Shown: in pieces, positions 1 through 64,000 of the stretch
How the letters are laid out: each line of letters begins with the position of its first letter
How positions within the stretch are numbered: the stretch's first letter is position 1
Assembly (NCBI RefSeq): GCF_030766825.1
Contig: NZ_JASFDV010000030.1
Location: 1 to 64,000, forward strand
Length of the DNA: 64,000 nt
Direction: 5' to 3'
From: Nocardiopsis sp. CC223A
GTDB lineage: Bacteria > Actinomycetota > Actinomycetes > Streptosporangiales > Streptosporangiaceae
Position numbers and translations under genes: made by a program
The notes under the pieces: model-generated
The model's input: the letters and a program-made list of their open reading frames with translations, nothing else
Told to the model about the DNA's origin: nothing
The model's database searches: none

Positions 1-1103
1 TTAGCGGCGCTGATTATCGGCTCGATACCCGGCACACGTTCCCATCTGCCCTGAGTGCTCTGTGTCAGTGGCCAGACCGCCTGCCGGTTCTTGTAGGGGA
101 AGATCAGTAGGTGTCCTTCGGCGACCCACGTCTTATACGGTTCCGGCACCTGTGTGGTCATCGGGGAGAACGTGCGAGCGCGCCACCTTCTGGGTGTTCG
201 GACCAGCCATCCGGGTGGGCGCATAACCAACTCGGCCTCGGTGCGTTCGACCAGCCAGTCCTCGAAGTCCTGCACCGTTACCTTGCGTTCAGCCCGCCAT
301 ACCGCTGTTCCGCCACGCCCGACCAAGGAATAGTTTTTACCGCTGTTGGCATCAAGAAAGTTCTGGTGCAGCTTGACCCATGCGGTTCCTTGCTCATAGA
401 GAGCCTGCTCGTTGATCCGGGCCCTGTCGCTCGACAGCACTTTGCGGGCGATGCTGGCCGCCACTTGGAAGCGGTCTGATGAATGCCAGGCCTCCTCCTC
501 CAAGGCTTTAGCCACCTTTAGCCGACGGTTCCGGAGCGCGGAATCCTCAGCGTCTAGGAGAGCGATGTCCTCTGGAGTGCGCTCTCGTTCTTCCTCTGCA
601 TCAGAGCGGACGGTCAGCTCAGGTTGGGTACTGGTTACAGCCACCGCCAACTTCCACAGCCCGAGGGCCGAGCGGTGCCTGAGCAGCGGGAGCATGCCCT
701 CAAGAAACTCGTCGTTGACGAAGGGCTCTTCCGCCGCGATCGCGGTCATCACCGCATCGGTCAGCAGCCGACTCTGGTAGTCGCGGTGCGCCCGCTGTGA
801 CTGCCCCGGAAGCCGCAGCGAAACGTCTCGAGCCCGGTCGATGAGCTCGGGTGCTGCCCGAAACGACAACCGTTGACCTGGCCTCGGTTCGCCTCGCCCA
901 AGCGGGGGCGGCGGATAGCGCAACACCGTAGAGATGTGGGTGCACCGATCCTCAGGCTTCCGGTTCTCCTGCCGCTCGACGTGCTTGCTCAGCAGCCGAC
1001 GAACCGTCTCGTCCCGCGAGGTCTTCCACCTGGCCGCAACGACAGCCAGAGCATCGAGAGCACACACCGGGAGCCGGACACTGGTCTGCTTATAACCTGA
1101 CAC
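1..1103 (-). CDS. Hypothetical protein with ribbon-helix-helix-like N-terminus (3' end cut by window edge)
   Basis: An open frame of 367 codons reads from a GTG at 1103 to the window edge without a stop, so the C-terminus is missing. Residues about 8-40 (VRLP...LDALAVVAARW...SRDETVRRLLSKHV) have the spacing of a CopG/Arc-type ribbon-helix-helix DNA-binding fold. A basic linker and a charged helical middle follow (repeated E/R around residues 150-200), then a part rich in aromatic residues. I do not recognise the family. It is transcribed in the same direction as the Tn3 transposase whose stop lies 113 bp upstream of this start, and may be cargo of that element or a plasmid gene. Coding is well supported; function is unknown. 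Confidence 0.7.
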   Translation of the reverse strand, partial: MSGYKQTSVRLPVCALDALAVVAARWKTSRDETVRRLLSKHVERQENRKPEDRCTHISTVLRYPPPPLGRGEPRPGQRLSFRAAPELIDRARDVSLRLPGQSQRAHRDYQSRLLTDAVMTAIAAEEPFVNDEFLEGMLPLLRHRSALGLWKLAVAVTSTQPELTVRSDAEEERERTPEDIALLDAEDSALRNRRLKVAKALEEEAWHSSDRFQVAASIARKVLSSDRARINEQALYEQGTAWVKLHQNFLDANSGKNYSLVGRGGTAVWRAERKVTVQDFEDWLVERTEAELVMRPPGWLVRTPRRWRARTFSPMTTQVPEPYKTWVAEGHLLIFPYKNRQAVWPLTQSTQGRWERVPGIEPIISAA

Positions 1104-1179
1104 CCCGCCAGTATGAGCCGTGATCCGACCGCATGACCGCTGGCCGAGGAACTTGAGGGGGTACGCGAGCACTGCATCC

Positions 1180-1210
1180 GTGGGCCCGCCCGGGCATCTG
1201 GCGGGCCCAC
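1180..1210 (-). terminator. Hairpin after tnpA of the first Tn3 element
   Basis: A perfect 11-bp stem (1180-1190 with 1200-1210, GTGGGCCCGCC) has a 9-nt loop. It starts 6 bp beyond the transposase stop. There is no strong U-run, so termination is inferred from position and stem strength. The rest of 1104-1215 shows no gene. Confidence 0.55.
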
Positions 1211-1215
1211 GACAC

Positions 1216-4200
1216 TTACTCCCGCGCGCTGTCAGGGTCGCGCAGGGGGCGCAGGCCCTCGTCCACGTCCGGCTGGGGGAAGGCGTAGGAACCCAGAAAG
1301 TTGATGTGGTCGAACCCCAGTGGAGACAGGCGCGCGCACATCTCCTCGGTGGCGGGGAACCCGTCGGCCCGCAGTTGGGTGACGGCGGCGTCGATGTAGA
1401 GGCTGTTCCACCACACGATGGCGTTCAGGGCCAGGCCCAGGGCGCCGAGCTGGTCCTCGAGCCCTTCGCGGTAGCGCTGCTTGAGCTCGCCGCGGTTGCC
1501 GAAGCAGATCTTGCGGGCGAGCTGGTGGCGGCCCTCGGAGATGTTGAGCTGGGCGGTGATCATCCGCCGGTAGCTCTCGTCGTGCAGGAACTGGAGCAGG
1601 TGCAGCGTCTTGAAGATGCGGCCGTAGTGGGCGAAGGCGTCGCCCAGTCCGGTGGGGCGGCCGTCGCGGGAGATCATGCGCACCAGGTCGTAGGCGCGCA
1701 CCGCCCCGGTGGTGAGCGATCCGGCGACCCGTAGCATGTCCTCCCAGTGGGCGCGGACCTTGTCCAGGCGGATGGTGTGCCGCGACATGGAGTCCAGGGG
1801 CCCGTAGCTGGCGCGGGTGTTGGTGCGCCAGAGGCGGGTGTCGCCCAAGTCGGCGATGCGCGGGGAGAACTGGTAGCCGCAGATCGCGAACAGGCCGAAG
1901 ACAATGTCGCTGTAGGAGGCGGTGTCGGTGATGACCATCTCCGGCTTGTCGCCGCCGTCGCGGGCGTGGATCGCGTCCAGGATGAACATCGAGTCGCGCA
2001 GCGTGCCGGGCACCACCACCCCGCCCAGGCCCATCACCCGGTCGTTGACGACGTTGAGCCAGGTGGCGCCGCGTTTGCGCAGCCCGAAGTACTTGGGGTT
2101 GGCCCTTGCGTGCAGGTTGCCGGTGGGGACGATGAACCGCATGCCATCGGCCGAGGCGATCAACCCGCCGCCCCACGCCTTGACGATGCCGATGCGGGCC
2201 TGGGCCTCGATCAGGCGCCCGTTCGCTGCGCTGATGGTCTCGGCGCGCACATAGCCCTGGTCGACCTGCTGGAGCCGGGCCAGGGTCAGGGCGTCCACGC
2301 CGGGTTTGGCCACGGGGGTCATGCCGATGTTGCACGCCTCGGCCACCAGCAGCGCGCACAGGCTCACCTCGAAGCCGTCCATATGCGCGTCGGCTCCGGA
2401 GATGTGGGTGAAGTCGCGGGGGAATCCGGTGCGGGCACCCACCTCCATGAGCAGCTCGGGGAAGTCCAGGCGGGGCATCATCGCGTCCACCAGGGCGCGG
2501 AACTCCTTCATCAGCGGCGGCTCGGCCAGGGCGTTAAGGGCCTCCACGCGCAGCTTGCCGCCGTCGAACTGCACGGCGGTGTTGGTGCCCAGCCCGTCCA
2601 GCACCCGCACGTAGCCTGCGTCCAGTGCCGAGGCCAGCTCGGCCAGGTGGCCGGCGGGCTCCTCCTCGAGCTTCAACGCTCGCAGGACCCGGGGCCGGGT
2701 CTGCTCCCACCGCTTCCCCGTCAGCAGGCGGGCGCGGGGGTCGCCCCAGCGGTCGGCGCCCTGGGCGAAGACGTCGCGGCGGCGCAGCGCCCGGTGCAGG
2801 TGCTCGATCACGCACAGGATGAACGCGGCCTTGTCCACCCGGTCCCCGTCCAGGTCGGGGTTGGCGTAGACCAGGCGCTTCCAGGAGCCGGTGACCAGCT
2901 CGTCGTGAGCGGCGATGTCGGTTGTGCGCACATGCTTGCGGCTGCGCGCGATGGACGCTGCGGTGCGCAGCGCCGCCAGCACCGGCTGTCCGGCCTCGGT
3001 GGCGTCGAAGGCGATGACCTCCACCAGTAGTTCGATGAAGCCCTGCACGGTGCGGTAGCGCTTGACCAGCCGAGCCCGCCACGCGGCGGCCGCGTCGTCG
3101 TCCTCGGGCACCTGCTCGACCACGGTCTTGACCGCGTCGATGAGTTTCTCGCGCGGGACCACCTCCTCGATGGCGTTCCACACCTCGGCCAGCGACACCA
3201 CCCGGGTGCCGGTGGCCTGCGGAGTGTGGATGAGCACGTCCACGGCGGCCGCCATCTTCTTGGCCGCGGCCTTCAGGTACGGCAGGGCGCGCAGTTTGTC
3301 CTCGTTGCCCTCGCGTTCGGCCTTGTTCAGCAGCTTGGAGGAGATCAACAGGTCCAGCCCGTCCAAGGCGTCGTCCACCGAGGAGGTCTCCAGGCGGCGG
3401 ACGGTGGCCAGCAGCGTGGCCGTCTGCCGGTTCTCCTCGAGGTCACGCAGGGTCGGGGCCTTGGACTTGAGCCCGTACTTGGCCAGGGTGTCCAGCTTGA
3501 CCGCAGACACATCCTCGAGGTTCACCCGCCCGGCGCCCAGTCCGCCGATCTCGGAGGTGCGGTCCAGCGCCTCGACCATGGACTGGCTGGAGACGCGGGT
3601 GGGTTCGGTGCGCAACCGCTCCAGTCCGGAGAAGCGCGTCCCGTCGGGTACCTGAAGCAGGCCGGTCATGCTCGAGCGGACGGTGTCGGGGGTGCGCTGG
3701 TGCAGGGAGGCGTGCAGGCGGGCGTTCTCGCTCTTGCGGACGTTGGTGACCACGCGGGCGAGCACCGTCATCCCCGGCAGCAGCACCTTCTTGTTCACCA
3801 GGTGCACGATCGCGCGGTCGAACAGGGTGCGCGGTCCGTCCTCGGTGGCCCAGACCCGGGCGGCCAGGTACTCGCGCAGGCCTTCCTCGCCCTCGCTGAA
3901 GTCGGTGTAGCCGAAGGTGTCGCGGATCTCCTGGGTGTGCTCGTAGGCGGTCTGCCAGCGGCGGCGGTATTCGCCGACGCAGGCGGGGTCCACGCCGAGC
4001 TGGTCAGCGACGAACGGCACGACCCTTTCGGGGACGCCGGTGGGGTTGTCGGGCAGGAACACGCCGAGCATGCGCACGGTGCCCCATTGCAGGGCCCACC
4101 CGAGTTTGGTCGCGGGGAGGCGCTTGGTGGCGACCGTTTCGTGGGCTTTGGCGTCCAGGCGGAAGAACTGCTCGAGGTCGCCGATGGACACCTCGTCGGG

Positions 4201-4251
4201 GAAGCGGGCATAGCGAGCGATCTGCTCGTCGGAGAGGAACTCATGTGGCAT
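1216..4251 (-). CDS. tnpA: Tn3-family transposase TnpA (element 1)
   Basis: The full-length 1011-aa product starts MPHEFLSDEQ, the usual Tn3 transposase opening, with an N-terminal DUF4158-like IR-binding part and a C-terminal DDE domain. The catalytic residues read as D702 (SADGMRF), D776 (ITDTASYSD) and E906 (NISEGRH). The C-terminal GLEDQLGALGL block is also intact. Family knowledge: it catalyses replicative transposition at 38-bp GGGG-starting ends with 5-bp duplications. Its start lies 107 bp from a 38-bp end at 4321-4358. No matching left end is visible before 1216, so the element probably extends past the window edge. No resolvase is visible on this side. Confidence 0.95.
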   Translation of the reverse strand: MPHEFLSDEQIARYARFPDEVSIGDLEQFFRLDAKAHETVATKRLPATKLGWALQWGTVRMLGVFLPDNPTGVPERVVPFVADQLGVDPACVGEYRRRWQTAYEHTQEIRDTFGYTDFSEGEEGLREYLAARVWATEDGPRTLFDRAIVHLVNKKVLLPGMTVLARVVTNVRKSENARLHASLHQRTPDTVRSSMTGLLQVPDGTRFSGLERLRTEPTRVSSQSMVEALDRTSEIGGLGAGRVNLEDVSAVKLDTLAKYGLKSKAPTLRDLEENRQTATLLATVRRLETSSVDDALDGLDLLISSKLLNKAEREGNEDKLRALPYLKAAAKKMAAAVDVLIHTPQATGTRVVSLAEVWNAIEEVVPREKLIDAVKTVVEQVPEDDDAAAAWRARLVKRYRTVQGFIELLVEVIAFDATEAGQPVLAALRTAASIARSRKHVRTTDIAAHDELVTGSWKRLVYANPDLDGDRVDKAAFILCVIEHLHRALRRRDVFAQGADRWGDPRARLLTGKRWEQTRPRVLRALKLEEEPAGHLAELASALDAGYVRVLDGLGTNTAVQFDGGKLRVEALNALAEPPLMKEFRALVDAMMPRLDFPELLMEVGARTGFPRDFTHISGADAHMDGFEVSLCALLVAEACNIGMTPVAKPGVDALTLARLQQVDQGYVRAETISAANGRLIEAQARIGIVKAWGGGLIASADGMRFIVPTGNLHARANPKYFGLRKRGATWLNVVNDRVMGLGGVVVPGTLRDSMFILDAIHARDGGDKPEMVITDTASYSDIVFGLFAICGYQFSPRIADLGDTRLWRTNTRASYGPLDSMSRHTIRLDKVRAHWEDMLRVAGSLTTGAVRAYDLVRMISRDGRPTGLGDAFAHYGRIFKTLHLLQFLHDESYRRMITAQLNISEGRHQLARKICFGNRGELKQRYREGLEDQLGALGLALNAIVWWNSLYIDAAVTQLRADGFPATEEMCARLSPLGFDHINFLGSYAFPQPDVDEGLRPLRDPDSARE

Positions 4252-4320
4252 GGGCCAGAACGTATGGCCCGCGAGGTGCCCAGAATCGGCCCGTCACCGA
4301 ACCGAAGCGGAGGTCGGGCC

Positions 4321-4358
4321 GCTAACGGGAATTTCTTCGGCGATCCTCCTCGACCCCC
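4321..4358 (-). repeat. Right terminal inverted repeat of Tn3 element 1
   Basis: Read on the minus strand this begins GGGGGTCGAGG and ends CCCGTTAGC, the Tn3 pattern of an outer G-run and an inner GCTAA-type end. It lies just upstream of tnpA and directly abuts the sliding-clamp fragment. Related ends occur at 13421 and 33259-33296. Intergenic 4252-4320 holds only the tnpA upstream region. Confidence 0.75.
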
Positions 4359-4775
4359 TTCCCCACCTGGGAGCGCATGCACAAGTTGGCCGTCGGCCAG
4401 GACATCGAGGTCGACGTTGAGATCGCCGCCCTGCGCGACACCATCAAACGGGTGTCCCTGTTCGCCGAGCGCAGCACCCCGCTGCGCATCAGCATCACCG
4501 GCGAGGGCCTGGTGGTGCGCTCGGGCAGCGAGGACCTGGGGGCGGTCGCCGAGGACGTCGACGCCCGCATCGACACCGACCGGGATCTCACGATCCACGT
4601 GCAGGCCCACTTCCTGACCGAGGCCCTGGCCGCGACCCCCGGCGAGCGGGCGCGGCTGTCTCTGGGACACCCCGAGAAGCCGTTCCTGATCCGCCCGGGC
4701 GACGAGGAGGAGACCGGGCTGATGTGGCTGCTCATGCCGGTCCGCCAGCCCGGACTTGAGGGGAAGAGCCTGTGA
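4359..4775 (+). pseudogene. 5'-truncated DNA polymerase III beta sliding clamp paralogue (C-terminal domain only)
   Basis: The frame enters from the transposon end and runs to a stop at 4773-4775. From about residue 20 it matches the third domain of bacterial beta clamps: VSLFAERSTPLRISI, then a strand-rich middle, HFLTEALAATPGER, and the diagnostic C-terminal end GLMWLLMPVR. Domains 1 and 2 are absent. The Tn3 end lies exactly where the coding region begins, so transposition cut the gene. A secondary ATG at 4377 could give a 132-aa orphan domain, but a functional ring is not expected. The stop overlaps the next start (GTGA). A clamp paralogue outside the main chromosomal dnaN context suggests plasmid, ICE or phage replication DNA. 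Confidence 0.75.
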
Positions 4776-4978
4776 GCCCGCTGACCGAGGACGAGGTGCG
4801 CGAGTTGCTCGCACCCGGCGAGGATGCCAACGACCTGCTCTTGGTCGTGCTCGCCGCCCTGCGCCGGGCCGGGCACCGGGTGGACGTCACCGACGCCTAC
4901 GGCGTGGGCTCTGAGGCCGCCGCCGAGTTGAACGTGAACGGGGGCCGCCGGATGCGCATCACCGCCCAACCCTGGTAA
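4772..4978 (+). CDS. Small hypothetical protein, 68 aa
   Basis: It starts at GTG 4772, overlapping the clamp-fragment stop by 4 bp, so it was the next gene of the same operon. The product is acidic at the N-terminus (LTEDEVRELLAPGEDANDLLLVVLAALRR as a predicted helix), then VDVTDAYGVGSEAAAELNVNGGRRMRITAQPW, which looks like strands. No known domain is recognised. It is the first of a run of seven very small same-strand genes typical of actinomycete integrative elements. Confidence 0.55.
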   Translation: MSPLTEDEVRELLAPGEDANDLLLVVLAALRRAGHRVDVTDAYGVGSEAAAELNVNGGRRMRITAQPW

Positions 4979-5036
4979 CCCCCTGCGGCCGCCCCAGTAG
5001 GTGGGGCGGCCGCCCTGCTCCCCGAAGGAGGGCCCC

Positions 5037-5234
5037 GTGCCCAAGCCGCGCATCACCGCCGACAAGATCAGCCGCTCCCCGGAGTGGGAGGCCGAACTGG
5101 CCCGCCAGGGGCTGCGGCCCGCACCCGGCACCGGACGGGGCGCCGCCCGCCTGCGCGGCGCTGCCCTGCGACGCCACGCCCCTGACGATGTCCGCTACAC
5201 CGCCGACCGACAGCGAGAGGACGACCGCGCTTGA
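5037..5234 (+). CDS. Small basic hypothetical protein, 65 aa
   Basis: GTG at 5037 is preferred because a strong Shine-Dalgarno (GAAGGAGGG, 5024-5032) precedes it; an upstream GTG at 5001 would read through that site. The product is KPRITADKISRSPEWEAELARQGL followed by an Arg-rich tail, strongly basic. The stop overlaps the next start (TTGA). Function is unknown; the charge fits nucleic-acid binding but no fold can be named. Confidence 0.5.
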   Translation: MPKPRITADKISRSPEWEAELARQGLRPAPGTGRGAARLRGAALRRHAPDDVRYTADRQREDDRA

Positions 5235-5521
5235 CCACCACGACCGCCACCCACCCGTTGGCCGACCGATGGGTGGCCATGGCCCGCGACGGCGGCCGCC
5301 CGCCCCACCTGGGCGTGCTCACCCGGGTGCGCCCCTGGACCGCGCCGGACGGTAGGACCTGGTGGTCGTGGGTGCTGCGCACCCACACCGGCCACCTGGT
5401 CGGGTCCAGCACCCTGGCCGACACCGGGCTCGTGCCCCGGGTCGTGGCCGCCGGCCTGGCCGACATCGCCCACGACCGGGGCCTGCTGTCCGATCTGCCT
5501 GATCTGGAGGAGCGCCCATGA
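5231..5521 (+). CDS. Small hypothetical protein, 96 aa
   Basis: It starts at TTG 5231 inside the previous stop and ends in an ATGA overlap with the next gene, which supports a translationally coupled operon. The sequence has a Trp/Arg-rich strand region (LTRVRPWTAPDGRTWWSWVLRTHTGHLVG) and a helical, acidic C-terminus (GLADIAHDRGLLSDLPDLEERP). No family is recognised. Confidence 0.5.
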   Translation: MTTTTATHPLADRWVAMARDGGRPPHLGVLTRVRPWTAPDGRTWWSWVLRTHTGHLVGSSTLADTGLVPRVVAAGLADIAHDRGLLSDLPDLEERP

Positions 5522-5658
5522 GCATCATCGACCGCGACGGAGACGAGTGGGAGGTCCCGACCGATCTCCTTCGCCATACCGGGACCGGCAGGATCATGAC
5601 CCAGGACGAGGTCGAGGACTTCTTCGGTCCGCTCACTACCACCGAACCGACCAACTGA
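5518..5658 (+). CDS. Very small acidic hypothetical protein, 46 aa
   Basis: ATG 5518 lies inside the previous stop (ATGA). The product is acidic (SIIDRDGDEWEVPTDLL then MTQDEVEDFFGPLTT). Support comes from the coupled overlap and the RBS-spaced neighbour, not from homology. Confidence 0.45.
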   Translation: MSIIDRDGDEWEVPTDLLRHTGTGRIMTQDEVEDFFGPLTTTEPTN

Positions 5659-5668
5659 GGAGAAGGCG

Positions 5669-5833
5669 ATGACCATCACCCGCGTGAACGGCACCGTCCA
5701 CGAGATGCCCGGCCAGGCCCCCGGGTGGGCGCACTGCGACGGCTGGATCCCGGCGGCTTCGGAACCGCTGCCCCCGGGTACGCCCGTGGACTGCCCCGGG
5801 TGCCGGCGTGTGCGCGCCGCCCACGAGAGCTGA
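5669..5833 (+). CDS. Small Cys/His protein, 54 aa, possible zinc-binding knuckle
   Basis: A Shine-Dalgarno (GAGGAGAAGG) precedes ATG 5669, 10 bp after the previous stop. The sequence ends HCDGWIPAASEP...VDCPGCRRVRAAHES. The C-P-G-C pair with an upstream H-C could bind one zinc ion. Such mini zinc-ribbon proteins are common in actinomycete mobile elements, but I cannot assign a role. Confidence 0.5.
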   Translation: MTITRVNGTVHEMPGQAPGWAHCDGWIPAASEPLPPGTPVDCPGCRRVRAAHES

Positions 5834-5851
5834 CCCCCCCGAAGGAGCTTC

Positions 5852-6046
5852 ATGACGTTCGAGTCCCACCACGAGTACCGGACCGCGCACAAGATGGCCG
5901 AGCGCCTGGCCAAGCACGCTGCGGACCAGGTGGACGCCCACCCCGAGCGGGCGGCGGTGCTGGCCGCCACCGCCCAGGTGCACGCCACCCTGGCCCTGGC
6001 GGCCGCGACCAAGCTCGCGGCCGAACTCGCCGAAGACGAAGACTAG
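5852..6046 (+). CDS. Small all-helical hypothetical protein, 64 aa
   Basis: ATG 5852 has a GAAGGAG Shine-Dalgarno about 7 bp upstream. The product is almost entirely predicted helix with Ala-rich heptads (AERLAKHAADQVDAHPERAAVLAATAQVHATLALAAATKLAAELAEDED) and could form a coiled-coil dimer. No family is recognised; it belongs to the small-gene operon. Confidence 0.5.
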   Translation: MTFESHHEYRTAHKMAERLAKHAADQVDAHPERAAVLAATAQVHATLALAAATKLAAELAEDED

Positions 6047-6056
6047 GGAGGCGACG

Positions 6057-6377
6057 GTGGAAGCCGTGTTCTACCACGCGCTCTACGGGGCGCTGGACTA
6101 CTACTGGCACCGCTACGGCACGGACATGGACACCTGCGACATCCCTCCGGCCCTGGTCCGGATGATCGGGGAAAGCGCCCAGGAGGACCCCGTCTCCCTG
6201 GCCACAGACCTGGACGCCGCCTTCGAGATGCTCGACGGGGCCGGGGTGCCCAGGGCCTCCGCCCTGGCGTGCCTGCGCCACAACCTGACCCAGCCCGCGT
6301 TCCCCCGGCAGGCCCTCACCCACGTGCGCGGCCTGCTGGCGTCACTGGAACTGCACGGCACCGCGAACGGACGCTGA
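6057..6377 (+). CDS. Hypothetical protein, 106 aa, last gene of the small-gene operon
   Basis: GTG 6057 follows a GGGAGG ribosome site, 10 bp after the previous stop. The product starts MEAVFYHALYGALDYYWHRYGTDMDTCD and continues as an acidic helical protein. A terminator 17 bp after the stop (6394-6428) closes the operon. No family is recognised. Confidence 0.55.
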   Translation: MEAVFYHALYGALDYYWHRYGTDMDTCDIPPALVRMIGESAQEDPVSLATDLDAAFEMLDGAGVPRASALACLRHNLTQPAFPRQALTHVRGLLASLELHGTANGR

Positions 6378-6393
6378 ACCCCGCGCGCCGCCG

Positions 6394-6428
6394 AGCCCCG
6401 CACCCCGGAACCCCCGGGGTGCGGGGCT
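6394..6428 (+). terminator. Strong terminator closing the small-gene operon
   Basis: A perfect 15-bp stem (6394-6408 with 6414-6428) with a 5-nt loop is followed by TTTCC. The stem and downstream bases closely resemble the hairpin at 13471-13509; a related one lies at 33202-33238. Confidence 0.85.
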
Positions 6429-6475
6429 TTCCGCGTTTCCAGGGCCGGGCGCGCGTTCCCGCCCGGTCGTTCCCA

Positions 6476-6513
6476 GGGGCCCGGTAGTTTTCGCGGAAAA
6501 TCCAACGCCAAGC
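6476..6513 (+). repeat. Orphan 38-bp Tn3-type terminal repeat
   Basis: This starts GGGGCCCGGTAG, has the core TTTTCGCGGAAAATCC and ends AACGCCAAGC, close to the classical Tn3 consensus (GGGG, then TTTTCGGAAAA, then ACGCTAAG). The inner side points right. No partner or transposase of this type was found, so it is a solo end. Confidence 0.6.
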
Positions 6514-6514
6514 G

Positions 6515-6622
6515 TTCCCCTCTCCGCTCCTGGTCACCAACGAGCAGGTCCAGCTGCTCGCCTCGCACTTCACCGGCCAGGCCGACCGGGTCGCGGAGAT
6601 CGTGGCCATGCTCACCGAGTAG
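6515..6622 (+). pseudogene. C-terminal remnant of an unknown protein
   Basis: Immediately inside the orphan Tn3 end a frame reads LLVTNEQVQLLASHFTGQADRVAEIVAMLTE to a TAG at 6620-6622. It has no start codon and natural amphipathic helices, so it looks like the surviving tail of a gene cut by the element. The stretch 6623-6721 shows no gene. Confidence 0.4.
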
Positions 6623-6721
6623 GCCCAGTTCTCCCAAAGCTACGGCGAGAGGCAAAGTAACCGTGAGGGCGGGGGCGCAACGGAACGTTGCTAGCCGCTA
6701 GCCCTCATAAACGCGTGCCTG

Positions 6722-7573
6722 TCAGGGCGAAGCTGGCGACCGAGCGGGGCGCCCCTCCGCCCGGCGCTTGGCACGGGCGTGCGCGGATTGCTTGGTGATC
6801 CCCAGAGCGGCACCGATGCACGACCAGGAGACCCCGGCGGCGTGCGCTCGGGACAGCGCCGCATCCTCCAGGCGCTCGATCTCGGTGCGCATCTGCCCGA
6901 ACAGGACGAGCACTGCCAGGTGCCCGACCTGATCCAGGGTCGCGTCGCGGCTGGCGGCCGCGACCAGTTCGGCGGCCGGGGCAGTGGCCAGGCGCGCGTT
7001 CTAGTTCAGGGCGGCCTGACCCGGGGCGGCATAGCGGGCGGTGAGGTACTCGGCCGGGCTCATCATCAGCGGGTCCTCGTCCGTGTCACTGTCGTCCGTA
7101 CTGGGCTGGCGCAACAGAGGGGCCAGCCTGCGCTCGCGCTCGCGCACCACAAGCGCGACGTCGGCCGCATCCACCCTGTCAGGCAGCTGTTCCAGAAGCG
7201 CGTCGGCCAGGGCACCGACCCGGCCGGCGGCGGCATCCGGGTCGGTGATCTCGGCTAGGTGCTCGGTCACTGGGTCGATCAGCCCCCACCGGTCGTAGCG
7301 GGCCACCTTCACCTCCTCCAGCTTGCCCGCCAGAGACAGCTCGACCGCGGCCACAGCCAGGGAGCGGTAGCGGTAGTGGCGCTGGAACTCCGTCCGACCT
7401 CCAGCCGGGGCGCGCTTGCGCACTGCGGCGAGAGTGGGCCCGTCAATCCAGGACAAGATCCAGCGGGGGGAAGAACTGTAGGGGGAGGCGCAGGACTGGG
7501 TGTAGGTGGCGCGAGCCTCACATCCGGGGTGTTCGGTGGAGATCTCGCGGGACAGGCGATGCAAGGGGTGCAC
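6722..7573 (-). pseudogene. HTH-type hypothetical protein interrupted by an in-frame TAG
   Basis: Two same-frame parts are separated only by a TAG at 7001-7003. The upstream part (up to 190 aa from GTG 7573) is a mixed helical protein ending AEYLTARYAAPGQAALN. The downstream part continues NARLATAPAAELVAAASRD and ends with a clear helix-turn-helix (AGVSWSCIGAALGITKQSAHARAKRRA). The first start codon after the TAG is GTG 6913, which would remove the natural helix before the HTH. I read it as one gene with a nonsense mutation; two separate genes remain possible. The true start is uncertain because 7573 is only 20 bp from the divergent gene. Confidence 0.5.
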
Positions 7574-7592
7574 AGTTGAAGGGACTCATCCC

Positions 7593-8156
7593 GTGAAGTG
7601 GAACCTGCGGCTGGCCGCCGCCAACCGCGGCATCTGGAAGGCCAGCCAGATGCAGCGCCTGCTCGCCGAGCACGGCCTGGTGATCAGCGCCGGGAAGATG
7701 TCGGGGCTGTGGTCGGGTGACCCGGCCAGCATCAAGCTCGACGACCTCGACGTCATCTGCGCGGTGCTCGAATGCGGCCCCCAGGAGCTGCTCATCCCGG
7801 AACCGGAGAAGGTCCAGCGCGGAGAAGCGGGTGGAGAAGGAGCTGATCGGCCAGTTGACCGCGGTGCCGGGCAAGAAGTTGATCCTGCGCCGGACGGTGG
7901 ACACCTCCCTGGCCTCCCCGGAGGGGACGGTGGCCGAGGTGATCCTCCCCGTGGTGCGCGGCGGAGCCAAGACCCTGCGGCGGCCGCCGCGAGCTGCGCG
8001 ATCCCGACGAGCCCTTGGAGGACGATGAGGAGGAGTGACTGGAGTCCACAGATGCCCGTAGAGGGAACCGGGCTATCACGAACACGTGAAAAAGACAATG
8101 GCATCACGGTGTCCGTGCGGACTTACTCGGATACGACCCTGGGTAGGATACAGTAA
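7593..8156 (+). CDS. XRE/Cro-type HTH regulator with altered 3' part
   Basis: GTG 7593 follows GAAGGGA. The first 75 residues (MKWNLRLAAANRGIWKASQ, MQRLLAEHGLVISAGKMSGLWSG, IKLDDLDVICAVLECGPQELL) form a compact Cro-like HTH common in actinomycete mobile elements. After PEPEKV (about 7815) the frame becomes Gly/Arg-rich. The +1 frame there reads a more natural sequence (EKELIGQLTAVPGKKLILRRTVDTSL, on to about 8028), so a frameshift or a fusion to a remnant is likely. It probably regulates nearby element genes. Confidence 0.6.
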   Translation: MKWNLRLAAANRGIWKASQMQRLLAEHGLVISAGKMSGLWSGDPASIKLDDLDVICAVLECGPQELLIPEPEKVQRGEAGGEGADRPVDRGAGQEVDPAPDGGHLPGLPGGDGGRGDPPRGARRSQDPAAAAASCAIPTSPWRTMRRSDWSPQMPVEGTGLSRTREKDNGITVSVRTYSDTTLGRIQ

Positions 8157-8182
8157 AAGTCGATCTGCCGGGAGAGCTCTCC

Positions 8183-8524
8183 ATGTACATTGAGACACAG
8201 TGGATCAACGTCGTTGTCGGCATATGCCTCATTGCCGCCTCATGCGCGTTCATGATCGCTCAGACGCGACGGCGCCATGCGCAGAAGCCCTGGCATTCGA
8301 GTTTGTTCTGGTCTATCATTCCGGGTCTAGTCGGGGGAATGGTGGTGATCGCGGAAACCCCAAGGCTGTTGGGGGTTGATGCGGGATCCTTGATTATCAG
8401 TGACATGGCGGCCAATGCCTTGGGCATCGTCGCGCTGCTGTTGGTCCTCAGGGCCATCGTCATCTTGTGCTTCCGGCTGGTCCGCTCCGTGTTCGACCGG
8501 ATGCAAACCTCCGCTACGAAGTAA
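8183..8524 (+). CDS. Small membrane protein, 113 aa, three predicted helices
   Basis: ATG 8183 has GGGAGAGC upstream. Hydrophobic segments fall at residues about 10-27, 44-60 and 78-99, with a basic loop (RRRHAQK) and a basic tail. Base composition is lower in GC than its neighbours. It converges on a secreted-protein gene across a shared hairpin; this pairing hints at a toxin/immunity or secretion partner but is not proof. No family is recognised. Confidence 0.6.
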   Translation: MYIETQWINVVVGICLIAASCAFMIAQTRRRHAQKPWHSSLFWSIIPGLVGGMVVIAETPRLLGVDAGSLIISDMAANALGIVALLLVLRAIVILCFRLVRSVFDRMQTSATK

Positions 8525-8526
8525 AA

Positions 8527-8556
8527 TGTTCCCCGCCACAGCTATGGCGGGGAACA
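8527..8556. terminator. Bidirectional hairpin between convergent genes
   Basis: A perfect 12-bp stem (8527-8538 with 8545-8556) with a 6-nt loop, placed 2 bp after one stop and 14 bp before the other. Confidence 0.8.
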
Positions 8557-8570
8557 CACCGTTTCGTGGG

Positions 8571-9257
8571 TCAGCTCAGGTTGCAGTCCATCCGAGTCGA
8601 GTAACGACCGTCCCCACCGCGGATCTGTGTGCACGGCTGGGCACTGGCTCCGAAGAAGTTGAAGTTGAACTGGGCCGCCTTGCGGATCTCCCAGTTCACG
8701 TCACGGGTGTAGTACCGGTTGAGGCCTTCGTACTCGTTGCCCTTGTAGCCCACACCTCCGGCCTGACTGACGCTGTGGCTGGTCACACTCGACCCGTTGT
8801 GGCACCATTTCAGCTCCATCCAGGTGTCACCAGTGTGAAAGCCCAAGTCGTACCACTCATCGTATTGGTAGTGCCGGTAGCACGCGGCCGCTTGCGTCTG
8901 CTGTTGCGCAGCGGCGACACCAGCTTCGGCGCGCTCTTGGCCAATCCGCGCCAACTCCACAGCCTCCTCACCCATAGCCTGGACCTGTTCGTCGTCAGGC
9001 CCGAGGAGCTCGAAGTCAGAGACGGCCGTCTCGGCAGTCATGTTATTGATGGCTTCTTCGAACAGCTCCTGTTCCAGGTCGGAGAAACCATCGACCACGG
9101 CTTGAGGGTCCTCCGACGTCCATACGGCGGTAGAGACATCCTCGCGCAGTTCTGCGCGCTCCTGCCCGCGAGGACTGTCGGCGTAGGCGGGGCCTTGAGT
9201 CAGCGCCAGGATGGATGCAGCCACAGCCACGGCGGCAAGGCAAGAAGACCTCTTCAT
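8571..9257 (-). CDS. Secreted protein of unknown function with Cys-containing C-terminal domain
   Basis: ATG 9257 is chosen because AGGAG lies 7 bp upstream and it gives a clean signal peptide (MKRSSCLAAVAVAASILALTQGPAYA, cleavage near residue 26). Residues 27-125 are acidic and helical (ELREDVSTAVWTSEDP, MGEEAVELARIGQERAEAG). Residues 126-228 form an aromatic, probably beta-rich domain with four Cys (126, 152, 209, 225): KWCHNGSSVTSH, GLNRYYTRDVNWE, FNFNFFGAS. The layout of signal, acidic pro-region and compact Cys domain resembles a processed exoprotein, but I cannot name the family. GC is lower than the surroundings. The stretch 9258-9423 shows only its promoter region. Confidence 0.65.
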   Translation of the reverse strand: MKRSSCLAAVAVAASILALTQGPAYADSPRGQERAELREDVSTAVWTSEDPQAVVDGFSDLEQELFEEAINNMTAETAVSDFELLGPDDEQVQAMGEEAVELARIGQERAEAGVAAAQQQTQAAACYRHYQYDEWYDLGFHTGDTWMELKWCHNGSSVTSHSVSQAGGVGYKGNEYEGLNRYYTRDVNWEIRKAAQFNFNFFGASAQPCTQIRGGDGRYSTRMDCNLS

Positions 9258-9423
9258 TCGATTGCTCCTGTTCTGAATGCGCACGGATTTTGGCGAGCGC
9301 CTGCGACGCTAACATTGGAGACGAGGTCTAATCAATGCCCACCTCTACCTTTAAGTCGCCCACGGGATGCGATAGATCCCGCACCCACTGATCACCACCC
9401 AAAAAGCTTTGACCTGCGAAGGT

Positions 9424-9675
9424 TTATTCGCATATGCGCTTGATCTGGAGTGGCGGAGATTTGTAATTCTGGTCACCAGCCAAAACATTGACCACAACCG
9501 GCCATCTTGGTCGGCACCGCCGCGGTTCGGTCGCGGCGGCGTAGTCGTCGGTGGACAACGGCGCGGTGTGCCCCGGCTCGGGCCCGTGCGGGTCGGCCAC
9601 ATGCTCACACGCCGAACAGCGGGGGTAGACGGGGTGCTCGGGGATGCGGTTGAGCCACACCATGAACAGGGACAT
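9424..9675 (-). CDS. Small Cys-rich hypothetical protein, 83 aa, probably altered at its 3' end
   Basis: From ATG 9675: MSLFMVWLNRIPEHPVYPRCSACEHVADPHGP, a CxxC motif that could bind zinc. After residue 55 (TEPRRC) the sequence changes to lower-GC codons unlike the first half, which suggests a junction near 9510 replaced the original end. It lies 26 bp downstream of the pseudogene on the same strand. Confidence 0.4.
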   Translation of the reverse strand: MSLFMVWLNRIPEHPVYPRCSACEHVADPHGPEPGHTAPLSTDDYAAATEPRRCRPRWPVVVNVLAGDQNYKSPPLQIKRICE

Positions 9676-9701
9676 CGACGCCTCCACGGGGGTCGGGGTG
9701 G

Positions 9702-10110
9702 TCAGGGTTCCTCTCCCAGGCCCAGGGCCTGCGCGGCCGGGCAGGGGTAGGTGACCTCGCAGGTCAGGCACCGCCGTTCGGTGATGTGGGCGTTGCCGTA
9801 CAGGTAGGAGGCGTGCAGGTCGCACTCGGCCTGGAGCAGGACCAGGCCCGCTTCGGTCAGGGCCTCCATGGCGGCGTCGGTGCGCGGCGCCTGTTCCAGG
9901 AGCTGGCGCTGGACGTGGGCCTCGGCCCGCAGGGCCGGGCGGGTGTAGGTGGGCGGCGTCGCACTCGTCCACGCCGTAGACGTCCAGGGCGTTGGCGTAG
10001 TGCAGGGCCGTCCACAGCGCCTCGGCCGGGACCAGACACATGGTGGCGTCGACGTCCTAGCCGACCAGGACGTCGGCCAGCTCCTGGAGGGCGGCGGTCT
10101 CGTGGAACAC
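9702..10110 (-). pseudogene. Broken hypothetical gene abutting an orphan Tn3 end
   Basis: Three pieces read as one protein only with repairs: VFHETAALQELADVLVG, then a TAG (near 10062), then MCLVPAEALWTALHYANALDVYG to about 9965, then a frame change into AEAHVQRQLLEQAPRTDAAMEALTEAG and the C-terminus ERRCLTCEVTYPCPAAQALGL. The Cys spacing suggests a zinc site. The first visible codon lies only 7 bp from the Tn3 end at 10118, so the 5' part was probably lost to that element. Confidence 0.5.
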
Positions 10111-10117
10111 GGGGGTC

Positions 10118-10155
10118 GGGGTGTGAGTAACAACGGAACAGGATCGTGCGCTAAG
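10118..10155 (+). repeat. Orphan third copy of the element-2 38-bp terminal repeat
   Basis: It matches the left end of the 24694-30422 transposon at all 38 positions except one (T for C at position 5): GGGGTGTGAGTAACAACGG then AACAGGATCGTGCGCTAAG. Its inner side points right, the same orientation as the repeat at 24694. The flanking five bases (GGGTC) differ from GACAC. Confidence 0.9.
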
Positions 10156-10182
10156 GGGGCTTTTTCGTGCCCGGACCCGGTT

Positions 10183-10228
10183 GGTACAAACCTTAGAACA
10201 TGATAAGGCCCACTTATCGTGAGTCAGG
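10183..10228 (+). repeat. Repeated motif, copy 1 (putative recombination site)
   Basis: It carries GGTACAAACCTTAGAACATG then GATAAG-GCCCA-CTTATC and GAGTCAGG. Similar copies lie at 13815-13858 and 32338-32381. Copies 2 and 3 have a C-rich terminator beside them; here only the terminator's right half (GGGGGCTTTTTCG) survives next to the Tn3 end. Confidence 0.55.
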
Positions 10229-10259
10229 ATTCCGGGGTTCCCGGATGGCGTCGGGGCTC

Positions 10260-10303
10260 AACGTAACTAAATACGTTTTAGAGTTAACGTTTCCAACGAA
10301 ACG
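10260..10303. promoter_or_regulatory. Two AT-rich palindromes
   Basis: AACGTA-(6)-TACGTT at 10260-10277 and CGTTTC-(4)-GAAACG at 10288-10303, both perfect, lie in a locally AT-rich patch. They overlap the 3' end of a weakly supported minus-strand gene, so they are either operators or part of a terminator. Confidence 0.4.
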
Positions 10304-10845
10304 AAATTAGCGGAGTCCGGCGGGGGCGGCCGGTGCGCAGAGATGTCGGTTCTCACTGGACCTGGCGACTTCTCACGCGAATCGGCGAGCGGCGTGGCGA
10401 GTTGTCCCGTCGCATCGAACCAAGGAAGGCTGGATCGCCCTCGTCGCTGAGACCACCACCGCGCCGCCCGGCCTGCCGCCTCTGCATGGCCCGACGGCAC
10501 ATCCACGGCCTCGTCGTCCGCAGCACTCCACACCATGAAGGCGTCTGCCACCGTCACCACCGCTGGCTCCTCGGCGATGAACAGCATGAACCGACGCGGC
10601 TGCCCGAGATCCTGCGAGCCGATCTCCGCCATCACCGGATCGTCCACCCAGGTGCACGTCCCTCCACCGCACCGGCCTACACCGACGCCCGTGACCGCCT
10701 GAACAGGTGGTTCACCAGCGAGAGCAGCGGTGAGCCGCTTCAACAGAGATGGAACCGCCGCCTCCACGCGCCGGGCGGGGACCCGTTCGGTGATCCGCCT
10801 CGGGTTACCGGCAAGACCATCCTCAGTTGCCGACCGAAGCGTCAC
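10267..10845 (-). CDS. Hypothetical protein, up to 192 aa
   Basis: GTG 10845 is the first start in the frame. The middle (EIGSQDLGQPRRFMLFIAEEPAVVTVADAFMVWSAADDE) has natural alternation of strands and helices and is the reason to prefer this strand over the overlapping Arg-rich plus-strand frame. No family is recognised; the true start may be downstream. Confidence 0.4.
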   Translation of the reverse strand: MTLRSATEDGLAGNPRRITERVPARRVEAAVPSLLKRLTAALAGEPPVQAVTGVGVGRCGGGTCTWVDDPVMAEIGSQDLGQPRRFMLFIAEEPAVVTVADAFMVWSAADDEAVDVPSGHAEAAGRAARWWSQRRGRSSLPWFDATGQLATPLADSREKSPGPVRTDISAHRPPPPDSANFVSLETLTLKRI

Positions 10846-10962
10846 AACGACTCAACATCGCACCCCATCGGCTTCCGCTGCATGAGATGGTCGTCCCCGT
10901 GACCGAGAAGGGGCCGTGATCTCACCCGTCGGCTGTCAGCGCCGATCGTCATCATGGGAGAC

Positions 10963-11281
10963 ATGGCCAACCCGAACCTCAGCACCGGCAGTATCTGGCG
11001 GCTCAACCACGGCGACCAGGAGATTGCCCGGCTGACCGTGATCGGCACCGATATGCCCTGGACGCACGCAGAAGTCGAGACGCTTCCTGGTTGAGCAAGA
11101 GCGGGCTGTCGACGAGGAGGACTGGGACCGGGCCGATGCCTGCTACACCCGGATCCGCAGTGCGCTCACCCTGACGTTTCCCGGCGGTGGCCCGGTCGCC
11201 GAGTTCATGCTGCACATCCACGACGACGGCACCGCCGGCTGGCGCTGGCACGACGAGCCCTTCGACGCGGTGAGCCCGTGA
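10963..11281 (+). pseudogene. Frameshifted hypothetical gene
   Basis: From ATG 10963 (GGGAG upstream) the frame reads MANPNLSTGSIWRLNHGDQEIARL to a TGA at 11092. One base out of frame, a natural continuation runs FLVEQERAVDEEDWDRADACYTRIRSALTLTFPGGGPVAEF and HIHDDGTAGWRWHDEPFDAVSP to a stop at 11279-11281. The two halves make one conserved-looking protein of about 105 aa, broken near 11085. The restored stop overlaps the next start. Function is unknown. Confidence 0.55.
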
Positions 11282-11721
11282 TGACCTGGGTTCGCTGCTC
11301 CTGGGCCGAGGAAGACGTGTGGTTCTGCTTCGAGCTGGACGCCGATGGCTACGTGATCCGGCAAGTCGAGCCGTGGGAGCCTGGAAACAGGGCTCTGACC
11401 GCTGCCTCGCCGGCCGAGTGGCAGGAGGCCCGAAGAGACGGTCGATCCGCTGAATACGAGAGCGTCTACGGCCTGACCGCGGAACCGGCCATCTCCGAGT
11501 GGGAAGGGCACGGCCCGCAGTCGTTGTCGGCCGATGAGTTCGAGCTCGTTTGGTCGACCGCCCGCGGTGAACTTCAGGATCGTCAGCGGCGCCCCTCTTC
11601 CCGAGCACGTCCATTACCGGGGACCTCGACCAGGAAACCGCCATCTTCAACGCGAAACCGGCCATCAGGCGTCCCGCCGACCTGGCAAGGTCCTGCTCAG
11701 GCGGCATCACCCTCGCCATGA
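11278..11721 (+). CDS. Hypothetical protein, 3' end probably altered
   Basis: Start GTG 11278 or ATG 11281, overlapping the previous stop. Residues 1-100 look natural (TWVRCSWAEEDVWFCFELDADGYVIRQVEPWE and LSADEFELVWSTARGEL). After about 11575 the frame turns Pro/Arg/Ser-rich, which suggests the original stop was lost by an indel. The two-gene block resembles small paired actinomycete genes of unknown function. Confidence 0.5.
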   Translation: MMTWVRCSWAEEDVWFCFELDADGYVIRQVEPWEPGNRALTAASPAEWQEARRDGRSAEYESVYGLTAEPAISEWEGHGPQSLSADEFELVWSTARGELQDRQRRPSSRARPLPGTSTRKPPSSTRNRPSGVPPTWQGPAQAASPSP

Positions 11722-11955
11722 TCCATGAGACGCGCCAACCGCACCGCCCACGCGTCTTCGCGACGCCTCGTCGCTGCCCCCGGTGATTCGCGGTTGAACC
11801 TGTCATCCCGCAGGTCAGCGGCCTCACCCCTGCAAGATCTGATGAGACGGAACACGAGTTGTCAGATGATCTGGAAAGGAGCGCCGTGGGCGGAGGGGTC
11901 GCGGCTGCCCTCCTGAGGGTGAGCCGACCAGACCGACCGAACGACACCAGGAAGT

Positions 11956-12051
11956 CGCCACTTCACATGGAAAGAACCTGCGTCAGGGCTTCTCACCCGA
12001 TGTGGCGGACGCCTGGTCAGACCATGCCGGGTTCGCCACATCAGATGAGAA
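11956..12051. repeat. Cluster of CGCCAC/GTGGCG repeats with a compound inverted repeat
   Basis: TTCTCA (11990-11995) and GATGTGGCG (11999-12007) pair perfectly with CGCCACATC (12034-12042) and TGAGAA (12046-12051), with matched 3-nt interruptions. A third arm (CGCCACTTCACATG) lies just upstream near 11957. The function is unknown. Confidence 0.5.
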
Positions 12052-12153
12052 CCGACACCGGTGCGCGGAGGCGGTGGGGAAGAGGCCGTGGCGCACCGTG
12101 GGACCGGGACGGTCGATCCGGGCCCGCCGAGCACGCCCGCGTGGCGGGCACGA

Positions 12154-12183
12154 CCGTCAGGACGGAACGGTGAGTCCTGACGG
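12154..12183. terminator. 10-bp hairpin
   Basis: CCGTCAGGAC at 12154-12163 pairs perfectly with 12174-12183 around a 10-nt loop. There is no U-run, so it may be an attenuator or a remnant. Confidence 0.35.
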
Positions 12184-12600
12184 CATTACGTCTGCTGGCG
12201 TTCGTTGGAGCGGCCAAGTGCCCCCGCTCGACGCCGCTACCTCAAGGCCATTGTCTGCGTCACCGACGGCACCGTGGTCCGCATCCGCATCGTCGCCCCT
12301 GACGGGAAAAGAGAGGACGACGACCGCGGCTGCGCCGCCGCGCCGGTCGGCGCTCCGCTGACCAACGACGAGATCGCCGAGCAGCTCCCCGCCCTCGGCC
12401 TGCGCATGGGCCGCACACCCGGGGGCCGAGACCGGTAGGAGTCGTTGATCAAGTGATCTGCATTCTTCGGGACTTCCACCACTCTGATCACTGTGTGCGG
12501 TCGCTGGGGGCGGCACTGTCCGGTCCGCAGCCGGGAAATCCGAATGACACCCGCCGCATCCCGTGCCACGCTGGTCTCTCCCCGGTCAACGGAGGCCCCC

Positions 12601-13056
12601 ATGGATGCGTGCGTGTTCTGTCTGATCCGCGACGGCGAGGCCGCACACAGCCTCGTCCACTCCGACGACCTGGTGTTGGCGTTCATGGACCTGTACCCGG
12701 TCACACCAGGGCACGTGCTGGTGGTTCCGCGTGAGCATCTGGTGGGCTTGGGCGAGATCGGTGACGAGCTGGGCGGACGGCTGTGGAGCGTGGCCCGCCG
12801 CGTGGGCGAGGCCCTGCGTCGGAACGCCCTGAACACCGGGGACACGGACGCAGGTTCCGGCGGGCCGATGCGTTGCGAGGGCGTCAACCTGTTCCTGGCC
12901 GACGGCGAGGCGGCCGGCCAGGAGGTCTTCCACGCGCACCTGCACGTCTTTCCACGCTATGAGGGCGATGCCTTCTCGGTGCACGCCCTGTGGCAGGAGG
13001 CCGAACGCACCGAACTCGACGGCCACGCGGCCAGGCTGCGCGCCCTGCTGCCCTGA
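12601..13056 (+). CDS. HIT-family nucleotide hydrolase
   Basis: The 151-aa product starts at ATG 12601 with GGAGG upstream. It has the HIT layout: CVFCLIRDGE at the N-terminus, LAFMDLYPVTPGHVLVVPREH in the middle, and the catalytic HAHLHVFPRY histidine triad near residue 115. Family members cleave adenylated or dinucleoside polyphosphate substrates in the cytosol; the exact substrate is not predictable. The start ATG is the only one that keeps the Cys pair. It stands alone among remnants in the accessory region and could be cargo. Confidence 0.88.
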   Translation: MDACVFCLIRDGEAAHSLVHSDDLVLAFMDLYPVTPGHVLVVPREHLVGLGEIGDELGGRLWSVARRVGEALRRNALNTGDTDAGSGGPMRCEGVNLFLADGEAAGQEVFHAHLHVFPRYEGDAFSVHALWQEAERTELDGHAARLRALLP

Positions 13057-13089
13057 CCACGGATGGGATCGAGGAACAGGATCCGGCGC

Positions 13090-13327
13090 TGGGCCTCCAA
13101 GCCAGGCTCCCGGGGCTCGGGGCGGCCCGAGAGCCAGCGCAGGACCCGGAACGCCCGGCTGCTGTGCCGGTCGCTGCCGAACAGGGCATGCCCAGCAGCA
13201 CGGACACGCCCACGGCTCCCACCGCGATCACGGCGGCGCCGACTCCGGGGCGGGTGAACCGGGCACCGAGGGGGATCGCTATGGCAGCCGCCCATCGGCC
13301 AACCGCAGAGCATCGGATGATTCTCAT
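13090..13327 (-). pseudogene. Remnant of a small membrane protein
   Basis: From ATG 13327 one frame gives a hydrophobic segment (GVGAAVIAVGAVGVSVLLG). The next frame continues HALFGSDRHSSRAFRVLRWL and SGRPEPREPG, a tail I associate with short actinomycete membrane proteins. A one-base shift near 13190 separates them. Low confidence. Confidence 0.3.
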
Positions 13328-13420
13328 GCAGGGACCACTACCTCCCCCGACCTCAGCAGGAGACCTTCCGTCACGATAACTTACCGATTGTGACTGTAGG
13401 TGCCGTTAGTGCACGTGCCA

Positions 13421-13455
13421 GGGGAGACCGGTAGGAATTCCCGTTAGCGGCCCGA
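13421..13455 (+). repeat. Orphan Tn3-type end related to element 1
   Basis: It begins GGGGAGACCGG and contains GGAATTCCCGTTAGCGGCCC, shared with the element-1 end (4321-4358) and with 33259-33296. The inner side points right towards a terminator that also accompanies the copy at 33259. It is a few bases shorter than 38 bp between the conserved blocks, so it is probably decayed. Confidence 0.5.
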
Positions 13456-13470
13456 CCGGCCGCACCACGA

Positions 13471-13509
13471 AGTCCCGCACCCCGGAACCTCCGGGGGTGC
13501 GGGACTTTT
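13471..13509 (+). terminator. Terminator, copy of the 6394 hairpin
   Basis: AGTCCCGCACCCCGG (13471-13485) pairs with 13491-13506 around AACCT, followed by TTTT. Nearly the same stem, loop and downstream bases occur at 6394-6428. Confidence 0.85.
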
Positions 13510-13631
13510 CGCGTTCGCGGGGCCGGTTTCGGCTGTGGCCCCTCCCGGCCACCGGGGCCTGTCCGTCGCCGGCGCGGGGTGGGCCGCCTCGGGAGCGGGC
13601 GCGCGGTGCGCCCGTCCGGGAGGAGACGACC

Positions 13632-13748
13632 GTGCACAGGTCCAAAGGCAGCCCGAGCATCGGCAGCCGCGAGTACGACCCGCTCGACCCGGCCCCGGCC
13701 CCCGAGCCGGACGTGGAGAAGCCCGGCACCGAGCGCAAGCCCACCTGA
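13632..13748 (+). CDS. Very small Pro-rich hypothetical protein, 38 aa
   Basis: GTG 13632 with GGAGGAG upstream; HRSKGSPSIGSREYDPLDPAPAPEPDVE then a basic tail. It is followed by an imperfect C-rich hairpin (13772-13804). Support is only the ribosome site and the natural charge pattern. Confidence 0.35.
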   Translation: MHRSKGSPSIGSREYDPLDPAPAPEPDVEKPGTERKPT

Positions 13749-13814
13749 GGTCACGCCCCGGTCACGACAGCCCCCGTGCAACCGATTGGTCGCGCGGGGG
13801 CTCTTTCCTGCCTT

Positions 13815-13858
13815 GATGCAAATCCTCACACATGAGGAACCGCTTATCGGGCGTCAGG
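13815..13858 (+). repeat. Repeated motif, copy 2 (putative recombination site)
   Basis: GATGCAAATCCTCACACATG, then an imperfect core ending CGCTTATCGG and GCGTCAGG. It lies right after an imperfect hairpin (13772-13804) that matches the one beside copy 3. It is in direct orientation with copy 1. The stretch 13859-14071 shows no gene. Confidence 0.5.
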
Positions 13859-14071
13859 TTCAGGAAAACCAGGGGTCCAACAACGGGGCGCGAAGGCGCG
13901 GGGAACATCCGATCGGAAACCCGGACTGCCTAAACCACACCCTCGGCGCGAGGAGTATCGGCCCCGGCTTCAAATTTTCCTGAACGGCACCCTCATGTGG
14001 GGAGGGGTGCCGCCTGACCGTTTCCGGCGAATCCCTGTCCGCAACGGCCAGGGTGAGGAACAATCACCCGT

Positions 14072-14239
14072 ATGGGACACAGGAAGGTCTGGGAGCTGGC
14101 CCTGGGCGTGATCACGCCGGTGCTGGCCGGGTTCTGGGCACTGCCCGGGCTCTTGCACAACCGGCAGCGGCGGCACTCGGCGATCGGTCGGCTGTCACCC
14201 GTAGAGTTCGGGAAGAGGCCACCGAGCACCGTGGTCTGA
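14072..14239 (+). pseudogene. IS3-type transposase C-terminal remnant fused to a short leader
   Basis: The frame from ATG 14072 starts with a hydrophobic leader (MGHRKVWELALGVITPVLAG) and ends HNRQRRHSAIGRLSPVEFGK, the hallmark C-terminal block of IS3-family OrfB (usually YNxxRxHSALGxxSPxEF). Only about 25 residues of the integrase remain, so this is an insertion-sequence scar. Confidence 0.55.
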
Positions 14240-14415
14240 GAATCCGGAAACACGGCTCCAGCGAATCCGGTACATGCCAGAGCCTCCGATAAACCCGGCA
14301 CGAAACACCCTGTGGGCCTCGCCCGACGTGCGCATCCGCCACCACGGAGCCCAAACGCCTCCATCACCCGCAGGTGGGCGATCTGGAGCCGACCCATCGG
14401 TCCCTGGACCTGCCG

Positions 14416-14525
14416 ACGGGGCCCGCGGGCCAGAGCGGGTCGTTGTCGCCGCCGAGGCGTTCCGGCAGGGCCCAGGCCTGGTCCGGGGTGCCCGCAACGA
14501 TGCGTTCGTGCGTGTTGTTGATCAT
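14416..14525 (-). pseudogene. SRPBCC-type N-terminal remnant
   Basis: From ATG 14525: MINNTHERIVAGTPDQAWAL then PERLGGDNDPLWPAGPVG, resembling the start of actinomycete SRPBCC (START-like) proteins, ending early at a stop near 14416. It lies divergent to the TetR gene 33 bp away, and TetR regulators often control such a neighbour. It is truncated to about 36 residues. Confidence 0.4.
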
Positions 14526-14557
14526 GCCCGACCTCCATACGGTGGCGTAATGGCGTC

Positions 14558-15118
14558 ATGGGTCGGGTCACCGCGGACGATTGGGCGCGCGCCGCCCTGG
14601 AGGTACTGGCGGAGGGCGGGCTGCGGGCGATCGCCGTGGAGGCGGTCGCCGCCCGGCTGAACGTGTCCAAGGGCAGCTTCTACTGGCACTTCACCAACCG
14701 CAGGGCCCTGGTGGACGCGGCGCTGCGGCTGTGGGAGTCCGGCACCGGGGCGGTCATCGCCGAGGTGGAGAAGATCACCGATCCCGCCCAGCGCCTGCGG
14801 ACCCTGTTGGAGATCGCGCTCGGCGAACCCACGGCCGCCGCCGTCTCCTTCTGGCTGATCAGCGGAGCCGACGACCCGGCCGCCGCCGAGGTCGCCCGGC
14901 GTGTGACCGATCGGCGCATGGGCCTCATGCAGTCGGCCCTGCGGCTGCTCGGCCGGTCCGAGGAGGAGGCCCGGGCCCGGGTGGTCGCCGGGTACGGCGG
15001 CTACCTGGGGGTGGCCGCGCTGGTCCGGATCGGCGCCGTGGACTCCGCGCCCGCCACCTTCACCGAGCAGGCGCTGGCCGAGATGGGTGTTCCCGTCCCG
15101 GGCACCGACCCCGCGTGA
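14558..15118 (+). CDS. TetR-family transcriptional regulator
   Basis: 186 aa from ATG 14558. Residues 5-50 form the TetR HTH (WARAALEVLAEGGLRAIAVE, AVAARLNVSKGSFYWHF, TNRRALVDAAL). The C-terminus is a helical ligand-binding part. Known role: a dimeric repressor, usually of its divergent neighbour. Here the neighbour is a truncated SRPBCC fragment, so the present target is unclear. Confidence 0.92.
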   Translation: MGRVTADDWARAALEVLAEGGLRAIAVEAVAARLNVSKGSFYWHFTNRRALVDAALRLWESGTGAVIAEVEKITDPAQRLRTLLEIALGEPTAAAVSFWLISGADDPAAAEVARRVTDRRMGLMQSALRLLGRSEEEARARVVAGYGGYLGVAALVRIGAVDSAPATFTEQALAEMGVPVPGTDPA

Positions 15119-15201
15119 GGGCACATCCGCCGCACGGCGGGTCTGCGATCAGGCGGGCCGCCGCGGTGCTCACACGCACCGGGTGAGCGGCGAAGAGCCG
15201 G

Positions 15202-15933
15202 TCAGGGGCGGTGGGCCGCGACCGTTTCCCGGGCCCGGCGCACGATCTCGGCCAGGTGGGAGTGGTGGGCCCCGGGCCAGTACACCCGATCGCACGCCGG
15301 GCATCGGGCGAAGGCGTCGTAGGCGGCGCGGGTGCCCGCCTCCAGATCTGCGGTGACCTGCTGCTTGTCGGCGTGGACGAGCAGGCCGTTGCAGGCCGGG
15401 CAGCGCGTCCAGGGGTCCAGGGTCGGGGCGAATCGGTCCAGGACCTCGCGCAGCTGGTCGTCGGGGCGGGTCTGGCGGACGTGGGCGCCCGCGCACAGGC
15501 CCGACCGGCTGAGCAGGCCGCGGTCGCGGGTGAGCAGGACCCGCTCCTCGGCGTTGGCCTGCCGGAACAGCGAGGGGTCGTCGCGGTCGTTGTCGTAGGC
15601 GGTGTCCAGGCCCAGCAGGCGCAGGCGCCGGGCCAGGGTGCCCAGGTGCACGTCCAGCAGGAAGCGCAAGGGGAAGGGGACGGACTGGGGCAGGGCCACC
15701 GGTGGGACGTCCACGGTCTGCCCGGGGGCGGGTATGGTGCCGGGCGATGCGGGGCGGCCGTCCAGGAGCAGGGTGCCGACCTCGGTCATGGGCACACCGT
15801 GCGACTGGACCAGGTGGGCCAGGGTGGAGGTGGAGTCGGCGCGCGCGTGCAGGGTTCCGTTCCGGTGGCGCGGAGCCAGGAAGAACCGTAGTTCGGGCGC
15901 GAAGCGCAGTTCCAGGGTGGGTTCCATCGGCAT
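15202..15933 (-). CDS. Mut7-C RNase domain protein with N-terminal ubiquitin-like domain
   Basis: ATG 15933 (MPMEPTLELRFAPEL) is preferred to the longer frame because upstream codons are atypical. Residues about 1-80 match the Mut7-C ubiquitin-like domain. The rest is a PIN-like RNase: LDVHLGTLARRLRLLGLDT, ANAEERVLLTRDRGLL. It closes with a four-Cys zinc ribbon (RCPACNGLL and RCPACDRVYWPG). The role is predicted RNA cleavage; substrates are unknown. Confidence 0.88.
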   Translation of the reverse strand: MPMEPTLELRFAPELRFFLAPRHRNGTLHARADSTSTLAHLVQSHGVPMTEVGTLLLDGRPASPGTIPAPGQTVDVPPVALPQSVPFPLRFLLDVHLGTLARRLRLLGLDTAYDNDRDDPSLFRQANAEERVLLTRDRGLLSRSGLCAGAHVRQTRPDDQLREVLDRFAPTLDPWTRCPACNGLLVHADKQQVTADLEAGTRAAYDAFARCPACDRVYWPGAHHSHLAEIVRRARETVAAHRP

Positions 15934-16022
15934 GAGTATGCCACCGTGCGGGCTCGGCCACCTTTTCTTTTCCCGGCGGTGCCGGGTGTCCCGAGTATCT
16001 ATTCCAGTACTAGAATGATGGT

Positions 16023-16559
16023 GTGGAGCAGGCACCCCCGACACCCGCGGAACTGACCGTCCTGGCCCTGGTCGTCGAACGGCCCCGGCACGGATACGAC
16101 CTGGAGCAGGTCATCGAACAGCGCGGTATCCGCCGCTGGGCCGACATCGGGTTCTCCTCGATCTACTACCTGCTGGGCAGGCTGGAGAAACGCGGCCTGG
16201 TGCACGTGCCCCAGGCCCCGGCGGCGGCCACGTCCCGCCGTGTCTTCCACGCCACCGACGCCGGTCGGCGGGCCGCCCGCGAGGGGGTGCTCGCCCTCAT
16301 CGCCGACCCCGCGCCCGTCGCCCACCCGCTGCTGGTGGGCGTCGCCAACCTGGACCTGCTCTCCGAACGCGAGTACACCGAGGCGCTGGCCGCCCGGTTG
16401 GCCCTGGTGGAGGAGCGCATCGCCGACGTCCGGGCGGCCGCGGCCGCCCAGGGGCCGCTGCCCCGTGCGGCGCGTGAGGTGTTCTCCTACTCGTTGAGCC
16501 TCATGGAGGCGGAAAGGACGTGGCTCGCCGGGCGGGCCCGGGTGCACGATGACCGATAA
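16023..16559 (+). CDS. PadR-family transcriptional regulator
   Basis: 178 aa from GTG 16023. The winged HTH reads TVLALVVERPRHGYDLEQVI, SSIYYLLGRLEKRGLV, HATDAGRRAAREGV, followed by a C-terminal helical dimer domain. It overlaps the GyrI-like gene by 11 bp, so the two are co-translated, and the regulator probably controls its own operon. Confidence 0.92.
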   Translation: MEQAPPTPAELTVLALVVERPRHGYDLEQVIEQRGIRRWADIGFSSIYYLLGRLEKRGLVHVPQAPAAATSRRVFHATDAGRRAAREGVLALIADPAPVAHPLLVGVANLDLLSEREYTEALAARLALVEERIADVRAAAAAQGPLPRAAREVFSYSLSLMEAERTWLAGRARVHDDR

Positions 16560-17193
16560 GACCGACTTCAAGAAGACCCTGGACTCCTACAAAGCCGAGC
16601 GCGGCCGTTTCCGGCTCCTGGACGTCCCCGAACTGCGGTACCTGATGATCGACGGACACGGGGATCCCAACGGCGCCGCCTTCGCCGAGGCCGTCCAGGC
16701 GCTGTACCCGGTGGCCTACAAGCTCAAGTTCGCCAGCAAGAGGGAGCTGGGCCGCGACTACGTCGTCATGCCCCTGGAGGGTTTGTGGTGGTCCGATGAC
16801 ATGGACGCGTTCACCACCGCGCGCGACAAGTCGCAGTGGGACTGGACCCTGATGATCATGGTCCCGGAGTGGACCGACGCCGCCATGGTCGCCGCCGCCG
16901 TCGGGGCGGCCGGGGCCGAGGGCGCGCCCGCCCGGCTGGGGGAGGTGCGGCTGGAGGCGTTGTGCGAGGGCCGGTGCGTGCAGACCCTGCACGTGGGCCC
17001 CTTCGACGAGGAGGGCCCGGTGCTGGAGCGGATGCACCACGGGTTCATCCCCGACCGCGGGCTGCGCATGAGCGGCCGCCACCACGAGATCTACCTGAGC
17101 GACCTGCGCAGGACCGCACCGGAGAGGCTGCGCACCCTCCTGCGTCAACCCGTGACCGGGGCCGGCTCCAGATCGCTGATGGGAAATCCCTGA
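16549..17193 (+). CDS. GyrI-like small-molecule-binding protein
   Basis: 214 aa from ATG 16549. It matches the GyrI-like/SRA-type family by FRLLDVPELRYLMIDGHGDP near the N-terminus and the closing RMSGRHHEIYLSDLRRTAPE. Family members bind hydrophobic compounds. Coupled to a PadR repressor it may sense or sequester a toxic ligand; that role is inferred. Confidence 0.88.
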   Translation: MTDKTDFKKTLDSYKAERGRFRLLDVPELRYLMIDGHGDPNGAAFAEAVQALYPVAYKLKFASKRELGRDYVVMPLEGLWWSDDMDAFTTARDKSQWDWTLMIMVPEWTDAAMVAAAVGAAGAEGAPARLGEVRLEALCEGRCVQTLHVGPFDEEGPVLERMHHGFIPDRGLRMSGRHHEIYLSDLRRTAPERLRTLLRQPVTGAGSRSLMGNP

Positions 17194-17412
17194 AACGCCT
17201 GCGGACACGGCGCAGGGCGTCGAGGACCAGAGTGCGCCCGAAGACCTCGACGCCCTTGTGCCGGCACTCCACGTCCATCTGGACGACGACGTGATCCCTT
17301 CCGCGAAGGCGATCCGGCACCACCGGCCGATCGGTGCCCCGGTCGAGCGGTCGTTGATCGCCCACGACCACTGACCAGGGCACACCTTCCCATCAACGAT
17401 CCAGGGGTCCGC

Positions 17413-17670
17413 TCACCGGTCCTCGGCGCGCTGGTGGCCGCGGCGGGCGTCGCGGTCGAAGACGCCCAGGATCTCGCACGGGCCGCCCTCGGCACCGATG
17501 GCGTGCGGGAGCATCGTGGGGGGCTCCGCCGCCCGGTGGGGCTCCACCCGCAGGCGGCGGTCGCCCGGCAGGAGCACGGCCGTGCCCGAGAGCACGGCCG
17601 GCCATTCGCGGCCCGGGTGGGCGCGCATGCGCGCGGGGTCCTCGGGCGGCGGCCCGGTACGGACCTGCAC
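17413..17670 (-). CDS. Hypothetical protein, 85 aa
   Basis: A frame from GTG 17670 reads GREWPAVLSGTAVLLPGDRRLR then VEPHRAAEPPTMLPHAIGAEGGPCEILGVFDRDAR, which looks like a short beta-rich protein. No family is recognised. The stretch 17194-17412 holds a possible minus-strand remnant (DVECRHKGVEVFGRTLVLDALRRV) without clear ends. Confidence 0.4.
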   Translation of the reverse strand: MQVRTGPPPEDPARMRAHPGREWPAVLSGTAVLLPGDRRLRVEPHRAAEPPTMLPHAIGAEGGPCEILGVFDRDARRGHQRAEDR

Positions 17671-17750
17671 CCCGGCACGAAGCGGGCGAGACGGCCGACG
17701 GCACGGAGACCATCGCAGGGCGCGGGCACCGGGCGGGTCGGATCCCGAGC

Positions 17751-18631
17751 TCAGCCGGGGTGGATGTCGCGGTTGCCGTCCAGTCGGGGCAGGGTCTGGG
17801 CGATGAGGTCGGCGGGGTAGCCGGGATCCAGGCGGGAGGCCTCCTCCAGCCGGTCCAGGGCGTGGGGGGACAGGGTGGTGTCGGCGGCGGGGAGCAGGTC
17901 GGCGAGCTGGGCGTCGGTGCGCGGGCCCAGGATGGGGTGGATCGGGTCGGGCCGGGAGAGGAGCCAGGCGATGGCGGCGCGGGCGTCGGGGTCGGCGAAG
18001 CGTCCGGAGAGCAGGCTGCCGCCCAGGGGGCTGTAGGCGGCGGTGCTCAGGCCCAGGGTGCGGGCCATGGGCAGGAGTTCGCGTTCGATGTCGCGCTTGG
18101 CGAGGCTGTAGGGGACCTGGAGGGCGCTGAAGGGGTGCGGTCGCGCAGGTCGGCGCCGGTGTTGGCGGCGGCCACGACCCAGGCGGGCAGGTTGGAGGCG
18201 CCGGTGTACAGGACGGTTCCGGCTCGGACGGCGTCGTCGAGGGCGCGCATGGTCTCCTCGACGGGGGTGCGGGGGTCGTGGCAGTGCACCCACAGAAGGT
18301 CGATGTGGTCGGTGCGCAGGCGGCGCAGGCCGCGCTCCAGGGACAGGCGCAGTGCTTTGCGGTGGGATCCGCCGGTGAGCGGGTTGTCGGGGTCGGCGGG
18401 CAGGGTGAACTTGGTGGCCAGGACGAGGCGGTCGCGGCGGGTGCCGTGCAGGATCTCGCCGAGCAGGTCCGCGCTGTCTCCGTAGACGGGGGCGGTGTCG
18501 ATGACGTTGCCGCCGGCGTCGGTGTAGCGGTCGATGATGCGGGCGGCCTCGTCGGCGCGGGTGAAGCCCATGGCGCCCAGGAACAGGTCGGAGACGCGCA
18601 GGCCGGTGCGGCCCAGGGTGCGCAGGCGCAT
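17751..18631 (-). pseudogene. Aldo/keto reductase with one-base frameshift
   Basis: The first 170 residues from ATG 18631 are a normal aldo/keto reductase: LGRTGLRVSDLFLGAMGF, VIDTAPVYGDS (catalytic Asp and Tyr), ATKFTL (Lys) and WVHCHDP (His). Near 18135 the frame breaks. The -1 frame continues with FSALQVPYSLAKRDIERELL and the cofactor-binding tail LSTAAYSPLGG to a stop at 17751. One missing C in GACCGCACCCC would explain it. Restored length (about 290 aa) is shorter than the usual 320-330. It is broken unless the base is a sequencing error. Confidence 0.8.
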
Positions 18632-18760
18632 CAGGCCCCCCGGGTGCGGGTGGTGGTGTGCATGGGGTCAGTCTGGCGGATGGGGGCGGCGCCCGAACCG
18701 TTTCGGGGCGGGGTCTAGGGTGGCTGCCCGGATCTGTTCGAGCGGTGGAAGGGGTCGTGG

Positions 18761-19303
18761 GTGGGCGCGGTCGTGGAGTCGGTGAGCAGTAGTGCGGGGC
18801 ACACCTTCGGCAAGCCGGCGCGGGAGGGCATCCGGTTGCTGGCGGGGCTGGGGGTGGAGGGGGACGCCCACATGGGGGTGACGGTCAAGCACCGCTCCCG
18901 GGTGGCGGTGGACCCCACTCGGCCCAACCTGCGGCAGGTGCACCTGATCCACGCCGAACTGTTGGAGGAGCTGGCCGCCGACGGGTTCGCGGTGGCCGCG
19001 GGGGAGCTGGGGGAGAACGTGACCACCCGGGGGGTCGACCTGCTGGGGTCGGGCCGGGGGACGGTGCTGTGCCTGGGGCCGCAGGCGCGGGTGGAGGTGA
19101 CGGGGCTGCGCAACCCGTGTGCGCAGATCGACGCGTTCTCGCCGGGGCTGATGAAGCGGCTGGTGGGGCGCGGCCCCGACGGGGGGATCGTGCGACGGGC
19201 CGGGATCATGGGGGTCGTGCTGCGGGGCGGGTGGGTGGAGCCGGGGATGGCCGTGGAGGTGGTGGTCCCCGAGGGGCCGCATGTGCCGTTGGACCGGGTC
19301 TGA
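18761..19303 (+). CDS. MOSC-domain protein
   Basis: 180 aa from GTG 18761. It has the MOSC fold signature: VESVSSSAGHTFGKPAREGI at the start, GDAHMG, GELGENVTTRGVDL, and the conserved Cys in LRNPCAQIDAF. Family members are sulfur-carrier or metal-ligand-accepting domains linked to molybdenum cofactor chemistry. It stands alone here; the substrate is unknown. Confidence 0.9.
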   Translation: MGAVVESVSSSAGHTFGKPAREGIRLLAGLGVEGDAHMGVTVKHRSRVAVDPTRPNLRQVHLIHAELLEELAADGFAVAAGELGENVTTRGVDLLGSGRGTVLCLGPQARVEVTGLRNPCAQIDAFSPGLMKRLVGRGPDGGIVRRAGIMGVVLRGGWVEPGMAVEVVVPEGPHVPLDRV

Positions 19304-19369
19304 GCGTGCCCTGACCGCTGGGAGGGTTCGGGGGCCGCACCCGGTGCGGGGTGCGGCCGCCGGTGGGGG

Positions 19370-20236
19370 TCAGGCCAGGGCCGCGAGCAGGTCGGGGTCG
19401 TAGCGGATGTCGATGTCGGTGATGCGGTCGGCGTCGACGGTGAACAGTAGGACCGCGGTGGGGCCGCTCGCGGACAGGGACACGAATCCGGGCAGGCCGT
19501 CGACCAGGACGGGTCGGGCGCCCTTGGCCAGGCGGGAGAAGGTGAGGGCCTGGGCGGCCACCGTGTCGGCGCCGCGGGTCAGCGCGGGGACCCCGCGCAG
19601 CCGGGCGAAGACGTCGCCGCGCGCGGTGACCTGCGGGTCCAGGACGGTGAGCAGCCCGGTCAGGTCGCCGCCGCGGGCGGCGGACAGGAAGGCGTCGACG
19701 GCCTTGTCGCGGTGGTCGGGGACCACGGTGGTGGTGCGGGCGGGGGTGCCGCGCACCCGGCGGCGGGCGCGGGAGGCGAGTTGCCGGGCCGCGGCGGGGG
19801 TGCGCTCGACGATGGGGGCGATGTCGTCGAAGGGCACGGCGAACACGTCGTGCAGGACGAACGCCAGGCGTTCGGCGGGGGTGAGCGCGTCCAGGACCAC
19901 CAGCAGGGCGACGCCGACGGCGTCGGCGGTGAGCGCCTGGTGTTCGGGGCCGGGGGCGGGGTCGGGGAGTTCGGTGCCGGGGTGGTCGGCGGGCTCCTCG
20001 CGGCGGGCGGTGCGCGAGCGCAGCAGGTCCAGGCAGATGCGGCCGGTGACGGTGGTGAGCCATCCGGCGGGGTTGTCGATCTCCTCGGTGGTGCGGGCCA
20101 GGCGCAGCCAGGCCTCCTGGACGGCGTCCTCGGCCTCGGCGGTGGAGCCGAGCATGCGGTGGGCGATGGACAGCAGCAGCGGCCGGTGCTCCTGGAAGAG
20201 GGCGGCGCGGTCTTCTTCGAAGTTCTTCTCGTGCAT
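19370..20236 (-). CDS. ECF sigma factor of the ECF41 type with SnoaL-like C-terminal domain
   Basis: 288 aa from ATG 20236. Sigma region 2 reads LLLSIAHRMLGSTAEAEDAVQEAWLR and region 4 reads LTPAERLAFVLHDVFAVPFDDIAPIV. A long C-terminal extension (DAFLSAARGGDLTGLLTVLD and on) matches the SnoaL-like domain that in ECF41 factors regulates activity without an anti-sigma factor. The divergent FAD oxidase 96 bp away is a typical target. Confidence 0.92.
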   Translation of the reverse strand: MHEKNFEEDRAALFQEHRPLLLSIAHRMLGSTAEAEDAVQEAWLRLARTTEEIDNPAGWLTTVTGRICLDLLRSRTARREEPADHPGTELPDPAPGPEHQALTADAVGVALLVVLDALTPAERLAFVLHDVFAVPFDDIAPIVERTPAAARQLASRARRRVRGTPARTTTVVPDHRDKAVDAFLSAARGGDLTGLLTVLDPQVTARGDVFARLRGVPALTRGADTVAAQALTFSRLAKGARPVLVDGLPGFVSLSASGPTAVLLFTVDADRITDIDIRYDPDLLAALA

Positions 20237-20332
20237 CGGTCACATTCTCGCGGTCGGGTCCGTCGTGGGTTCGACGGTTCATCGGGACGACGTATCGGGG
20301 CCCGGTGATGTGACCGGGGGAAGAGGGCTGTG

Positions 20333-21709
20333 ATGGGTGTGCGGGGTCTGGACACGGTGGTGCGGGGTCGGGTGCTGACGGGTGCGGATGCGGGGTTCGG
20401 GGCGGCGTCGCGGCCGTGGAATCTGGCGGTGGAGCAGAAGCCGGAGGCGGTGGTGGAGGTCGCCGACGCCGATGACGTGGCCGCGGTGGTGCGGTGGGCG
20501 GGTGAGCGCGGGCTGGCGGTGGCGGCCCAGGCGACGGGGCACGGCGCCACGGGCAGTGCTTCGGGGGCGGTGCTGGTGCGTACCGCCGCTTTGGACGGGG
20601 TGGAGGTGGACCCGGTGCGCCGGACGGTGCGGGTGGGGGCCGGGGTGTCGTGGGGGCTGGTGCAGGAGGCGGCCGCCGCGCACGGGCTGACCGGGCTGCC
20701 CGGTAGTTCTCCGGGTGTGGGGGTGGTCGGGTACACCCTGGGCGGGGGGCTGAGCTGGTTCGGGCGCCGCCACGGGTGGGCGGCCGACGCGGTGCGGTCC
20801 TGGGAGGTGGTGACCGCAGGCGGTGAGAAGGTGCGGGTCACGGCGGAATCGGACCCGGACCTGTTCTGGGCGCTGTGCGGCGGTGGGGGTGACGTGGCGG
20901 TGGTGACCGCGGTGGAGTTGGACCTGTTCGAGGCCCCGGAGCTGTACGCGGGCGCGGTGGTGTGGCCGGTGTCGGAGGCTGCGCGGGTGGCGGCCGTGTA
21001 CGAGGAGGTCACCGCCGGGGCGCCGGAGGGGTTGGCGCTGTGGTGGAGCCTGCACCGGTTCCCGGGGGCGGAGCCGTTGGTGTCGGTGCAGGCGGCGTTC
21101 CTGGGTACGGCGGCGGTGGGGGAGAGGCTGCTGGCGCCGTTGGCGTCGGTGGGCGGGTCGGTGCGCGACACCTTGGGGGAGTTGCCGCTGACGGAGCTGG
21201 GGTCGGTCTCGGGGGATCCGGTGGATCCGACGCCGGGGCTGGCCCGGACCGAGCTGCTCACCGGGTCGGTGGGCCGGTGGAGTGCGGCGTTGGCGGCCGA
21301 GCCGCTGGATCCGCTGTTCGGGGTGCAGGTGCGTCACCTGGGCGGTGCGCTGGCGGGGCCGTCGGGGACGCCGTTCGGGTCGCTGACCGAGCCGTTCTAC
21401 GCGTACGCGTTCGGGGCGCCGGTGGGTCCGGGCGGGGCGGGTGCGGTGCGTGAGCGGTTGGAGCGGCTGTTCGCGGGGGTGGCGGTGAGCGGGCGCAAGC
21501 CGCTCACGACCTTGGGGGCCGGGGAGCCGATCGGTCGGGTGTTCTCGCCGCGGGCGCTGGAGCGGTTGGGGCGGATCAAGCGCGAGCGCGACCCGCGGGG
21601 TGTGGTGCGGGCCGCCCACCCGGTGTCGGGCCGAGGGTGCGGTGGGGTCCCCTGCGGGGGGGCGGACCGGGTGAGCCCGAAAGGGGGCGACGGCCTGTTC
21701 ACCGGGTAG
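20333..21709 (+). CDS. FAD-dependent oxidoreductase, BBE/PCMH type
   Basis: About 458 aa; ATG 20333 is chosen after an upstream GTG. The FAD-binding PCMH domain includes AVAAQATGHGAT, GAGVSWGLVQEAAAAHGL and VVGYTLGGGLSWFGRRHG. The last 45 residues after GVVRAAHPVSG look atypical (Gly-rich), so the natural stop may have been lost. ECF41 genes often sit next to such oxidoreductases, so the two probably form one regulon. Substrate is unknown. The stretch 21710-21828 shows no gene. Confidence 0.9.
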   Translation: MGVRGLDTVVRGRVLTGADAGFGAASRPWNLAVEQKPEAVVEVADADDVAAVVRWAGERGLAVAAQATGHGATGSASGAVLVRTAALDGVEVDPVRRTVRVGAGVSWGLVQEAAAAHGLTGLPGSSPGVGVVGYTLGGGLSWFGRRHGWAADAVRSWEVVTAGGEKVRVTAESDPDLFWALCGGGGDVAVVTAVELDLFEAPELYAGAVVWPVSEAARVAAVYEEVTAGAPEGLALWWSLHRFPGAEPLVSVQAAFLGTAAVGERLLAPLASVGGSVRDTLGELPLTELGSVSGDPVDPTPGLARTELLTGSVGRWSAALAAEPLDPLFGVQVRHLGGALAGPSGTPFGSLTEPFYAYAFGAPVGPGGAGAVRERLERLFAGVAVSGRKPLTTLGAGEPIGRVFSPRALERLGRIKRERDPRGVVRAAHPVSGRGCGGVPCGGADRVSPKGGDGLFTG

Positions 21710-21828
21710 GTGGGCGGCACGGGGAAGAACACCGAGGTGGACGAGGACGCGGCCGCGCGCATCCGGACCGGGCCGCCGGCCGCGTGGTGCGCCGCCACCG
21801 GGGCCTGAAGGCGCCCCCGGCCGGGTGT

Positions 21829-22225
21829 TCAGTCGGTGCGGCGGGTGAGGCGGTCGTGGCGTTGGCGGGCGGCCTGGGCCGAGCCCAGGCCCAGGCCGAA
21901 GGCGATGTCCTGCCAGGTCATGCCGCGCCCTTTGGCCATCTGGAGCAGGCCCGGTTCGAGGCGGTCGAACTCGGCGCGGGCCGGGGGGGAGCAAGGTGAG
22001 GGCGGCCAGCAGGTCCTCGTGGTCCACGCCGGGTTCGCCGGTGTCGGGTTCGGCGCTGCCGCCGGCCAGGTCGGCGGTGCGGCGCAGGGCGTCCACGGGT
22101 GCCATGGGCCGGGTGTGGGCCTCCCAGCGGATGCGGTCCTCGCCGGTGGCGTGGCGCCCGGTGAGGCGGGTCAGTGCGGGGTGGGCGCGCTGTTCGCGGG
22201 CCTTCTCGGGGTCGGGTGTGGTCAT
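21829..22225 (-). pseudogene. HTH DNA-binding protein with +1 frameshift in a G7 run
   Basis: From GTG/ATG at 22225: RIRWEAHTRPMAPVDALRRTADL then GVDHEDLLAALTLLPP. At the run 21983-21989 (seven G on the plus strand) the frame breaks; with six the protein continues ARAEFDRLEPGLLQMAKGRG, MTWQDIAFGLGLGSAQAARQ, RHDRLTRRTD to the stop at 21829. The restored 131-aa protein ends in a clear HTH. One extra base in the run explains it. Confidence 0.7.
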
Positions 22226-22287
22226 GCCCCGGCCTCACCGGAACAACCCAGGGTTGTCAACAATGAGTTTTCAACATGGTGTTCAAG

Positions 22288-23031
22288 TCAGTGGTGGGCG
22301 AGGAAGTCCGCGAAGGTCACCGTGCCCACCGCCCGGTCCGGCACCAGGTGCTCCCCCGCCCGGTAGGCCGCGAACACCCGCCCCGGCAGGCGCACCGGCA
22401 CCGTGCGCCGCTCCAGGCGGCGCGAGCGCAGGTAGGCGCCCATGAGGTCGGCGAAGGACTCCACCGCCGGGCCGCCCATGTCGGCCACCCGCCCCTGCGG
22501 CTCCCCCCGGGCCAGCAGCACCAGCCGGGACGCCGCCTCCTGCACCGCGATCGGCTGCACGTCCACGTCCGGCACCGGCACCACCGGCAGACGGGCCGCC
22601 CGCGCGCACAGCGACGCCACCAGTTCGTGGAACTGGGTGGTGCGCAGTACCGTCCACCCCAGCCCCGAGGCGGCCAGCGCCCGCTCCACCGTGTACTTGG
22701 CGCGGTAGTAGCCCAGCGGAACGCGGTCCACGCCCACGATCGAGATGTACACCAGGTGCCCCACCCCGGCCTCGCGGGCCCGGCGGATCAGGTGGGCGGC
22801 CGCCCGCAGGTCCCCGCCCAGGGGGTCGGTGGCGCAGTGCACCACCGTGTCCACCCCCTCCAGGGCCTCGGCCAGGCCGGTGCCCTCGCGCAGGTCCACC
22901 GCGTGGGAGAGCGGATCGCCCGGGCGCGGGTGCCTGCTGAGCGAGCGCACCCCCCGGCCCGCCCGCCGCAACCCCTCCACCACCGGTCGTCCCAGGGTCC
23001 CGGTACCGCCGGTGACCAGGATCTCCGCCAT
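22288..23031 (-). CDS. NmrA/SDR-like NAD(P)-binding protein
   Basis: 247 aa from ATG 23031, which has GGGAG upstream. The Rossmann motif is ILVTGGTGTLGRPVVEGL; the middle has VDTVVHCATDP and HLVYISIVGVDRV. Atypical SDRs of this kind bind NAD(P)H and act as sensors or weak quinone reductases. It is divergent to the GlcD-type gene. Function inferred only at the family level. Confidence 0.9.
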   Translation of the reverse strand: MAEILVTGGTGTLGRPVVEGLRRAGRGVRSLSRHPRPGDPLSHAVDLREGTGLAEALEGVDTVVHCATDPLGGDLRAAAHLIRRAREAGVGHLVYISIVGVDRVPLGYYRAKYTVERALAASGLGWTVLRTTQFHELVASLCARAARLPVVPVPDVDVQPIAVQEAASRLVLLARGEPQGRVADMGGPAVESFADLMGAYLRSRRLERRTVPVRLPGRVFAAYRAGEHLVPDRAVGTVTFADFLAHH

Positions 23032-23182
23032 CGTCCGCTCCCTTCGCACCGCCGCTGGCGACGCTAGCACCACGGCCCCCCGGTGCGCGGGCACCGCGCG
23101 GCACCGGGCCCCGAGCCGGGTCGTTAGGGTGCTGGTCAGCGCCGCCCGCCCCCGGGCCGGCGCCCGCGCACCGAGGAGGAGC

Positions 23183-24556
23183 ATGTCCATCGCCCGGAGC
23201 CTGGCCGCCGCGATCGGCGCCGACCAGGTCGTCACCGACCCCGAGATCATGGAGGGCTACGCTCACGACGAGGCCGAGTGGGCGCCCTACGGCATCCCCG
23301 CCGCGGTGGTGCGCCCGCGCGGGACCGCCGACGTGGCCGCCGTGGTGGCCCTGTGCGCCGAGCACCGCGTTCCGGTGGTGGGACGCGGCGCCGGGACCGG
23401 GCTGTCGGGCGCGGCCAACGCCGTCGACGGCTGGGTCGTGGTCTCCTTCGAGCGCATGAACCGGGTGCTGGCCGTGGACCCGGTCCAGCAGAGCGCCGTC
23501 GTCCAGCCCGGTGTGGTCAACGACGACCTGCGCCGCCGGGTGGCCGACGACGGGCTGTGGTACCCGCCGGACCCGGCCTCGGCCCCCTGGTCGACGATCG
23601 GCGGCAATGTCGCCACCAACGCGGGCGGGTTGTGCTGTGTCAAGTACGGGGTGACCCGCGACTACGTGCTGGGCCTGGAGGCGGTGGTGGGCACCGGGCA
23701 GGTGGTACGGCTGGGCCGGTCCACCGCCAAGGGGGTGACCGGCTATGACCTGGCCGGGTTGATGGTGGGCTCGGAGGGCACGCTGGGCCTGGTCACGGAG
23801 GTGACCCTGCGGATGCGGCCGTTGCGCACCGGGGTGGAGCACACGGTGGTGGGCTACTTCGACTCCCTCACCGACGCCGGGCGCGCGGTGGCGGCGGTGG
23901 CCGCCTCGGGGGTGGTGCCCTCGGCGCTGGAGCTCATCGACCGGTTCTGCCTACAGGCCGTGGACGCGTGGAAGAACATGGGCCTGGCGGCCGAGGGCGA
24001 GGTGCTGCTGCTGGCGCGCAGCGACCAGCCCGGGGCGGCCGGGGAGCAGGAGGCCGACACCGTCCTGGGCTGCTTCCAAGCGGAAGGGGCGGCCTATGCG
24101 GTGCGCTCCACCGACGCCGGGGAGGCCGAGGCGCTGTTCGCGGCTCGGCGGCTGGCCTACCCGGCGCTGGAGCGGCTGGGGCCGCTGCTGACCGAGGACG
24201 TGTGCGTGCCCAAGGCGCAGGTGCCGCACATGCTGGCGCGGATCGAGGAGGCGGCCCGCCGGTTCGACACCCACATCGGCAACATCGCCCACGCCGGTGA
24301 CGGCAACCTGCACCCCCTGTTCATCGTCCCGGCCGGGGACGAGGCGGCGAAGAAGCGGGCCAAGGAGGCGTTCGAGGTGATCGTGGACGAGGCGCTGGCG
24401 CTGGGCGGCACGGTGACCGGCGAGCACGGGGTGGGGTTGCTGAAGATGCGCGGGGCCGCCAAGGAGTTGGGGGCCGAGGTGGTGGGCATGCACCGTGCGG
24501 TGAAGAACGCCCTGGACCCGGCGGGGATCTTCAACCCCGGCAAGGTGTTCGCCTGA
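23183..24556 (+). CDS. GlcD-type FAD-linked oxidase (glycolate or D-lactate dehydrogenase subunit)
   Basis: 457 aa from ATG 23183, with GAGGAGGAGC upstream. The PCMH FAD domain has VVGRGAGTGLSGAANAVDGW and TIGGNVATNAGGLCCVKYG; the C-terminal FAD-oxidase domain has GNIAHAGDGNLHPLFIVP and TVTGEHGVGLLK. These motifs are standard for GlcD/Dld enzymes that oxidise 2-hydroxyacids. No GlcE/GlcF partner is visible. A hairpin (24563-24596) ends it. Confidence 0.95.
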   Translation: MSIARSLAAAIGADQVVTDPEIMEGYAHDEAEWAPYGIPAAVVRPRGTADVAAVVALCAEHRVPVVGRGAGTGLSGAANAVDGWVVVSFERMNRVLAVDPVQQSAVVQPGVVNDDLRRRVADDGLWYPPDPASAPWSTIGGNVATNAGGLCCVKYGVTRDYVLGLEAVVGTGQVVRLGRSTAKGVTGYDLAGLMVGSEGTLGLVTEVTLRMRPLRTGVEHTVVGYFDSLTDAGRAVAAVAASGVVPSALELIDRFCLQAVDAWKNMGLAAEGEVLLLARSDQPGAAGEQEADTVLGCFQAEGAAYAVRSTDAGEAEALFAARRLAYPALERLGPLLTEDVCVPKAQVPHMLARIEEAARRFDTHIGNIAHAGDGNLHPLFIVPAGDEAAKKRAKEAFEVIVDEALALGGTVTGEHGVGLLKMRGAAKELGAEVVGMHRAVKNALDPAGIFNPGKVFA

Positions 24557-24562
24557 CCCCGG

Positions 24563-24596
24563 GGGTGTGCGGGGACGGCGGCGCCTCCGCACACCC
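24563..24596 (+). terminator. Terminator of the GlcD-type gene
   Basis: GGGTGTGCGG (24563-24572) pairs perfectly with 24587-24596. It begins 7 bp after the stop. The stretch from there to 24688 shows no gene. Confidence 0.65.
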
Positions 24597-24693
24597 GGTG
24601 TGGTCGGACCACTGCTTTGCCCGACCTGGGCGGGGTCAGGGCCGGGGAGGGGCCGCGGGGACCGCTTCCGGGCGGTCGAAGGGGGCGGGACAC

Positions 24694-24731
24694 GGGGCGT
24701 GAGTAACAACGGAACAGGATCGTGCGCTAAG
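24694..24731 (+). repeat. Left terminal inverted repeat of element 2
   Basis: GGGGCGTGAGTAACAACGG then AACAGGATCGTGCGCTAAG; the inner end GCTAAG is classic Tn3. Confidence 0.95.
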
Positions 24732-24791
24732 CCCTCTTCCCACAGGTCAGAGAAGTGACACGTCCCAATGCCTGCGCCCCGGAGGGAATCG

Positions 24792-24890
24792 CCGCAGATA
24801 ATCTGCGATTATCTGCGGTGGAGTCGGCACTGTCCTGGGCGAACGCTCCCGCGCGGAGGGGGCGACTCGCCCCGGTTATCTACGATAACC
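24792..24890. promoter_or_regulatory. Internal recombination site (two palindromic cores) upstream of the recombinase
   Basis: Core 1 at 24792-24818: CCGCAGATAATC and its perfect complement around TGC. Core 2 at 24874-24890: GGTTATC-TAC-GATAACC. Both have inverted AT-rich arms and a 3-bp centre in GC-rich DNA, as expected of tyrosine-recombinase core sites. They lie just before the recombinase start, where the internal resolution site is found in TnpI-type elements, and may also act as its operator. Confidence 0.65.
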
Positions 24891-24903
24891 CCGGGGGGCG
24901 GCG

Positions 24904-25824
24904 ATGAGTGCGATCCACCGGATCGACACCGGCACCGCGGTGCCCACCCTCGGTGCGGCGGCCGAGGCGTTCCTCGCCGAGGTCGCCAACCCCAACACCG
25001 CCCGCGCCTACCGCAGTGCGCTGGCCGCCCTCGCCGACCGGTTCGGCACCCATCGCCCGGTCTCGGTACTGGAGGGCGAGCAGATCCCGGACAGTGTGGC
25101 CGACTGGTTCACCGCGACCTGGGGCACGGCGGCACCTGCGACGTTCAACGCCCGCCTGGGCGCGCTGGCCTCGGCCGCGGCCTGGTGGCGTGACCAAGGG
25201 TGGCTGTCTGGTGACCCACTGGTGCGCATCCGCCGCCTGCCCCGCACCCCCGACCACACTCGGGCTCTGGACCGCGCCGAGGTCGAGCGCCCGCTCACCC
25301 GGGAAGGGGTCGCCCTGCGCGAGCGCACCCTGTGGCGGCTGCTGTACGAATCGGCGGCGCGCGCCGAGGAGGTGCTCGCCCTGGACGTCGAGGAACTGGA
25401 CCTGCGCAACCGCCGGGTGAGGGTGCGACGTAAGGGCGGTGCGGCCGACGTCATCACCTGGCGTACCGCCACCGCGCGGCTACTGCCCCGGCTGCTGGTC
25501 GGCCGCTCCTCCGGCCCGGTGTTCACCACCGACCGGCGCGCCCGGGTCGAGGTACCTCCCAAGGACATCGACGCTGGCTCAGGGCGGGCCCGGCTGTCCT
25601 ACCGGAGGGCCGCCGAGCTGTTCAGCACGGCCGCCGGCGGGGCGACGCTGCACCAGCTGCGGCACTCGGCGCTCACCCACGCGGCTGAGGAGGGTGCCAA
25701 CACCTCCACCCTGCTCGCCTACTCCGGTCATACCTCGGTGGCTTCCCTGGCCCGCTACGCCCGGGTTTCACCTGAAGGGCTGGCCCGTTGGCAGGCAGGA
25801 CGCGACCCGGCACGCAGGAGCTGA
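24904..25824 (+). CDS. Tyrosine recombinase (TnpI-like cointegrate resolvase)
   Basis: 306 aa from ATG 24904. An N-terminal SAM-like core-binding domain (FLAEVANPNTARAYRSALAAL) precedes the catalytic domain with all active residues visible: Arg in LLYESAARAEEVLALDVEEL, Lys in VRRKGG, HQLRHSALTHAAEEG, His in SGHTS and Tyr in LARYARVS. Length and position right after two core sites favour a cointegrate resolvase over a phage integrase. Confidence 0.9.
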   Translation: MSAIHRIDTGTAVPTLGAAAEAFLAEVANPNTARAYRSALAALADRFGTHRPVSVLEGEQIPDSVADWFTATWGTAAPATFNARLGALASAAAWWRDQGWLSGDPLVRIRRLPRTPDHTRALDRAEVERPLTREGVALRERTLWRLLYESAARAEEVLALDVEELDLRNRRVRVRRKGGAADVITWRTATARLLPRLLVGRSSGPVFTTDRRARVEVPPKDIDAGSGRARLSYRRAAELFSTAAGGATLHQLRHSALTHAAEEGANTSTLLAYSGHTSVASLARYARVSPEGLARWQAGRDPARRS

Positions 25825-26147
25825 GCCACGCAGACCGTGTTTTCCGATCACCGGTTCCTAAATTCTTGTTTTTCGGATATTAATATACTTCTCATGTAGG
25901 GGAAATTCAAAGAATGTCAACCCTGGGGCCACATGTGGCCATGAGGTCAAGCTGCTCATGATATGCAGTTGGTTCTCCAGGTCCCGCTCACCTCGAAAAA
26001 CAGGAAAGCGCTAACCTCACAACTCCGCATAGCGCGTGGATGCCAAGACCGCGAGAGCGATGCTTGCGCAACAAAGGGGGTTGATACGGAGTTCCCGGTT
26101 CGTTACTTTCGGTGCTTCCTGATGTCCATTAGGAAGATGATGGTTTG
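25825..26147. other. Lower-GC intergenic stretch with palindrome
   Basis: Holds a perfect 14-bp palindrome (GGCCACATGTGGCC, 25927-25940) and AT-rich tracts (near 25858-25900, with TTGTTTTTCGG and ATATTAATATAC) that could be a promoter for the cargo. A 61-codon frame at 25963-26148 overlaps the cargo start by one base of its stop; its composition gives no support as a protein. Confidence 0.45.
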
Positions 26148-26858
26148 ATGAGACCAGGTGCATTCAAGGTCTTCACCGTGCTCCTCGCATTAGTGTCAAC
26201 CCTGCTGTACACATCCGTCCCCGCGTCTGCCGCGTCGACCAGCGACTCGTCCGTGGGAATGCTCCCGACCCCCAACCCAGAAATGGCAATGGGCCAGTTG
26301 GCAGGCACGAACGAGACCCTCGAACAGGCAGAGCAGATCGAGGGAGCCGAGGCCGAGTCCTACATCGAGCAGGCTCTCGGTGAAGCCGAGTCCACCGGTA
26401 CACACGTGCGTGCCGAGGAAGGCGAGACCGTTGCCGTCACGGACGGACGCGTCTCCCGCCTGGAAGACGGCACGACCCTCGTGGTCTTCCCGTTGGTCGG
26501 CGGCGCTCTCACCAGCAGTGCCCTGACCGTTTCCTTCTCTGCGGACGGGGAGGCCTACGTCCACGAGATTCTTCTGCGCGAGATCAGCTCGACCTCCGGA
26601 AGCGTCGAGTTCTGGTCCGGCGGGGACAAGCTCGTCGACCAGGTGGTCGAGTCGGACATGCCCTCCACCCAGGGGTGGTCTGAGTTCATCAACTGCCTGA
26701 ACAACTCTGGTGCGGCTGCCTGGGTGGTCACAGCGATCACCATCGCCTGCTCTGTCGCCTGTGCGGTCACCGCGGGAACCGCATGTATCGCATGTATCGC
26801 TGCTGCTGCGGGTACAACCGGCGGAGTGATCGGATACTGCATCAACGAAGGCTGGTAG
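26148..26858 (+). CDS. Secreted precursor with hydrophobic six-Cys C-terminal domain, bacteriocin-like
   Basis: 236 aa from ATG 26148 (a TTG one codon upstream is possible). A signal peptide covers residues 1-29 (FKVFTVLLALVSTLLYTSVP, then ASA). Residues 30-175 form an acidic pro-region (QAEQIEGAEAESYIEQALGEAE, then beta-rich TTLVVFPLVGGALTSSAL). Residues 180-236 are a compact, hydrophobic, Gly/Ala-rich domain with Cys 183, 201, 205, 213, 216 and 231 (SVACAVTAGTACIACIAAAAG, then GGVIGYCINEGW). Signal, long pro-part and small Cys-rich hydrophobic end recall halocin-C8-like bacteriocin precursors. The function is inferred; a structural exoprotein is possible. The next gene looks like its partner. 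Confidence 0.7.
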   Translation: MRPGAFKVFTVLLALVSTLLYTSVPASAASTSDSSVGMLPTPNPEMAMGQLAGTNETLEQAEQIEGAEAESYIEQALGEAESTGTHVRAEEGETVAVTDGRVSRLEDGTTLVVFPLVGGALTSSALTVSFSADGEAYVHEILLREISSTSGSVEFWSGGDKLVDQVVESDMPSTQGWSEFINCLNNSGAAAWVVTAITIACSVACAVTAGTACIACIAAAAGTTGGVIGYCINEGW

Positions 26859-26861
26859 AAG

Positions 26862-26875
26862 GAAAGGAGGTGATT
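26862..26875 (+). promoter_or_regulatory. Extended Shine-Dalgarno of the membrane partner gene
   Basis: GAAAGGAGGTGATT is complementary along all 14 bases to the usual 16S rRNA 3' end, 6 bp before ATG 26881. It starts 4 bp after the precursor stop. Such a long match is unusual and suggests strong independent translation of the second gene. Confidence 0.85.
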
Positions 26876-26880
26876 GGTAG

Positions 26881-27075
26881 ATGAAAGATCGCCTCCCTCA
26901 TGCTGGTTTCGCCGCTCTGGTGTCCTTCAGTGTTCTCTTCGCTGCATACGCGCCCTTTCAGTGGTCGGGAATCGCTGGTTACGCGGCTGCCGCGGTGGCG
27001 CTGATAGCCTGGGCGTCCTACGCAGGAGGAAAGCACCAGGAGCACAGGGCGAAGAAGCGGATGACGAAGATGTAG
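26881..27075 (+). CDS. Two-helix membrane protein, 64 aa, candidate immunity protein
   Basis: ATG 26881 follows the extended ribosome site. Two hydrophobic helices at residues about 8-24 (AGFAALVSFSVLFAAYAPF) and 30-47 (GIAGYAAAAVALIAWASYAGG) end in a basic tail (KHQEHRAKKRMTKM), which should stay in the cytoplasm. Small cationic two-helix proteins next to a secreted peptide gene are a common immunity layout. No sequence family is recognised, so this is inference from context. Confidence 0.65.
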   Translation: MKDRLPHAGFAALVSFSVLFAAYAPFQWSGIAGYAAAAVALIAWASYAGGKHQEHRAKKRMTKM

Positions 27076-27104
27076 AAACCCGTCTTCATCTCTTTTCGCA
27101 GCCA

Positions 27105-27137
27105 GGGCTCCGTCTCACTCCGAGTGAGGCGGAGCCC
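27105..27137 (+). terminator. Terminator of the cargo operon
   Basis: A 15-bp stem (27105-27119 with 27123-27137) with one G-U pair and a 3-nt loop. It separates the cargo from the convergent tnpA. The stretch 27138-27223 shows no gene. Confidence 0.75.
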
Positions 27138-27223
27138 GCTGTGTTCGAATGGAAATCGAACCGTCCACCGAATCGTCCTTCAGAAACGATCCAGGCTGGA
27201 TGTGCTGCCATCAGGCGAAGGCT

Positions 27224-30200
27224 TCACTTTTCAGTGTCGTCCTCGTCGACGTCGCTGTCGGGATCGCCCAGCGGACGCAGCCCTTCGGGCATCTCGGGCA
27301 GGGAGAAGGAGTAGCGGCCCAGCATGTTGATGTGCTTGCGGATGAACGGCGAGAGCCGCGCCACGTCTTCGTCGCGCACGTCGAACCCCTCGGTGCGGAG
27401 CTTGTTCAGGGCGGCGTTCATGTAGCGGGTGTTGAACAGCACGACGGCGTTGAGGACCAGGCCCAGCGCGCCGAGCTGGTCCTCCATCCCTTCGTGGTAG
27501 CGCTGGTAGAGGTGGCCGCGCTTGCCGTGGAAGATGAGGCGGGCCAGGGCGTGGCGGCCTTCCTGGAGGTTGGACTGGGCTTTGATGGTGCGCCGGTAGC
27601 CGGGTTCGTCGGCCAGGCGCAGGATGTGCAGGGTCTTGGGGATGCGGCCGAAGTGGGCGACGGCGTCCCCCAGTGGGGTGGGGCGGCCGTCCCGGGAGAT
27701 CATGCGGATGATGTCGTGGGCGCGCACCGCGCCGGTGTGGATGGAGGCCACCACTCGGCAGATGTCGCCCCAGTTGCGTTCGATCTTGGCGATGTCGACC
27801 CGGCCGCGGGCCACCGCGTTGAACGGGCCGTAGTCGGCCCGGGTGTCGATGCGCCATAGCTTCTGGTCGGGCAGGTCGGCCAGCTGTGGGGCGTAGTTGA
27901 ACCCGGTGAGGGTGAGCAGTCCGTAGACGATGTCGGAGTAGGAGGCGGTGTCGGTGACCACCGTCTCCGGGCGCTTGCCGCCGTCGCGGTCATAGAGCAC
28001 GTCCAGCACGTGCAGCGAGTCGCGGGGGGTGCCGGCCACGACCTTTCCGCCCGGTCCGGAGGCCTGGTCGTTGAGCATGTTCAGCCAGGTCGCGCCCCGG
28101 CCGCGGCCGAAGTACTTGGGGTTGGGGCGGGCGTGCAGGGTCGTGGTGGGCACGACGAAGCGCCCCCCCGTCCACCGAGGCCACCAGCCCGCCACCCCAC
28201 ACCCGCGCGAGCTCGATGGCGGCCTGGGCGTCGATGAGGGTGGCGTTGACGGCCTTGTAGGTGGCCAGACGCAAGTAGGTCTGGTCGACGTGGGAGAGCC
28301 GGTCACGCCGCAGCGCCTTGTGGTTGGCGATCACCGGCGTCATGCCGACGTTGCAGCCGTGGGCCACCAGCAGGGCGGCGATCGAGATGTGCAGGTCCTT
28401 GAGCCGGGGCTCACCGCCGGTGATGGAGGTGAACGCCTCGTCGGCGCCGGTCCAGGTGAAGACCTCCAGCAGGACCTCGGGCAGGTCCACACGCGGCATC
28501 ATCGCCTCCACCGCCCTGCGCAGCGCCACCAGGCTGGGTTCTTCGGGCAGCGGTTCCAGCGCGGCCAGGTGCAGGCGCTCGTCCGGGCCCATCCGCGCCT
28601 GGGTGCTGGCTGGCAGCCGTTCGGCGGTCTCGCAGTAGGCCGTATCGAGGCGCTCGGCCCAGGTGGTGAGGAACTCCCCGCCCTGCTCGGGCAGGCGCAG
28701 GCTGGCCAGCGCCGTGGCCTTGACCGCCCACGCCGCGCCCTTGAGCAGCTTCGCCCCTGGGTCACCCCACTTGGAAGAGTTGAGCGCATAGATCTCGCGG
28801 CGGCGCAGCAGCCGGTGGAACTGCTCCAGCACGCAGAAGACGTAGGTCTTCCAGTCCACCCGGTTGCCCTCCAGTTGGGTGGGCCGCGGCACCAGGCGCC
28901 GCCAGGAGCCCACCAGGACCTGGGTGTCGATCTCGTCGGCGGTGACGTACTTGCGGCCCATCAGCGCGGGTAGGCTCCGCAGCGCCTCCAGCACGGGGCG
29001 GGCCTCGTCGCTGGAGCCGAACTTGATCACCGAGCACAACTGGCCCAGGAACGGGCGGACCGTGGCGAACCGGTTGACCAGCGAGGCCCGCCACGCCTCG
29101 TCGGCGTCGGAGTCGGGGGCCGGCGCCAGTTCCGCGACGGCCGACAGTGCCGAGGCCAGGTCGCGGCGTGGCACGACCGCCTCGATGCGCTCCCAGACCT
29201 GTTCCACTGAGTCCAGTCCGGGGCGCACGATCTCGCCGGTTTCCGGGTCGACGTCATCGGAGGTGGCCTCGATCAGCGCCTGGACCGCTGCCGCGAGCTT
29301 GGTCGAGGCCCGCTCCATCCGCGGCAGCGTGCGGAGCTTCTCCTTCGCGTTCTCCCGCTCGGCCCGGGCCAGCAACCGGGTGGAGACGAGGAAGTCCAGC
29401 AGGTCCAGGGCGTCGTCGATCGATCGGGTGTTCAGGTGCACCATGGTGGCCAGCAGAGTCGCGAGCTTGCGCTCGTCGCCGTGGCGGGCCAGTAGGCCGG
29501 CCTTGCCGTCCATCCCGTAGCGCCACAGCTCGGCCATGCGCCGCGGCGGCACCGCGGAGACGTCGATCTCGCCCATGCCTAGCTCGGCGATCTCCTTGGC
29601 GCGTTCAAGCGCATGGGCCATCTGCGGGCCCGAGGCCTTGGCCAGTGGTCGGCGCAGCCGCTCCAGCTTGGAGAACCGGCTCCCCGCAGGTACCTCCAGC
29701 AAGTCCAGCAGCGCATCGCGCTGCTCGGCGTCCAGCAGCTCGTACAGGGTGTCCCACAGGTGCTTGGTCGCCTCGTCGCGCACCCGCGCCACCAGCCGGG
29801 CCAGCACGCTCACCCCCGGCATCAGCACAGGGCGCTTGCGCAGCTCGGCAACGGCGGCGTCGAACAGCGCTTTGGGGCCCTCTCCAGTGGTGTAGGCGCG
29901 GGCGAACAGCCACTTCTCCAGGTCGTCGGTGGCTTCGGAGAAGTCCTTCCACCCGTCGGCCTTCTCGATCTCTCCTGCGTGGGTGCGGGCCGTGCCGTCG
30001 CGCTGGCCGTAGAGCTTGATGCAGGAGGGGTCGGCGATCCTCAGCTGTTCGGCGACGTAGTCCGCGACCTCGGCCGGGACCTGCCGCGGGTCGGGCAGGA
30101 ACCGGCGCAGGTAGCGCACGACGCCGATCTGGACACCGAACCCCAGCTTGTTGTGGTCACGCCGCTTGGACATGGCTCGTTGGCGGTCCACGTCGTCGAG

Positions 30201-30293
30201 GAAGAAGTACTTCCTCAGCTCATCGCGTGTGGGCGCGCCCTGGAACGACGCGAACGCCGCCGCCTGCTCATCAGACAAGAACTCGACCGGCAC
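27224..30293 (-). pseudogene. tnpA: Tn3-family transposase TnpA of element 2, frameshifted at a G7 run
   Basis: Start GTG 30293 (MPVEFLSDEQAAAFASFQGA) has GGAGG at 30300-30304. The reading frame breaks at 28163-28169, a run of seven C (seven G in the gene); with six, SVDGG continues RFVVPTTTLHARPNPKYFG without interruption. The break sits on the first catalytic Asp (SVDG). Downstream the second Asp (VTDTASYSD) and the Glu (NLQEGRHALAR) are intact, as is the C-terminal block. Restored length is about 1022 aa. As written the transposase is truncated, but a ribosomal or transcriptional slip, or a single sequencing error, would restore it. Confidence 0.9.
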
Positions 30294-30384
30294 CCGGAAC
30301 CTCCATCGGGTCTGTGGTTTGAAGACCCGCAAAGACTCCGGCAACGATCACGACCGGGCAAACCCGGACTCAGCAGGACGAACG

Positions 30385-30422
30385 CTTAGCGCACGATCCT
30401 GTTCCGTTGTTACTCACACCCC
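30385..30422 (-). repeat. Right terminal inverted repeat of element 2
   Basis: Minus strand reads GGGGTGTGAGTAACAACGG then AACAGGATCGTGCGCTAAG. It has T at position 5 like the orphan copy at 10118, while the left end has C. Confidence 0.95.
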
Positions 30423-30541
30423 GACACCTCCCCCGGGGTGCCCGGCTCCGCACGCCCGGTGTCATCTGTACCGTCGTTCGGGACATCGACCACGCAGAGA
30501 CGGTCGGCGGGGTGGCGGTGCGCGAGGAGGGGGAGGCCGCG

Positions 30542-31303
30542 GTGGTCGCAGGGGGCGTCGAGGGGGAGCTGCGGCCGGTGGACCTGGCCCGGGCGGTGGG
30601 GGTGTCGGCCCAGACGGTGCGCGACTGCGAGGCCTCGGGGGTGTTGCCGCCGGCGCGGCGGACGGGGTCGGGGCAGCGGCGGTTCACCTCCCGCCATTTG
30701 GCCGCGCTGGTGGCCTATCGGGCGTTGGCCCCGGGCATGGGGGTGATGGCGGCCGGGCAGGTGCTGCGGACCCTGCACGATCACGGGGCGGACGCGGCGC
30801 TGGAGCTGGTGGAGGCGGCTTTCGCGCGGGCGCACAGGGAACGGGGTGCGGTGCGCGAGGCGGCGCGGGCGCTGGCCGCGGTGGCCGATGCGACCGGGCG
30901 TGAGGTGCCCGCGGTGCTGGCCGGGGTGCGGGCGCGGCGGGGGGAGCGGCCGCTGCGGATCGGTGAGGTGGCGCGTCTGGTGGGGGTGCGGGCCTCGGCG
31001 CTGCGGGTGTGGGAGCGGGCCGGCCTGGTCTGTCCGGTGCGGGATCCGCGGACGGGGTACCGGGTGTTCGGGCCCGAGCAGGTGCGACAGGTGCGGGTGG
31101 TGTCGGAGCTGCGGCGCGGCGGGTACGGGCTGGGGCGGATCGCGCCGGTGATGGAGGAGCTGCGGGCCTCGGGCGGCGGGGAGGCGCTGGAGGGGGCGCT
31201 GCGCCGCCGGGAGGAGGACCTGGCGGCGCGGGCCCGCGCCTTGTCCGCGGGCGTGGCGCGCCTACAGGACTACCTGGACCTGTGGGAGGCCGCGGGGCCC
31301 TGA
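30542..31303 (+). CDS. MerR-family regulator with two MerR-type HTH domains
   Basis: 253 aa. GTG 30542 is chosen because GAGGAGGGGGAGG precedes it; longer starts would run into the transposon end. A first HTH (LRPVDLARAVGVSAQTVRDC) and a helical linker are followed by a second MerR HTH (LRIGEVARLVGVRASALRVW, ERAGLVCPVRDPRTGYRVFG) and a coiled-coil tail. Such TioE-like double regulators are known in actinomycetes. The effector is unknown. The transposon lies 120 bp upstream and may have replaced the original promoter. Confidence 0.85.
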   Translation: MVAGGVEGELRPVDLARAVGVSAQTVRDCEASGVLPPARRTGSGQRRFTSRHLAALVAYRALAPGMGVMAAGQVLRTLHDHGADAALELVEAAFARAHRERGAVREAARALAAVADATGREVPAVLAGVRARRGERPLRIGEVARLVGVRASALRVWERAGLVCPVRDPRTGYRVFGPEQVRQVRVVSELRRGGYGLGRIAPVMEELRASGGGEALEGALRRREEDLAARARALSAGVARLQDYLDLWEAAGP

Positions 31304-31332
31304 CCGGGGCGGGCCGCCTCAGGCTTGGGCGT

Positions 31333-32301
31333 TCAGGCGTTCGATGCGGGCCGGCAGGGGTGACAGCCGGGCGTCGAGCGCGTCGGCGGGTGCGCGGTGA
31401 CCCCGTCCAGGCCGACCTGCTCGGCGAGCCGCTTCACGATGAGGTTGATGCCGGCCCCGGACATGCGGCCGGTTCCGCGGCCGGCCGTGCCGGGGCTGCC
31501 CAGGGGGCGGCCGTGCCGGTCGATGGAGCGCGACAGCGGCCCCTGCCCGGCGTCGGCCTCGGCCAGGGCCCGGTGGTGGGCGATGGCGGTGCGCACCGGG
31601 CAGGTGAGCAGGTGGGTGCCGTAGGGCACGGCGACCGTCACCCCGGCGGCGTCGCGGTCGGTCTTGGAGGCGGCGACGAACACCTCCAGCCCCTCGGGGA
31701 GGGTGCGCAGGTCGCAGGTGTCCAGGGCGGCGGGCTCGGAGCGGCGGGCCATCATCGCGTACCCGAGCAGTAGCAGGGTGCGGTCGCGCAGGCCCCGCAG
31801 GTCCTCGCCCGCGGCCTGGAGCATCGGGCGCAGCTCCTCGACGGTCAGCGCGGGGGCGCGGCGCCGGCGCCCCCCTTCTTTGGTCCACTGGCGGGTGTAG
31901 GAGCGCAGCGCCATCCGGGCGGCCTTGGTGGTGAGGCCGTGGCCGTCGGCGTGGTGGCGCGAGGCGATGGCGCCCAGGGCGCGGTCGATGGTGGCCGGAG
32001 CCGCCCCTGCGGTGGCGAGGCGGTCGACGTAGGAGGCCAGCGTCTCGGCGGTGGCCGGCAACGGGGTGCGCCCGGCGTCGGCGCACCAGGAGGTGAAGGC
32101 CGTCCAGTCGCGGGCGTACCCGGTCCGGGTGGAGGGGGCCCAGCCGTCGGCGACGCGGGCCGCGGCCGAGGGGGTGGGCTCGGCGTCGGCCGGACGGAAC
32201 AGCGCCCCCGGCGCCGGGGGAGGCGGCACCGTCGCGGGGAGGGCGGTGGGCGGGTCCTGGCCGTCGTCGAAGAGCACCCCCGGCTCGCGCTCGTCCGCCA
32301 T
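31333..32301 (-). pseudogene. Tyrosine recombinase lacking its catalytic C-terminus
   Basis: ATG 32301 (GGGGAGGG upstream). The core-binding domain (STRTGYARDWTAFTSWCADA) and catalytic Arg (LLLLGYAMMARRSEPAAL) are clear. After GLDGVTAH the remaining sequence is not recombinase: no Arg follows the His box and the Tyr is missing. One base out of frame the tail reads DALDARLSPLPARIERLNAQ, a MerR-like ending. The gene lost its active end, probably by deletion joining a regulator's tail. Confidence 0.75.
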
Positions 32302-32337
32302 GGCACCCTCCCCGCCGTGGAACCGCCCGGTCCCGTT

Positions 32338-32381
32338 CTGACTTTCGACAAGTGGGCCTTTCATGTGTGAGGGTTTGCACC
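32338..32381 (-). repeat. Repeated motif, copy 3, upstream of the tyrosine recombinase
   Basis: Minus strand reads GGTGCAAACCCTCACACATG, then GAAAGGCCCACTTGTCG and AAAGTCAG. It lies 37-80 bp upstream of the recombinase start, next to a strong hairpin, which supports a role as its recombination or operator site. Confidence 0.6.
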
Positions 32382-32391
32382 AAGGTATGAA

Positions 32392-32428
32392 AAGGCCCCC
32401 GCGCAACCCAAGGTTGCGCGGGGGCCTT
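32392..32428. terminator. Strong bidirectional terminator
   Basis: A perfect 17-bp stem (32392-32408 with 32412-32428) with a 3-nt loop. It separates the EF-hand gene from the recombinase region. Confidence 0.85.
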
Positions 32429-32443
32429 GCGGTCTCCGGCGGG

Positions 32444-32983
32444 TCAGGCCACCCCGAAGAAGATCCCACCGCTGGGGTTGTCCTCCGGCGAGGAGAAGAA
32501 CTCCCGCACGGCACGGACCACTTCATGCCGGGACAGGACGGTGTCGCCGTCGGTGTCCAGCGCATGGAAGAGGTCGGCGGCGGCGAAGTCCGGGACCTTC
32601 AGGGCGCGGAGCAGGGCCTGGAACTCGTCGCGGCCGATCTGGTCGTCGCCGTCGGCGTCCAGGACGTCGAAGACGGCGTGCGCCAGGCCCTCCAGCATGT
32701 TGAACCGGCTCGTGTCCACCAGCAGCGCCTGCAGCGCCCGGGTGTACTCCTCGCGGGAGAGCCGCTGACCCTGGACCTGGGCGTGGCGCAGCAGCTCCAT
32801 CCACCACATCTGGAAGGTCACCTTCAGGGCGGCGGCCCTGTGGCCTGCGCGGTCCGCCTTGGCGGCGTCCAGGTAGGCCGCCACCAGGCGCTCGTAGTCG
32901 GACCAGTCGACGTGGCCGTCGCTGTCGGTGTCGTGGGCGAAGAAGAAACGGTCGAACCTGCTGCTGTCGGTCGCGGTGGTCAC
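32444..32983 (-). CDS. EF-hand calcium-binding protein, calerythrin-like
   Basis: 179 aa from GTG 32983. Three calcium loops are visible: DTDSDGHVDWSDYE (residues about 18-31), DADGDDQIGRDEF and DTDGDTVLSRHEV. A fourth, degenerate hand is likely between. Calerythrin-like proteins buffer or sense calcium in actinomycetes. It is monocistronic, ended by the 32392 hairpin. Confidence 0.93.
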   Translation of the reverse strand: MTTATDSSRFDRFFFAHDTDSDGHVDWSDYERLVAAYLDAAKADRAGHRAAALKVTFQMWWMELLRHAQVQGQRLSREEYTRALQALLVDTSRFNMLEGLAHAVFDVLDADGDDQIGRDEFQALLRALKVPDFAAADLFHALDTDGDTVLSRHEVVRAVREFFSSPEDNPSGGIFFGVA

Positions 32984-33201
32984 GCGCGTCCTTCCACTTC
33001 TCGGGTGGGCGCGGCTCGCCCCCCTGCGGCCCCGCCATCCTCACGGACGCGGCGGCGTGGCCGGGGGAGAACAGGCCGCCCGGCCCCGGATCGGCCGGTG
33101 GGGCGCCCGGTAGGCGGGGGTTCGGGCCGTTTCCGCCCCGGCCCGGGGCGCTGATGCGGTCGGCCCCGAAGGGGGGCTCCGGTCGGGGCCTGAAACACAG
33201 A

Positions 33202-33238
33202 AAGTCCCGGACTCCGGGAGTTCCGGAGTCCGGGACTT
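33202..33238. terminator. Terminator related to those at 6394 and 13471
   Basis: AAGTCCCGGACTCCGG (33202-33217) pairs perfectly with 33223-33238. Like the copy at 13471 it sits just inside a Tn3-type end, in mirrored orientation. Confidence 0.8.
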
Positions 33239-33258
33239 GGTGGTGTGGCCGGCCAAGG

Positions 33259-33296
33259 GCGCTACCGGGAATTCCTTCCCGGATCCTCCAAGCCCC
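33259..33296 (-). repeat. Orphan Tn3-type end related to element 1
   Basis: Minus strand begins GGGGCTTGGAGGATCCGG, then AAGGAATTCCCGGTAGCGC. About 70 bp including the neighbouring CCGGCC-CACCAC block and the terminator match 13421-13509 in inverted orientation. The flanks TGCCA and GGGCA are not a duplication. Confidence 0.55.
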
Positions 33297-33425
33297 GGGC
33301 AACGCTCGGTTGCGCCGAGGTTTCCGTGATCGGGGCGTGACCTCGGGCGGGCGCGGGGGACACCCCTGTGCAGCGAACTGCACGCTGGATTGCCCCCGGC
33401 CGCGCGTTCGGGATCCGGGGCCGGG

Positions 33426-33981
33426 TCAGTGGCCGTGGTGGTAGCGCTCGAACGGGTTGAACCCCCGCGGGTCGGCGTCCTCATGGCCGCGCTCAGCCGG
33501 CTCGTGCTGGTAGGCCCGCCCCAGCTCGGCCTCGCTCATGTGCCGGGGCTGCCCCCCGCCAGGCGAGGTAGCGCGAGGACGTCTCCCCCGCGCGGACCCG
33601 CCGGTGGAACTCGGCGAACGTCGGCTCCGGCTCGCCGAGCCGGAGCCCGCGTTCGGCCCGCCGGTCGCCGGCCACCGCCGCCCCCTCCAGCTCCTGCACG
33701 GTGCGGGCCCGGCCGAGCTCGTCGACGTCGTAGGCGATCCGGCGCAGCACCGCGGCGATGCGCCCCAGGTAGAGCACGATGTTGTAGTGCTGCTGGGCGT
33801 CGGCGTCGGGGCGCAGGTCCACCACCGGCGGCAGGTTCTCCGTCTCGTGCTCTTGCACCCAGGCCGCGGCACAGCAGCAGCCACCGGGCCTCGTCCGCCA
33901 GGCGTTCCCCGACCAGGTCCCGGCCGTCGAGTTCCTCGTCGTCGCTGCCGTCGGGGTCCTCGGGGGCGGACCACCCGTGCA
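33426..33981 (-). pseudogene. Hypothetical gene broken by frameshifts
   Basis: Three natural-looking pieces lie in three frames: GSDDEELDGRDLVGERLADEARWLLL, then WVQEHETENLPPVVDLRPD and IVLYLGRIAAVLRRIAYDVD on to about 33560, then MSEAELGRAYQHEPAERGHEDADP to the stop at 33426. The second break lies at six C (33552-33557), where five would restore the frame. The 5' side is cut by the mini-element at 33982. Function is unknown. Confidence 0.45.
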
Positions 33982-34353
33982 GGGGTGCCGTTAACGAACG
34001 TGGCACCAGCCGCAAACAAGATGGACCCGCCGTGATCGTCCTGCCCTACCGTAAGTCGGCTGTGTGATGGTCTTTCGGAACGCTCTTTGTGGAACGACTT
34101 GTGGACCTGCGGGCGGGGCGGTCCGCCTAGGAAGCGCCCGCCGGGCCCCGCACCGCCCGGGGTGTTCCACTTCCAAGGATGTGGAACGGACCCAGGTGAG
34201 ATCGCTGCGGCCGAGTTCGCGGGCGGCGGGCAGGAACTCGGCGGGGACACCGGCTCTGATGCCACAGAGGTGGGGTACTGACCTCAGCCGAACAGGCTGA
34301 CCGGGAGCGTCACCGCCGTTTGCGGCTGGTGGCACGTTCGTTAACGGCACCCC
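33982..34353. mobile_element. Miniature inverted-repeat element, 372 bp
   Basis: Perfect 36-bp terminal inverted repeats at 33982-34017 and 34318-34353 start GGGGTGCCGTTAACGAACG and end CAGCCGCAAAC. The 300 bp inside hold no gene. The outer G-run suits a Tn3-derived miniature element (TIME), but no 5-bp duplication is visible (GTGCA versus GACCA). It separates two broken genes of the same strand, so it may have joined them by deletion. Confidence 0.7.
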
Positions 34354-34625
34354 GACCAGGGCCGCCGCGAGGTCCGCGGTGGTGGGGGCGCCGGGGGCCG
34401 GACGGGCGGCGGCCAGGCGCAGCACGGTGCGGGCCCGGGGGGTGAACAGGGGAGGTGGGTGCCCAGGTCCCGGTCGCGGACGGGGCCGCGGAGGGCGTCG
34501 CGGGCGGTGGCCAGGCGGCGCACCGCCTGTTCCAGGGCGCGCCGGCACACGGCCGAGACGGGGATGCCGCTCTCGCGTACCGCGTCGGCGAGGTCTTCGG
34601 GAAGGTAGACGTTGACCTTCGGCAC
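34354..34625 (-). pseudogene. Ribbon-helix-helix N-terminus with Clp-N-like start, cut by the mini-element
   Basis: GTG 34625 (AAAGGGAG upstream) gives PKVNVYLPEDLADAVRESGI then PVSAVCRRALEQAVRRLA, an RHH DNA-binding module. After THL a missing C (near 34460) breaks the frame; restored, it reads FTPRARTVLRLAAARP, the start of a Clp-N-like repeat found in related proteins. The gene ends at the mini-element boundary. Confidence 0.65.
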
Positions 34626-34751
34626 CGGAACTCCCTTTGATGGGGGTATGATGTGGCCCCTCTCTACCCCCACTGGGATCCGACCCAACCCCTTGCCGCC
34701 CGGTGGGGCCCTTCCTTCTCCGGCGGGCCGGCCTGTGGCAGATTGACGCCC

Positions 34752-35366
34752 ATGGACGACGAACTCGACCCGGTGCTGGCCGCGGTGGGGCCGCGACTGC
34801 GCGAGCTGCGCCGCGACCGCGGCATCACCCTGACCGGCCTGTCCCAGACCACCGGGATCTCGGTGAGCACCCTGTCCCGCCTGGAGTCGGGGCGGCGCCG
34901 CCCCACCCTGGAGCTGCTGCTGCCACTGGCCCGGGTGCACGGGGTGCCGTTGGACGAGCTGGTGGGCGCCGACACCGCCGACCCCCGGGTGCGGCTGCGC
35001 CCCTTCACCCGCGACGGCATCGAGTACATGCCGCTCTCGCGGACCCCCGGCGGCATCCAGGCGTTCCGTATCACCATCCCCCCGCCCCACGGGCACGTCG
35101 AGGCCGAACAGCGCAGCCACGAGGGCCACGACTGGGTGTACGTGCTGGAGGGGCGGCTGCGCCTGCTGCTGGGGCCGCACGACATGGTCCTCAAGCAGGG
35201 GGAGGTCGCCGAGTTCGACACCCGCATCCCGCACGGGTTCTTCAACCCCGGTCCGGGCCCGGTCTCCTATCTGGGCCTGTTCGGGCCCCAGGGCGAGCGC
35301 GCCCACGTGCGGGTGCGCCCCACCGAGGGGCACGAGGAAGGTGAACGGGAACCATCGGGGCGGTGA
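34752..35366 (+). CDS. XRE-family regulator with cupin domain
   Basis: 204 aa from ATG 34752. The HTH (LRELRRDRGITLTGLSQTTG, ISVSTLSRLESGRRRP) precedes a C-terminal cupin with EAEQRSHEGHDWVYVLEGRL and VAEFDTRIPHGFFNPG. Known role: one-component repressor sensing a small molecule. A second paralogous type lies at 41603. Confidence 0.92.
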   Translation: MDDELDPVLAAVGPRLRELRRDRGITLTGLSQTTGISVSTLSRLESGRRRPTLELLLPLARVHGVPLDELVGADTADPRVRLRPFTRDGIEYMPLSRTPGGIQAFRITIPPPHGHVEAEQRSHEGHDWVYVLEGRLRLLLGPHDMVLKQGEVAEFDTRIPHGFFNPGPGPVSYLGLFGPQGERAHVRVRPTEGHEEGEREPSGR

Positions 35367-35414
35367 TGGGCGTCTCACCCCCCGAGAGTCGTTCGCCGGC
35401 AAGGGAGGATCCCG

Positions 35415-36125
35415 ATGGACACCACCGTCGTGGAGGTCGTCGCCCTGGGGGTGGTGGTTCTCGCGGCCGTCGCCGTCATCGCCTCCCGGGTCGTGGGCTC
35501 CCTGCCCGAACGCAGGCACTGCGAGCGGCTGGCCGGGTGGGCGCGCGACAACGGCTGGAGCTATGACCGCGAACGCCCCGAGCTGGTCGACCGGTTCGAG
35601 GGGCACCCCTTCGTGGAGCGCCGCTCCAACGCCCGCACCCGCCACGTGCTGTGCGCCGGGCTGCGCGGGTACCGGGTGATGGCTTATGAGTACTCCTACA
35701 CCGCCTCCCGCCACGACGGCCGCGACACCGCCACCACCGGGCACGCGCACACCGTCGTGGCGGTGTCCCTGCCCGGTCCGGCCCCGGTGCTGGAGGTGCG
35801 CGCCCGGGGCGCCGGCCACCTCCGGTCGGAGATCGCGGGGGTGTGCGACGTGCGGGTGGGGGACGCCGCCTTCGACGGGGCGTTCTCCGTCGCCGCGGCC
35901 GATGAGGACTTCGCCCGCACCGTCCTGGACGAGCGGGTGCGCGCCCACCTGTCGGGGGCCGACGGGGCGCCGGTGCCGTTCCGTTTCTCCGGGACCCACC
36001 TGCTGACCTGGCAGGACGGGGCGCTCGACCCCGACCGGGCGGCCGAGCGCGCCCGGGCCCTGCTGGATCTGCTGGAGCGGGTGCCCCGGGCGGCCTGGGG
36101 GGACCGCCGCGACACCGTCGGTTGA
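35415..36125 (+). CDS. Membrane-anchored hypothetical protein
   Basis: 236 aa from ATG 35415, with GGGAGGAT upstream, 48 bp after the regulator. A single N-terminal helix (VVEVVALGVVVLAAVAVIAS) is followed by a soluble domain (CERLAGWARDNGWSYDRERP; LLTWQDGALDPDRAAERARA). The layout resembles actinomycete DUF3137-like proteins, but the assignment is weak. Confidence 0.75.
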   Translation: MDTTVVEVVALGVVVLAAVAVIASRVVGSLPERRHCERLAGWARDNGWSYDRERPELVDRFEGHPFVERRSNARTRHVLCAGLRGYRVMAYEYSYTASRHDGRDTATTGHAHTVVAVSLPGPAPVLEVRARGAGHLRSEIAGVCDVRVGDAAFDGAFSVAAADEDFARTVLDERVRAHLSGADGAPVPFRFSGTHLLTWQDGALDPDRAAERARALLDLLERVPRAAWGDRRDTVG

Positions 36126-36559
36126 GGCACGGTCCTGTTCGGGGCCGCCCCGGTGCGGGCGGGGGCGGGTCCCACCCGAACGTCGAAGGGGACGGTGACC
36201 GACGCGCCGACCGGGCGGCGTCCCTGGCCGCGGACGGTGTCGCACAGGTCGAGCTGGAACAGCCGCGTCGGGCGCTGGAGGAGGCCGGGGCCGACACCGG
36301 GCCGGTCTCGCTCGGGGACGGTGGGATCCAGGCCATGAAGGGGGTATCGAACCGGCCGGCCGGTTCGATGTGGACCGTCGGGCGGCCGGGGCGTGGGCGC
36401 GGGACCACGACGACCCGCGTGCCGACGCGGTGCGGTTCGCGGGCCGGGCGTCGGGGAGCCGCGGTCCCGCCCCGTCCGCCGGCGCCTACCGATCCGGGAC
36501 ACGGCGAAGGGGGCGGGCCCGGTGCGGGCCCCGCCCCCCTTTTTTTCGCGGCGTGCTGG
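36126..36559. other. Intergenic stretch with long palindrome
   Basis: No gene is supported. It holds a perfect 24-bp palindrome (36346-36369, centre GGCC/GGCC, arms ATCGAACC) and a terminator at 36509-36546. Confidence 0.5.
36509..36546 (+). terminator. Rho-independent terminator
   Basis: Stem 36509-36520 with 36526-36538 (one bulge), then seven T on the plus strand. Orientation favours rightward transcripts, although the metS stop on the minus strand is only 14 bp away. Confidence 0.75.
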
Positions 36560-36673
36560 TCACTCGTCGTCGGGGACCTCGGGGTGGCGGCGCAGGTGGA
36601 GGACGGCGGCGGCCAGTCCTCCCCACAGCACCACCATGGAGATGATCATCATGACGATCGCGCTGGCGGACAT
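36560..36673 (-). CDS. metS: MetS-type small subunit of NSS transporter, 37 aa
   Basis: ATG 36673 overlaps the transporter stop (ATGA). The product is one transmembrane helix (SAIVMMIISMVVLWGGLAAAV) with a short tail (LHLRRHPEVPDDE). This matches the methionine/alanine-import small subunit family known from the Corynebacterium MetPS system, where MetS is needed for MetP activity. Position and size make the call strong. Confidence 0.85.
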   Translation of the reverse strand: MSASAIVMMIISMVVLWGGLAAAVLHLRRHPEVPDDE

Positions 36674-38214
36674 CAGCGTCCCCCTTCTTCTTCGAGTCCG
36701 GAGTGCTCGTGGTCGTGGGCGGCCTGTTGGTCGGCGCGCCGCCACGGGATCAGCGACATGACCACGCCGAAGACGATGGCGCCGATGGCCACGCCCCAGC
36801 CCGCGGTGAGCAGGAAGCCCTCCGGGTAGCCCTCGTAGGCGGAGGTCAGTTCGACGCGCAGGCTGTCCCACATCATGAAGCCCAGCAGGACCGGGGTGAC
36901 GACGGTCAGGGTGATCGTCCACCACAGGCCCAGGCGGATGCTGGACACCGCGTTGATGTGCCCCTGGAAGAAGGACAGGCGGCGCAGGGCCCACCCGAAC
37001 ACGATGAGCATCACCAGGGCGGCCAGGACGATGCCGTACTGGTTGATGAAGTGGTCGAACACGTCCAGGTAGTACAGGCCCTCGTGGGTGGGGAAGAGCA
37101 GCAGCGACACCACGGCCACGGTGCCGCCGACCAGGGCGACGGACTGGATGCGGCCCAGGCCGGTGCGGTCGCGCACGGCGGAGATGATGACCTCGACGAT
37201 GCTGATGAGCGAGGTGAGGCCCGCGACCACCAGGCAGGCGAAGAACAGCACGCCGAACACCGCACCGCCGAAGGGCAGGGTGGAGATGATCTGCGGGAAC
37301 GCGACGAACGCCAGGCCGATACCGGCGGTGGCGACCTCGTTCACCGCGGTGCCCCCCGCGGTGGCCATGAAGCCCAGGGCGGCGAACACGCCGATGCCGG
37401 CCAGCAGCTCGAAGGAGCTGTTGGCGAAGCCCGCCACCATCGCCGAACCGCTCAGGTCGGCCCTGCGCTTGAGGTAGGAGGCGTAGGTGACCATGATGCC
37501 GAACCCGATGGACAGCGAGAAGAAGATCTGCCCGTACGCGGCGATCCACACCTCGCCGTCGAGCATGCGGTCCCACTGCGGGGTGAAGAACGCGTTCAGG
37601 CCGGTGGCGGCGCCGTCCAGGGTGAGCGCCTGGACGACCAGGACGAGGAACAGGACCACGAGCAGGGGGATGAAGATCCGGTTGGCCATCTCGATGCCCC
37701 TGCGGACGCCCAGGGCCAGGACGACCAGGACCACGGCCCAGACCGCGAGTTGCGGCCAGAACACCCCGGGGACGTATCCGGTGATGCCGCCCGGGGCGTC
37801 GGCGACCTGGAGGTAGTCGCCGGAGAAGAACCCGTCGGGGTCCTGTCCCCATGCCTCGGTGACGCTGAAGCCCATGTAGGCGATGGCCCAACTGATGATC
37901 GCGGAGTAGTAGATCGCGATGACGAAGCAGATCGCGACCTGCCACCATCCGATGGCCTCGGCCGGGCGGGCGATGCGCCGGTAGGCCAGCGGTGCGGAGG
38001 ACCGGTACCTGTGGCCGATCGCGTATTCGAGCAGGAGCAGCGGGATGCCGGCGGTGAGCAGGGCGACGAGGTAGGGAACGAGGAAGGCCCCGCCGCCGTT
38101 CTCGTAGGCGATGTAGGGGAATCGCCAGATGTTGCCGAGGCCGACGGCGGAGCCGATCGCCGCCATCAGGAAGCCCGCGCGCGTCCCCCATTGCTCGCGA
38201 GTCTGTCGGGCCAT
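36673..38214 (-). CDS. metP: Sodium-dependent NSS-family amino-acid transporter, MetP-like
   Basis: 513 aa from ATG 38214. It has the NSS signature SAVGLGNIWRFPYIAYENGG, about 11-12 hydrophobic segments, and a cytoplasmic tail. The small MetS subunit follows, so methionine or alanine uptake is the best prediction. The 383 bp upstream (38215-38597) hold only a possible promoter with an imperfect CGAAA/TTTCG pair near 38273. Confidence 0.92.
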   Translation of the reverse strand: MARQTREQWGTRAGFLMAAIGSAVGLGNIWRFPYIAYENGGGAFLVPYLVALLTAGIPLLLLEYAIGHRYRSSAPLAYRRIARPAEAIGWWQVAICFVIAIYYSAIISWAIAYMGFSVTEAWGQDPDGFFSGDYLQVADAPGGITGYVPGVFWPQLAVWAVVLVVLALGVRRGIEMANRIFIPLLVVLFLVLVVQALTLDGAATGLNAFFTPQWDRMLDGEVWIAAYGQIFFSLSIGFGIMVTYASYLKRRADLSGSAMVAGFANSSFELLAGIGVFAALGFMATAGGTAVNEVATAGIGLAFVAFPQIISTLPFGGAVFGVLFFACLVVAGLTSLISIVEVIISAVRDRTGLGRIQSVALVGGTVAVVSLLLFPTHEGLYYLDVFDHFINQYGIVLAALVMLIVFGWALRRLSFFQGHINAVSSIRLGLWWTITLTVVTPVLLGFMMWDSLRVELTSAYEGYPEGFLLTAGWGVAIGAIVFGVVMSLIPWRRADQQAAHDHEHSGLEEEGGR

Positions 38215-38597
38215 GTTCAGCTCTCCTCACCGTGCCTGTCGTTTCGCGCCCCGCACGCTAGCAGGATTTGGACGAAACGGCATTTTCGACAACCCCTGGT
38301 GGGCTGTTCGTCTTGCCCGTCCGCGGAATCGATGCACCTCGTCCATACCCCGATCCGCTGTGCCGTAAGAGATGAGTGCGCCTTACGGCCGGTGTGCAGG
38401 ACGGCTCACGATCGGGTCCCGGCCGCGCCGTCGCGGGCGCTCTCTCGGAGGGGACGGGGTCGGAGGTCGCCCGCACCTTCGACGGTAGCCGGGCCGGCGG
38501 CGGTGCGCCCGCTTCGGCACGGGGTTTCACCAGCGCATATGTGCGTGCTCGGCGCATCCGGTTCTGCGCGCCCTGCGGCCCGGGGGCCGCGGGCGGG

Positions 38598-39443
38598 TCA
38601 GCGCGGTGCCAGGAAGGCATGGGCCCCGCGCAGCCGTGTGCGCAGTACCGCCCGGGTGGCGGTGCAGTCCAGACGGACGTCCAGCGGGCCGGGCGGGCCG
38701 GATACGGCGCGGCGTCCGCGGGGCAGCCGGTCGGGGTCCAGGCCGTCGCGGCGGGCGATGAGCACGCCGAGGTCGTGGCGGCTGAGCGCGTCGGGTCCGG
38801 CGAGGTGGTGGACGCCGGTGCGGTCGCAGGCGGCCAGTTCCAGCAGGGCGTCGGCCAGGTCGCCGACGTGGACCGGGCAGCGGACGTCGTCGGTGAACAG
38901 GGCGCCGACGGCGGCGCCCGAGGCCAGGTCGTGGACGCGGCGTTCGTGGACGGAGCCGCCGTCGCCGAGGATCAGCGAGGTGCGGGCGATGACCGCGTTC
39001 GGGTGCAGGGCCCTGATCGCGGTCTCGGCGGCGGCCTTGGCGGCCCCGTACGGGTTGACGGGGTCCGGGAGCGCGGTCTCGGGGTAGGCGGGGGCGGCGC
39101 CGGAGAACACGGCGTCGCTGGAGACGTGGACCAGGCGGGCGCCGGTCGCGGCGGCGGCCAGGGCCGCGTGGGCGGCGCCGTCGGCGGTGACGGCCCAGTC
39201 GCCCTGCCGGTAGGCGGTGTTGACGACGGTGTCCGGGCGTACCCGTTCCACCAGGTCGGTGACGGCGTCGCGGTCGCGCAGGTCCAGGGCGTGCCAGGTG
39301 ATGCCCGGGGCGGCGGGGGCGGCGGGGGCACCGGTGGTGGAGGTGGCGTTCACCCGGTGGCCCGCGGCCAGGGCCCGGCGGGCGACCTCGCCGCCCAGGT
39401 GTCCGCTGGCGCCCAGGACGAGAACGGCGGAGGCGGTGGTCAT
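38598..39443 (-). CDS. RmlD/SDR-like sugar-nucleotide-type reductase
   Basis: 281 aa from ATG 39443. It has the Rossmann motif VLVLGASGHLGGEVARRALA, VVNTAYRQGDWAVTADGAAH, the VHVSSDAVFSG strand and the YGAAKAAAE catalytic Tyr-Lys. The family includes dTDP-4-dehydrorhamnose reductases; isolated context gives no pathway. Confidence 0.88.
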   Translation of the reverse strand: MTTASAVLVLGASGHLGGEVARRALAAGHRVNATSTTGAPAAPAAPGITWHALDLRDRDAVTDLVERVRPDTVVNTAYRQGDWAVTADGAAHAALAAAATGARLVHVSSDAVFSGAAPAYPETALPDPVNPYGAAKAAAETAIRALHPNAVIARTSLILGDGGSVHERRVHDLASGAAVGALFTDDVRCPVHVGDLADALLELAACDRTGVHHLAGPDALSRHDLGVLIARRDGLDPDRLPRGRRAVSGPPGPLDVRLDCTATRAVLRTRLRGAHAFLAPR

Positions 39444-39547
39444 GGACCGAGACGCTACCGGGTGCGGGCGCGGATGAGTACGGGTGCTCAGTGCGGGTGA
39501 GTACACGTGCGGATGCGGGCGGGTGCGCGGCTCCGTAGCTTCGGGGT

Positions 39548-39949
39548 ATGACCTCCCTCGTCCTGCTGGCCGGGTACGCGGCCGCGGCCCTGCACTTCGT
39601 GTTCTTCGCCTACGTCGTCCTGGGCGGTTTCACCGCCTGGTGGCGCCCCCGCCTGTTCTGGGCGCACCTGGGGGTGGCCGCCTACGCGTTGGGGATCGTC
39701 ATCGTGGACTGGCCGTGTTCTCTGACCGAGATCGAGAACTGGTCGCGGGCCGCGACCGGGCGGCCGGTGATGGAGTTCGGGTTCATCGACTTCTACCTGA
39801 CCGGGAACCTGTACCCGCGCGAGCACCTGATGACGTCGCGGTACGTGATCGCGGCGATCATCGCCTGCTCGTGGGCGGGCACCTGGTGGCTGTCGCGGCG
39901 CCGCGCCGTTCGGGGGGAGGAGCCGTGCCCGGTGGGCGGGAACGGCTGA
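39548..39949 (+). CDS. DUF2784-family membrane protein
   Basis: 133 aa from ATG 39548. Helices at about 5-25 and 36-54 and a C-terminal one (YVIAAIIACSWAGTWWL). It has the family's HFVFFAYVVLGGF, DWPCSLTEIENWSR and IDFYLTGNLYPREH. Function is unknown. Confidence 0.85.
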   Translation: MTSLVLLAGYAAAALHFVFFAYVVLGGFTAWWRPRLFWAHLGVAAYALGIVIVDWPCSLTEIENWSRAATGRPVMEFGFIDFYLTGNLYPREHLMTSRYVIAAIIACSWAGTWWLSRRRAVRGEEPCPVGGNG

Positions 39950-39966
39950 GCGCGGCGGGTGCGTCC

Positions 39967-40938
39967 TCAGGCCAGTGCGGCGGGCCGGTCGGGGTCGATG
40001 GGGTCCGGCGGGGTGTCGGTCGGGGGTCCGGGGGTGCCCGGGACGGCGGTCTGGGCGATGAACGCCCCGGTGACGATGACGACGGCGCCGAGGATCTGCA
40101 CGGGGGCCAGGGTCTCGCCCAGCAGGATCCAGGCGAGCACGATCGCGGTGACGACCTCAAGGTAGGCGACGCCTCCGGCGATCTGCGGGGACAGCAGGCG
40201 CACGGCGGCGATGCCGGTGAAGTAGGCGATGACGGTGGAGACCAGGCCCAGCCACAGGGCCAGGGACCAGCCGGGCAGCGGTAGCGGGCCCAGGGCGGTG
40301 GTGGTGGCGAGCAGGTCCCAGTCCAGGGACCAGGGGCGGGCCAGGGGCAGCAGCAGGACGGTGGCGGTGAGGGAGCCGAAGGCGATGACGGCCAGGGGGT
40401 CGGCGTCCTGGCCGGTGCGGTCCGACAGCAGGAAGTAGGCGGCCTGGCCGGCGGCGGCGCCCAGGGCCAGGCCGACGCCCACGGCGTCCAGGCGCATGCC
40501 CGCCCACACCTCCAGTAGCAGCACCAGGCCGGTGACGGCCAGGATCACGCCGACGGCGGCGGCCGGGGGGACCTTGGTGCGGCGTACCAGGCGCAGCCAG
40601 GCCAGGACCAGGACGGGGCCGAGGAATTCGATGAGCAGGGCGATCCCGACGGGGATGCGGGCGATCGCGGCGAAGTACAGGGCCTGGACCCCGGCCATGG
40701 GGAACACGCCGTAGGCGAGGATGAGCAGGGGGCGGCGGGTCAGCAGGCGGCGGTGGCGCACGGCGACGGGCAGCAGCAGGAGGGCGGCCCCGGCCAGGCG
40801 CAGCCAGGTGACGTGGATCGGGTCCATGCCGGCGTCCAGGAGGGGGCGGGCGAAGATGCCCGCGCCACCGAACGCCAGGGCCGAGGCGAGGGCGAAGACC
40901 AGGCCGGTGGGGCGGTGGCGGGCGGGTGCTGGGGGCAC
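39967..40938 (-). CDS. EamA/RhaT-type drug/metabolite transporter
   Basis: 323 aa from GTG 40938 with ten hydrophobic segments in two EamA repeats (FALASALAFGGAGIFARPLL; and the second, ending VTAIVLAWILLGETL). Predicted exporter of small metabolites or amino acids; substrate unknown. Confidence 0.9.
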   Translation of the reverse strand: MPPAPARHRPTGLVFALASALAFGGAGIFARPLLDAGMDPIHVTWLRLAGAALLLLPVAVRHRRLLTRRPLLILAYGVFPMAGVQALYFAAIARIPVGIALLIEFLGPVLVLAWLRLVRRTKVPPAAAVGVILAVTGLVLLLEVWAGMRLDAVGVGLALGAAAGQAAYFLLSDRTGQDADPLAVIAFGSLTATVLLLPLARPWSLDWDLLATTTALGPLPLPGWSLALWLGLVSTVIAYFTGIAAVRLLSPQIAGGVAYLEVVTAIVLAWILLGETLAPVQILGAVVIVTGAFIAQTAVPGTPGPPTDTPPDPIDPDRPAALA

Positions 40939-41036
40939 GGGCTCTCCCGGGGCGGCACGGAAAAGGTGGGATCTTTCGAGGATAGTGGTCGGTGGGGACG
41001 GTCCGTGCCGCCGGGGCCGCCGGTGGGGCGGGACGG

Positions 41037-41561
41037 TCAGGTGTTCGGCGCGGTGAGGTCGAGTTCGGCCCAGGCGACGTCGTGCCAGAGGCCGTTTTTG
41101 CGGCCGACCCTGTGCATGACGCCGACGTCGGTGAAGCCCAGGGCGCGGTGCAGGCCCAGGCTGGCGTCGTTGGGCAGGGTCATGCAGGCGATGGCGCGGG
41201 TCATGCCGCGTTCGGCCAGGCGGGGCAGCAGTGCCGAGTACAGGGCGCGCCCGCCGCCGGTGCGGCGCAGGCCGCGGCGCAGGTAGACGCTCACCTCGCA
41301 GCAGTGGTCGTAGGCGGCGCGGGTGCGGAAGGTGCCGCCGTAGGCGTAGCCCAGGGCGGTGCCGTCGGCGTCCTCCAGGACGAGCCAGGCGTGGCGGGCC
41401 TGGGCGGCGGCGATGCGGTTGGCCATCTCCTGGGCGGTGGGGACCTCCAGTTCGAAGGTGATGGCGGTGTCGGTGACGTAGGGGGCGTAGATGTCGGCGC
41501 AGGCGGCGGCGTCGGCCGGGGTGGCGTCACGGACGGTGTGGAGGGTGGGCATCGCGTTCAT
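41037..41561 (-). CDS. GNAT acetyltransferase, phosphinothricin-type
   Basis: 174 aa (or 171 from ATG 41552). It has VRDATPADAAACADIYAPYV at the start, the YAYGGTFRTRAAYDHCCEVS strand, and VYLRRGLRRTGGGRALYSAL as the acetyl-CoA loop. The architecture matches Pat/Bar-like N-acetyltransferases of amino-acid analogues. It is divergent to an XRE-cupin gene with a shared 40-bp control region. Confidence 0.9.
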   Translation of the reverse strand: MNAMPTLHTVRDATPADAAACADIYAPYVTDTAITFELEVPTAQEMANRIAAAQARHAWLVLEDADGTALGYAYGGTFRTRAAYDHCCEVSVYLRRGLRRTGGGRALYSALLPRLAERGMTRAIACMTLPNDASLGLHRALGFTDVGVMHRVGRKNGLWHDVAWAELDLTAPNT

Positions 41562-41583
41562 AGTGAGGATGGTAAACGAATAT

Positions 41584-41599
41584 GTTCACTATGATGAAC
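41584..41599. promoter_or_regulatory. Operator-like palindrome between divergent GNAT and XRE genes
   Basis: GTTCA-(6)-TGAAC, perfect. It ends 3 bp before ATG 41603; a second half site (GTAAAC, near 41571) precedes it. This fits autoregulation by the XRE-cupin protein and control of the GNAT gene. If 41603 is the start the message may be leaderless. Confidence 0.5.
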
Positions 41600-41602
41600 C
41601 CC

Positions 41603-42166
41603 ATGAGCGATGACCTCTCTGTGGCCCTCGCCACCACCCTCCAACGCCTGCGCTCCGACCGGGGCCTGACCGGCGCCGCCCTGGCCGACCTGTCCGGGGT
41701 CTCCCGGGCCATGATCAGCCGCATCGAGAACGGCGACGTCCAGCCCACCGCCTCCCTGCTGGGGCGGCTGTCGGCGGCGCTGGGCATCACCCTGTCGGAG
41801 CTGATCGCCGACGCCGAGCGCGGCGAGCGCAGGCTGGTCCGGCGCGCCGAGCAGCCGGTGTGGACCGACCCCGACACCGGGTACACCCGCCGGGCCGTCT
41901 CGCCCGCCTCCGACGGCCGCCTGGAGCTGGTGGAGGTGCACCTGCCCCCGGGGGCGCGGGTGGCCTTCCCCGCCGAGGCCTACACCTTCACCCACCACCA
42001 GATCTGGGTCCTGGAGGGGACCCTGGAGTTCGGCGAGGGGGACACCGTGCACGAGCTGGACCAGGGCGACTGCCTGCGGCTCGGCCCGGCCGCGCCCTGC
42101 GAGTTCCACAACCCCGGGCGGCGGGAGTGCCGCTACCTGGTGGCGGTCACCCGCCGCACGCCCTGA
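41603..42166 (+). CDS. XRE-family regulator with cupin domain
   Basis: 187 aa from ATG 41603; upstream ATGs (41582, 41591, 41594) lie inside the operator and lack a ribosome site. HTH: LQRLRSDRGLTGAALADLSG, VSRAMISRIENGDVQPT. Cupin: FTHHQIWVLEGTLEFGEGDT. These regulators typically sit divergent to a GNAT gene, as here. The stretch 42167-42385 shows no gene. Confidence 0.92.
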   Translation: MSDDLSVALATTLQRLRSDRGLTGAALADLSGVSRAMISRIENGDVQPTASLLGRLSAALGITLSELIADAERGERRLVRRAEQPVWTDPDTGYTRRAVSPASDGRLELVEVHLPPGARVAFPAEAYTFTHHQIWVLEGTLEFGEGDTVHELDQGDCLRLGPAAPCEFHNPGRRECRYLVAVTRRTP

Positions 42167-42385
42167 CCGGGGTTCACGCGGTCAGCGCGCGGACCAGGCG
42201 GGGCGCCGTCACCGGCCGTGACCGGCGGCCGCCCGCCCTGCGCGCGGCTACGGCGCCCACCGGGCCCCGCCCCTGGTGGAGCGCATCCACGCCGACACGT
42301 GAGCGGGGGCGGGGCAACGGTACGGGGGCCGGAGAGGGGCCGTCATGGCGCCCATGACGGCCGAACGCCGCAGACGGGCACGGCG

Positions 42386-43069
42386 TCATCCTCCGACGGA
42401 GAGCGGGGCGCGGGCGATGAGGACCGTGGCACGGGGCGCCCAGCCCAGGGAGGTGTACAGGTGGCGGCCCTGCGGGGAGGCCACCAGCAGGCCGTGGACG
42501 GCGCCCGCGCGGCGGGCGTGCTCGGCCAGCGCCGACATCACCGCCGCGCCCAGGCCGCGGCGGCGGTGGTCGGGTTCGGTGACGATGGAGTCGGCCACGG
42601 CGTCGTCGTCGACGACTCCCATGACCCCGCCGGCGGCCTCCTCGCCCTGCGCGGTGGAGATCCGCACCCGGATCACCGCGCGGGCGCGCCCGACCGTGGC
42701 CCGGTAGGGGCGCGGCGGGTCCAGGACCGGGTGCTCGTCCAGGTCCGCGGACATGAGCGTCTCGGTCCCCGGGTCGACCTCCAGGCCCGCCTCCTGCAAC
42801 AGCAGCGCGGTCTTGTCGGGCGCGGTGGTGGGCACGGTCAGCCAGTCGGTGTGCTCCGAGGCCAGGACGCGTTCGGCGGCGGCGGGGATGGTGTCGGGGT
42901 CGCCGTCGGCGTCGAGCAGCACGTACTCGTCGTGGCGGTGCTCGAACCCGAAGTGCACGCGCAGCGCCCCGTCCACCTCGGTCGGCTCGGGCAGGGAGCG
43001 CGCCGTCCCCCAGCCCCGCTGCCAGCGGCGGACCAGGTCGGGCAGGGGAGCGGCGGGCGGGTTCGGCAC
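42386..43069 (-). CDS. GNAT-family acetyltransferase
   Basis: 227 aa from GTG 43069. The C-terminal domain has the acetyl-CoA loop VTEPDHRRRGLGAAVMSALA and LYTSLGWAP. The N-terminal half resembles a degenerate second GNAT fold. Substrate is unknown. The stretch 43070-43265 shows no gene. Confidence 0.85.
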   Translation of the reverse strand: MPNPPAAPLPDLVRRWQRGWGTARSLPEPTEVDGALRVHFGFEHRHDEYVLLDADGDPDTIPAAAERVLASEHTDWLTVPTTAPDKTALLLQEAGLEVDPGTETLMSADLDEHPVLDPPRPYRATVGRARAVIRVRISTAQGEEAAGGVMGVVDDDAVADSIVTEPDHRRRGLGAAVMSALAEHARRAGAVHGLLVASPQGRHLYTSLGWAPRATVLIARAPLSVGG

Positions 43070-43265
43070 AGGATGTCCTTAGCGGAGTGCGGGGCTGGCG
43101 CGACCTCTGGGGCTGATGTCTGTATTCGACCACACCCCGGGGACCTTCAGGGCCTGGACCCGGCCCTGCCCGAGCAGATCAAGGAGGTGGCGCGCGGCCG
43201 GGTTCGAGCGGGTGGCCGACACCGTGCTCGCCCAGGGGCCCATCCGACCGGTCTATCCGACTGGT

Positions 43266-44462
43266 CTATCCGGCCGCGGCCGGGCGGGCGGTACGGGCCG
43301 CGGGGACCAGGGGGACCGCGGCCGCGGCGAACAGGGCGGCGACCGCGAACACCGCGGGCAGCCCCCACAGGGTGATGACCGCGGCCATGAGCACCGGGGT
43401 CAGGACGGTGCTGACGGCCTGGAGCCAGTTCTGGACCGCCAGCGCCCGCCCCGCCCACGCGGTCCCGGCGGTCTCGGCCACCGCTGTGAAGGTCAGCCCG
43501 TTGTGCCACATGGTCGCCACCAGGCAGGCCAGCAGCAGGGGCACCGCCGCCGCGTCCCACAGCGGCGGCACTGCGGTGAGCAGGACCAGGACCGGTGCGG
43601 TGGCGGCGGCCAGCCACCGCACCGGGCGCATCCGGTCGCCGATCCGGTCCGACCACACCCCCAGCAGCAGCCGCCCCGCGGCGCCGGGCACCTGGGCGGC
43701 GGCCACCGCCGCCCCCGCGAGCGGGGCACTCCACCCCTGTTCCTGCACCAGGTACACCAGCGCGTAGACCATGAGGGTGATCTGGGGGACGCCCAGCAGC
43801 ATGCTCACCCCGTGCACCCGCCACAGGGTCCGGTGCCGGTAGGGCGAGCCCCGGCCGGGGGCGGCCGGTCCGGTGGGCGTGCCCGGGGCCGCGGCCGGAG
43901 CCGGGGGCGGGTCCGCCATGAGCAGGACCAGGGGCACGGCGGCCAGGGCCAGGGCCGCGGGCAGCGACATCGCGGCCACGAACCCCCACCGGTCGGCGGC
44001 CCCGGGCAGGACGAGCGCGGCCAGGCCGACCCCCAGCGGGAACCCGGACTGGCGGATCCCCATGGCCAGGCCGCGTTCGCGGGCGGAGAACCACGACAGG
44101 ACGAGACGGCCGCTGGCGGCGTTGACCGGCCCGCAGACCGCGCCCACTGCCAGCATGACGGCGGACACCCCCCACAGGCCGTCGGCGGACCACAGCGCCC
44201 CCAGCGCCACCGCGGTCAGGACCAGGCTCAGCACGATGGTGGTCCGCTCACCGGCCCGGTCGATGACCACGCCCCACGGCAGCAGGGTGAGCAGCAGCCC
44301 CAGGGAGGGGAGCCCGGCCACCACCCCGGCCTGCGCGACACCGATGCCGAAGGCCTCGCCCAACTGGGGCAGTACCACCGGGACGCCGAAGGAAGCGGTG
44401 ATCCCGGCGATCTGCGCCACCATGGCCAGGGACAGGATCATCCAACGATTGCGCACGCGCAT
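43266..44462 (-). CDS. MFS transporter
   Basis: 398 aa from ATG 44462 (MRVRNRWMILSLAMVAQIAG). Twelve hydrophobic segments, the loop motif WGVVIDRAGERTTIVLSLVL, and SARERGLAMGIRQSGFPLGV typical of the CynX/NimT-like branch. Substrate is not predictable. Confidence 0.9.
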   Translation of the reverse strand: MRVRNRWMILSLAMVAQIAGITASFGVPVVLPQLGEAFGIGVAQAGVVAGLPSLGLLLTLLPWGVVIDRAGERTTIVLSLVLTAVALGALWSADGLWGVSAVMLAVGAVCGPVNAASGRLVLSWFSARERGLAMGIRQSGFPLGVGLAALVLPGAADRWGFVAAMSLPAALALAAVPLVLLMADPPPAPAAAPGTPTGPAAPGRGSPYRHRTLWRVHGVSMLLGVPQITLMVYALVYLVQEQGWSAPLAGAAVAAAQVPGAAGRLLLGVWSDRIGDRMRPVRWLAAATAPVLVLLTAVPPLWDAAAVPLLLACLVATMWHNGLTFTAVAETAGTAWAGRALAVQNWLQAVSTVLTPVLMAAVITLWGLPAVFAVAALFAAAAVPLVPAARTARPAAAG

Positions 44463-44606
44463 CCGGTCAGCGTAGCGGGCCGGGCCACGGGGGGAGTCCC
44501 CGTGGCGCGCGGTCGCCGGCACTGTGCCGTGGGAGGGTGCGCGCTACGGTGGTCCGCGGTCCGCCGGTTTGCGGTTGACGCAGCGTCAGCCCCTAGCGTC
44601 GGTGCC

Positions 44607-45497
44607 ATGACGATCACTGTTGTGGACACCCGTACGGGCATGGAGCGCGTGCTGCGCTCCCCGGCCGCCGACCGCCCCGCCCTGCTGGCTCGGATGCTCG
44701 AACCCGTGCGGGGCATGTACCGCTTCGCACCCGCGGAGGTCGACCTCGTGGACGCGCACCTGGGCGGCATGGGCTTCCCCCTGGACCGCGACACCGAGCG
44801 CTGCCTGGCGGCCCTGGAGGACCTGGCGCGGGCCGACGCGTGGAACCGGGTCGGGACCGCGATGGAGGGCGCCGCGGCCGAGCTGGCGGGTGCCGTGCCG
44901 GGGCTGGAGGTGCACGATGTCACGGTGCTGCTCACCCTGGGCGATCCGGCCGACGCCCACTTCACGGACACCGTCCTGGGCGTGACCGGCTTCGGCGGTA
45001 TCTGGGGGTACGTCACCATCACGCTGTGGCCGTCCCCGGAGAACCTGGAGCGGTTGGAGGCCACCGCCGTGCACGAGCTGCACCACAACCTGCGCTACGC
45101 CCCGGGCGGGGTGGTGTGGGACCCGGCGACCGTCACGGTCGGCGAGCACGTGGTGGGCGAGGGGCTGGCCGACGCCTTCGCCCGCGAGCTGTACGGCGAC
45201 GACCTGGGCCGTACCCGCATCGGTGTGCCGCACCTGCATGACGAGGCGGTGTTCGACAAGGTGGTGTCGGGGCTGGGGGTGACCGGCATGGAGAACTTCA
45301 CGGCCTGGGTGCACGGCGACGAGAGCGCCAGGCGCTTCGGCGCCGCCCCGGTGGGGCTGCCCGCCGGGGCGGGGTACGCGGTCGGCAACCGGCTGGTCGA
45401 CGCCTACCTGGCGGCGACCGGGCGCACCGCGGCCCGGTCGCTGCGCGACGACCACGCTGAGATCATCGCGACCGCGCTGGGCCACCTGGGCCGGTGA
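44607..45497 (+). CDS. DUF2268-family predicted zinc protease
   Basis: 296 aa from ATG 44607. The zinc motif HELHHN lies in LEATAVHELHHNLRYAPG, followed by VVGEGLADAFARELYGDD, which gives the third ligand. No signal peptide, so cytosolic. It is followed 20 bp later by a MerR-like gene on the same strand, a pairing that suggests a stress regulator with its peptidase. Confidence 0.88.
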   Translation: MTITVVDTRTGMERVLRSPAADRPALLARMLEPVRGMYRFAPAEVDLVDAHLGGMGFPLDRDTERCLAALEDLARADAWNRVGTAMEGAAAELAGAVPGLEVHDVTVLLTLGDPADAHFTDTVLGVTGFGGIWGYVTITLWPSPENLERLEATAVHELHHNLRYAPGGVVWDPATVTVGEHVVGEGLADAFARELYGDDLGRTRIGVPHLHDEAVFDKVVSGLGVTGMENFTAWVHGDESARRFGAAPVGLPAGAGYAVGNRLVDAYLAATGRTAARSLRDDHAEIIATALGHLGR

Positions 45498-45517
45498 CGC
45501 GGGGGAGGGGGACGGCG

Positions 45518-46162
45518 ATGGAGTGGACCATCGGTGAACTGGCGGCCCGGGCGGGCGTCAGCGGCCGCACCCTGCGCCACCACGACCAGGTCGGGCTGCT
45601 CGACGAGCAGGCGCCGCACCTGATCGCGACCTCCTCACGGGAGGAACGGGACCGGGCGCGCCTGCACGGGCGCACCGCCGTCGGCCTGCTGCGCTACCAC
45701 CACTGGACGGCCGACGCCTCCCCGGGGCGCATGGGACGGCTGCTGGGCGTGCGGGCCGCCATGATGGCCGCCGAACTGCTCGCCCTCGCCGAACGCGGCC
45801 CCGTGCTGGCGAGCGGCCGCAACAGCCACTTCCAGCGGGACGAGAGCACCATGACCATGTGGCGGGGACCGGTGCGGTGGTGGAGCGCGGGCGCGCAGGT
45901 GGACGCCCGGCTGGGGGAGCAGTACGCGTATCTGGGCCACCGCCGTGGGCACCCTGCACGACCGGGGGGTGAACGCCCCGTGGAGGGCCTGCCGTACGCG
46001 CTCCCGGGTGACCGCCGCATCGTCGGCCCCGGCAGGTTGGCCGCCGCCCTCGACGGCGCGGACCCCGCCGCCCGGGTGTCCCCGTGGTTCGGGTACGCGT
46101 CGCTGGACCCGGCGCACCTGCCCGGTATCGACGGTCTCGTCTTCGTCAAGGACGCCGGCTAG
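45518..46162 (+). CDS. MerR-type HTH fused to an unknown C-terminal part
   Basis: ATG 45518 gives MEWTIGELAARAGVSGRTLRHHDQVGLL, a MerR HTH that stops short of the wing. From residue 45 the sequence is unrelated to MerR proteins (TMTMWRGPVRWWSAGAQVDA; PWFGYASLDPAHLPGIDGLV). A deletion fusing a MerR start to another gene's end would explain it; a natural new architecture is possible. The stretch 46163-46418 shows only a possible promoter. Confidence 0.55.
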   Translation: MEWTIGELAARAGVSGRTLRHHDQVGLLDEQAPHLIATSSREERDRARLHGRTAVGLLRYHHWTADASPGRMGRLLGVRAAMMAAELLALAERGPVLASGRNSHFQRDESTMTMWRGPVRWWSAGAQVDARLGEQYAYLGHRRGHPARPGGERPVEGLPYALPGDRRIVGPGRLAAALDGADPAARVSPWFGYASLDPAHLPGIDGLVFVKDAG

Positions 46163-46418
46163 CACCGGGCCCGCCGGGTTCGGGCACGGCAGCGGTGTTC
46201 GGGGACCGGCGCACCCGCCTCCGCCGGCGGGGCGCCGGATAAATGGGTTGTCCCGGCGGGCGGCGGCCCCCTAGCGTGTTCCCGCCCCGTTCACCTACGT
46301 GAGGACATCGCGCGCATGACGCCCCCTGCTCTCTGACTCTTTCCCGTGCATCGGTCGCCGACGGACACCGTCGGCTCTCTTTCCCGTGCTCTTCGTCAGG
46401 TCTTAAGAGAGATCAGGT

Positions 46419-46967
46419 TTGTCCTCACATACTTTTTCCGTGCTGCCCTGGGCCGTGCGGCGCACCCGCCTGCCCCTGCTCGTCCTCACCTGCGTGGACT
46501 GCGCCTGTGAGCGCGCCACCACCAAGGACGGCCGGTTCCGCGTCAACGCCAACGGCAAGCTGCTCCACGTCTGGCTGCTGGTCAACTGCGTCGGGTGCGA
46601 CCGGACCGGCAAGCTCATCGTCCATGAGCGCGTTCCGGTGCGTTCGCTGCCCGCCGACCTGCTCGCCGGGTACACCGCCAACTCGGCGGACCTCGTCGCG
46701 CGGGTCCTACTCGACCCGTCGACCGCCCACCGCAACCGGTTCGCACTCGACTGGGAGGACTGCTGGGAGCTCGACGCGCCCCCGGCCCCCGAGGACCCGT
46801 GGCCCGTCCGGGTCGATGTCGCCTTCGAGGACCCCGTACCGGTCCGTCCCGAACGGCTCATCGCCCAGGCCCTGGGCATCAGCCGCAGCGAGGTCGCCCG
46901 CCGCGTCAAGGCGGACTTCCCGCTGAAGCGCAGGACCGGGCAGGACTTCTCGTTCCTGCTGCTGTAG
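46419..46967 (+). CDS. DUF1062-family zinc-binding protein
   Basis: Up to 182 aa from TTG 46419; GTG 46440 (LPWAVRRTRLPLLVLTC) is an alternative start. It has CVDCACERATTKDGRFRVNA, NGKLLHVWLLVNCVGCDRTGKL: two CxxC-type pairs and the NANGK block of DUF1062. A C-terminal HTH-like end reads LIAQALGISRSEVARRVKAD. Function is unknown. Confidence 0.82.
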   Translation: MSSHTFSVLPWAVRRTRLPLLVLTCVDCACERATTKDGRFRVNANGKLLHVWLLVNCVGCDRTGKLIVHERVPVRSLPADLLAGYTANSADLVARVLLDPSTAHRNRFALDWEDCWELDAPPAPEDPWPVRVDVAFEDPVPVRPERLIAQALGISRSEVARRVKADFPLKRRTGQDFSFLLL

Positions 46968-47047
46968 TCCGTTCGGCCGGGGCGGGGTACGGCGCCGTCG
47001 TCCCGCCCCGGCCGGTCCCCGTCCGACGTCCCGGTGCGCCCGATGGC

Positions 47048-47803
47048 CTACAGCCGGGTCGCGCCGGGGCGGGTCCACTGCGGGGTGGGCCGACCGGTCC
47101 GGCCCCAGGTGGGCTCGCCGTCGGCGTCGGTCTTCCAGGACCAGCAGGCGGCCCGGCCCTCGGGCCAGCCCTCGGGCTTGTCCTCCCACACCTCGCCGCG
47201 GCCGTAGGGCGTCATGTCGAGCAGGCCCATGGAGGCGTTGACCCGCTCGCAGCCGCGTCCGGTGGTGGAGTAGGTGAGGAACGTGCGCTCGCCCTCGCGC
47301 AGGTAGCAGGTGAGGTACCCCATCTCGCCGCCGATCGGCTCGGGCAGGCCGCGCACCGAGTACCAGGGCTGGGTGTAGCCCATGAACTCGACGAAGGGCG
47401 CCACCTCCTCCCAGCGGCCCTCGGTCAGGAACGCGAAGGAGACACCGCGGGCGTTGAGGTAGGAGGCGTCCTGCAAGTGCCAGGCCGCGGTGGTGCAGCC
47501 GTAGCACTGCCCCTGGTGCGGGGTGTCGTCGTGCCACATGTGCTTGTACACCACGAGTTCGTCGCGGCCCTGGAACAGGTCCAGGAACGGAACGGGGCCG
47601 TCGGCGCCCACGACCTCGGCGGTTCCGTCGAACTCCACCATGGGCAGGCGGCGGCGGGCGGCGGCGATGGCGTCGCCCTCGCGGGTGTGGGCCTTCTCGC
47701 GGAGGAGGAGTTCGTCGCGGGCGGCCTGCCAGGTGGCCTGGTCGACGACGGGCGGGCGGCCGGGCAGCGCGGCGGCGGTCTGGTCGTCGTGGGTGGTGGT
47801 CAT
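47048..47803 (-). CDS. DUF899-family thioredoxin-like protein
   Basis: 251 aa from ATG 47803. Family blocks: WQAARDELLLREKAHTREGD, LVVYKHMWHDDTPHQGQCYG, FAFLTEGRWEEVAPFVEFMG and WYSVRG. The thioredoxin-like fold lacks a CxxC in the usual place; Cys-Tyr-Gly-Cys follows the His-rich block. Biochemical role is unknown. Confidence 0.9.
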   Translation of the reverse strand: MTTTHDDQTAAALPGRPPVVDQATWQAARDELLLREKAHTREGDAIAAARRRLPMVEFDGTAEVVGADGPVPFLDLFQGRDELVVYKHMWHDDTPHQGQCYGCTTAAWHLQDASYLNARGVSFAFLTEGRWEEVAPFVEFMGYTQPWYSVRGLPEPIGGEMGYLTCYLREGERTFLTYSTTGRGCERVNASMGLLDMTPYGRGEVWEDKPEGWPEGRAACWSWKTDADGEPTWGRTGRPTPQWTRPGATRL

Positions 47804-47894
47804 GGTGTCCTCCGGGTGTCTCATGCCGTGACGGTCACCACTACAGACTCTCACCCGGGCCGGAACTCATCGCGGAGAAGGTCTGCGGTGTCCG

Positions 47895-48653
47895 TCAGGC
47901 GAGGGCCGTCCGGATCCGGCCGAGCCACTCCGTGCCGACCCGGCGGCCGTCGGGGAACCGGTCGTCCCGGTCCCAGCGCCACGTGGTGACCATCGTGAGC
48001 ACGAGGGTCCGGCAGTCGCGCAGCAGGCCGTGGTCGACACCCGGGTAGTGTGCGCCGACCTCCTCGGGCGCGTGGGCGAGGTCGAACTCGACGGGGCCGC
48101 GGCAGCACGTCTCCAGGTCGACGAACAGCAGGCCGTTGTGCGTGGTGAGCAGGTTGCCGGGGTGCGGTTCGCCGTGCAGGAGCTGTTCGGTACCGCCGCG
48201 TTCGCCGACCGCCTGTTTCAGGGTGTGCAGGGTGTCGCCGAGCAGTTGCCGGTCCGCGTCGGCGAGTGCCGGGGTGCGATCGCGGTCCGCGACGAGCCGT
48301 TGGGCGTGCTCGACCCGGTCGGTGAAGTGCGGTGCCGGAACGTCGAGTGCGCGCATGCCGGTGTGCAGGCGCTCCAGCGCGTCGGCGTAGTCGGCTGGCG
48401 GAACCTCGCGGGAGGTCCCGGGTTCGTGGTAGGTCCACAGGGTGACCGTGAAGCCGTCGCGTTCGTACACGCGCGGCTCCACCCGGGGGTCGAGGACGGC
48501 CACGGGTCATCCGGCCCGGGCGAGCCGCTGTGCGAGGTCGACCTCGAACTGCGCGACCTGCTCCGCCGCCGGCGCCACCCGGGCCGTCAGGCCGAGCGAC
48601 GAGGCGATCGCCATGGCCGCGGCCGCCGCACGTGAGGACTCCGCTGCCCGCAT
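47895..48653 (-). pseudogene. Aminoglycoside-phosphotransferase-like gene with stop codon and deletion
   Basis: The N-terminal piece from ATG 48653 reads AAAMAIASSLGLTARVAPAA then AQFEVDLAQRLARAG to an in-frame TGA (near 48508). Without change of frame it continues PVAVLDPRVEPRVYERDGFT and the APH core TEQLLHGEPHPGNLLTTHNG, LLFVDLETCCRGPVEFDLAH. Between SSLGL and ARVAP about 20 residues of the N-lobe are missing compared with relatives. Two independent lesions point to a true pseudogene; a 202-aa product from GTG 48503 is unlikely to work. Confidence 0.75.
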
Positions 48654-48676
48654 CCTCGTCGGTCCCTTCTACGAAT

Positions 48677-49429
48677 TCACATCCGGGCCTTGAGAACGTC
48701 GATCTCGCAGCCCGGCGCCGCCGGGTCGAAGCCGTGCCCGACCAGCCAGCGGATCGCCAGCAGGCAGCGCAGGGACCACCACGCGCGGATCACATCGAGG
48801 TCGACGTCGGCACCGTAACCGGCGATGACGTCGCCGAGGTGCGCCTCGTGGCCGAGTGTGAGGATGGCGAGGTCGAACAGGGCGTCGCCCCGGCCCGCCT
48901 CGGTCCAGTCGATGACGCCGGTGACCTCGTCGCCGTCGACGAACACGTGGGCGAGTTGCAGGTCGCCGTGGACGAACACCGGTGTCCACGGCCGGAGCAC
49001 GCCCTCGGCGATCCGGCGGTTGCGCGTGACCAGGTCGGCGGGGAGGACGTCGTTGGCGAGGAGCCAGGCGCATTCGCGGTCCAGGTCGGATGCGAGCCGG
49101 TCGGGGCTCTTACCGGGCCAGGGCGGCAGCGGCGCCTCGTGGAGCCTGCGCACGGCGGCACCGGCCGCGGCCCATGCCGCCGGTGGCGCGGTCGACGGTT
49201 CGCCCAGGCGCCCCAGGGGCCTTCCCGGGAGGGCGGCGAGTGCGAGTGCGGGGGGCCTGCGCCACAGGACCTCGGGGGTGGGGACCGGTGCCAGGGCCAT
49301 CGCCTCGACCTCGGTGTCGGTGCGGGCCTGGTCGGCGTCGATCTTCAGGAACACGTCGCCGACGCGCAGGGTCGCGCACTCCCGGTGGGCGACAACGACC
49401 TCGACCTCTTGCATATCGGGCATTGTCAC
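48677..49429 (-). CDS. Aminoglycoside phosphotransferase family kinase
   Basis: 250 aa from GTG/ATG at 49429. The kinase core has PVFVHGDLQLAHVFVDGDEV (catalytic loop with Asp) and TGVIDWTEAGRGDALFDLAI (metal-binding Asp). The N-lobe is short but complete. It may phosphorylate small molecules; resistance is not implied. It lies 24 bp upstream of the pseudogene on the same strand. Confidence 0.88.
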   Translation of the reverse strand: MTMPDMQEVEVVVAHRECATLRVGDVFLKIDADQARTDTEVEAMALAPVPTPEVLWRRPPALALAALPGRPLGRLGEPSTAPPAAWAAAGAAVRRLHEAPLPPWPGKSPDRLASDLDRECAWLLANDVLPADLVTRNRRIAEGVLRPWTPVFVHGDLQLAHVFVDGDEVTGVIDWTEAGRGDALFDLAILTLGHEAHLGDVIAGYGADVDLDVIRAWWSLRCLLAIRWLVGHGFDPAAPGCEIDVLKARM

Positions 49430-49487
49430 AGGGGGTGTGCCGGTGGGGCCACGGGTTTTTCCGCGGGCGGCTCCCGGTCTTCGGTCC

Positions 49488-49820
49488 TCAGTCTCGCTGC
49501 ACGGCGCGGCCGGGCACCCGTCCGTTCGGTGGGAGCATCCAGGTGGGGGGCGCGTAGGACCAGGTGGGGCCGGTGGGAAAGTGGCGCCACCAATAGCCGA
49601 GGTGGTCGAAGTCGGCGGGAGCGGGACTGTGGGCGAAGGGGCGGAAGAAGGGGGAGGGCGGGGCGCCGATCAGGCGGGCGGGGAATTCGTGGAACCAGAG
49701 TTCCTCCCCGGCCCGGGTGGCGAGGTGGAAGCGCATCGCGCCGTGCTGGTCGCCGTCGGGGGTGAGGCCGCGGATCTCGACGAGATGCTTGGAAACCGGG
49801 GACCTCTTCAACTCGCTCAT
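49488..49820 (-). CDS. Hypothetical protein, 110 aa, aromatic C-terminus
   Basis: ATG 49820 is chosen; ATG 49841 is an alternative. It reads SKHLVEIRGLTPDGDQHGAM, LWFHEFPARLIGAPPSPFFRP, DFDHLGYWWRHFPTGPTWSY. The protein looks soluble, with a Trp/Tyr-rich end. No family is recognised. Divergent to two DUF397 genes. Confidence 0.6.
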   Translation of the reverse strand: MSELKRSPVSKHLVEIRGLTPDGDQHGAMRFHLATRAGEELWFHEFPARLIGAPPSPFFRPFAHSPAPADFDHLGYWWRHFPTGPTWSYAPPTWMLPPNGRVPGRAVQRD

Positions 49821-49880
49821 GGCCGTGGCCCGGTCTCCCATCGCCACCAAGGGCTTTCTTGCGAAGGAGAGGAACACGCT

Positions 49881-50054
49881 GTGAACGCAGACGAGTACCA
49901 CAAGTCTTCTTACAGTGGTCACTCCGGTGAGTGCGTGGAGGTGAGAGAGGGACGGAGAACACGCATCCGTGACACCCGGAACCGCGGGCTCGGCCACCTG
50001 GAGGTGACGGCAGGGGAGTGGGCCGCTTTCCTGGGTACGCTCACGGCCGACTGA
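49881..50054 (+). CDS. DUF397-family protein, 57 aa
   Basis: GTG 49881 with GAAGGAGAGG upstream. It has the family core YHKSSYSGHSGECVEV and VRDTRN-like IRDTRNRGLG, ending VTAGEWAAFLGTL. DUF397 proteins usually accompany Scr1-type XRE regulators in actinomycetes; none is visible beside this pair. Confidence 0.85.
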   Translation: MNADEYHKSSYSGHSGECVEVREGRRTRIRDTRNRGLGHLEVTAGEWAAFLGTLTAD

Positions 50055-50093
50055 CCCCTGCGGCCTTCCGCCCCGGACGTTAGGAGAAGGCCC

Positions 50094-50264
50094 GTGACCG
50101 ACCACTGGCACAAGTCCAGCCACAGCGGCGGTAACGGCGGTAACTGCGTGGAGATCAAGGAGGGTGTCGCCACCGCCGTGCGCGACACCCGGAACCGCGA
50201 ACTCTGCCGACTGGAGTTCTCCGCGGGGGAGTGGGCGATCACCCTGCACGCCCTCACCCTGTGA
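50094..50264 (+). CDS. DUF397-family protein, 56 aa
   Basis: GTG 50094 with AGGAGAAGG upstream, 39 bp after the first copy. WHKSSHSGGNGGNCVEIKEG, AVRDTRNREL, FSAGEWAIT. Tandem duplication of the first gene is likely. Confidence 0.85.
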   Translation: MTDHWHKSSHSGGNGGNCVEIKEGVATAVRDTRNRELCRLEFSAGEWAITLHALTL

Positions 50265-50268
50265 CCGC

Positions 50269-50658
50269 CTACGGGTGGCGCCCCGCGAGGACGCAGAACT
50301 CGTTCCCCTCCGGGTCGGCCAGCACCACCCAGCCGTCCCCCTCGCCCTGGCCCACGTCCACGCGCCGGGCGCCCAGCCCCAGCAGCCGCTCGACCTCCTC
50401 CCCCTGCTCCCGGTCGGTCGGGTTGACGTCGATGTGCAGCCGGTTCTTGACGACCTTGCCCTCCGGCACCCGCGCGAAGGTCAGCACCGGCGGCACCGGC
50501 CCGCGGCGTTTCCTGCCTTCGGGAGCATCAGGCGAACCGATGAACACGAAGTCGTCCTCTTCCCCCTGCACCTCATAACCCAGGACCTCGCACCAGAACC
50601 GGGCGAGCCCCGCCGGATCCGCACAATCGAACGCGAGCTCGGTGAACTTGCTGGCCAT
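50269..50658 (-). CDS. Glyoxalase/VOC-family protein
   Basis: 129 aa from ATG 50658 (GGGATG-type ribosome site upstream). It has FTELAFDCADPAGLARFWCE, LGYEV, NRLHIDVNPTDREQGEEVER and LADPEGNEFCVL: one VOC fold with the usual His and Glu metal ligands. Substrate is unknown. Confidence 0.9.
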   Translation of the reverse strand: MASKFTELAFDCADPAGLARFWCEVLGYEVQGEEDDFVFIGSPDAPEGRKRRGPVPPVLTFARVPEGKVVKNRLHIDVNPTDREQGEEVERLLGLGARRVDVGQGEGDGWVVLADPEGNEFCVLAGRHP

Positions 50659-50763
50659 ATCGACATCCCTCTCTCCGGTACCGGTGTTGCCACCCCACCC
50701 TGCCGAAGAACCGCGCGCCGACGCCATTCATTTGCCGCCCACCGCCCGGGTACGTTCACCACC

Positions 50764-51560
50764 GTGACCCCGACGAAGACCCGGAACCAGGCATCCATGA
50801 CCGGCGGCGCGCACCTGCACTGGCGGTCACTCGGCGACACCGGGCACCACCGCCCGCCCGTCGTCCTCCTGCACGGCGGCCCCGGCCTGCCCGACTACCT
50901 GGCCGAACCCGCCCCCATGGTCGCCGACCTCACCCCCGCCTACCGCTACGACCAGCGCGGCACCGGCCGTTCCCCCTGGACCGGCCGGCACACCCTCGCC
51001 TGCCACGTCGACGACCTCGCCGAGCTCCTCGACGCCTGGAACGCCCCCACCGCCGTCCTCGTCGGGCACTCCTACGGCGCCGACCCGGCCGCCCGGTTCT
51101 GCCTGCGCCACCCCCACCGGGTCGCCGCGGCACTGCTCCTGTGCGGTCCCTTCACCGGAGACTGGCGCACCCGCTACCGGGACGAGCGCATCCGCCGCAT
51201 GTCCCGCGGCAGCAGGCCCGCCTGCGCACCCTGAAGGAGACACCGCACCGCACCGAGGACCAGGAGGTCGAGCTGCTCACCCTCTCCTGGTCCACCGACC
51301 ACGCCGACCCCGGACACGGCCTGTACCGGGCCGCCCGGGAAGCCCGGCGCCGCCGCCCCGTCAACTGGACGATGAACGCCGAACTCGGCGCGCAAGCCCG
51401 CGCCGACCCCCGGCCCCTCGCCGCGCTGGAATCCCTCGCCCGCCGTCTCCCGCTCCCCTTGACCCGGATCGAGGACGCCGGACACGAACCCTGGCTGGAA
51501 CGGCCCGACACCGTCCGCACCCACCTGCGACGATTCGTGCAGAACACGCTGCCCCCCTAG
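50764..51560 (+). pseudogene. Alpha/beta hydrolase (proline-iminopeptidase-like) with frameshift
   Basis: From GTG 50764 the frame gives VVLLHGGPGLPDYLAEPAPM, YDQRGTGRSPW and the nucleophile VLVGHSYGAD. Near 51205 a missing C breaks the frame; the next frame continues ARLRTLKETPHRTEDQEVEL and DAGHEPWLERPD (catalytic His) to the stop at 51560. About 15 residues before DPRPLAALESL, which usually hold the acid, also look missing. Confidence 0.75.
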
Positions 51561-51600
51561 CGCCACAGGCGCGGGTCCGTCCTCGCCGGTCGGGCACGGC

Positions 51601-52164
51601 CTACATCGGTGTGAGGTGCTCTTCCAGGCTCCGGCTGATCGGGTAGACGCGCTCTGCGGGCAGAAGCCGCCGTGCCTGGGCGGCGCGTCCGCTCCGGACG
51701 AGCTCCGCGGCCTTGTGGGCCTGCGGGGTGAGGTCGGTGAGGCCGACGACCCAGTCCTCGGCGAACGTGCGGATCAGGTGGCGGCCGATGCCGACCTGGA
51801 TGCTGTAGTGGTTCAGCGCCGCTCCGCGCACCGAGCGCTCGGGGTCCCACTGGAGGTGCACGGCGGCTCGGGCCAGCGCCTTGGGGTCCGCGGTCGTCCG
51901 CACGGCCCGGGACAGGGCCTGCTCCCAGCCCTCCCGGGTGATCCGCACCGCGAGGACGCGCTCCTGCCCCGGCTTGCGGGCCCAGTTGCTGCGGTGCATC
52001 AGCCACAGGAACGAGGGCTTGATCCACGTCATCCGCTGGAACGAGAACGGTGCGACGAAGCGCCCCGCCCGCAGTGCGGCGTCGGCGATCGCGGGCGGGT
52101 ACGCCTGGTAGACCACGATGGTACGAGCGTCGTAGTCGGCACGGATCTGGTACTGCGGCGTCAT
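51601..52164 (-). CDS. DUF4291-family protein
   Basis: 187 aa from ATG 52164 (an ATG at 52173 is possible). Family blocks: YQIRADYDARTIVVYQAYPP, MTWIKPSFLWLMHRSNWARK, GQERVLAVRITREGW and ALNHYSIQVGI. Function is unknown. Confidence 0.9.
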   Translation of the reverse strand: MTPQYQIRADYDARTIVVYQAYPPAIADAALRAGRFVAPFSFQRMTWIKPSFLWLMHRSNWARKPGQERVLAVRITREGWEQALSRAVRTTADPKALARAAVHLQWDPERSVRGAALNHYSIQVGIGRHLIRTFAEDWVVGLTDLTPQAHKAAELVRSGRAAQARRLLPAERVYPISRSLEEHLTPM

Positions 52165-52234
52165 GCACCGCATCCTGGCATCCGCGGTTTCGGCGCCGCC
52201 AACGATTTTCCGGCGCGTGGAGACCCGCCCCGGT

Positions 52235-52801
52235 TCAGCGGCGACCGCCGAACTCCCACGGGTGGACCTCCACCCCGGCGTGCCGCTCCGCGTCCAGCAC
52301 GGCGCGCGCGGCCCCGGCGTCGGTGGCCCGTACCAGCGCCGCCGTCCCCACCCGGACCGTGCCGTCGTCGGACAGCAGCGGCCCGTAGGCGATCAGCGCG
52401 TCCCGGTCGCCGGGCACCGCGGCATCCGCCGCGCCCTCGGTGTCCTCCGGCCCCAGCCCGAGCACCAGGAACAGGCGGCCGTCATCGTCCCCGCCCTCGG
52501 CCCGCGGGAAGTCCCACATGGTGCGCCCCAGCAGGTTCCGCCACCGCCGCAGCAGCACGTCCCGGTACGCCCCCGCCTGGTGGTTCGGCTCCGCGAAGGC
52601 GGACTCCCGGGCGGCCGCCGCGTCCGGCAGGTCCACGATGTGCACGCTGCCGGTCGGTGTCTCCCCGTCCTCGGCGAACGTCGGCCCGCGCGCGATCATC
52701 CCCTCGGCGAACCGGTCCATGTAGGACCAGTGCGCCTCCGGCAGTTCCTCGCGCAGGGGCAGGGACCCCGGCCGGTCCCGGTGGTAGCAGAAGAACTCCA
52801 T
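52235..52801 (-). CDS. Tandem YCII-like protein
   Basis: 188 aa from ATG 52801. Two YCII-like halves: MEF..HRDRPGSLPLREEL with SVHIVDLPDAAAARESAFAE, and LFLVLGLGPEDTEG with DALIAYGPLLSDDGTVRVGT. YCII proteins are small dimeric ferredoxin-like folds of mostly unknown role. It lies 65 bp downstream of the hydrolase on the same strand. Confidence 0.8.
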   Translation of the reverse strand: MEFFCYHRDRPGSLPLREELPEAHWSYMDRFAEGMIARGPTFAEDGETPTGSVHIVDLPDAAAARESAFAEPNHQAGAYRDVLLRRWRNLLGRTMWDFPRAEGGDDDGRLFLVLGLGPEDTEGAADAAVPGDRDALIAYGPLLSDDGTVRVGTAALVRATDAGAARAVLDAERHAGVEVHPWEFGGRR

Positions 52802-52866
52802 GCGCCCCAGTCCCCCAGGCGCCTCATGTGCACCCGGGCGGGCGGGTGGACGTGCCGGTGGCCGTC

Positions 52867-53748
52867 TCAGGCCGGGGCCGGTGCCACCCTGCGGGCCAAG
52901 AAGTCCCGGATGTGCTCGACCACGGTGTCCAGGTGGCTTTCGAGCAGGAAGTGGCCGCCCCCGGGCACCAGGTGGATCTCGGCGTCCGGCAGGTCGCGCG
53001 CGAAGGCGCGCGCGCCGTCCGGGCCGAAGATGAGGTCCTCGGCCCCCCACACGGCCAGCAGCGGGACGCCGCTCTTGCGGAAGTACTCGTGCACCCGCGG
53101 GTACAGCGGCCGGTTGGTGGCGTAGTCGCGGAAGAGGGCGAGCTGTGCCAGGTCGTTGCCGGGGCGGCTGATGTCGTGGTGGTCGAGCGTCCAGGTGTCG
53201 GGGTCGACCAGTTCGGGGCGGTCCACCCCGTGCAGGTACTGCCAGCGGATGGCGTCCAGGTCCAGGGCGGCACGGGCCGCCGGTTCCGTCTCCGGCCCCG
53301 GGTCCTGGGCGTAGGCCCACACCGGCGCCCAGAACTCCGGGACGAAGCCGTCCTCGTAGGCGTTGCCGTTCTGGGTGATGACGGCGGTGACCGCGGCCGG
53401 GTCGCGCAGGGCGAGCCGCCATCCGATGGGGGCGCCGTAGTCCTGCACGTAGATGGCGTAGCGGTCGACGCCGAGCCCGGCCAGGAGCGCCTCGGTGATG
53501 TCGGTGAGCGCGTCGAAGGTGTAGGTGAACGTGTCGGCGGACGGCGTGTCGGAGTGGCCGAAGCCGAGGTGGTCGGGCGCGATGACGTGGAACCGGTCGG
53601 CGAGGCGCGGGATCAGGTGGCGGAACATGCGCGAACCGGTGGGGAAGCCGTGCAGCAGCACCAGCGTCGGCGCGTCCCGCGGACCCGCCTCCCGGTAGAA
53701 GACGCGGTGTCCTCGCACGGTGGCGTACCGGTGGTGGACCTCGACCAT
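52867..53748 (-). CDS. Alpha/beta hydrolase of the haloalkane-dehalogenase/epoxide-hydrolase type
   Basis: 293 aa from ATG 53748. It has LVLLHGFPTGSRMFRHLIPR (oxyanion), VIAPDHLGFGHSD, nucleophile Asp in YVQDYGAPIGWRLAL, and the catalytic His in VPGGGHFLLES. Asp in place of Ser as the nucleophile fits dehalogenase or epoxide-hydrolase families. Upstream operator repeats suggest strong regulation. Confidence 0.9.
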   Translation of the reverse strand: MVEVHHRYATVRGHRVFYREAGPRDAPTLVLLHGFPTGSRMFRHLIPRLADRFHVIAPDHLGFGHSDTPSADTFTYTFDALTDITEALLAGLGVDRYAIYVQDYGAPIGWRLALRDPAAVTAVITQNGNAYEDGFVPEFWAPVWAYAQDPGPETEPAARAALDLDAIRWQYLHGVDRPELVDPDTWTLDHHDISRPGNDLAQLALFRDYATNRPLYPRVHEYFRKSGVPLLAVWGAEDLIFGPDGARAFARDLPDAEIHLVPGGGHFLLESHLDTVVEHIRDFLARRVAPAPA

Positions 53749-53830
53749 GACTAACCCTCTCAATCATTTTCAGTGGTTACCCGTGTCCTCAGTGGACACG
53801 ATGAGGACTAACCTGTCAAATGATTTAAGA
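53749..53830. promoter_or_regulatory. Dense operator region upstream of the hydrolase
   Basis: Direct repeats GACTAACC at 53749 and 53806, overlapping perfect inverted repeats GTGTCC-(5)-GGACAC (53783-53799) and GTCCTCA-(10)-TGAGGAC (53785-53808), and AT-rich ATCATTTT/AAATGATTT arms. The arrangement suggests binding by a dedicated regulator. Confidence 0.5.
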
Positions 53831-53919
53831 AGGTTAGGCGGTGTCGGGTACCGTCCGCCGCGTCGGGTGGGTCGGCCACGGACGCCCGACCGGACTCCGT
53901 CGTCGTCGGCAGTGCCCCG

Positions 53920-54085
53920 GCCCGCGGGCCCCGACGACCACCGCACGGACCCGATCGGCACCTCCGGGCACCTGGCCGCCCGCCCCCGCCGCTGGTGCTC
54001 GCCCGGCCGCTGCGGCGACCGCACCCGAGCCACCCGCCACCACCGGCGCCGCAAGGCCGCGCCGGACGGCCGACACACCCGGCCG
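53920..54085 (+). pseudogene. CGNR-type zinc-finger regulator remnant
   Basis: A short frame reads HLAARPRRWCSPGRCGDRTR then ATRHHRRRKAA, the C-terminal CGNR zinc finger. No start or N-terminal domain is intact upstream. Divergent from the hydrolase it may have regulated. Confidence 0.45.
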
Positions 54086-54119
54086 GCCCGGGGCCACGAT
54101 CTTCGGGTAGGTTCCACCC

Positions 54120-54599
54120 ATGCACACCGACTGGCGCTCGGACCGGATCGCCAGCGCCCTGCGCGGCGAGAACCCGACCGTGCTGCGGCGTCTGGACGCG
54201 GGCTTCGCCGTCATCGGGGACGTCCAGTTCCTGCCGGGTTACTCGGTCCTGCTCACGGACGACCCGGCGGCGGAGCGGCTGACGGACCTGCCCCGGGGCA
54301 GGCGCTCGGCGTTCCTGGCCGACATGGACCGGCTCGGGGAGGCCGTGGAGCGGGCCTGCCGCGCCGCCGACCCGGCGTTCCGGCGGGTCAACCTGGAGAT
54401 CCTGGGCAACACCGACCCGTTCCTGCACGCCCACGTGTGGCCCCGGTACGGGTGGGAGCCGCCCGAGCTGGTCGGCAGGCCGGTGTGGCTCTACCCGCGG
54501 CGGCGGTGGAGCGACGAGCGGTTCGCGCTCGGCCCGCGGCACGATGGGCTGCGGGAGGCCGTCGGCCGTGAACTGGACCGGCTCGCGGCCCGCGCCTGA
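54120..54599 (+). CDS. HIT-like hydrolase
   Basis: 159 aa from ATG 54120. FLPGYSVLLTDDPAAERLTD, MDRLGEAVERACRAADPAFR, VNLEILGNTDPFLHAHVWPR. The HAHVW triad fits HIT proteins that act on dinucleoside polyphosphates. Confidence 0.85.
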   Translation: MHTDWRSDRIASALRGENPTVLRRLDAGFAVIGDVQFLPGYSVLLTDDPAAERLTDLPRGRRSAFLADMDRLGEAVERACRAADPAFRRVNLEILGNTDPFLHAHVWPRYGWEPPELVGRPVWLYPRRRWSDERFALGPRHDGLREAVGRELDRLAARA

Positions 54600-54654
54600 A
54601 CCGGGCCGCCGCCGCTCGGGACGCGATGTCGGCGGGGGGCGCTAACGTTCCCGC

Positions 54655-55242
54655 ATGAGTTACGCGCTGACGACCTACGTGGTCGACCTCGACGTCCTGC
54701 ACGCCTCCGTGGGTTCGGGGGACGACAAGCTGCGGCGGATGATCGGCGGCCGGTTCAAGCGGCAACTGGACGGCTTCTCCTACATCGGCGGTGAAGACGA
54801 CATCCCCATCCGCGACGCGATCCGCGCGGTCATCGAGGGCGGGCCCTTCGAACCCCGGCACGGCACCATGTACAACTACGCCTACAAGTGGATCTGCGAG
54901 TTCCACGGCGGGTACCTGGACAACAACGACTTCTCCCCGATGCGGTCCGGCTGGTTGGGAACGGTCGACAAGGGCCTGAAGGCGGTCGGGGTGACCGCGG
55001 TGGGCGTGGAGGACTTCGGCTTCGGCCACGCGCCGGAGCCGATCCCGGAGCCCGACTTCCTGCCCGGCTCCGGCGAGTGGAGCCCGGAGCAGTGCCGCAA
55101 GGCCCTTGAGCAGTGGGCCGCCGCCACCGACGAGGACAAGGCCGGGCTCGACCCCGATGTGCGGCAGGCCGCCGAGTCCTGCATGGAGTGGTGCCGGGCC
55201 GCCGACGCGGCCGGCCGGGGCGTGGCGGGCTTCTTCAGTTGA
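54655..55242 (+). CDS. Hypothetical protein, 195 aa
   Basis: ATG 54655. It reads MSYALTTYVVDLDVLHASVG, GGPFEPRHGTMYNYAYKWIC and ends EWCRAADAAGRGVAGFF. I associate it with a conserved actinomycete family of unknown function (DUF7691-like), not verified. Its end overlaps a TTG that may start the next gene. Confidence 0.75.
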   Translation: MSYALTTYVVDLDVLHASVGSGDDKLRRMIGGRFKRQLDGFSYIGGEDDIPIRDAIRAVIEGGPFEPRHGTMYNYAYKWICEFHGGYLDNNDFSPMRSGWLGTVDKGLKAVGVTAVGVEDFGFGHAPEPIPEPDFLPGSGEWSPEQCRKALEQWAAATDEDKAGLDPDVRQAAESCMEWCRAADAAGRGVAGFFS

Positions 55243-55823
55243 CCGGAGCGCGCCCCGGCGGTGTTCCCCCGGCCCCACCGCCGGGGCCGGGCCCCTTCCT
55301 GCTGCGCCCGTGGCAGGAGGGCGACCTGCCCCTGGTCATGGCGGCGGCCGCCGACCCCTACACCGCCGCTGTCACCACCCTCCCCGACCCCTGCGACGAG
55401 GCCGCCGCCCGCCGGTACATCGACGGCCGGGCGCTGGTGCTCTCCCGCGGGATCGGCGTCCCCCTGGTGATCGCCGACGCCCGTACCGGACAGGGGGTCG
55501 GCGGGCTCACCCTGTCCCTGCGCGACGCCGCCGAGGGCCGCGCCTCCCTCGGCTACTGGGTGGCGCCCGCCCACCGCAGGCGCGGCGCCGCCGCCCACGC
55601 CCTGGGCCTGGCCGCCGCCTGGGCGCACGACGCCCTGGGGGTGCCCCGGCTGGAGCTGGCGATCGAGCCGTGGAACACCGGGTCCCTGCGGGCGGCCGAG
55701 ACCGCCGGGTTCCGCCGCGAGGGCCTCATGCGCCAGTGGCAGGAGATCGGCGGCGAGCGCCGTGACCTGTACCTGTACGCCCGTCTGGCCGCCGACCCCC
55801 GCCCCGGGCCCGCCGCACCCTGA
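55239..55823 (+). CDS. GNAT-family acetyltransferase, RimJ/RimL-like
   Basis: About 194 aa. TTG 55239 (overlapping the previous stop, TTGA) is the best start; ATG starts lie inside the domain. It has FLLRPWQEGDLPLVMAAAAD, GYWVAPAHRRRGAAAHALGL (acetyl-CoA loop) and LELAIEPWNTGSLRAAETAG. The stretch 55824-56268 holds only a weak Val/Pro/Arg-rich frame near 55993-56213. Confidence 0.85.
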   Translation: MTGARPGGVPPAPPPGPGPFLLRPWQEGDLPLVMAAAADPYTAAVTTLPDPCDEAAARRYIDGRALVLSRGIGVPLVIADARTGQGVGGLTLSLRDAAEGRASLGYWVAPAHRRRGAAAHALGLAAAWAHDALGVPRLELAIEPWNTGSLRAAETAGFRREGLMRQWQEIGGERRDLYLYARLAADPRPGPAAP

Positions 55824-56268
55824 ACCCGTCGGGCCCACGCGGCCTCCGGGACCGCCCGCCTCGTCCTGTGCGTGGCCGGCGCGGCCTTGCCGCCGTATCC
55901 GGAGCCAGGGCGCTGCCGCCCACCCGTCGCGCACCCACCGCAGGAGGCGGTCGGTCCGGGCCCGGCGGCGGGCCTTCGGAGAGGGGTTCCCGGTGATGCC
56001 GGCCGATCCCGGGGCCGCCGCGTTCATGGGTGCGTTCCACCCGCGGTCCGTCCCGGTGGACCGGCCGCCGTCCGCCACGACCGCCCGGGTGGCGCTGCTC
56101 CAGGCGACCGTCGGGATCGTCCTGCCGCCCGGGGCCGTCCGCCGCCGGTCGGCCGCCGTCAGCGGCACCGTCCCGGTCGGCCTGGGCGTTCGGACGGCCG
56201 CCCGGGGCCGCTGAGGACGGGAACGGCCCCGGACCCCCGTCCACGGGGTCCGGGGCCGCGGGTGCCTC

Positions 56269-57390
56269 TCAGGCGGCGGCGCGCAGGTCGCGCGGTGCGG
56301 CCTCGGGCAGGCCGCGCTCGCAGGCCGCGCACTCGGGGCGGCGGCGCACCGCGTAGGCCGCCACCGCCACGGCCAGGGCCACGCCCCACACCGCCATCGA
56401 CATGAACACCGCGGTGTGCAGCGCCCCCGCGTTCGCCATCCCCTCCTGGCCCAGGGCGAACTGCACGATGATGCTGCGCCCCATGGCGATCAGCGCGACC
56501 GCGACCGTGGTCGCCGGGACCACCGCCAGCGCGACCGGCACCCGGCGGCCCGCCAGGCCGACCATCCAGAACGGGAACCGCACGCCCCAGAGCTGCACCA
56601 GTCCCAGCATCAGCACGGCGCCGACCACTCCCGCCGAGCCCAGGCCGACCCCGATGATCAGGCTGCCCGGCTCGGCCTGCAACTCCTCGGCGAAGTCGCC
56701 GCCCATGCCCGGGGTGAGACCGAACAGCCACGGGAACCGGATCGACGGGTACAGCAGCGCGCTCAGGCAGGCGATCAGGACCGCGACCCGGCCCACCCGC
56801 AGCGCCCGCGCCCGGGTGGCGTGCTCGGTGTGCGGGGTCCAGTCGTGGGCGCGCCCGCAGTCCGGGCAGGCGCCGCGTGCGGCCCGCAGCGCCGACAGCC
56901 CGGCCACGGCCCACAGCCCCGCACCCGCGGTGAAGAAGAACAGGCCCAGGGTCTGGGGCGTCACGAGCTTCTCCACCCACAACCCGGCCAGGCCGGGCAC
57001 GAACCAGCCCGCCACCGGCATGATCATCGTGTACCCCAGGAACGCCAGCAGGGTCCCGGTCACGAACAGCGCCACCACGGCCGCCGACATGCCCCAGGCG
57101 GTGTAGGCCACCGCCCGGCCGCCGCGGCCCGGACGCATCATCAACAGAGCGGTCCCGGTGCCCACGGCCCCCAGGGCCAGGGTGATCCAGGCGGCCGTGC
57201 CGGTGCCCCGGTCCCCGTACAGGGACCCGAAGCCGTCATCGGCCGGGACCCCCGACGGCAGCATGCCGGTGCCCCAGCCCAGGCCCAGGGCGACGGCGAG
57301 GGCGGACCAGGCCAGCACGGCCCAGGTGATCGGTGCGGCTCGCACGGCCGGTGCGGTCGGGGGAGTGGCGGGGGGTGCGGAGGTGTTCAC
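56269..57390 (-). CDS. Polytopic membrane protein, 373 aa
   Basis: GTG 57390 with GAGGAGCACACC upstream. About eight hydrophobic segments (WAVLAWSALAVALGLGWGTG; GTGTAAWITLALGAVGTGTA; and others) and a cytoplasmic Cys loop (ACPDCGRAHDW) near residue 185; a second Cys pair (PECAACERGLPE) ends it. No family is recognised. Confidence 0.8.
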   Translation of the reverse strand: MNTSAPPATPPTAPAVRAAPITWAVLAWSALAVALGLGWGTGMLPSGVPADDGFGSLYGDRGTGTAAWITLALGAVGTGTALLMMRPGRGGRAVAYTAWGMSAAVVALFVTGTLLAFLGYTMIMPVAGWFVPGLAGLWVEKLVTPQTLGLFFFTAGAGLWAVAGLSALRAARGACPDCGRAHDWTPHTEHATRARALRVGRVAVLIACLSALLYPSIRFPWLFGLTPGMGGDFAEELQAEPGSLIIGVGLGSAGVVGAVLMLGLVQLWGVRFPFWMVGLAGRRVPVALAVVPATTVAVALIAMGRSIIVQFALGQEGMANAGALHTAVFMSMAVWGVALAVAVAAYAVRRRPECAACERGLPEAAPRDLRAAA

Positions 57391-57561
57391 GGTGTGCTCC
57401 TCACAGGCTCTCGGTGTCTTCTTCCTCAAGCCTGTCGGCGCGTGGCCGCCCGGTCCTCACCTGCGCGGGGGAGCCGTCTCCCCCGAACGGGGGAGAGCGG
57501 GTGTGCCGACGGCCCCGCGCCGGGGGAACCGGAGGCGGGGCCGTCGGGGCGGTGGGGCCGG

Positions 57562-58203
57562 TCAGGCCCGGGCGGCCTGGTGGGCCTTCTCCAGCGCGGA
57601 GGTGAACACCTCCACCGGCTGGGCGCCGGACACCCCGAAGGCGCGGTCCATCACGAAGAACGGAACGCCGGTCGCGCCCAGTTGCCGGGCGGTGTCGATG
57701 TCGGCGTTCACCTCGGCGGTGAAAGCGTCCCCGGCCAGCACCTCGCGGGCCTCGGCCTCCGCTAGCCCGATCTCCACGGCGACCTTCACCAGCGCCTCGG
57801 GGTCGGACAGGTCCTCGGCCCGCACCAGCTGGGCGTCCATGAACGCCTCGTGGGCGGCGTCGCCCAGCCCCTTGCTCTGGGCCAGGTGCACCAGGCGGTG
57901 GGCGTCGAAGGTGTTGACCATGACGCCGGAGGCGAAGTCGTACTCCAGCCCCTCCTCGGCGGCGACCTGCTTCACCTGTTCGGTCATGGCGCGCACCTGC
58001 TCGCGCGGGGCGCCCATCTTCTTGGACAGGGCGTCGTAGACCGGGACGCCCTCGCCCTTGGCGAAGCCCGGGTCGAGCTGGAAGCTGCGCCAGGTGACCT
58101 CGACCTCGTCGGCGTGTGCGAACTCCGCGAGCGCCTTCTCGAACCGGCGCTTGCCGATGTAGCACCACGGGCAGACGATGTCGGACCAGATCTCTACCTG
58201 CAC
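57562..58203 (-). CDS. FrnE-type DsbA-family oxidoreductase
   Basis: 213 aa from GTG 58203. VEIWSDIVCPWCYIGKRRFE carries the CPWC active site; EVTWRSFQLDPGFAKGEG and TGVPFFVMDRAFGVSGAQPV are FrnE marks. Cytosolic thiol-disulfide exchange. Divergent to an HxlR regulator, a known redox pairing. Confidence 0.92.
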   Translation of the reverse strand: MQVEIWSDIVCPWCYIGKRRFEKALAEFAHADEVEVTWRSFQLDPGFAKGEGVPVYDALSKKMGAPREQVRAMTEQVKQVAAEEGLEYDFASGVMVNTFDAHRLVHLAQSKGLGDAAHEAFMDAQLVRAEDLSDPEALVKVAVEIGLAEAEAREVLAGDAFTAEVNADIDTARQLGATGVPFFVMDRAFGVSGAQPVEVFTSALEKAHQAARA

Positions 58204-58472
58204 GGAACGAACCCCCAACTCACCAGCACACGCCGTCCGAGCACGCGGGCGCGTCCTCGGTCCCCACCGCCACCAGGCCCGTGACCGTGGCCGGGGGCGC
58301 TGCCGGGGCCACGGGAGCGGCCTCGTGCCCGTCGGTGGTCCCGGTGGCCTGCCGCGGCGCGGTCCGCTCGGTGTCCTGTTCGTCCACGACGCCCCCTCAC
58401 TTACATATTGTGCGTAGCCACATTATCAGTGAGTATGAAGGAGTCGCAGGTCAGGGACAAGGAGGCACTTCA

Positions 58473-58877
58473 ATGTCCGCTACGAACACCCGTGTTCCCC
58501 CGGGGGAGGACGCGGGCCCCACCGTCAACCCCGACGACTGCCCGGTCCGCGAGGTCCTGGACCGCATCGGCGACAAGTGGAGTGTGCTCGTCATCGTGCT
58601 GCTGGGGCGGCGCACCCACCGCTACAGCGAACTGCACCGCACCATCGACGGCATCAGCCAGCGCATGCTCACCCTCACCCTGCGGGCCCTGGTCCGCGAC
58701 GGCCTGGTGGAGCGCACCGCCCACGCCAGCGTCCCCCCGCGGGTGGAGTACTCCCTCACCGGCCTGGGCCGCACCCTGCTCGAACCCCTCACCGCGCTGG
58801 ACCGGTGGGCCGTCGAACACCGGGAGGACGTCCGGGCCGCCCGCGAACACCACGACCGCGAGCGGCCCGGGACCTAG
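58473..58877 (+). CDS. HxlR-family regulator
   Basis: 134 aa from ATG 58473. The HxlR wHTH starts at DDCPVREVLDRIGDKWSVLV with the conserved redox Cys, then HRYSELHRTIDGISQRMLTL. It likely controls the divergent FrnE gene through the 58404-58440 region. Its stop lies at the edge of a mobile unit: the duplicated CTAGC forms part of the stop codon, so the C-terminus may have been changed. Confidence 0.9.
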   Translation: MSATNTRVPPGEDAGPTVNPDDCPVREVLDRIGDKWSVLVIVLLGRRTHRYSELHRTIDGISQRMLTLTLRALVRDGLVERTAHASVPPRVEYSLTGLGRTLLEPLTALDRWAVEHREDVRAAREHHDRERPGT

Positions 58878-58878
58878 C

Positions 58879-58981
58879 GGGGGTGAACCAAGTACGCCGG
58901 AAAGGGGCGACGGAGGTCCTCTGGCGGTACTCGAAGGCGGGCTGACACGGGGGTCGGAACATCGGAACGAGAACCCGCGCC
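58879..58981 (+). repeat. Left 103-bp inverted repeat
   Basis: Contains CGCCGGAAAGGGGCGACGG and ends GAGAACCCGCGCC. Right copy at 60671-60773, 101 of 103 positions identical. Confidence 0.9.
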
Positions 58982-59015
58982 GAGCACTTCGCCCCGGCTC
59001 GTAACTGCTGGGGGC

Positions 59016-59157
59016 ATGCCAGTCGGGTTCCTCACCGACGAGCAGGCGGCCCGCTACGGCCGCTACGCCGAGCCGCCCTCGCGCACGGCTGGACCGGTTC
59101 TTCTCCCCCGACGAGGAAACCCGCCGGCGCTCCAACAGAGCCCAGACCATCCTGTAG
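59016..59157 (+). pseudogene. Tn3 transposase N-terminal remnant
   Basis: ATG 59016 reads MPVGFLTDEQAARYGRYAEP, the Tn3 transposase opening; one base out of frame it continues LDRFFSPDEETRRRSNRAQ to a stop at 59155. Only about 45 codons remain, so the unit has no working transposase. Confidence 0.7.
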
Positions 59158-59376
59158 GAGTCCCGCCACGCCCCGGGCTCCGGTCGCGCTCCGGCCCGGA
59201 CGCGGGGGGAGCGGTATCGGGTCCTGTGCTGCCGCGCAGGGGCGGGGTTCGGGGCGCCGCAGTCATACCGGCACCCGACATCCTCACGAAAAGGGTGGTC
59301 GGTGAGAGTCCGCGGTTCGATGCCAGCGGGGCAGGCCCCGCCCCCGCCCCTGGTTCCCCGGGGTGCGGCCCCGGGA

Positions 59377-60150
59377 TCAGGTGAGTTCGAGGCCGCCGTC
59401 GACGGTGAGGACCTGCCCGGTGAGCCAGGTCGTGCCCGGGTCGGCGAGCCGCAGCACCCACTGGGCGACCTCGTCGGGTTCACCGCGGCGGCCCAGCGGG
59501 ATCTGCGCGGCCTCGGTCTCCTTGATCCGGGCCACGTCGGCCTCGGCGAGCCCGGCTGCCGACAGAGCCTCGCTTTCGGTGGGGCCCGGCGCCAGGGCGT
59601 TGACCCGCACCCCCTCGGGGGCCAGTTCCAGCGCCCAGCAGCGCGTCAACTGCTCGATGGCGGCCTTGGAGGCCGCGTAGTGGGCGGCGCCGGGCAGCGG
59701 CCGGTGGCCATAGGTGCTGGAGACGTTGACGATCGTTCCCCTCCGGTCGCGCAGGTGCGGCAGGGCCGCGGCGGCCAGGAGGCTGGGGGCGGTGACGTTG
59801 AGCGCGAACAGCCCGGCGATGCGGTCCGCATCGGTTTCGGCCAGCGGCATCATCGCAGTGGCGCCGGCGTTGTTGACGAGCACGTCGATGCGGCCCCACC
59901 GTTGCGTCGCGGCCTGGGCCACCCGGGCGGGGGCGTCGGGGGCACGCAGGTCGGCGGGGTGGGCGGCGATGCCGGGGTGGTGGGCGGCGGTGGCCTGGAG
60001 CGCCTCCTGGCGCCGGCCCACCCCCAGGACGCGGGCTCCGGCGCGGGCCATGGCGATCGCGGTGGCGCGGCCGATGCCCGATCCGGCGCCGGTGACGATG
60101 GCGACCCGGCCGTTGAGGTCGGTGTGCTGGTGGTGCTGCGGCTCGGTCAA
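59377..60150 (-). CDS. Short-chain dehydrogenase/reductase
   Basis: 257 aa from TTG 60150, chosen for AAAGGAG 6 bp upstream. Cofactor motif VAIVTGAGSGIGRATAIAMA, LVNNAGA, catalytic YAASKAAIEQL and the Ser in IVNVSSTYG. Classical SDR of unknown substrate. It is cargo of the 58879-60773 unit and is divergent from an ArsR regulator. Confidence 0.9.
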   Translation of the reverse strand: MTEPQHHQHTDLNGRVAIVTGAGSGIGRATAIAMARAGARVLGVGRRQEALQATAAHHPGIAAHPADLRAPDAPARVAQAATQRWGRIDVLVNNAGATAMMPLAETDADRIAGLFALNVTAPSLLAAAALPHLRDRRGTIVNVSSTYGHRPLPGAAHYAASKAAIEQLTRCWALELAPEGVRVNALAPGPTESEALSAAGLAEADVARIKETEAAQIPLGRRGEPDEVAQWVLRLADPGTTWLTGQVLTVDGGLELT

Positions 60151-60203
60151 CCCGACTCCTTTGTTCGTTGTTCGTCGAATATCGAATAAGCTAGCATGGG
60201 GAC
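60151..60203. promoter_or_regulatory. Shared SDR/ArsR control region
   Basis: Short AT-rich region with TTCG-T-CGAA (near 60171) and overlapping ATTCGATATTCGA arms (minus strand). It fits ArsR binding and control of both genes. Confidence 0.45.
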
Positions 60204-60569
60204 ATGAGACGCGCACACCACCCGGCCACCGAGGAACTGTCGTTGCCCGAGGTGATGGCGGCGCTCAGCGACCCGCTGCGCATCGGGCTCGTGCGGGTGC
60301 TCGCCGACGGTGCCGAGCGCGGGTGGGGAGAGTTGTGGGCGCCGGTGGCCAAGTCGACGCTCAGCCACCACCTGCGGGTCCTGCGCGATGCGGGGGTGAC
60401 CCGCACCCGTCAGGAGGGCACCCGCTGCTTCGTCACGCTGCGCCGCCAGGACCTGGACGAGCGCTTCCCCGGACTGGTCGGGGCCCTGCTGGAGGCGGCT
60501 GGCGCCGAGGACGTGACCGGCGGCGTCCGCCTCGCACCCGGCGCCGACTCCACGGCCGCTCGGCGCTGA
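60204..60569 (+). CDS. ArsR-family regulator
   Basis: 121 aa from ATG 60204. wHTH: MAALSDPLRIGLVRVLADGA, STLSHHLRVLRDAGVTRTRQ, EGTRCFVTLRR. No metal-binding Cys pair is visible, so it may sense an organic ligand. It likely represses the divergent SDR. Confidence 0.9.
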   Translation: MRRAHHPATEELSLPEVMAALSDPLRIGLVRVLADGAERGWGELWAPVAKSTLSHHLRVLRDAGVTRTRQEGTRCFVTLRRQDLDERFPGLVGALLEAAGAEDVTGGVRLAPGADSTAARR

Positions 60570-60670
60570 CGGCGACTGGAGGCCACCCGGCGCCACACCC
60601 CGCCCACCCGGGCCGACATGGAGGCCGCGGTCGCACACCTGCCCGCCGACGAGCAACCCGGTGAGCCCTT

Positions 60671-60773
60671 GGCGCGGGTTCTCGTTCCGATGTTCCGACC
60701 CCCGTGTCAGCCCGCCTTCGAGTACCGCCAGAGAACCTCCGTCGCCCCTTTCCGGCGTACTTGGTCCACCCCC
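60671..60773 (-). repeat. Right 103-bp inverted repeat
   Basis: Inverted copy of 58879-58981; ends CCCCC at 60769-60773. Confidence 0.9.
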
Positions 60774-60792
60774 TTAGCGGCCCCGCCCGGCC

Positions 60793-61275
60793 TCAGGCAC
60801 CCCCGGCCCGGCGGGCGCTGCGCGCAGCGTCCGCCTCGCGCGCCACCCGCACCAGCTCGCGCACCCGCTCCGAGGTCGCCGCACCGGGGCACACGACCGC
60901 CACCCACCCCTGGGCCGCGTACAGCGGGTGGGCGATGATCCGGTCCGCCTGCGCGGGGTCCACCTCACCGGCGTGCTCGGGGTGGGCGGCCGGCGGGTAC
61001 CCCACCAGTTCCTCGAACAGCGCCCGCCCCACCGCGATGTTCACCCGGAACACCCCGGGCCGGTCCAGCCGGGAGGCGGTGTCGAACCCCGGGTAGTCCG
61101 AGGCCACCACCGTCGCGAACGGCATGTTCCGGCGCCGGGCGGGGTCGCCGCCGGGCTCGTGGAAGAAGAACACGTCCCCCCACGCGGCCTCCGGCGCCCC
61201 GTCCTCGGGCCCGGCCCGCACGGTGCCCACCTCCGGCAGTCCCTCGATGAACGCGATGATCTCGTCCTGGGTCAT
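60793..61275 (-). CDS. DUF6194-like protein
   Basis: 160 aa from ATG 61275. MTQDEIIAFIEGLPEVGTVR, AAWGDVFFFHEPG, MPFATVVASDYPGFDTASRL, LFEELVGYPP. The assignment to DUF6194 is from recall. Function is unknown. Confidence 0.8.
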   Translation of the reverse strand: MTQDEIIAFIEGLPEVGTVRAGPEDGAPEAAWGDVFFFHEPGGDPARRRNMPFATVVASDYPGFDTASRLDRPGVFRVNIAVGRALFEELVGYPPAAHPEHAGEVDPAQADRIIAHPLYAAQGWVAVVCPGAATSERVRELVRVAREADAARSARRAGGA

Positions 61276-61446
61276 GGCCACAGTCCCTTCGGGGTCGGTT
61301 CCACGGGCCCCGGCCGGCGGCCCGTACCTTCCATCGTGGCCTTGAACTCCTTTCGGAACCCTGACACCGCATGCGCCCGGCAGAACAAGGAACCGGGGCC
61401 GGAAAACCCTCCAAGCGCACACCAAGGCGCCCCCGCGCGCACCCCG

Positions 61447-62340
61447 TCAGGTCAGCGCCCACCCCGGCAGCGCCTCCACCCGGCCGCCCCACCGCGGCCG
61501 CACCGCCGGGTCCGCGCCCAGCACCCCGCCCACGATCGCGGCCACGGTGTCCATGTCCCCGCCCGGTGCGACCGCCGACCACAGCGCCGACTCCAGCGGT
61601 GCGCCCAGGTGCTTGGCCACCACCCACAACGCGAACGGCACCGTGTCCAGGGCCCGCACCCGCGAGCCGTTGCCCAGCCGGTGGGCCGCCCCCACCGGCT
61701 CGGGCACGATGAGCAGCGCCCGCGCGGCCCGCACCCCCTCCCGCAGCGCCCCCTCGGGCAGCAGGTCCGCCACCCGGCCCAGGAACGTCCCCGGCGCACC
61801 CGGCTCCCCGCGGGCCACCAGGGCGGCGGCCACCGCCACCGCGGCCGCCCCGTCCACCGCCTCGGGGTGGGTGTGGGTGACGCGCGCGCTCACCGCCGCC
61901 CACCCGGCCACCGCCTCCAGGTCGTCGGCGAAGTACGCGCCCAGCGGCGCCACCCGCATCGCCGCACCGTTGCCCCACGACCCGGCCCCGTCGAACAGCC
62001 CGGCCGCCAGTTCCCGGTGGTCGGCGCCCTCGCGCACCAGCCGCAGCAGGCGGCCCGTGGCGGGCCCGTACCCGCGGTCGAAGTCGTGGTGGTCGGCGAA
62101 GGACCCGGCCAGCCGGTCGGCGTCCACCTCCCCGTACCGGACCGCCTCCCGGTACACCGACGCCGCCATCTCGGTGTCGTCGGTCCACGCCCACACCCCC
62201 TCGGGCAACTCGCGGGCGCGGTGCCGGAACCGGTTGTCGGGAACGAAGAACTGGGAGCCGAAGGCGTCGCCCACGGCCAGGGCGGACAGGCTGGACAGTG
62301 CGCGCCGGGCGCGCTCGGAATCGGGAACGGAAGCAGTCAT
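61447..62340 (-). CDS. ADP-ribosylglycohydrolase family protein
   Basis: 297 aa from ATG 62340. The fold shows LSALAVGDAFGSQF, VWAWTDDTEMAASVYREAVR (metal-binding TDDTEM), GSWGNGAAMRVAPLGAYFAD and GGDMDTVAAIVGGVLGAD, the DraG-like dinuclear metal site. It removes ADP-ribose from proteins or small molecules. Confidence 0.93.
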   Translation of the reverse strand: MTASVPDSERARRALSSLSALAVGDAFGSQFFVPDNRFRHRARELPEGVWAWTDDTEMAASVYREAVRYGEVDADRLAGSFADHHDFDRGYGPATGRLLRLVREGADHRELAAGLFDGAGSWGNGAAMRVAPLGAYFADDLEAVAGWAAVSARVTHTHPEAVDGAAAVAVAAALVARGEPGAPGTFLGRVADLLPEGALREGVRAARALLIVPEPVGAAHRLGNGSRVRALDTVPFALWVVAKHLGAPLESALWSAVAPGGDMDTVAAIVGGVLGADPAVRPRWGGRVEALPGWALT

Positions 62341-62516
62341 CGCCCGCCATCCTGCCCCACCCGCACTCTCCAGGACAGGGTGTGACCGAGGTCCCACCGG
62401 GGCCCGCAACCCCGCCCACGCTCGGAATACGCCCCTATCACTCGGCTCCCACCTGCGGTGACAGCACAACGAAACATGCCCGACACGATCGCCCAACGCC
62501 CGGGTAACACCCCGGA

Positions 62517-62535
62517 GGTTGCCTGAAACGCAACC
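62517..62535. promoter_or_regulatory. Inverted repeat upstream of nirB
   Basis: GGTTGC-(7)-GCAACC, perfect, 22 bp before the nirB start and overlapping its leader. Possible operator or leader hairpin. Confidence 0.4.
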
Positions 62536-62557
62536 GCACCGGGAGGAACACCCCCAT

Positions 62558-64000
62558 GGAAGAACTCGTCGTCATCGGCAACGGCATGGTCGGCCACCGG
62601 CTCGTCGAGGCCCTGCGCGACCGCGACGCGGCGGGCCACTGGCACATCACCGTCGTGGGCGAGGAGCCCCGCACCGCCTACGACCGTGTCGCCCTGTCCT
62701 CCTACTTCGACGGCGCCACCGCCGACGACCTGTCACTGGGGGACCTGTCCGGCCCCGCCGTGGACGTGCACGTCAACGAGCGCGCCGCCGCCATCGACCG
62801 CGCCACGCGCACCGTCACCACCGACTCGGGCCGCACCCTGCCCTACGACCGGCTCGTCCTGGCCACCGGCTCGTCCCCGTTCGTGCCGCCCGTCCCCGGA
62901 CACGACCTGCCCGGCTGCCACGTCTACCGGACCATCGAGGACCTGGACGCCATCACCGCGGCCGCCCGCGCCGGGGCCCGCACCGGCGTCGTCATCGGCG
63001 GCGGCCTGCTGGGCCTGGAGGCCGCCAACGCCCTGCGCCTGCTGGGCATGGACGCCCACGTCGTCGAACTCGCCCCCCACCTGATGCCCGCCCAGATCGA
63101 CGAGGGCGCAGGGTCCCTGCTCGCCGGACTCGTCTCCGACCTGGGCGTGCACGTCCACACCGGCACCGCCTCCACCGCCGTGGAGGCCGGGCCCGACGGC
63201 CGCGCCGCCCGCCTGCTCCTGGCGGACGGCTCCCACCTGGACACCGACCTGGTCGTCTTCTCCGTGGGCATCCGGCCCCGCGACGAACTGGCCCGCGCCG
63301 CCGGCCTGGCCGTCGGCGAACGCGGCGGCATCACCATCGACGACACCTGCACCACCTCCGACGCCCACGTCCACGCCATCGGCGAGGCCGCCTGCCACCG
63401 CGGCACCGTCTACGGGCTCATCGCCCCCGGCAACGCCATGGCCGAGGTCCTGGCCGACCGCCTGGTCGGCGGCCAGGCCACCTTCACCGGCGCCGACACC
63501 TCCACCAAGCTCAAGCTGCTGGGCGTGGACGTGGCCAGCTTCGGCGACGCCCACGGCCGCACCGCCGACTGCCTGGACGTCGTCGTCAACGACGCCGCCA
63601 CCGGCCGCTACGCCAAGCTCGTCCTGTCCGACGACGCCACCACCCTGCTGGGCGGCATCCTGGTGGGCGACGCCACCGCCTACGCCACCCTGCGCCCCCT
63701 GGTCGGCTCGCCCCTGCCGGGCGACCCGCTCGCCCTGATCACCCCCCAGGGCGAGACCCTGGGGGCCGACGCCCTGCCCGACTCCGCGCAGATCTGCTCC
63801 TGCAACGCCGTCACCAAGGGCACCATCACCCAGGCCATCTGCGACGGCAACCACGACGTGCCCGCGCTGAAGGCCTGCACCCGCGCCGGCACCAGCTGCG
63901 GCTCGTGCGTGCCCATGCTCAAGAACCTCCTGGACAAGGCCGGGATCGTCCAGTCCAAGGCCCTGTGCGAGCACTTCGCCCACTCCCGGGCCGAACTGCT
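62558..64000 (+). CDS. nirB: Nitrite reductase large subunit NirB (3' end cut by window edge)
   Basis: 481 codons from ATG 62558 (GGGAGGAA upstream) to the edge. It has the N-terminal FAD domain (LVVIGNGMVGHRLVEALRD; GGGLLGLEAANALRLLGM), the NADH domain, and the BFD-like Fe-S site CSCN...CTRAGTSCGSC at residues about 415-450. The sulfite-reductase-type siroheme part lies beyond the window. It reduces nitrite to ammonium in the cytosol. Confidence 0.93.

Follow-up and report, generated by a model that had tools for sequence, protein, structure and literature searches.

The window, a stretch of 64,000 nucleotides of the Nocardiopsis sp. CC223A genome, contains a Tn3-type transposon of 5,729 bp (positions 24694-30422), confirmed as a genuine and precisely bounded element in an actinomycete. 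Its 39-bp inverted repeats, on the forward strand at the left end (24694-24732) and on the reverse strand at the right end (30384-30422), pair at 38 of 39 positions, the sole mismatch being C/T at position 5, and GACAC is read directly outside both ends (24689-24693 and 30423-30427). An earlier note on this DNA had held that the repeats and GACAC fix the element to the base, which is borne out; the span it gave, 24689-30427, also takes in the two duplications. The terminal inverted repeats of about 38 bp, the 5-bp target duplication and a DDE transposase of the Tn3 type, its frame broken, place the element in the Tn3 group. The ends and GACAC together exceed chance, because five other elements bounded by related inverted repeats have identical 5-bp duplications, each of another sequence: GGAAT (L041), TGGAC (L039), GTCTC (L033), ATGAG (L093) and ATATC (L094). 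AGCAC flanks L097 on both sides only when its repeat is extended by one base; two more repeat pairs (L036 and L028) have no matching duplication, and for L095 and L096 one end each was found and the second end was not. The earlier note had also asked whether empty sites carry one GACAC; the locus without the element is indeed present in three close relatives, but in the joined-flank comparison with G097 and G092 the intergenic sequence is too diverged for a single GACAC to be read.

Inside the left end, tnpI (24904-25824, forward strand) encodes a tyrosine recombinase of 306 amino acids (Pfam PF00589, E=5.5e-17). Relatives of tnpI at E<=1e-40 occur in 103 of 338 family genomes; many of them have no element-like ends within 10 mismatches and were excluded from statements about complete elements, while in L034, L042, L061 and L039 a tyrosine recombinase is joined to the same ends. 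The palindrome CCGCAGATAATC-3 bp-GATTATCTGCGG (24792-24818) is the probable, IR1-IR2-like core of an irs recombination site. A second TnpI-site-like repeat, the DR-like GGTTATC-TAC-GATAACC (24877-24893), lies 60 bp beyond the core of this putative site. The irs-like site is conserved: the palindromic core is kept in L034, L042 and L061, the same three have aligned copies of the DR-like repeat 5' of tnpI, and in L031 the core is degenerate and the second repeat missing.

The transposase gene tnpA occupies the right part of the element on the reverse strand and is read in two frames, with an N-terminal part at 27990-30344 (PF13700, E=1.9e-46; PF01526, E=1.5e-26) and a C-terminal part carrying the DDE domain at 27224-28306 (PF01526, E=9.6e-100). 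NF033527 also matches, the profile matches being spread over both frames, and the joining of a Tn3 transposition module to a TnpI-type recombinase, as the earlier note had described it, is upheld by these profiles together with PF00589. The frame breaks at a run of seven C (28163-28169). We considered a programmed frameshift and set it aside; decay, or an assembly error at the homopolymer, is the more probable cause, because three related tnpA genes run unbroken across the same position, and a single CDS of 3,057 nt is annotated for each of three related Streptomyces plasmid transposases. Since tnpA is frameshifted, the present copy may lack the capacity for autonomous movement. The description of the transposon as complete therefore stands for its ends, irs-like site and genes and fails for the tnpA reading frame as assembled; likewise the Tn3 module is identified, but with this frame it may not be functional. 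Replicative transposition would have brought the element into its intergenic location and doubled GACAC there, and TnpI, acting at the irs-like site adjoining the left end, would presumably resolve cointegrates.

tnpI and tnpA are convergent, and the space between them is a variable passenger slot. In the window it holds a two-gene cargo unrelated to resistance (ORFs at 26148-26858 and 26881-27075), as the earlier note had stated. Tn3 elements are noted chiefly for resistance, catabolic and virulence cargo, and the note had regarded cargo of neither the resistance nor the catabolic kind as atypical; in this lineage it is ordinary. Each of the five related Streptomyces-type plasmid loci that we opened has another passenger set: a methyltransferase with a DUF6461 protein, a SpoIIE-type phosphatase, an SDR with an HTH protein, a DMT transporter, and a hydroxybenzoate monooxygenase with an HTH protein. 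The plasmid elements in CP108401.1, NZ_CP109217.1, NZ_CP108010.1 and NZ_CP020040.1 resemble that of the window in the tnpI-passenger-tnpA gene order, in related ends, in about 73-75% DNA identity over tnpI and tnpA and, wherever both ends were found, in 5-bp duplications, and differ from it in their passengers. The transposase is unbroken in the two annotated plasmid elements, in contrast to that of the window; the listings for NZ_CP108010.1 and NZ_CP020040.1 include an IS5-type transposase and no CDS for the transposase of the element. The slot takes different passengers in different relatives, and the backbone, with its single variable slot flanked by tnpI and tnpA in convergent orientation, recurs in many actinomycete genomes and plasmids and could serve to track down further mobile gene sets.

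The cargo is preceded by an associated upstream block (25909-25956, forward strand) that contains the palindrome GGCCACATGTGGCC and matches the sequence upstream of the cargo homologue in Nocardiopsis sp. TSRI0078 (G114) at 83%. One 15-mer of the block occurs exactly once each in G000, G114 and G317 and has no exact copy in G092 and G097; with one mismatch allowed it is present in all five. Gene 1 (26148-26858, forward strand), with an alternative TTG start at 26145 that adds one residue, encodes a protein of 236 amino acids (A1) consisting of a hydrophobic N-terminal segment, a middle part and a hydrophobic, cysteine-rich C-terminus. Judged from hydropathy and by eye, A1 likely carries a signal peptide. 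The AlphaFold model of A1 has a mean pLDDT of 40.2 and no predicted fold, and the search of solved structures gave only two engineered proteins at E 0.17-0.21. Gene 2 (26881-27075, forward strand), with AAGGAGGTGAT in front, encodes a membrane protein of 64 amino acids by hydropathy, a candidate immunity protein. Genes devoted to maturation or export are missing from the cassette. A hairpin with a 15-bp stem (27105-27137; MFE -38.6 for 56 nt), as stable in 0 of 200 shuffles, separates the cargo from the convergent tnpA; it is terminator-like and lacks an evident T-run.

Among 341 family genomes, the cargo is confined to 2. Its one close homologue, in G114, has both genes in the same order and off the transposon, with 81% identity for gene 1 and 84% for gene 2; no element-type ends were found near it. 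Both genes are under purifying selection, strongest in the C-terminus of gene 1: Ka/Ks between the window and G114 is 0.188 over the whole of gene 1, falling to 0.084 over residues 176-236, and 0.10 for gene 2. In G317, which belongs to another genus, a decayed related copy of the element has lost the cargo genes but still carries the upstream block specific to the cargo, along with some of the right arm of the hairpin. The cargo thus occurs on and off the element and was lost in one lineage, and the idea that cargo and ends travel together holds for at least one other lineage, that of the relic, but not for G114, where the cargo is without ends. It is very improbable that the cargo is a chance neighbour never mobilised by the transposon: in G114 it sits in an island of its own, as such a reading would have it, but in the window it lies inside exact ends with duplications, and the relic in another genus keeps sequence specific to it. 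At the insertion locus of the window, the cargo was not found without the element, the G114 cargo occupying a different locus, and no uninterrupted relative turned up with the GACAC repeats already in place.

One distant homologue, in G938, resembles A1 in the C-terminal half, a score reached by 0 of 2000 shuffles, with five cysteines and the final tryptophan aligned. An ORF for a small membrane protein adjoins it. This small protein has no detectable similarity to that of the window, 549 of 2000 shuffles reaching the same score, and the G938 homologue itself is not hydrophobic enough at its N-terminus to pass the threshold set for signal segments. In the phylum sample, A1 had matches at E<=0.1 in 37 of 396 genomes, its own genome counted; of the 37 other matching places, 16 were re-examined by tblastn and reading frames and rejected as chance. 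Most of these were low-complexity or non-coding frames and none of the 16 had a cysteine-rich end; the strongest, G458, covers residues 52-130 only, its tblastn E of about 2e-5 coming from a tiny database with composition correction off. The cargo is new and represents a rare, apparently undescribed protein family with a cysteine-rich hydrophobic C-terminus.

Window cargo had no significant match in Pfam, NCBIfam or PADLOC, and in NCBIfam A1 had nothing even at E<=10. The geobacillin-26 model NF035925 matched neither the window nor the G938 protein and had with the G114 homologue only a hit well short of the cutoff (E=3.5); TIGR04450, the halocin-C8-like immunity-bacteriocin fusion, did not match the window and gave E=3.7 for the G114 homologue, in its middle part only. 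The only significant profile match is the phage family phrog_33667, whose second half is matched by all three cargo homologues (E 4.8e-7 for A1, and 5.5e-8 and 1.1e-6). This phage-derived match would suit a function in the envelope or in exclusion, for instance of superinfecting elements, that belongs to the transposon or to a former phage or plasmid host and is not antibacterial. We consider such a function unlikely: PADLOC gave no match at E<=1, exclusion proteins seldom have a cysteine-rich secreted C-terminus, and no relative of the cargo was found in plasmid records, phage records or viral contigs, where the G938 protein retrieved nothing beyond chance, the three-row cargo alignment found no relative in the viral collections, and no member of phrog_33667 could be located in the phage and viral collections searched.

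Bacteriocin loci commonly combine a secreted precursor that has a hydrophobic, cysteine-rich end with a small membrane protein encoded alongside. We favour, with somewhat more confidence than doubt, a TnpI-type Tn3 transposon carrying a mobile bacteriocin/immunity cassette in its passenger slot. The gene 1 product would be a secreted precursor that targets the membranes of competing bacteria through its cysteine-rich, hydrophobic C-terminal part, and the gene 2 product would shield the producer. The term bacteriocin-like, used in the earlier note, is accordingly plausible as a description, although it goes beyond what Pfam, NCBIfam and PADLOC match significantly. The same gene layout, and the presence of the homologue outside the transposon in the same genus, would also fit a membrane-active secreted protein working within the producer's own population, for developmental killing or signalling like the Bacillus SDP peptide, with gene 2 for self-protection. 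This seems doubtful: presence in just two family genomes is more in keeping with an accessory weapon than with a developmental factor, NCBIfam, which we take to include an SdpC-type model, gave no match of that type, and viewing the neighbours of the G114 copy brought no SdpA/B-like genes to notice.

A toxin-antitoxin-like addiction module serving the transposition machinery can be considered, as Tn3 elements, the TnpI types Tn5401 and TnBth4 among them, carry such pairs according to PMC7157771. The same paper places most of these pairs (33-37 cases) near res, immediately 5' of the resolvase gene, and few elsewhere, and they use known intracellular toxin families. The window cargo, however, is downstream of tnpI, looks secreted and has no toxin-antitoxin family match in Pfam or NCBIfam, making such a module highly unlikely. 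More speculatively, and with low probability, the cassette may act as an extracellular, community-level addiction system in which carriers kill neighbours and siblings that do not have it or have lost it, maintaining and spreading the transposon, and the cysteine-rich C-terminal domain may define a new actinomycete bacteriocin family moving among transposons, phages and chromosomal islands. If the pair is of the bacteriocin type, as we favour, competition genes would also be among what this transposon lineage spreads between actinomycetes; the cargo in addition points to an undescribed family of cysteine-rich secreted proteins.

Among known antibacterial proteins, the cargo resembles the class III bacteriocins geobacillin 26 and alicyclobacillin 24, which PMC13176240 describes as active proteins of 245 and 238 amino acids, each with a C-terminal transmembrane helix and a signal for Sec export. 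The likeness lies in size class, secretion signal and C-terminal hydrophobic helix, and modification genes are not required there, as in the cargo (PMC13176240). The many cysteines are a feature of the cargo family that sets it apart from both, and the NF035925 match is insignificant. Among known transposons, Tn4430 and Tn5401 of Bacillus share with the window element a Tn3-type transposase and the tyrosine recombinase TnpI; their irs site, described in PMC7157771 as an inverted core with further repeats beside tnpI and one end, is resembled by the putative site of the window element. In Tn4430 and Tn5401 tnpI and tnpA are colinear, whereas in the window element they are convergent around a passenger slot; Tn4430 has no known passenger, Tn5401 has a toxin-antitoxin pair upstream of tnpI, and the window element carries its cargo downstream of tnpI.

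The element is a genuine new TnpI-type member of the Tn3 family. It measures 5,729 bp between two copies of the target duplication GACAC (24689-24693 and 30423-30427) and is bounded by inverted repeats at 24694-24732 and 30384-30422, which are equal at 38 of 39 positions. From the left end, the order is an irs-like region, the recombinase gene tnpI (24904-25824, plus strand, matching PF00589), a cargo pair on the plus strand (gene 1, 26148-26858, 236 aa; gene 2, 26881-27075, 64 aa), a strong hairpin, the transposase gene tnpA and the right end. On the minus strand, tnpA is read in two parts (27990-30344 and 27224-28306) that jointly span the Tn3 transposase profiles, with the frame shifting within a run of seven C (28163-28169), at a point where the reading frame is unbroken in three related genes. 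The coordinates in the earlier note are correct, and its description of the transposon as complete holds for the boundaries and has to be qualified by the frame change in tnpA. The irs-like region, 5' of tnpI, contains a palindromic core (24792-24818) and a second repeat (24877-24893). Both are kept in loci L034, L042 and L061, whereas L031 has a degenerate core and lacks the second repeat. The arrangement resembles the irs of Tn4430/Tn5401 described in PMC7157771.

The terminal repeat, allowing up to 3 mismatches, was found in 16 of 298 family genomes, and TnpI relatives (E≤1e-40) in 103 of 338, many of the matches listed having <50% identity. Identical 5-bp duplications flank five related elements bounded by inverted repeats, namely L041 (8,171 bp), L093 (6,627 bp), L094 (7,067 bp) and two internally deleted derivatives retaining both ends and intact duplications, L039 (6356-9554, 3,199 bp) and L033 (4056-6230, 2,175 bp). 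The duplications of L097 agree only if the repeat is taken one base longer, and a single end each was detected in L095 and L096. Repeat-bounded stretches of about 1 kb with the element's type of ends, at L036 9070-10032 (genome G119) and L028 519-1532 (genome G074), have no matching duplications and no tnpI or tnpA match, and are possibly miniature derivatives.

Among 1,466 plasmid records matching element DNA, none covers >80% of its length. Passengers were read from annotation in five plasmid loci among 15 matches listed. Between recombinase and transposase, one carries DUF6461, a hypothetical protein and a methyltransferase, and another DUF6343, hypothetical proteins and a SpoIIE-type phosphatase; the remaining three contain 4-hydroxybenzoate 3-monooxygenase with an HTH protein (recombinase unannotated), an SDR with an HTH protein (transposase unannotated) and a DMT transporter (Tn3 transposase unannotated). 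In family genomes, where names come from ORF reading, L042 has a sigma-factor-like pair in the tnpI-tnpA interval, L034 a MerR/phosphatase/MFS-like set adjoining tnpI, while L041, in which tnpI and tnpA survive only as fragments, has ORFs resembling a glycosyltransferase, an acetyltransferase and TetR. Given these differing passengers, variable cargo between tnpI and tnpA is the lineage's rule, and the proposal that cargo beyond resistance or catabolism is atypical does not hold for this lineage.

The gene 1 product has one hydrophobic segment near its N-terminus (residues 6-24) and another in its C-terminal part (189-207); six cysteines fall within its final 60 residues. The gene 2 product is hydrophobic with a basic tail, and AAGGAGGTGAT precedes gene 2. 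G+C is 63% in gene 1 and 60% in gene 2, compared with 74% in tnpI, 69-70% in tnpA and 75% in the flanks. Among 341 genomes of the family, two have close homologues: the genome of the window itself and Nocardiopsis sp. TSRI0078 (G114). The G114 locus is the single one confirmed among 26 candidate stretches; it keeps the order of the two genes, with 81% identity for gene 1 and 84% for gene 2. Between these copies Ka/Ks is 0.188 for gene 1, 0.084 for its residues 176-236 and 0.10 for gene 2, low values that mark both as working genes, most constrained at the Cys-rich end. No transposon ends were found in G114 at up to 3 mismatches, and, away from the cargo, it has only tnpA-like stretches (71-72% identity). 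The ABC-transporter stretch to the right of the G114 cargo is shared across the genus, being matched in 37 of 39 genomes, but L032 11100-12000 maps elsewhere or nowhere in them, placing this cargo within or beside a variable region. The gene 1 product (E=4.8e-7), its G114 counterpart (5.5e-8) and a distantly related 251-aa protein of genome G938 (1.1e-6) all match the phage protein family phrog_33667; a search with this family was positive in two of 296 class genomes, that of the window and G938, and in 0 of 14 controls. The G938 protein scores above all 2000 shuffles against the gene 1 product, the signal residing in the C-terminal half (0/2000 shuffles as high; N-terminal part, 1614/2000). 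Adjoining it is a small membrane-protein ORF with no detectable similarity to gene 2 (549/2000 shuffles score as high). A three-row model retrieved one of 191 genomes of the order of G938, namely G938, itself a model row.

A decayed copy in another genus, G317, bears on whether ends and cargo travel together. Its left end has 6 mismatches, tnpI (88% protein identity) is broken, tnpA is truncated and a counterpart of window 26008-27126 is lacking. The left remnant includes block 25909-25956, which likewise lies 5' of the G114 cargo, and the right remnant begins within the right arm of the hairpin. The cargo was probably present in the ancestor of this copy and removed by a deletion. The 15-base palindrome of the block has a single exact copy each in G000, G114 and G317, and none in G092 and G097, though every one of these five genomes has matches with one mismatch. 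This block is better evidence than the hairpin, whose link to the cargo in G114 is putative. Association of cargo and ends elsewhere, raised in the earlier note, gains support from a relic that kept the palindrome block and appears to have lost the cargo.

At the host locus, the left-flank gene is matched in 40 of 40 genus genomes, and G092, G097 and G102 have strong, adjacent matches to both flanks, spaced by 631, 160 and 886 bp, with no element sequence between them. Unrelated DNA fills the gap in G092. Divergence of the intergenic DNA, seen by alignment in G092 and G097 and from BLAST pieces in G102, prevents an empty site from being read to the base in any of the three. In G114 the left-flank gene and the cargo fall on separate contigs (C2 and C6, respectively), so this genome is not a case of cargo at the same locus without the element. 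The 38-bp end occurs a third time, alone, at 10118-10155; this copy has exactly the sequence of the right end and no partner elsewhere in the window at up to 10 mismatches. As the window is collinear with G092 from 10199 onward, the copy may have been left by an earlier insertion or a one-ended event. Less than 1 kb away, a low-G+C pair (8183-9284) comprises a secreted-looking 227-aa protein (8571-9254, minus strand) and a 113-aa hydrophobic protein (8183-8524, plus strand), without significant match in Pfam or NCBIfam. A second Tn3-family transposase with an unbroken frame (1228-4251, minus strand) has 58% and 41% identity to the two tnpA parts, and no ends were found close to its start. Immediately right of the element is a recombinase-like ORF (31333-32565, minus strand; Pfam phage-integrase matches under cutoff), and a 179-aa EF-hand calcium-binding protein is encoded at 32444-32983 (minus strand).

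The cargo pair fits an exported bacteriocin encoded beside a small immunity protein of the membrane, and this bacteriocin-like pair, its activity putative, is undescribed, interesting and testable. Titles and abstracts in open-licence PMC, covering Tn3/TnpI with actinobacteria, Tn3 with bacteriocin or passenger genes, and, for 10 of 107 matches, Nocardiopsis bacteriocins, yielded no such element, and an earlier description in print is possible. Since passengers vary as a rule and the activity is putative, the element is less exceptional than first judged. Profile comparison did not place gene 1 in the geobacillin 26 family, so its product is better said to work like such proteins than to be one. 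Geobacillin 26 (245 aa) and alicyclobacillin 24 (238 aa), studied experimentally, are described in PMC13176240 as having a Sec signal, a C-terminal transmembrane helix and membrane-associated action, and in size and layout they resemble the product of cargo gene 1.
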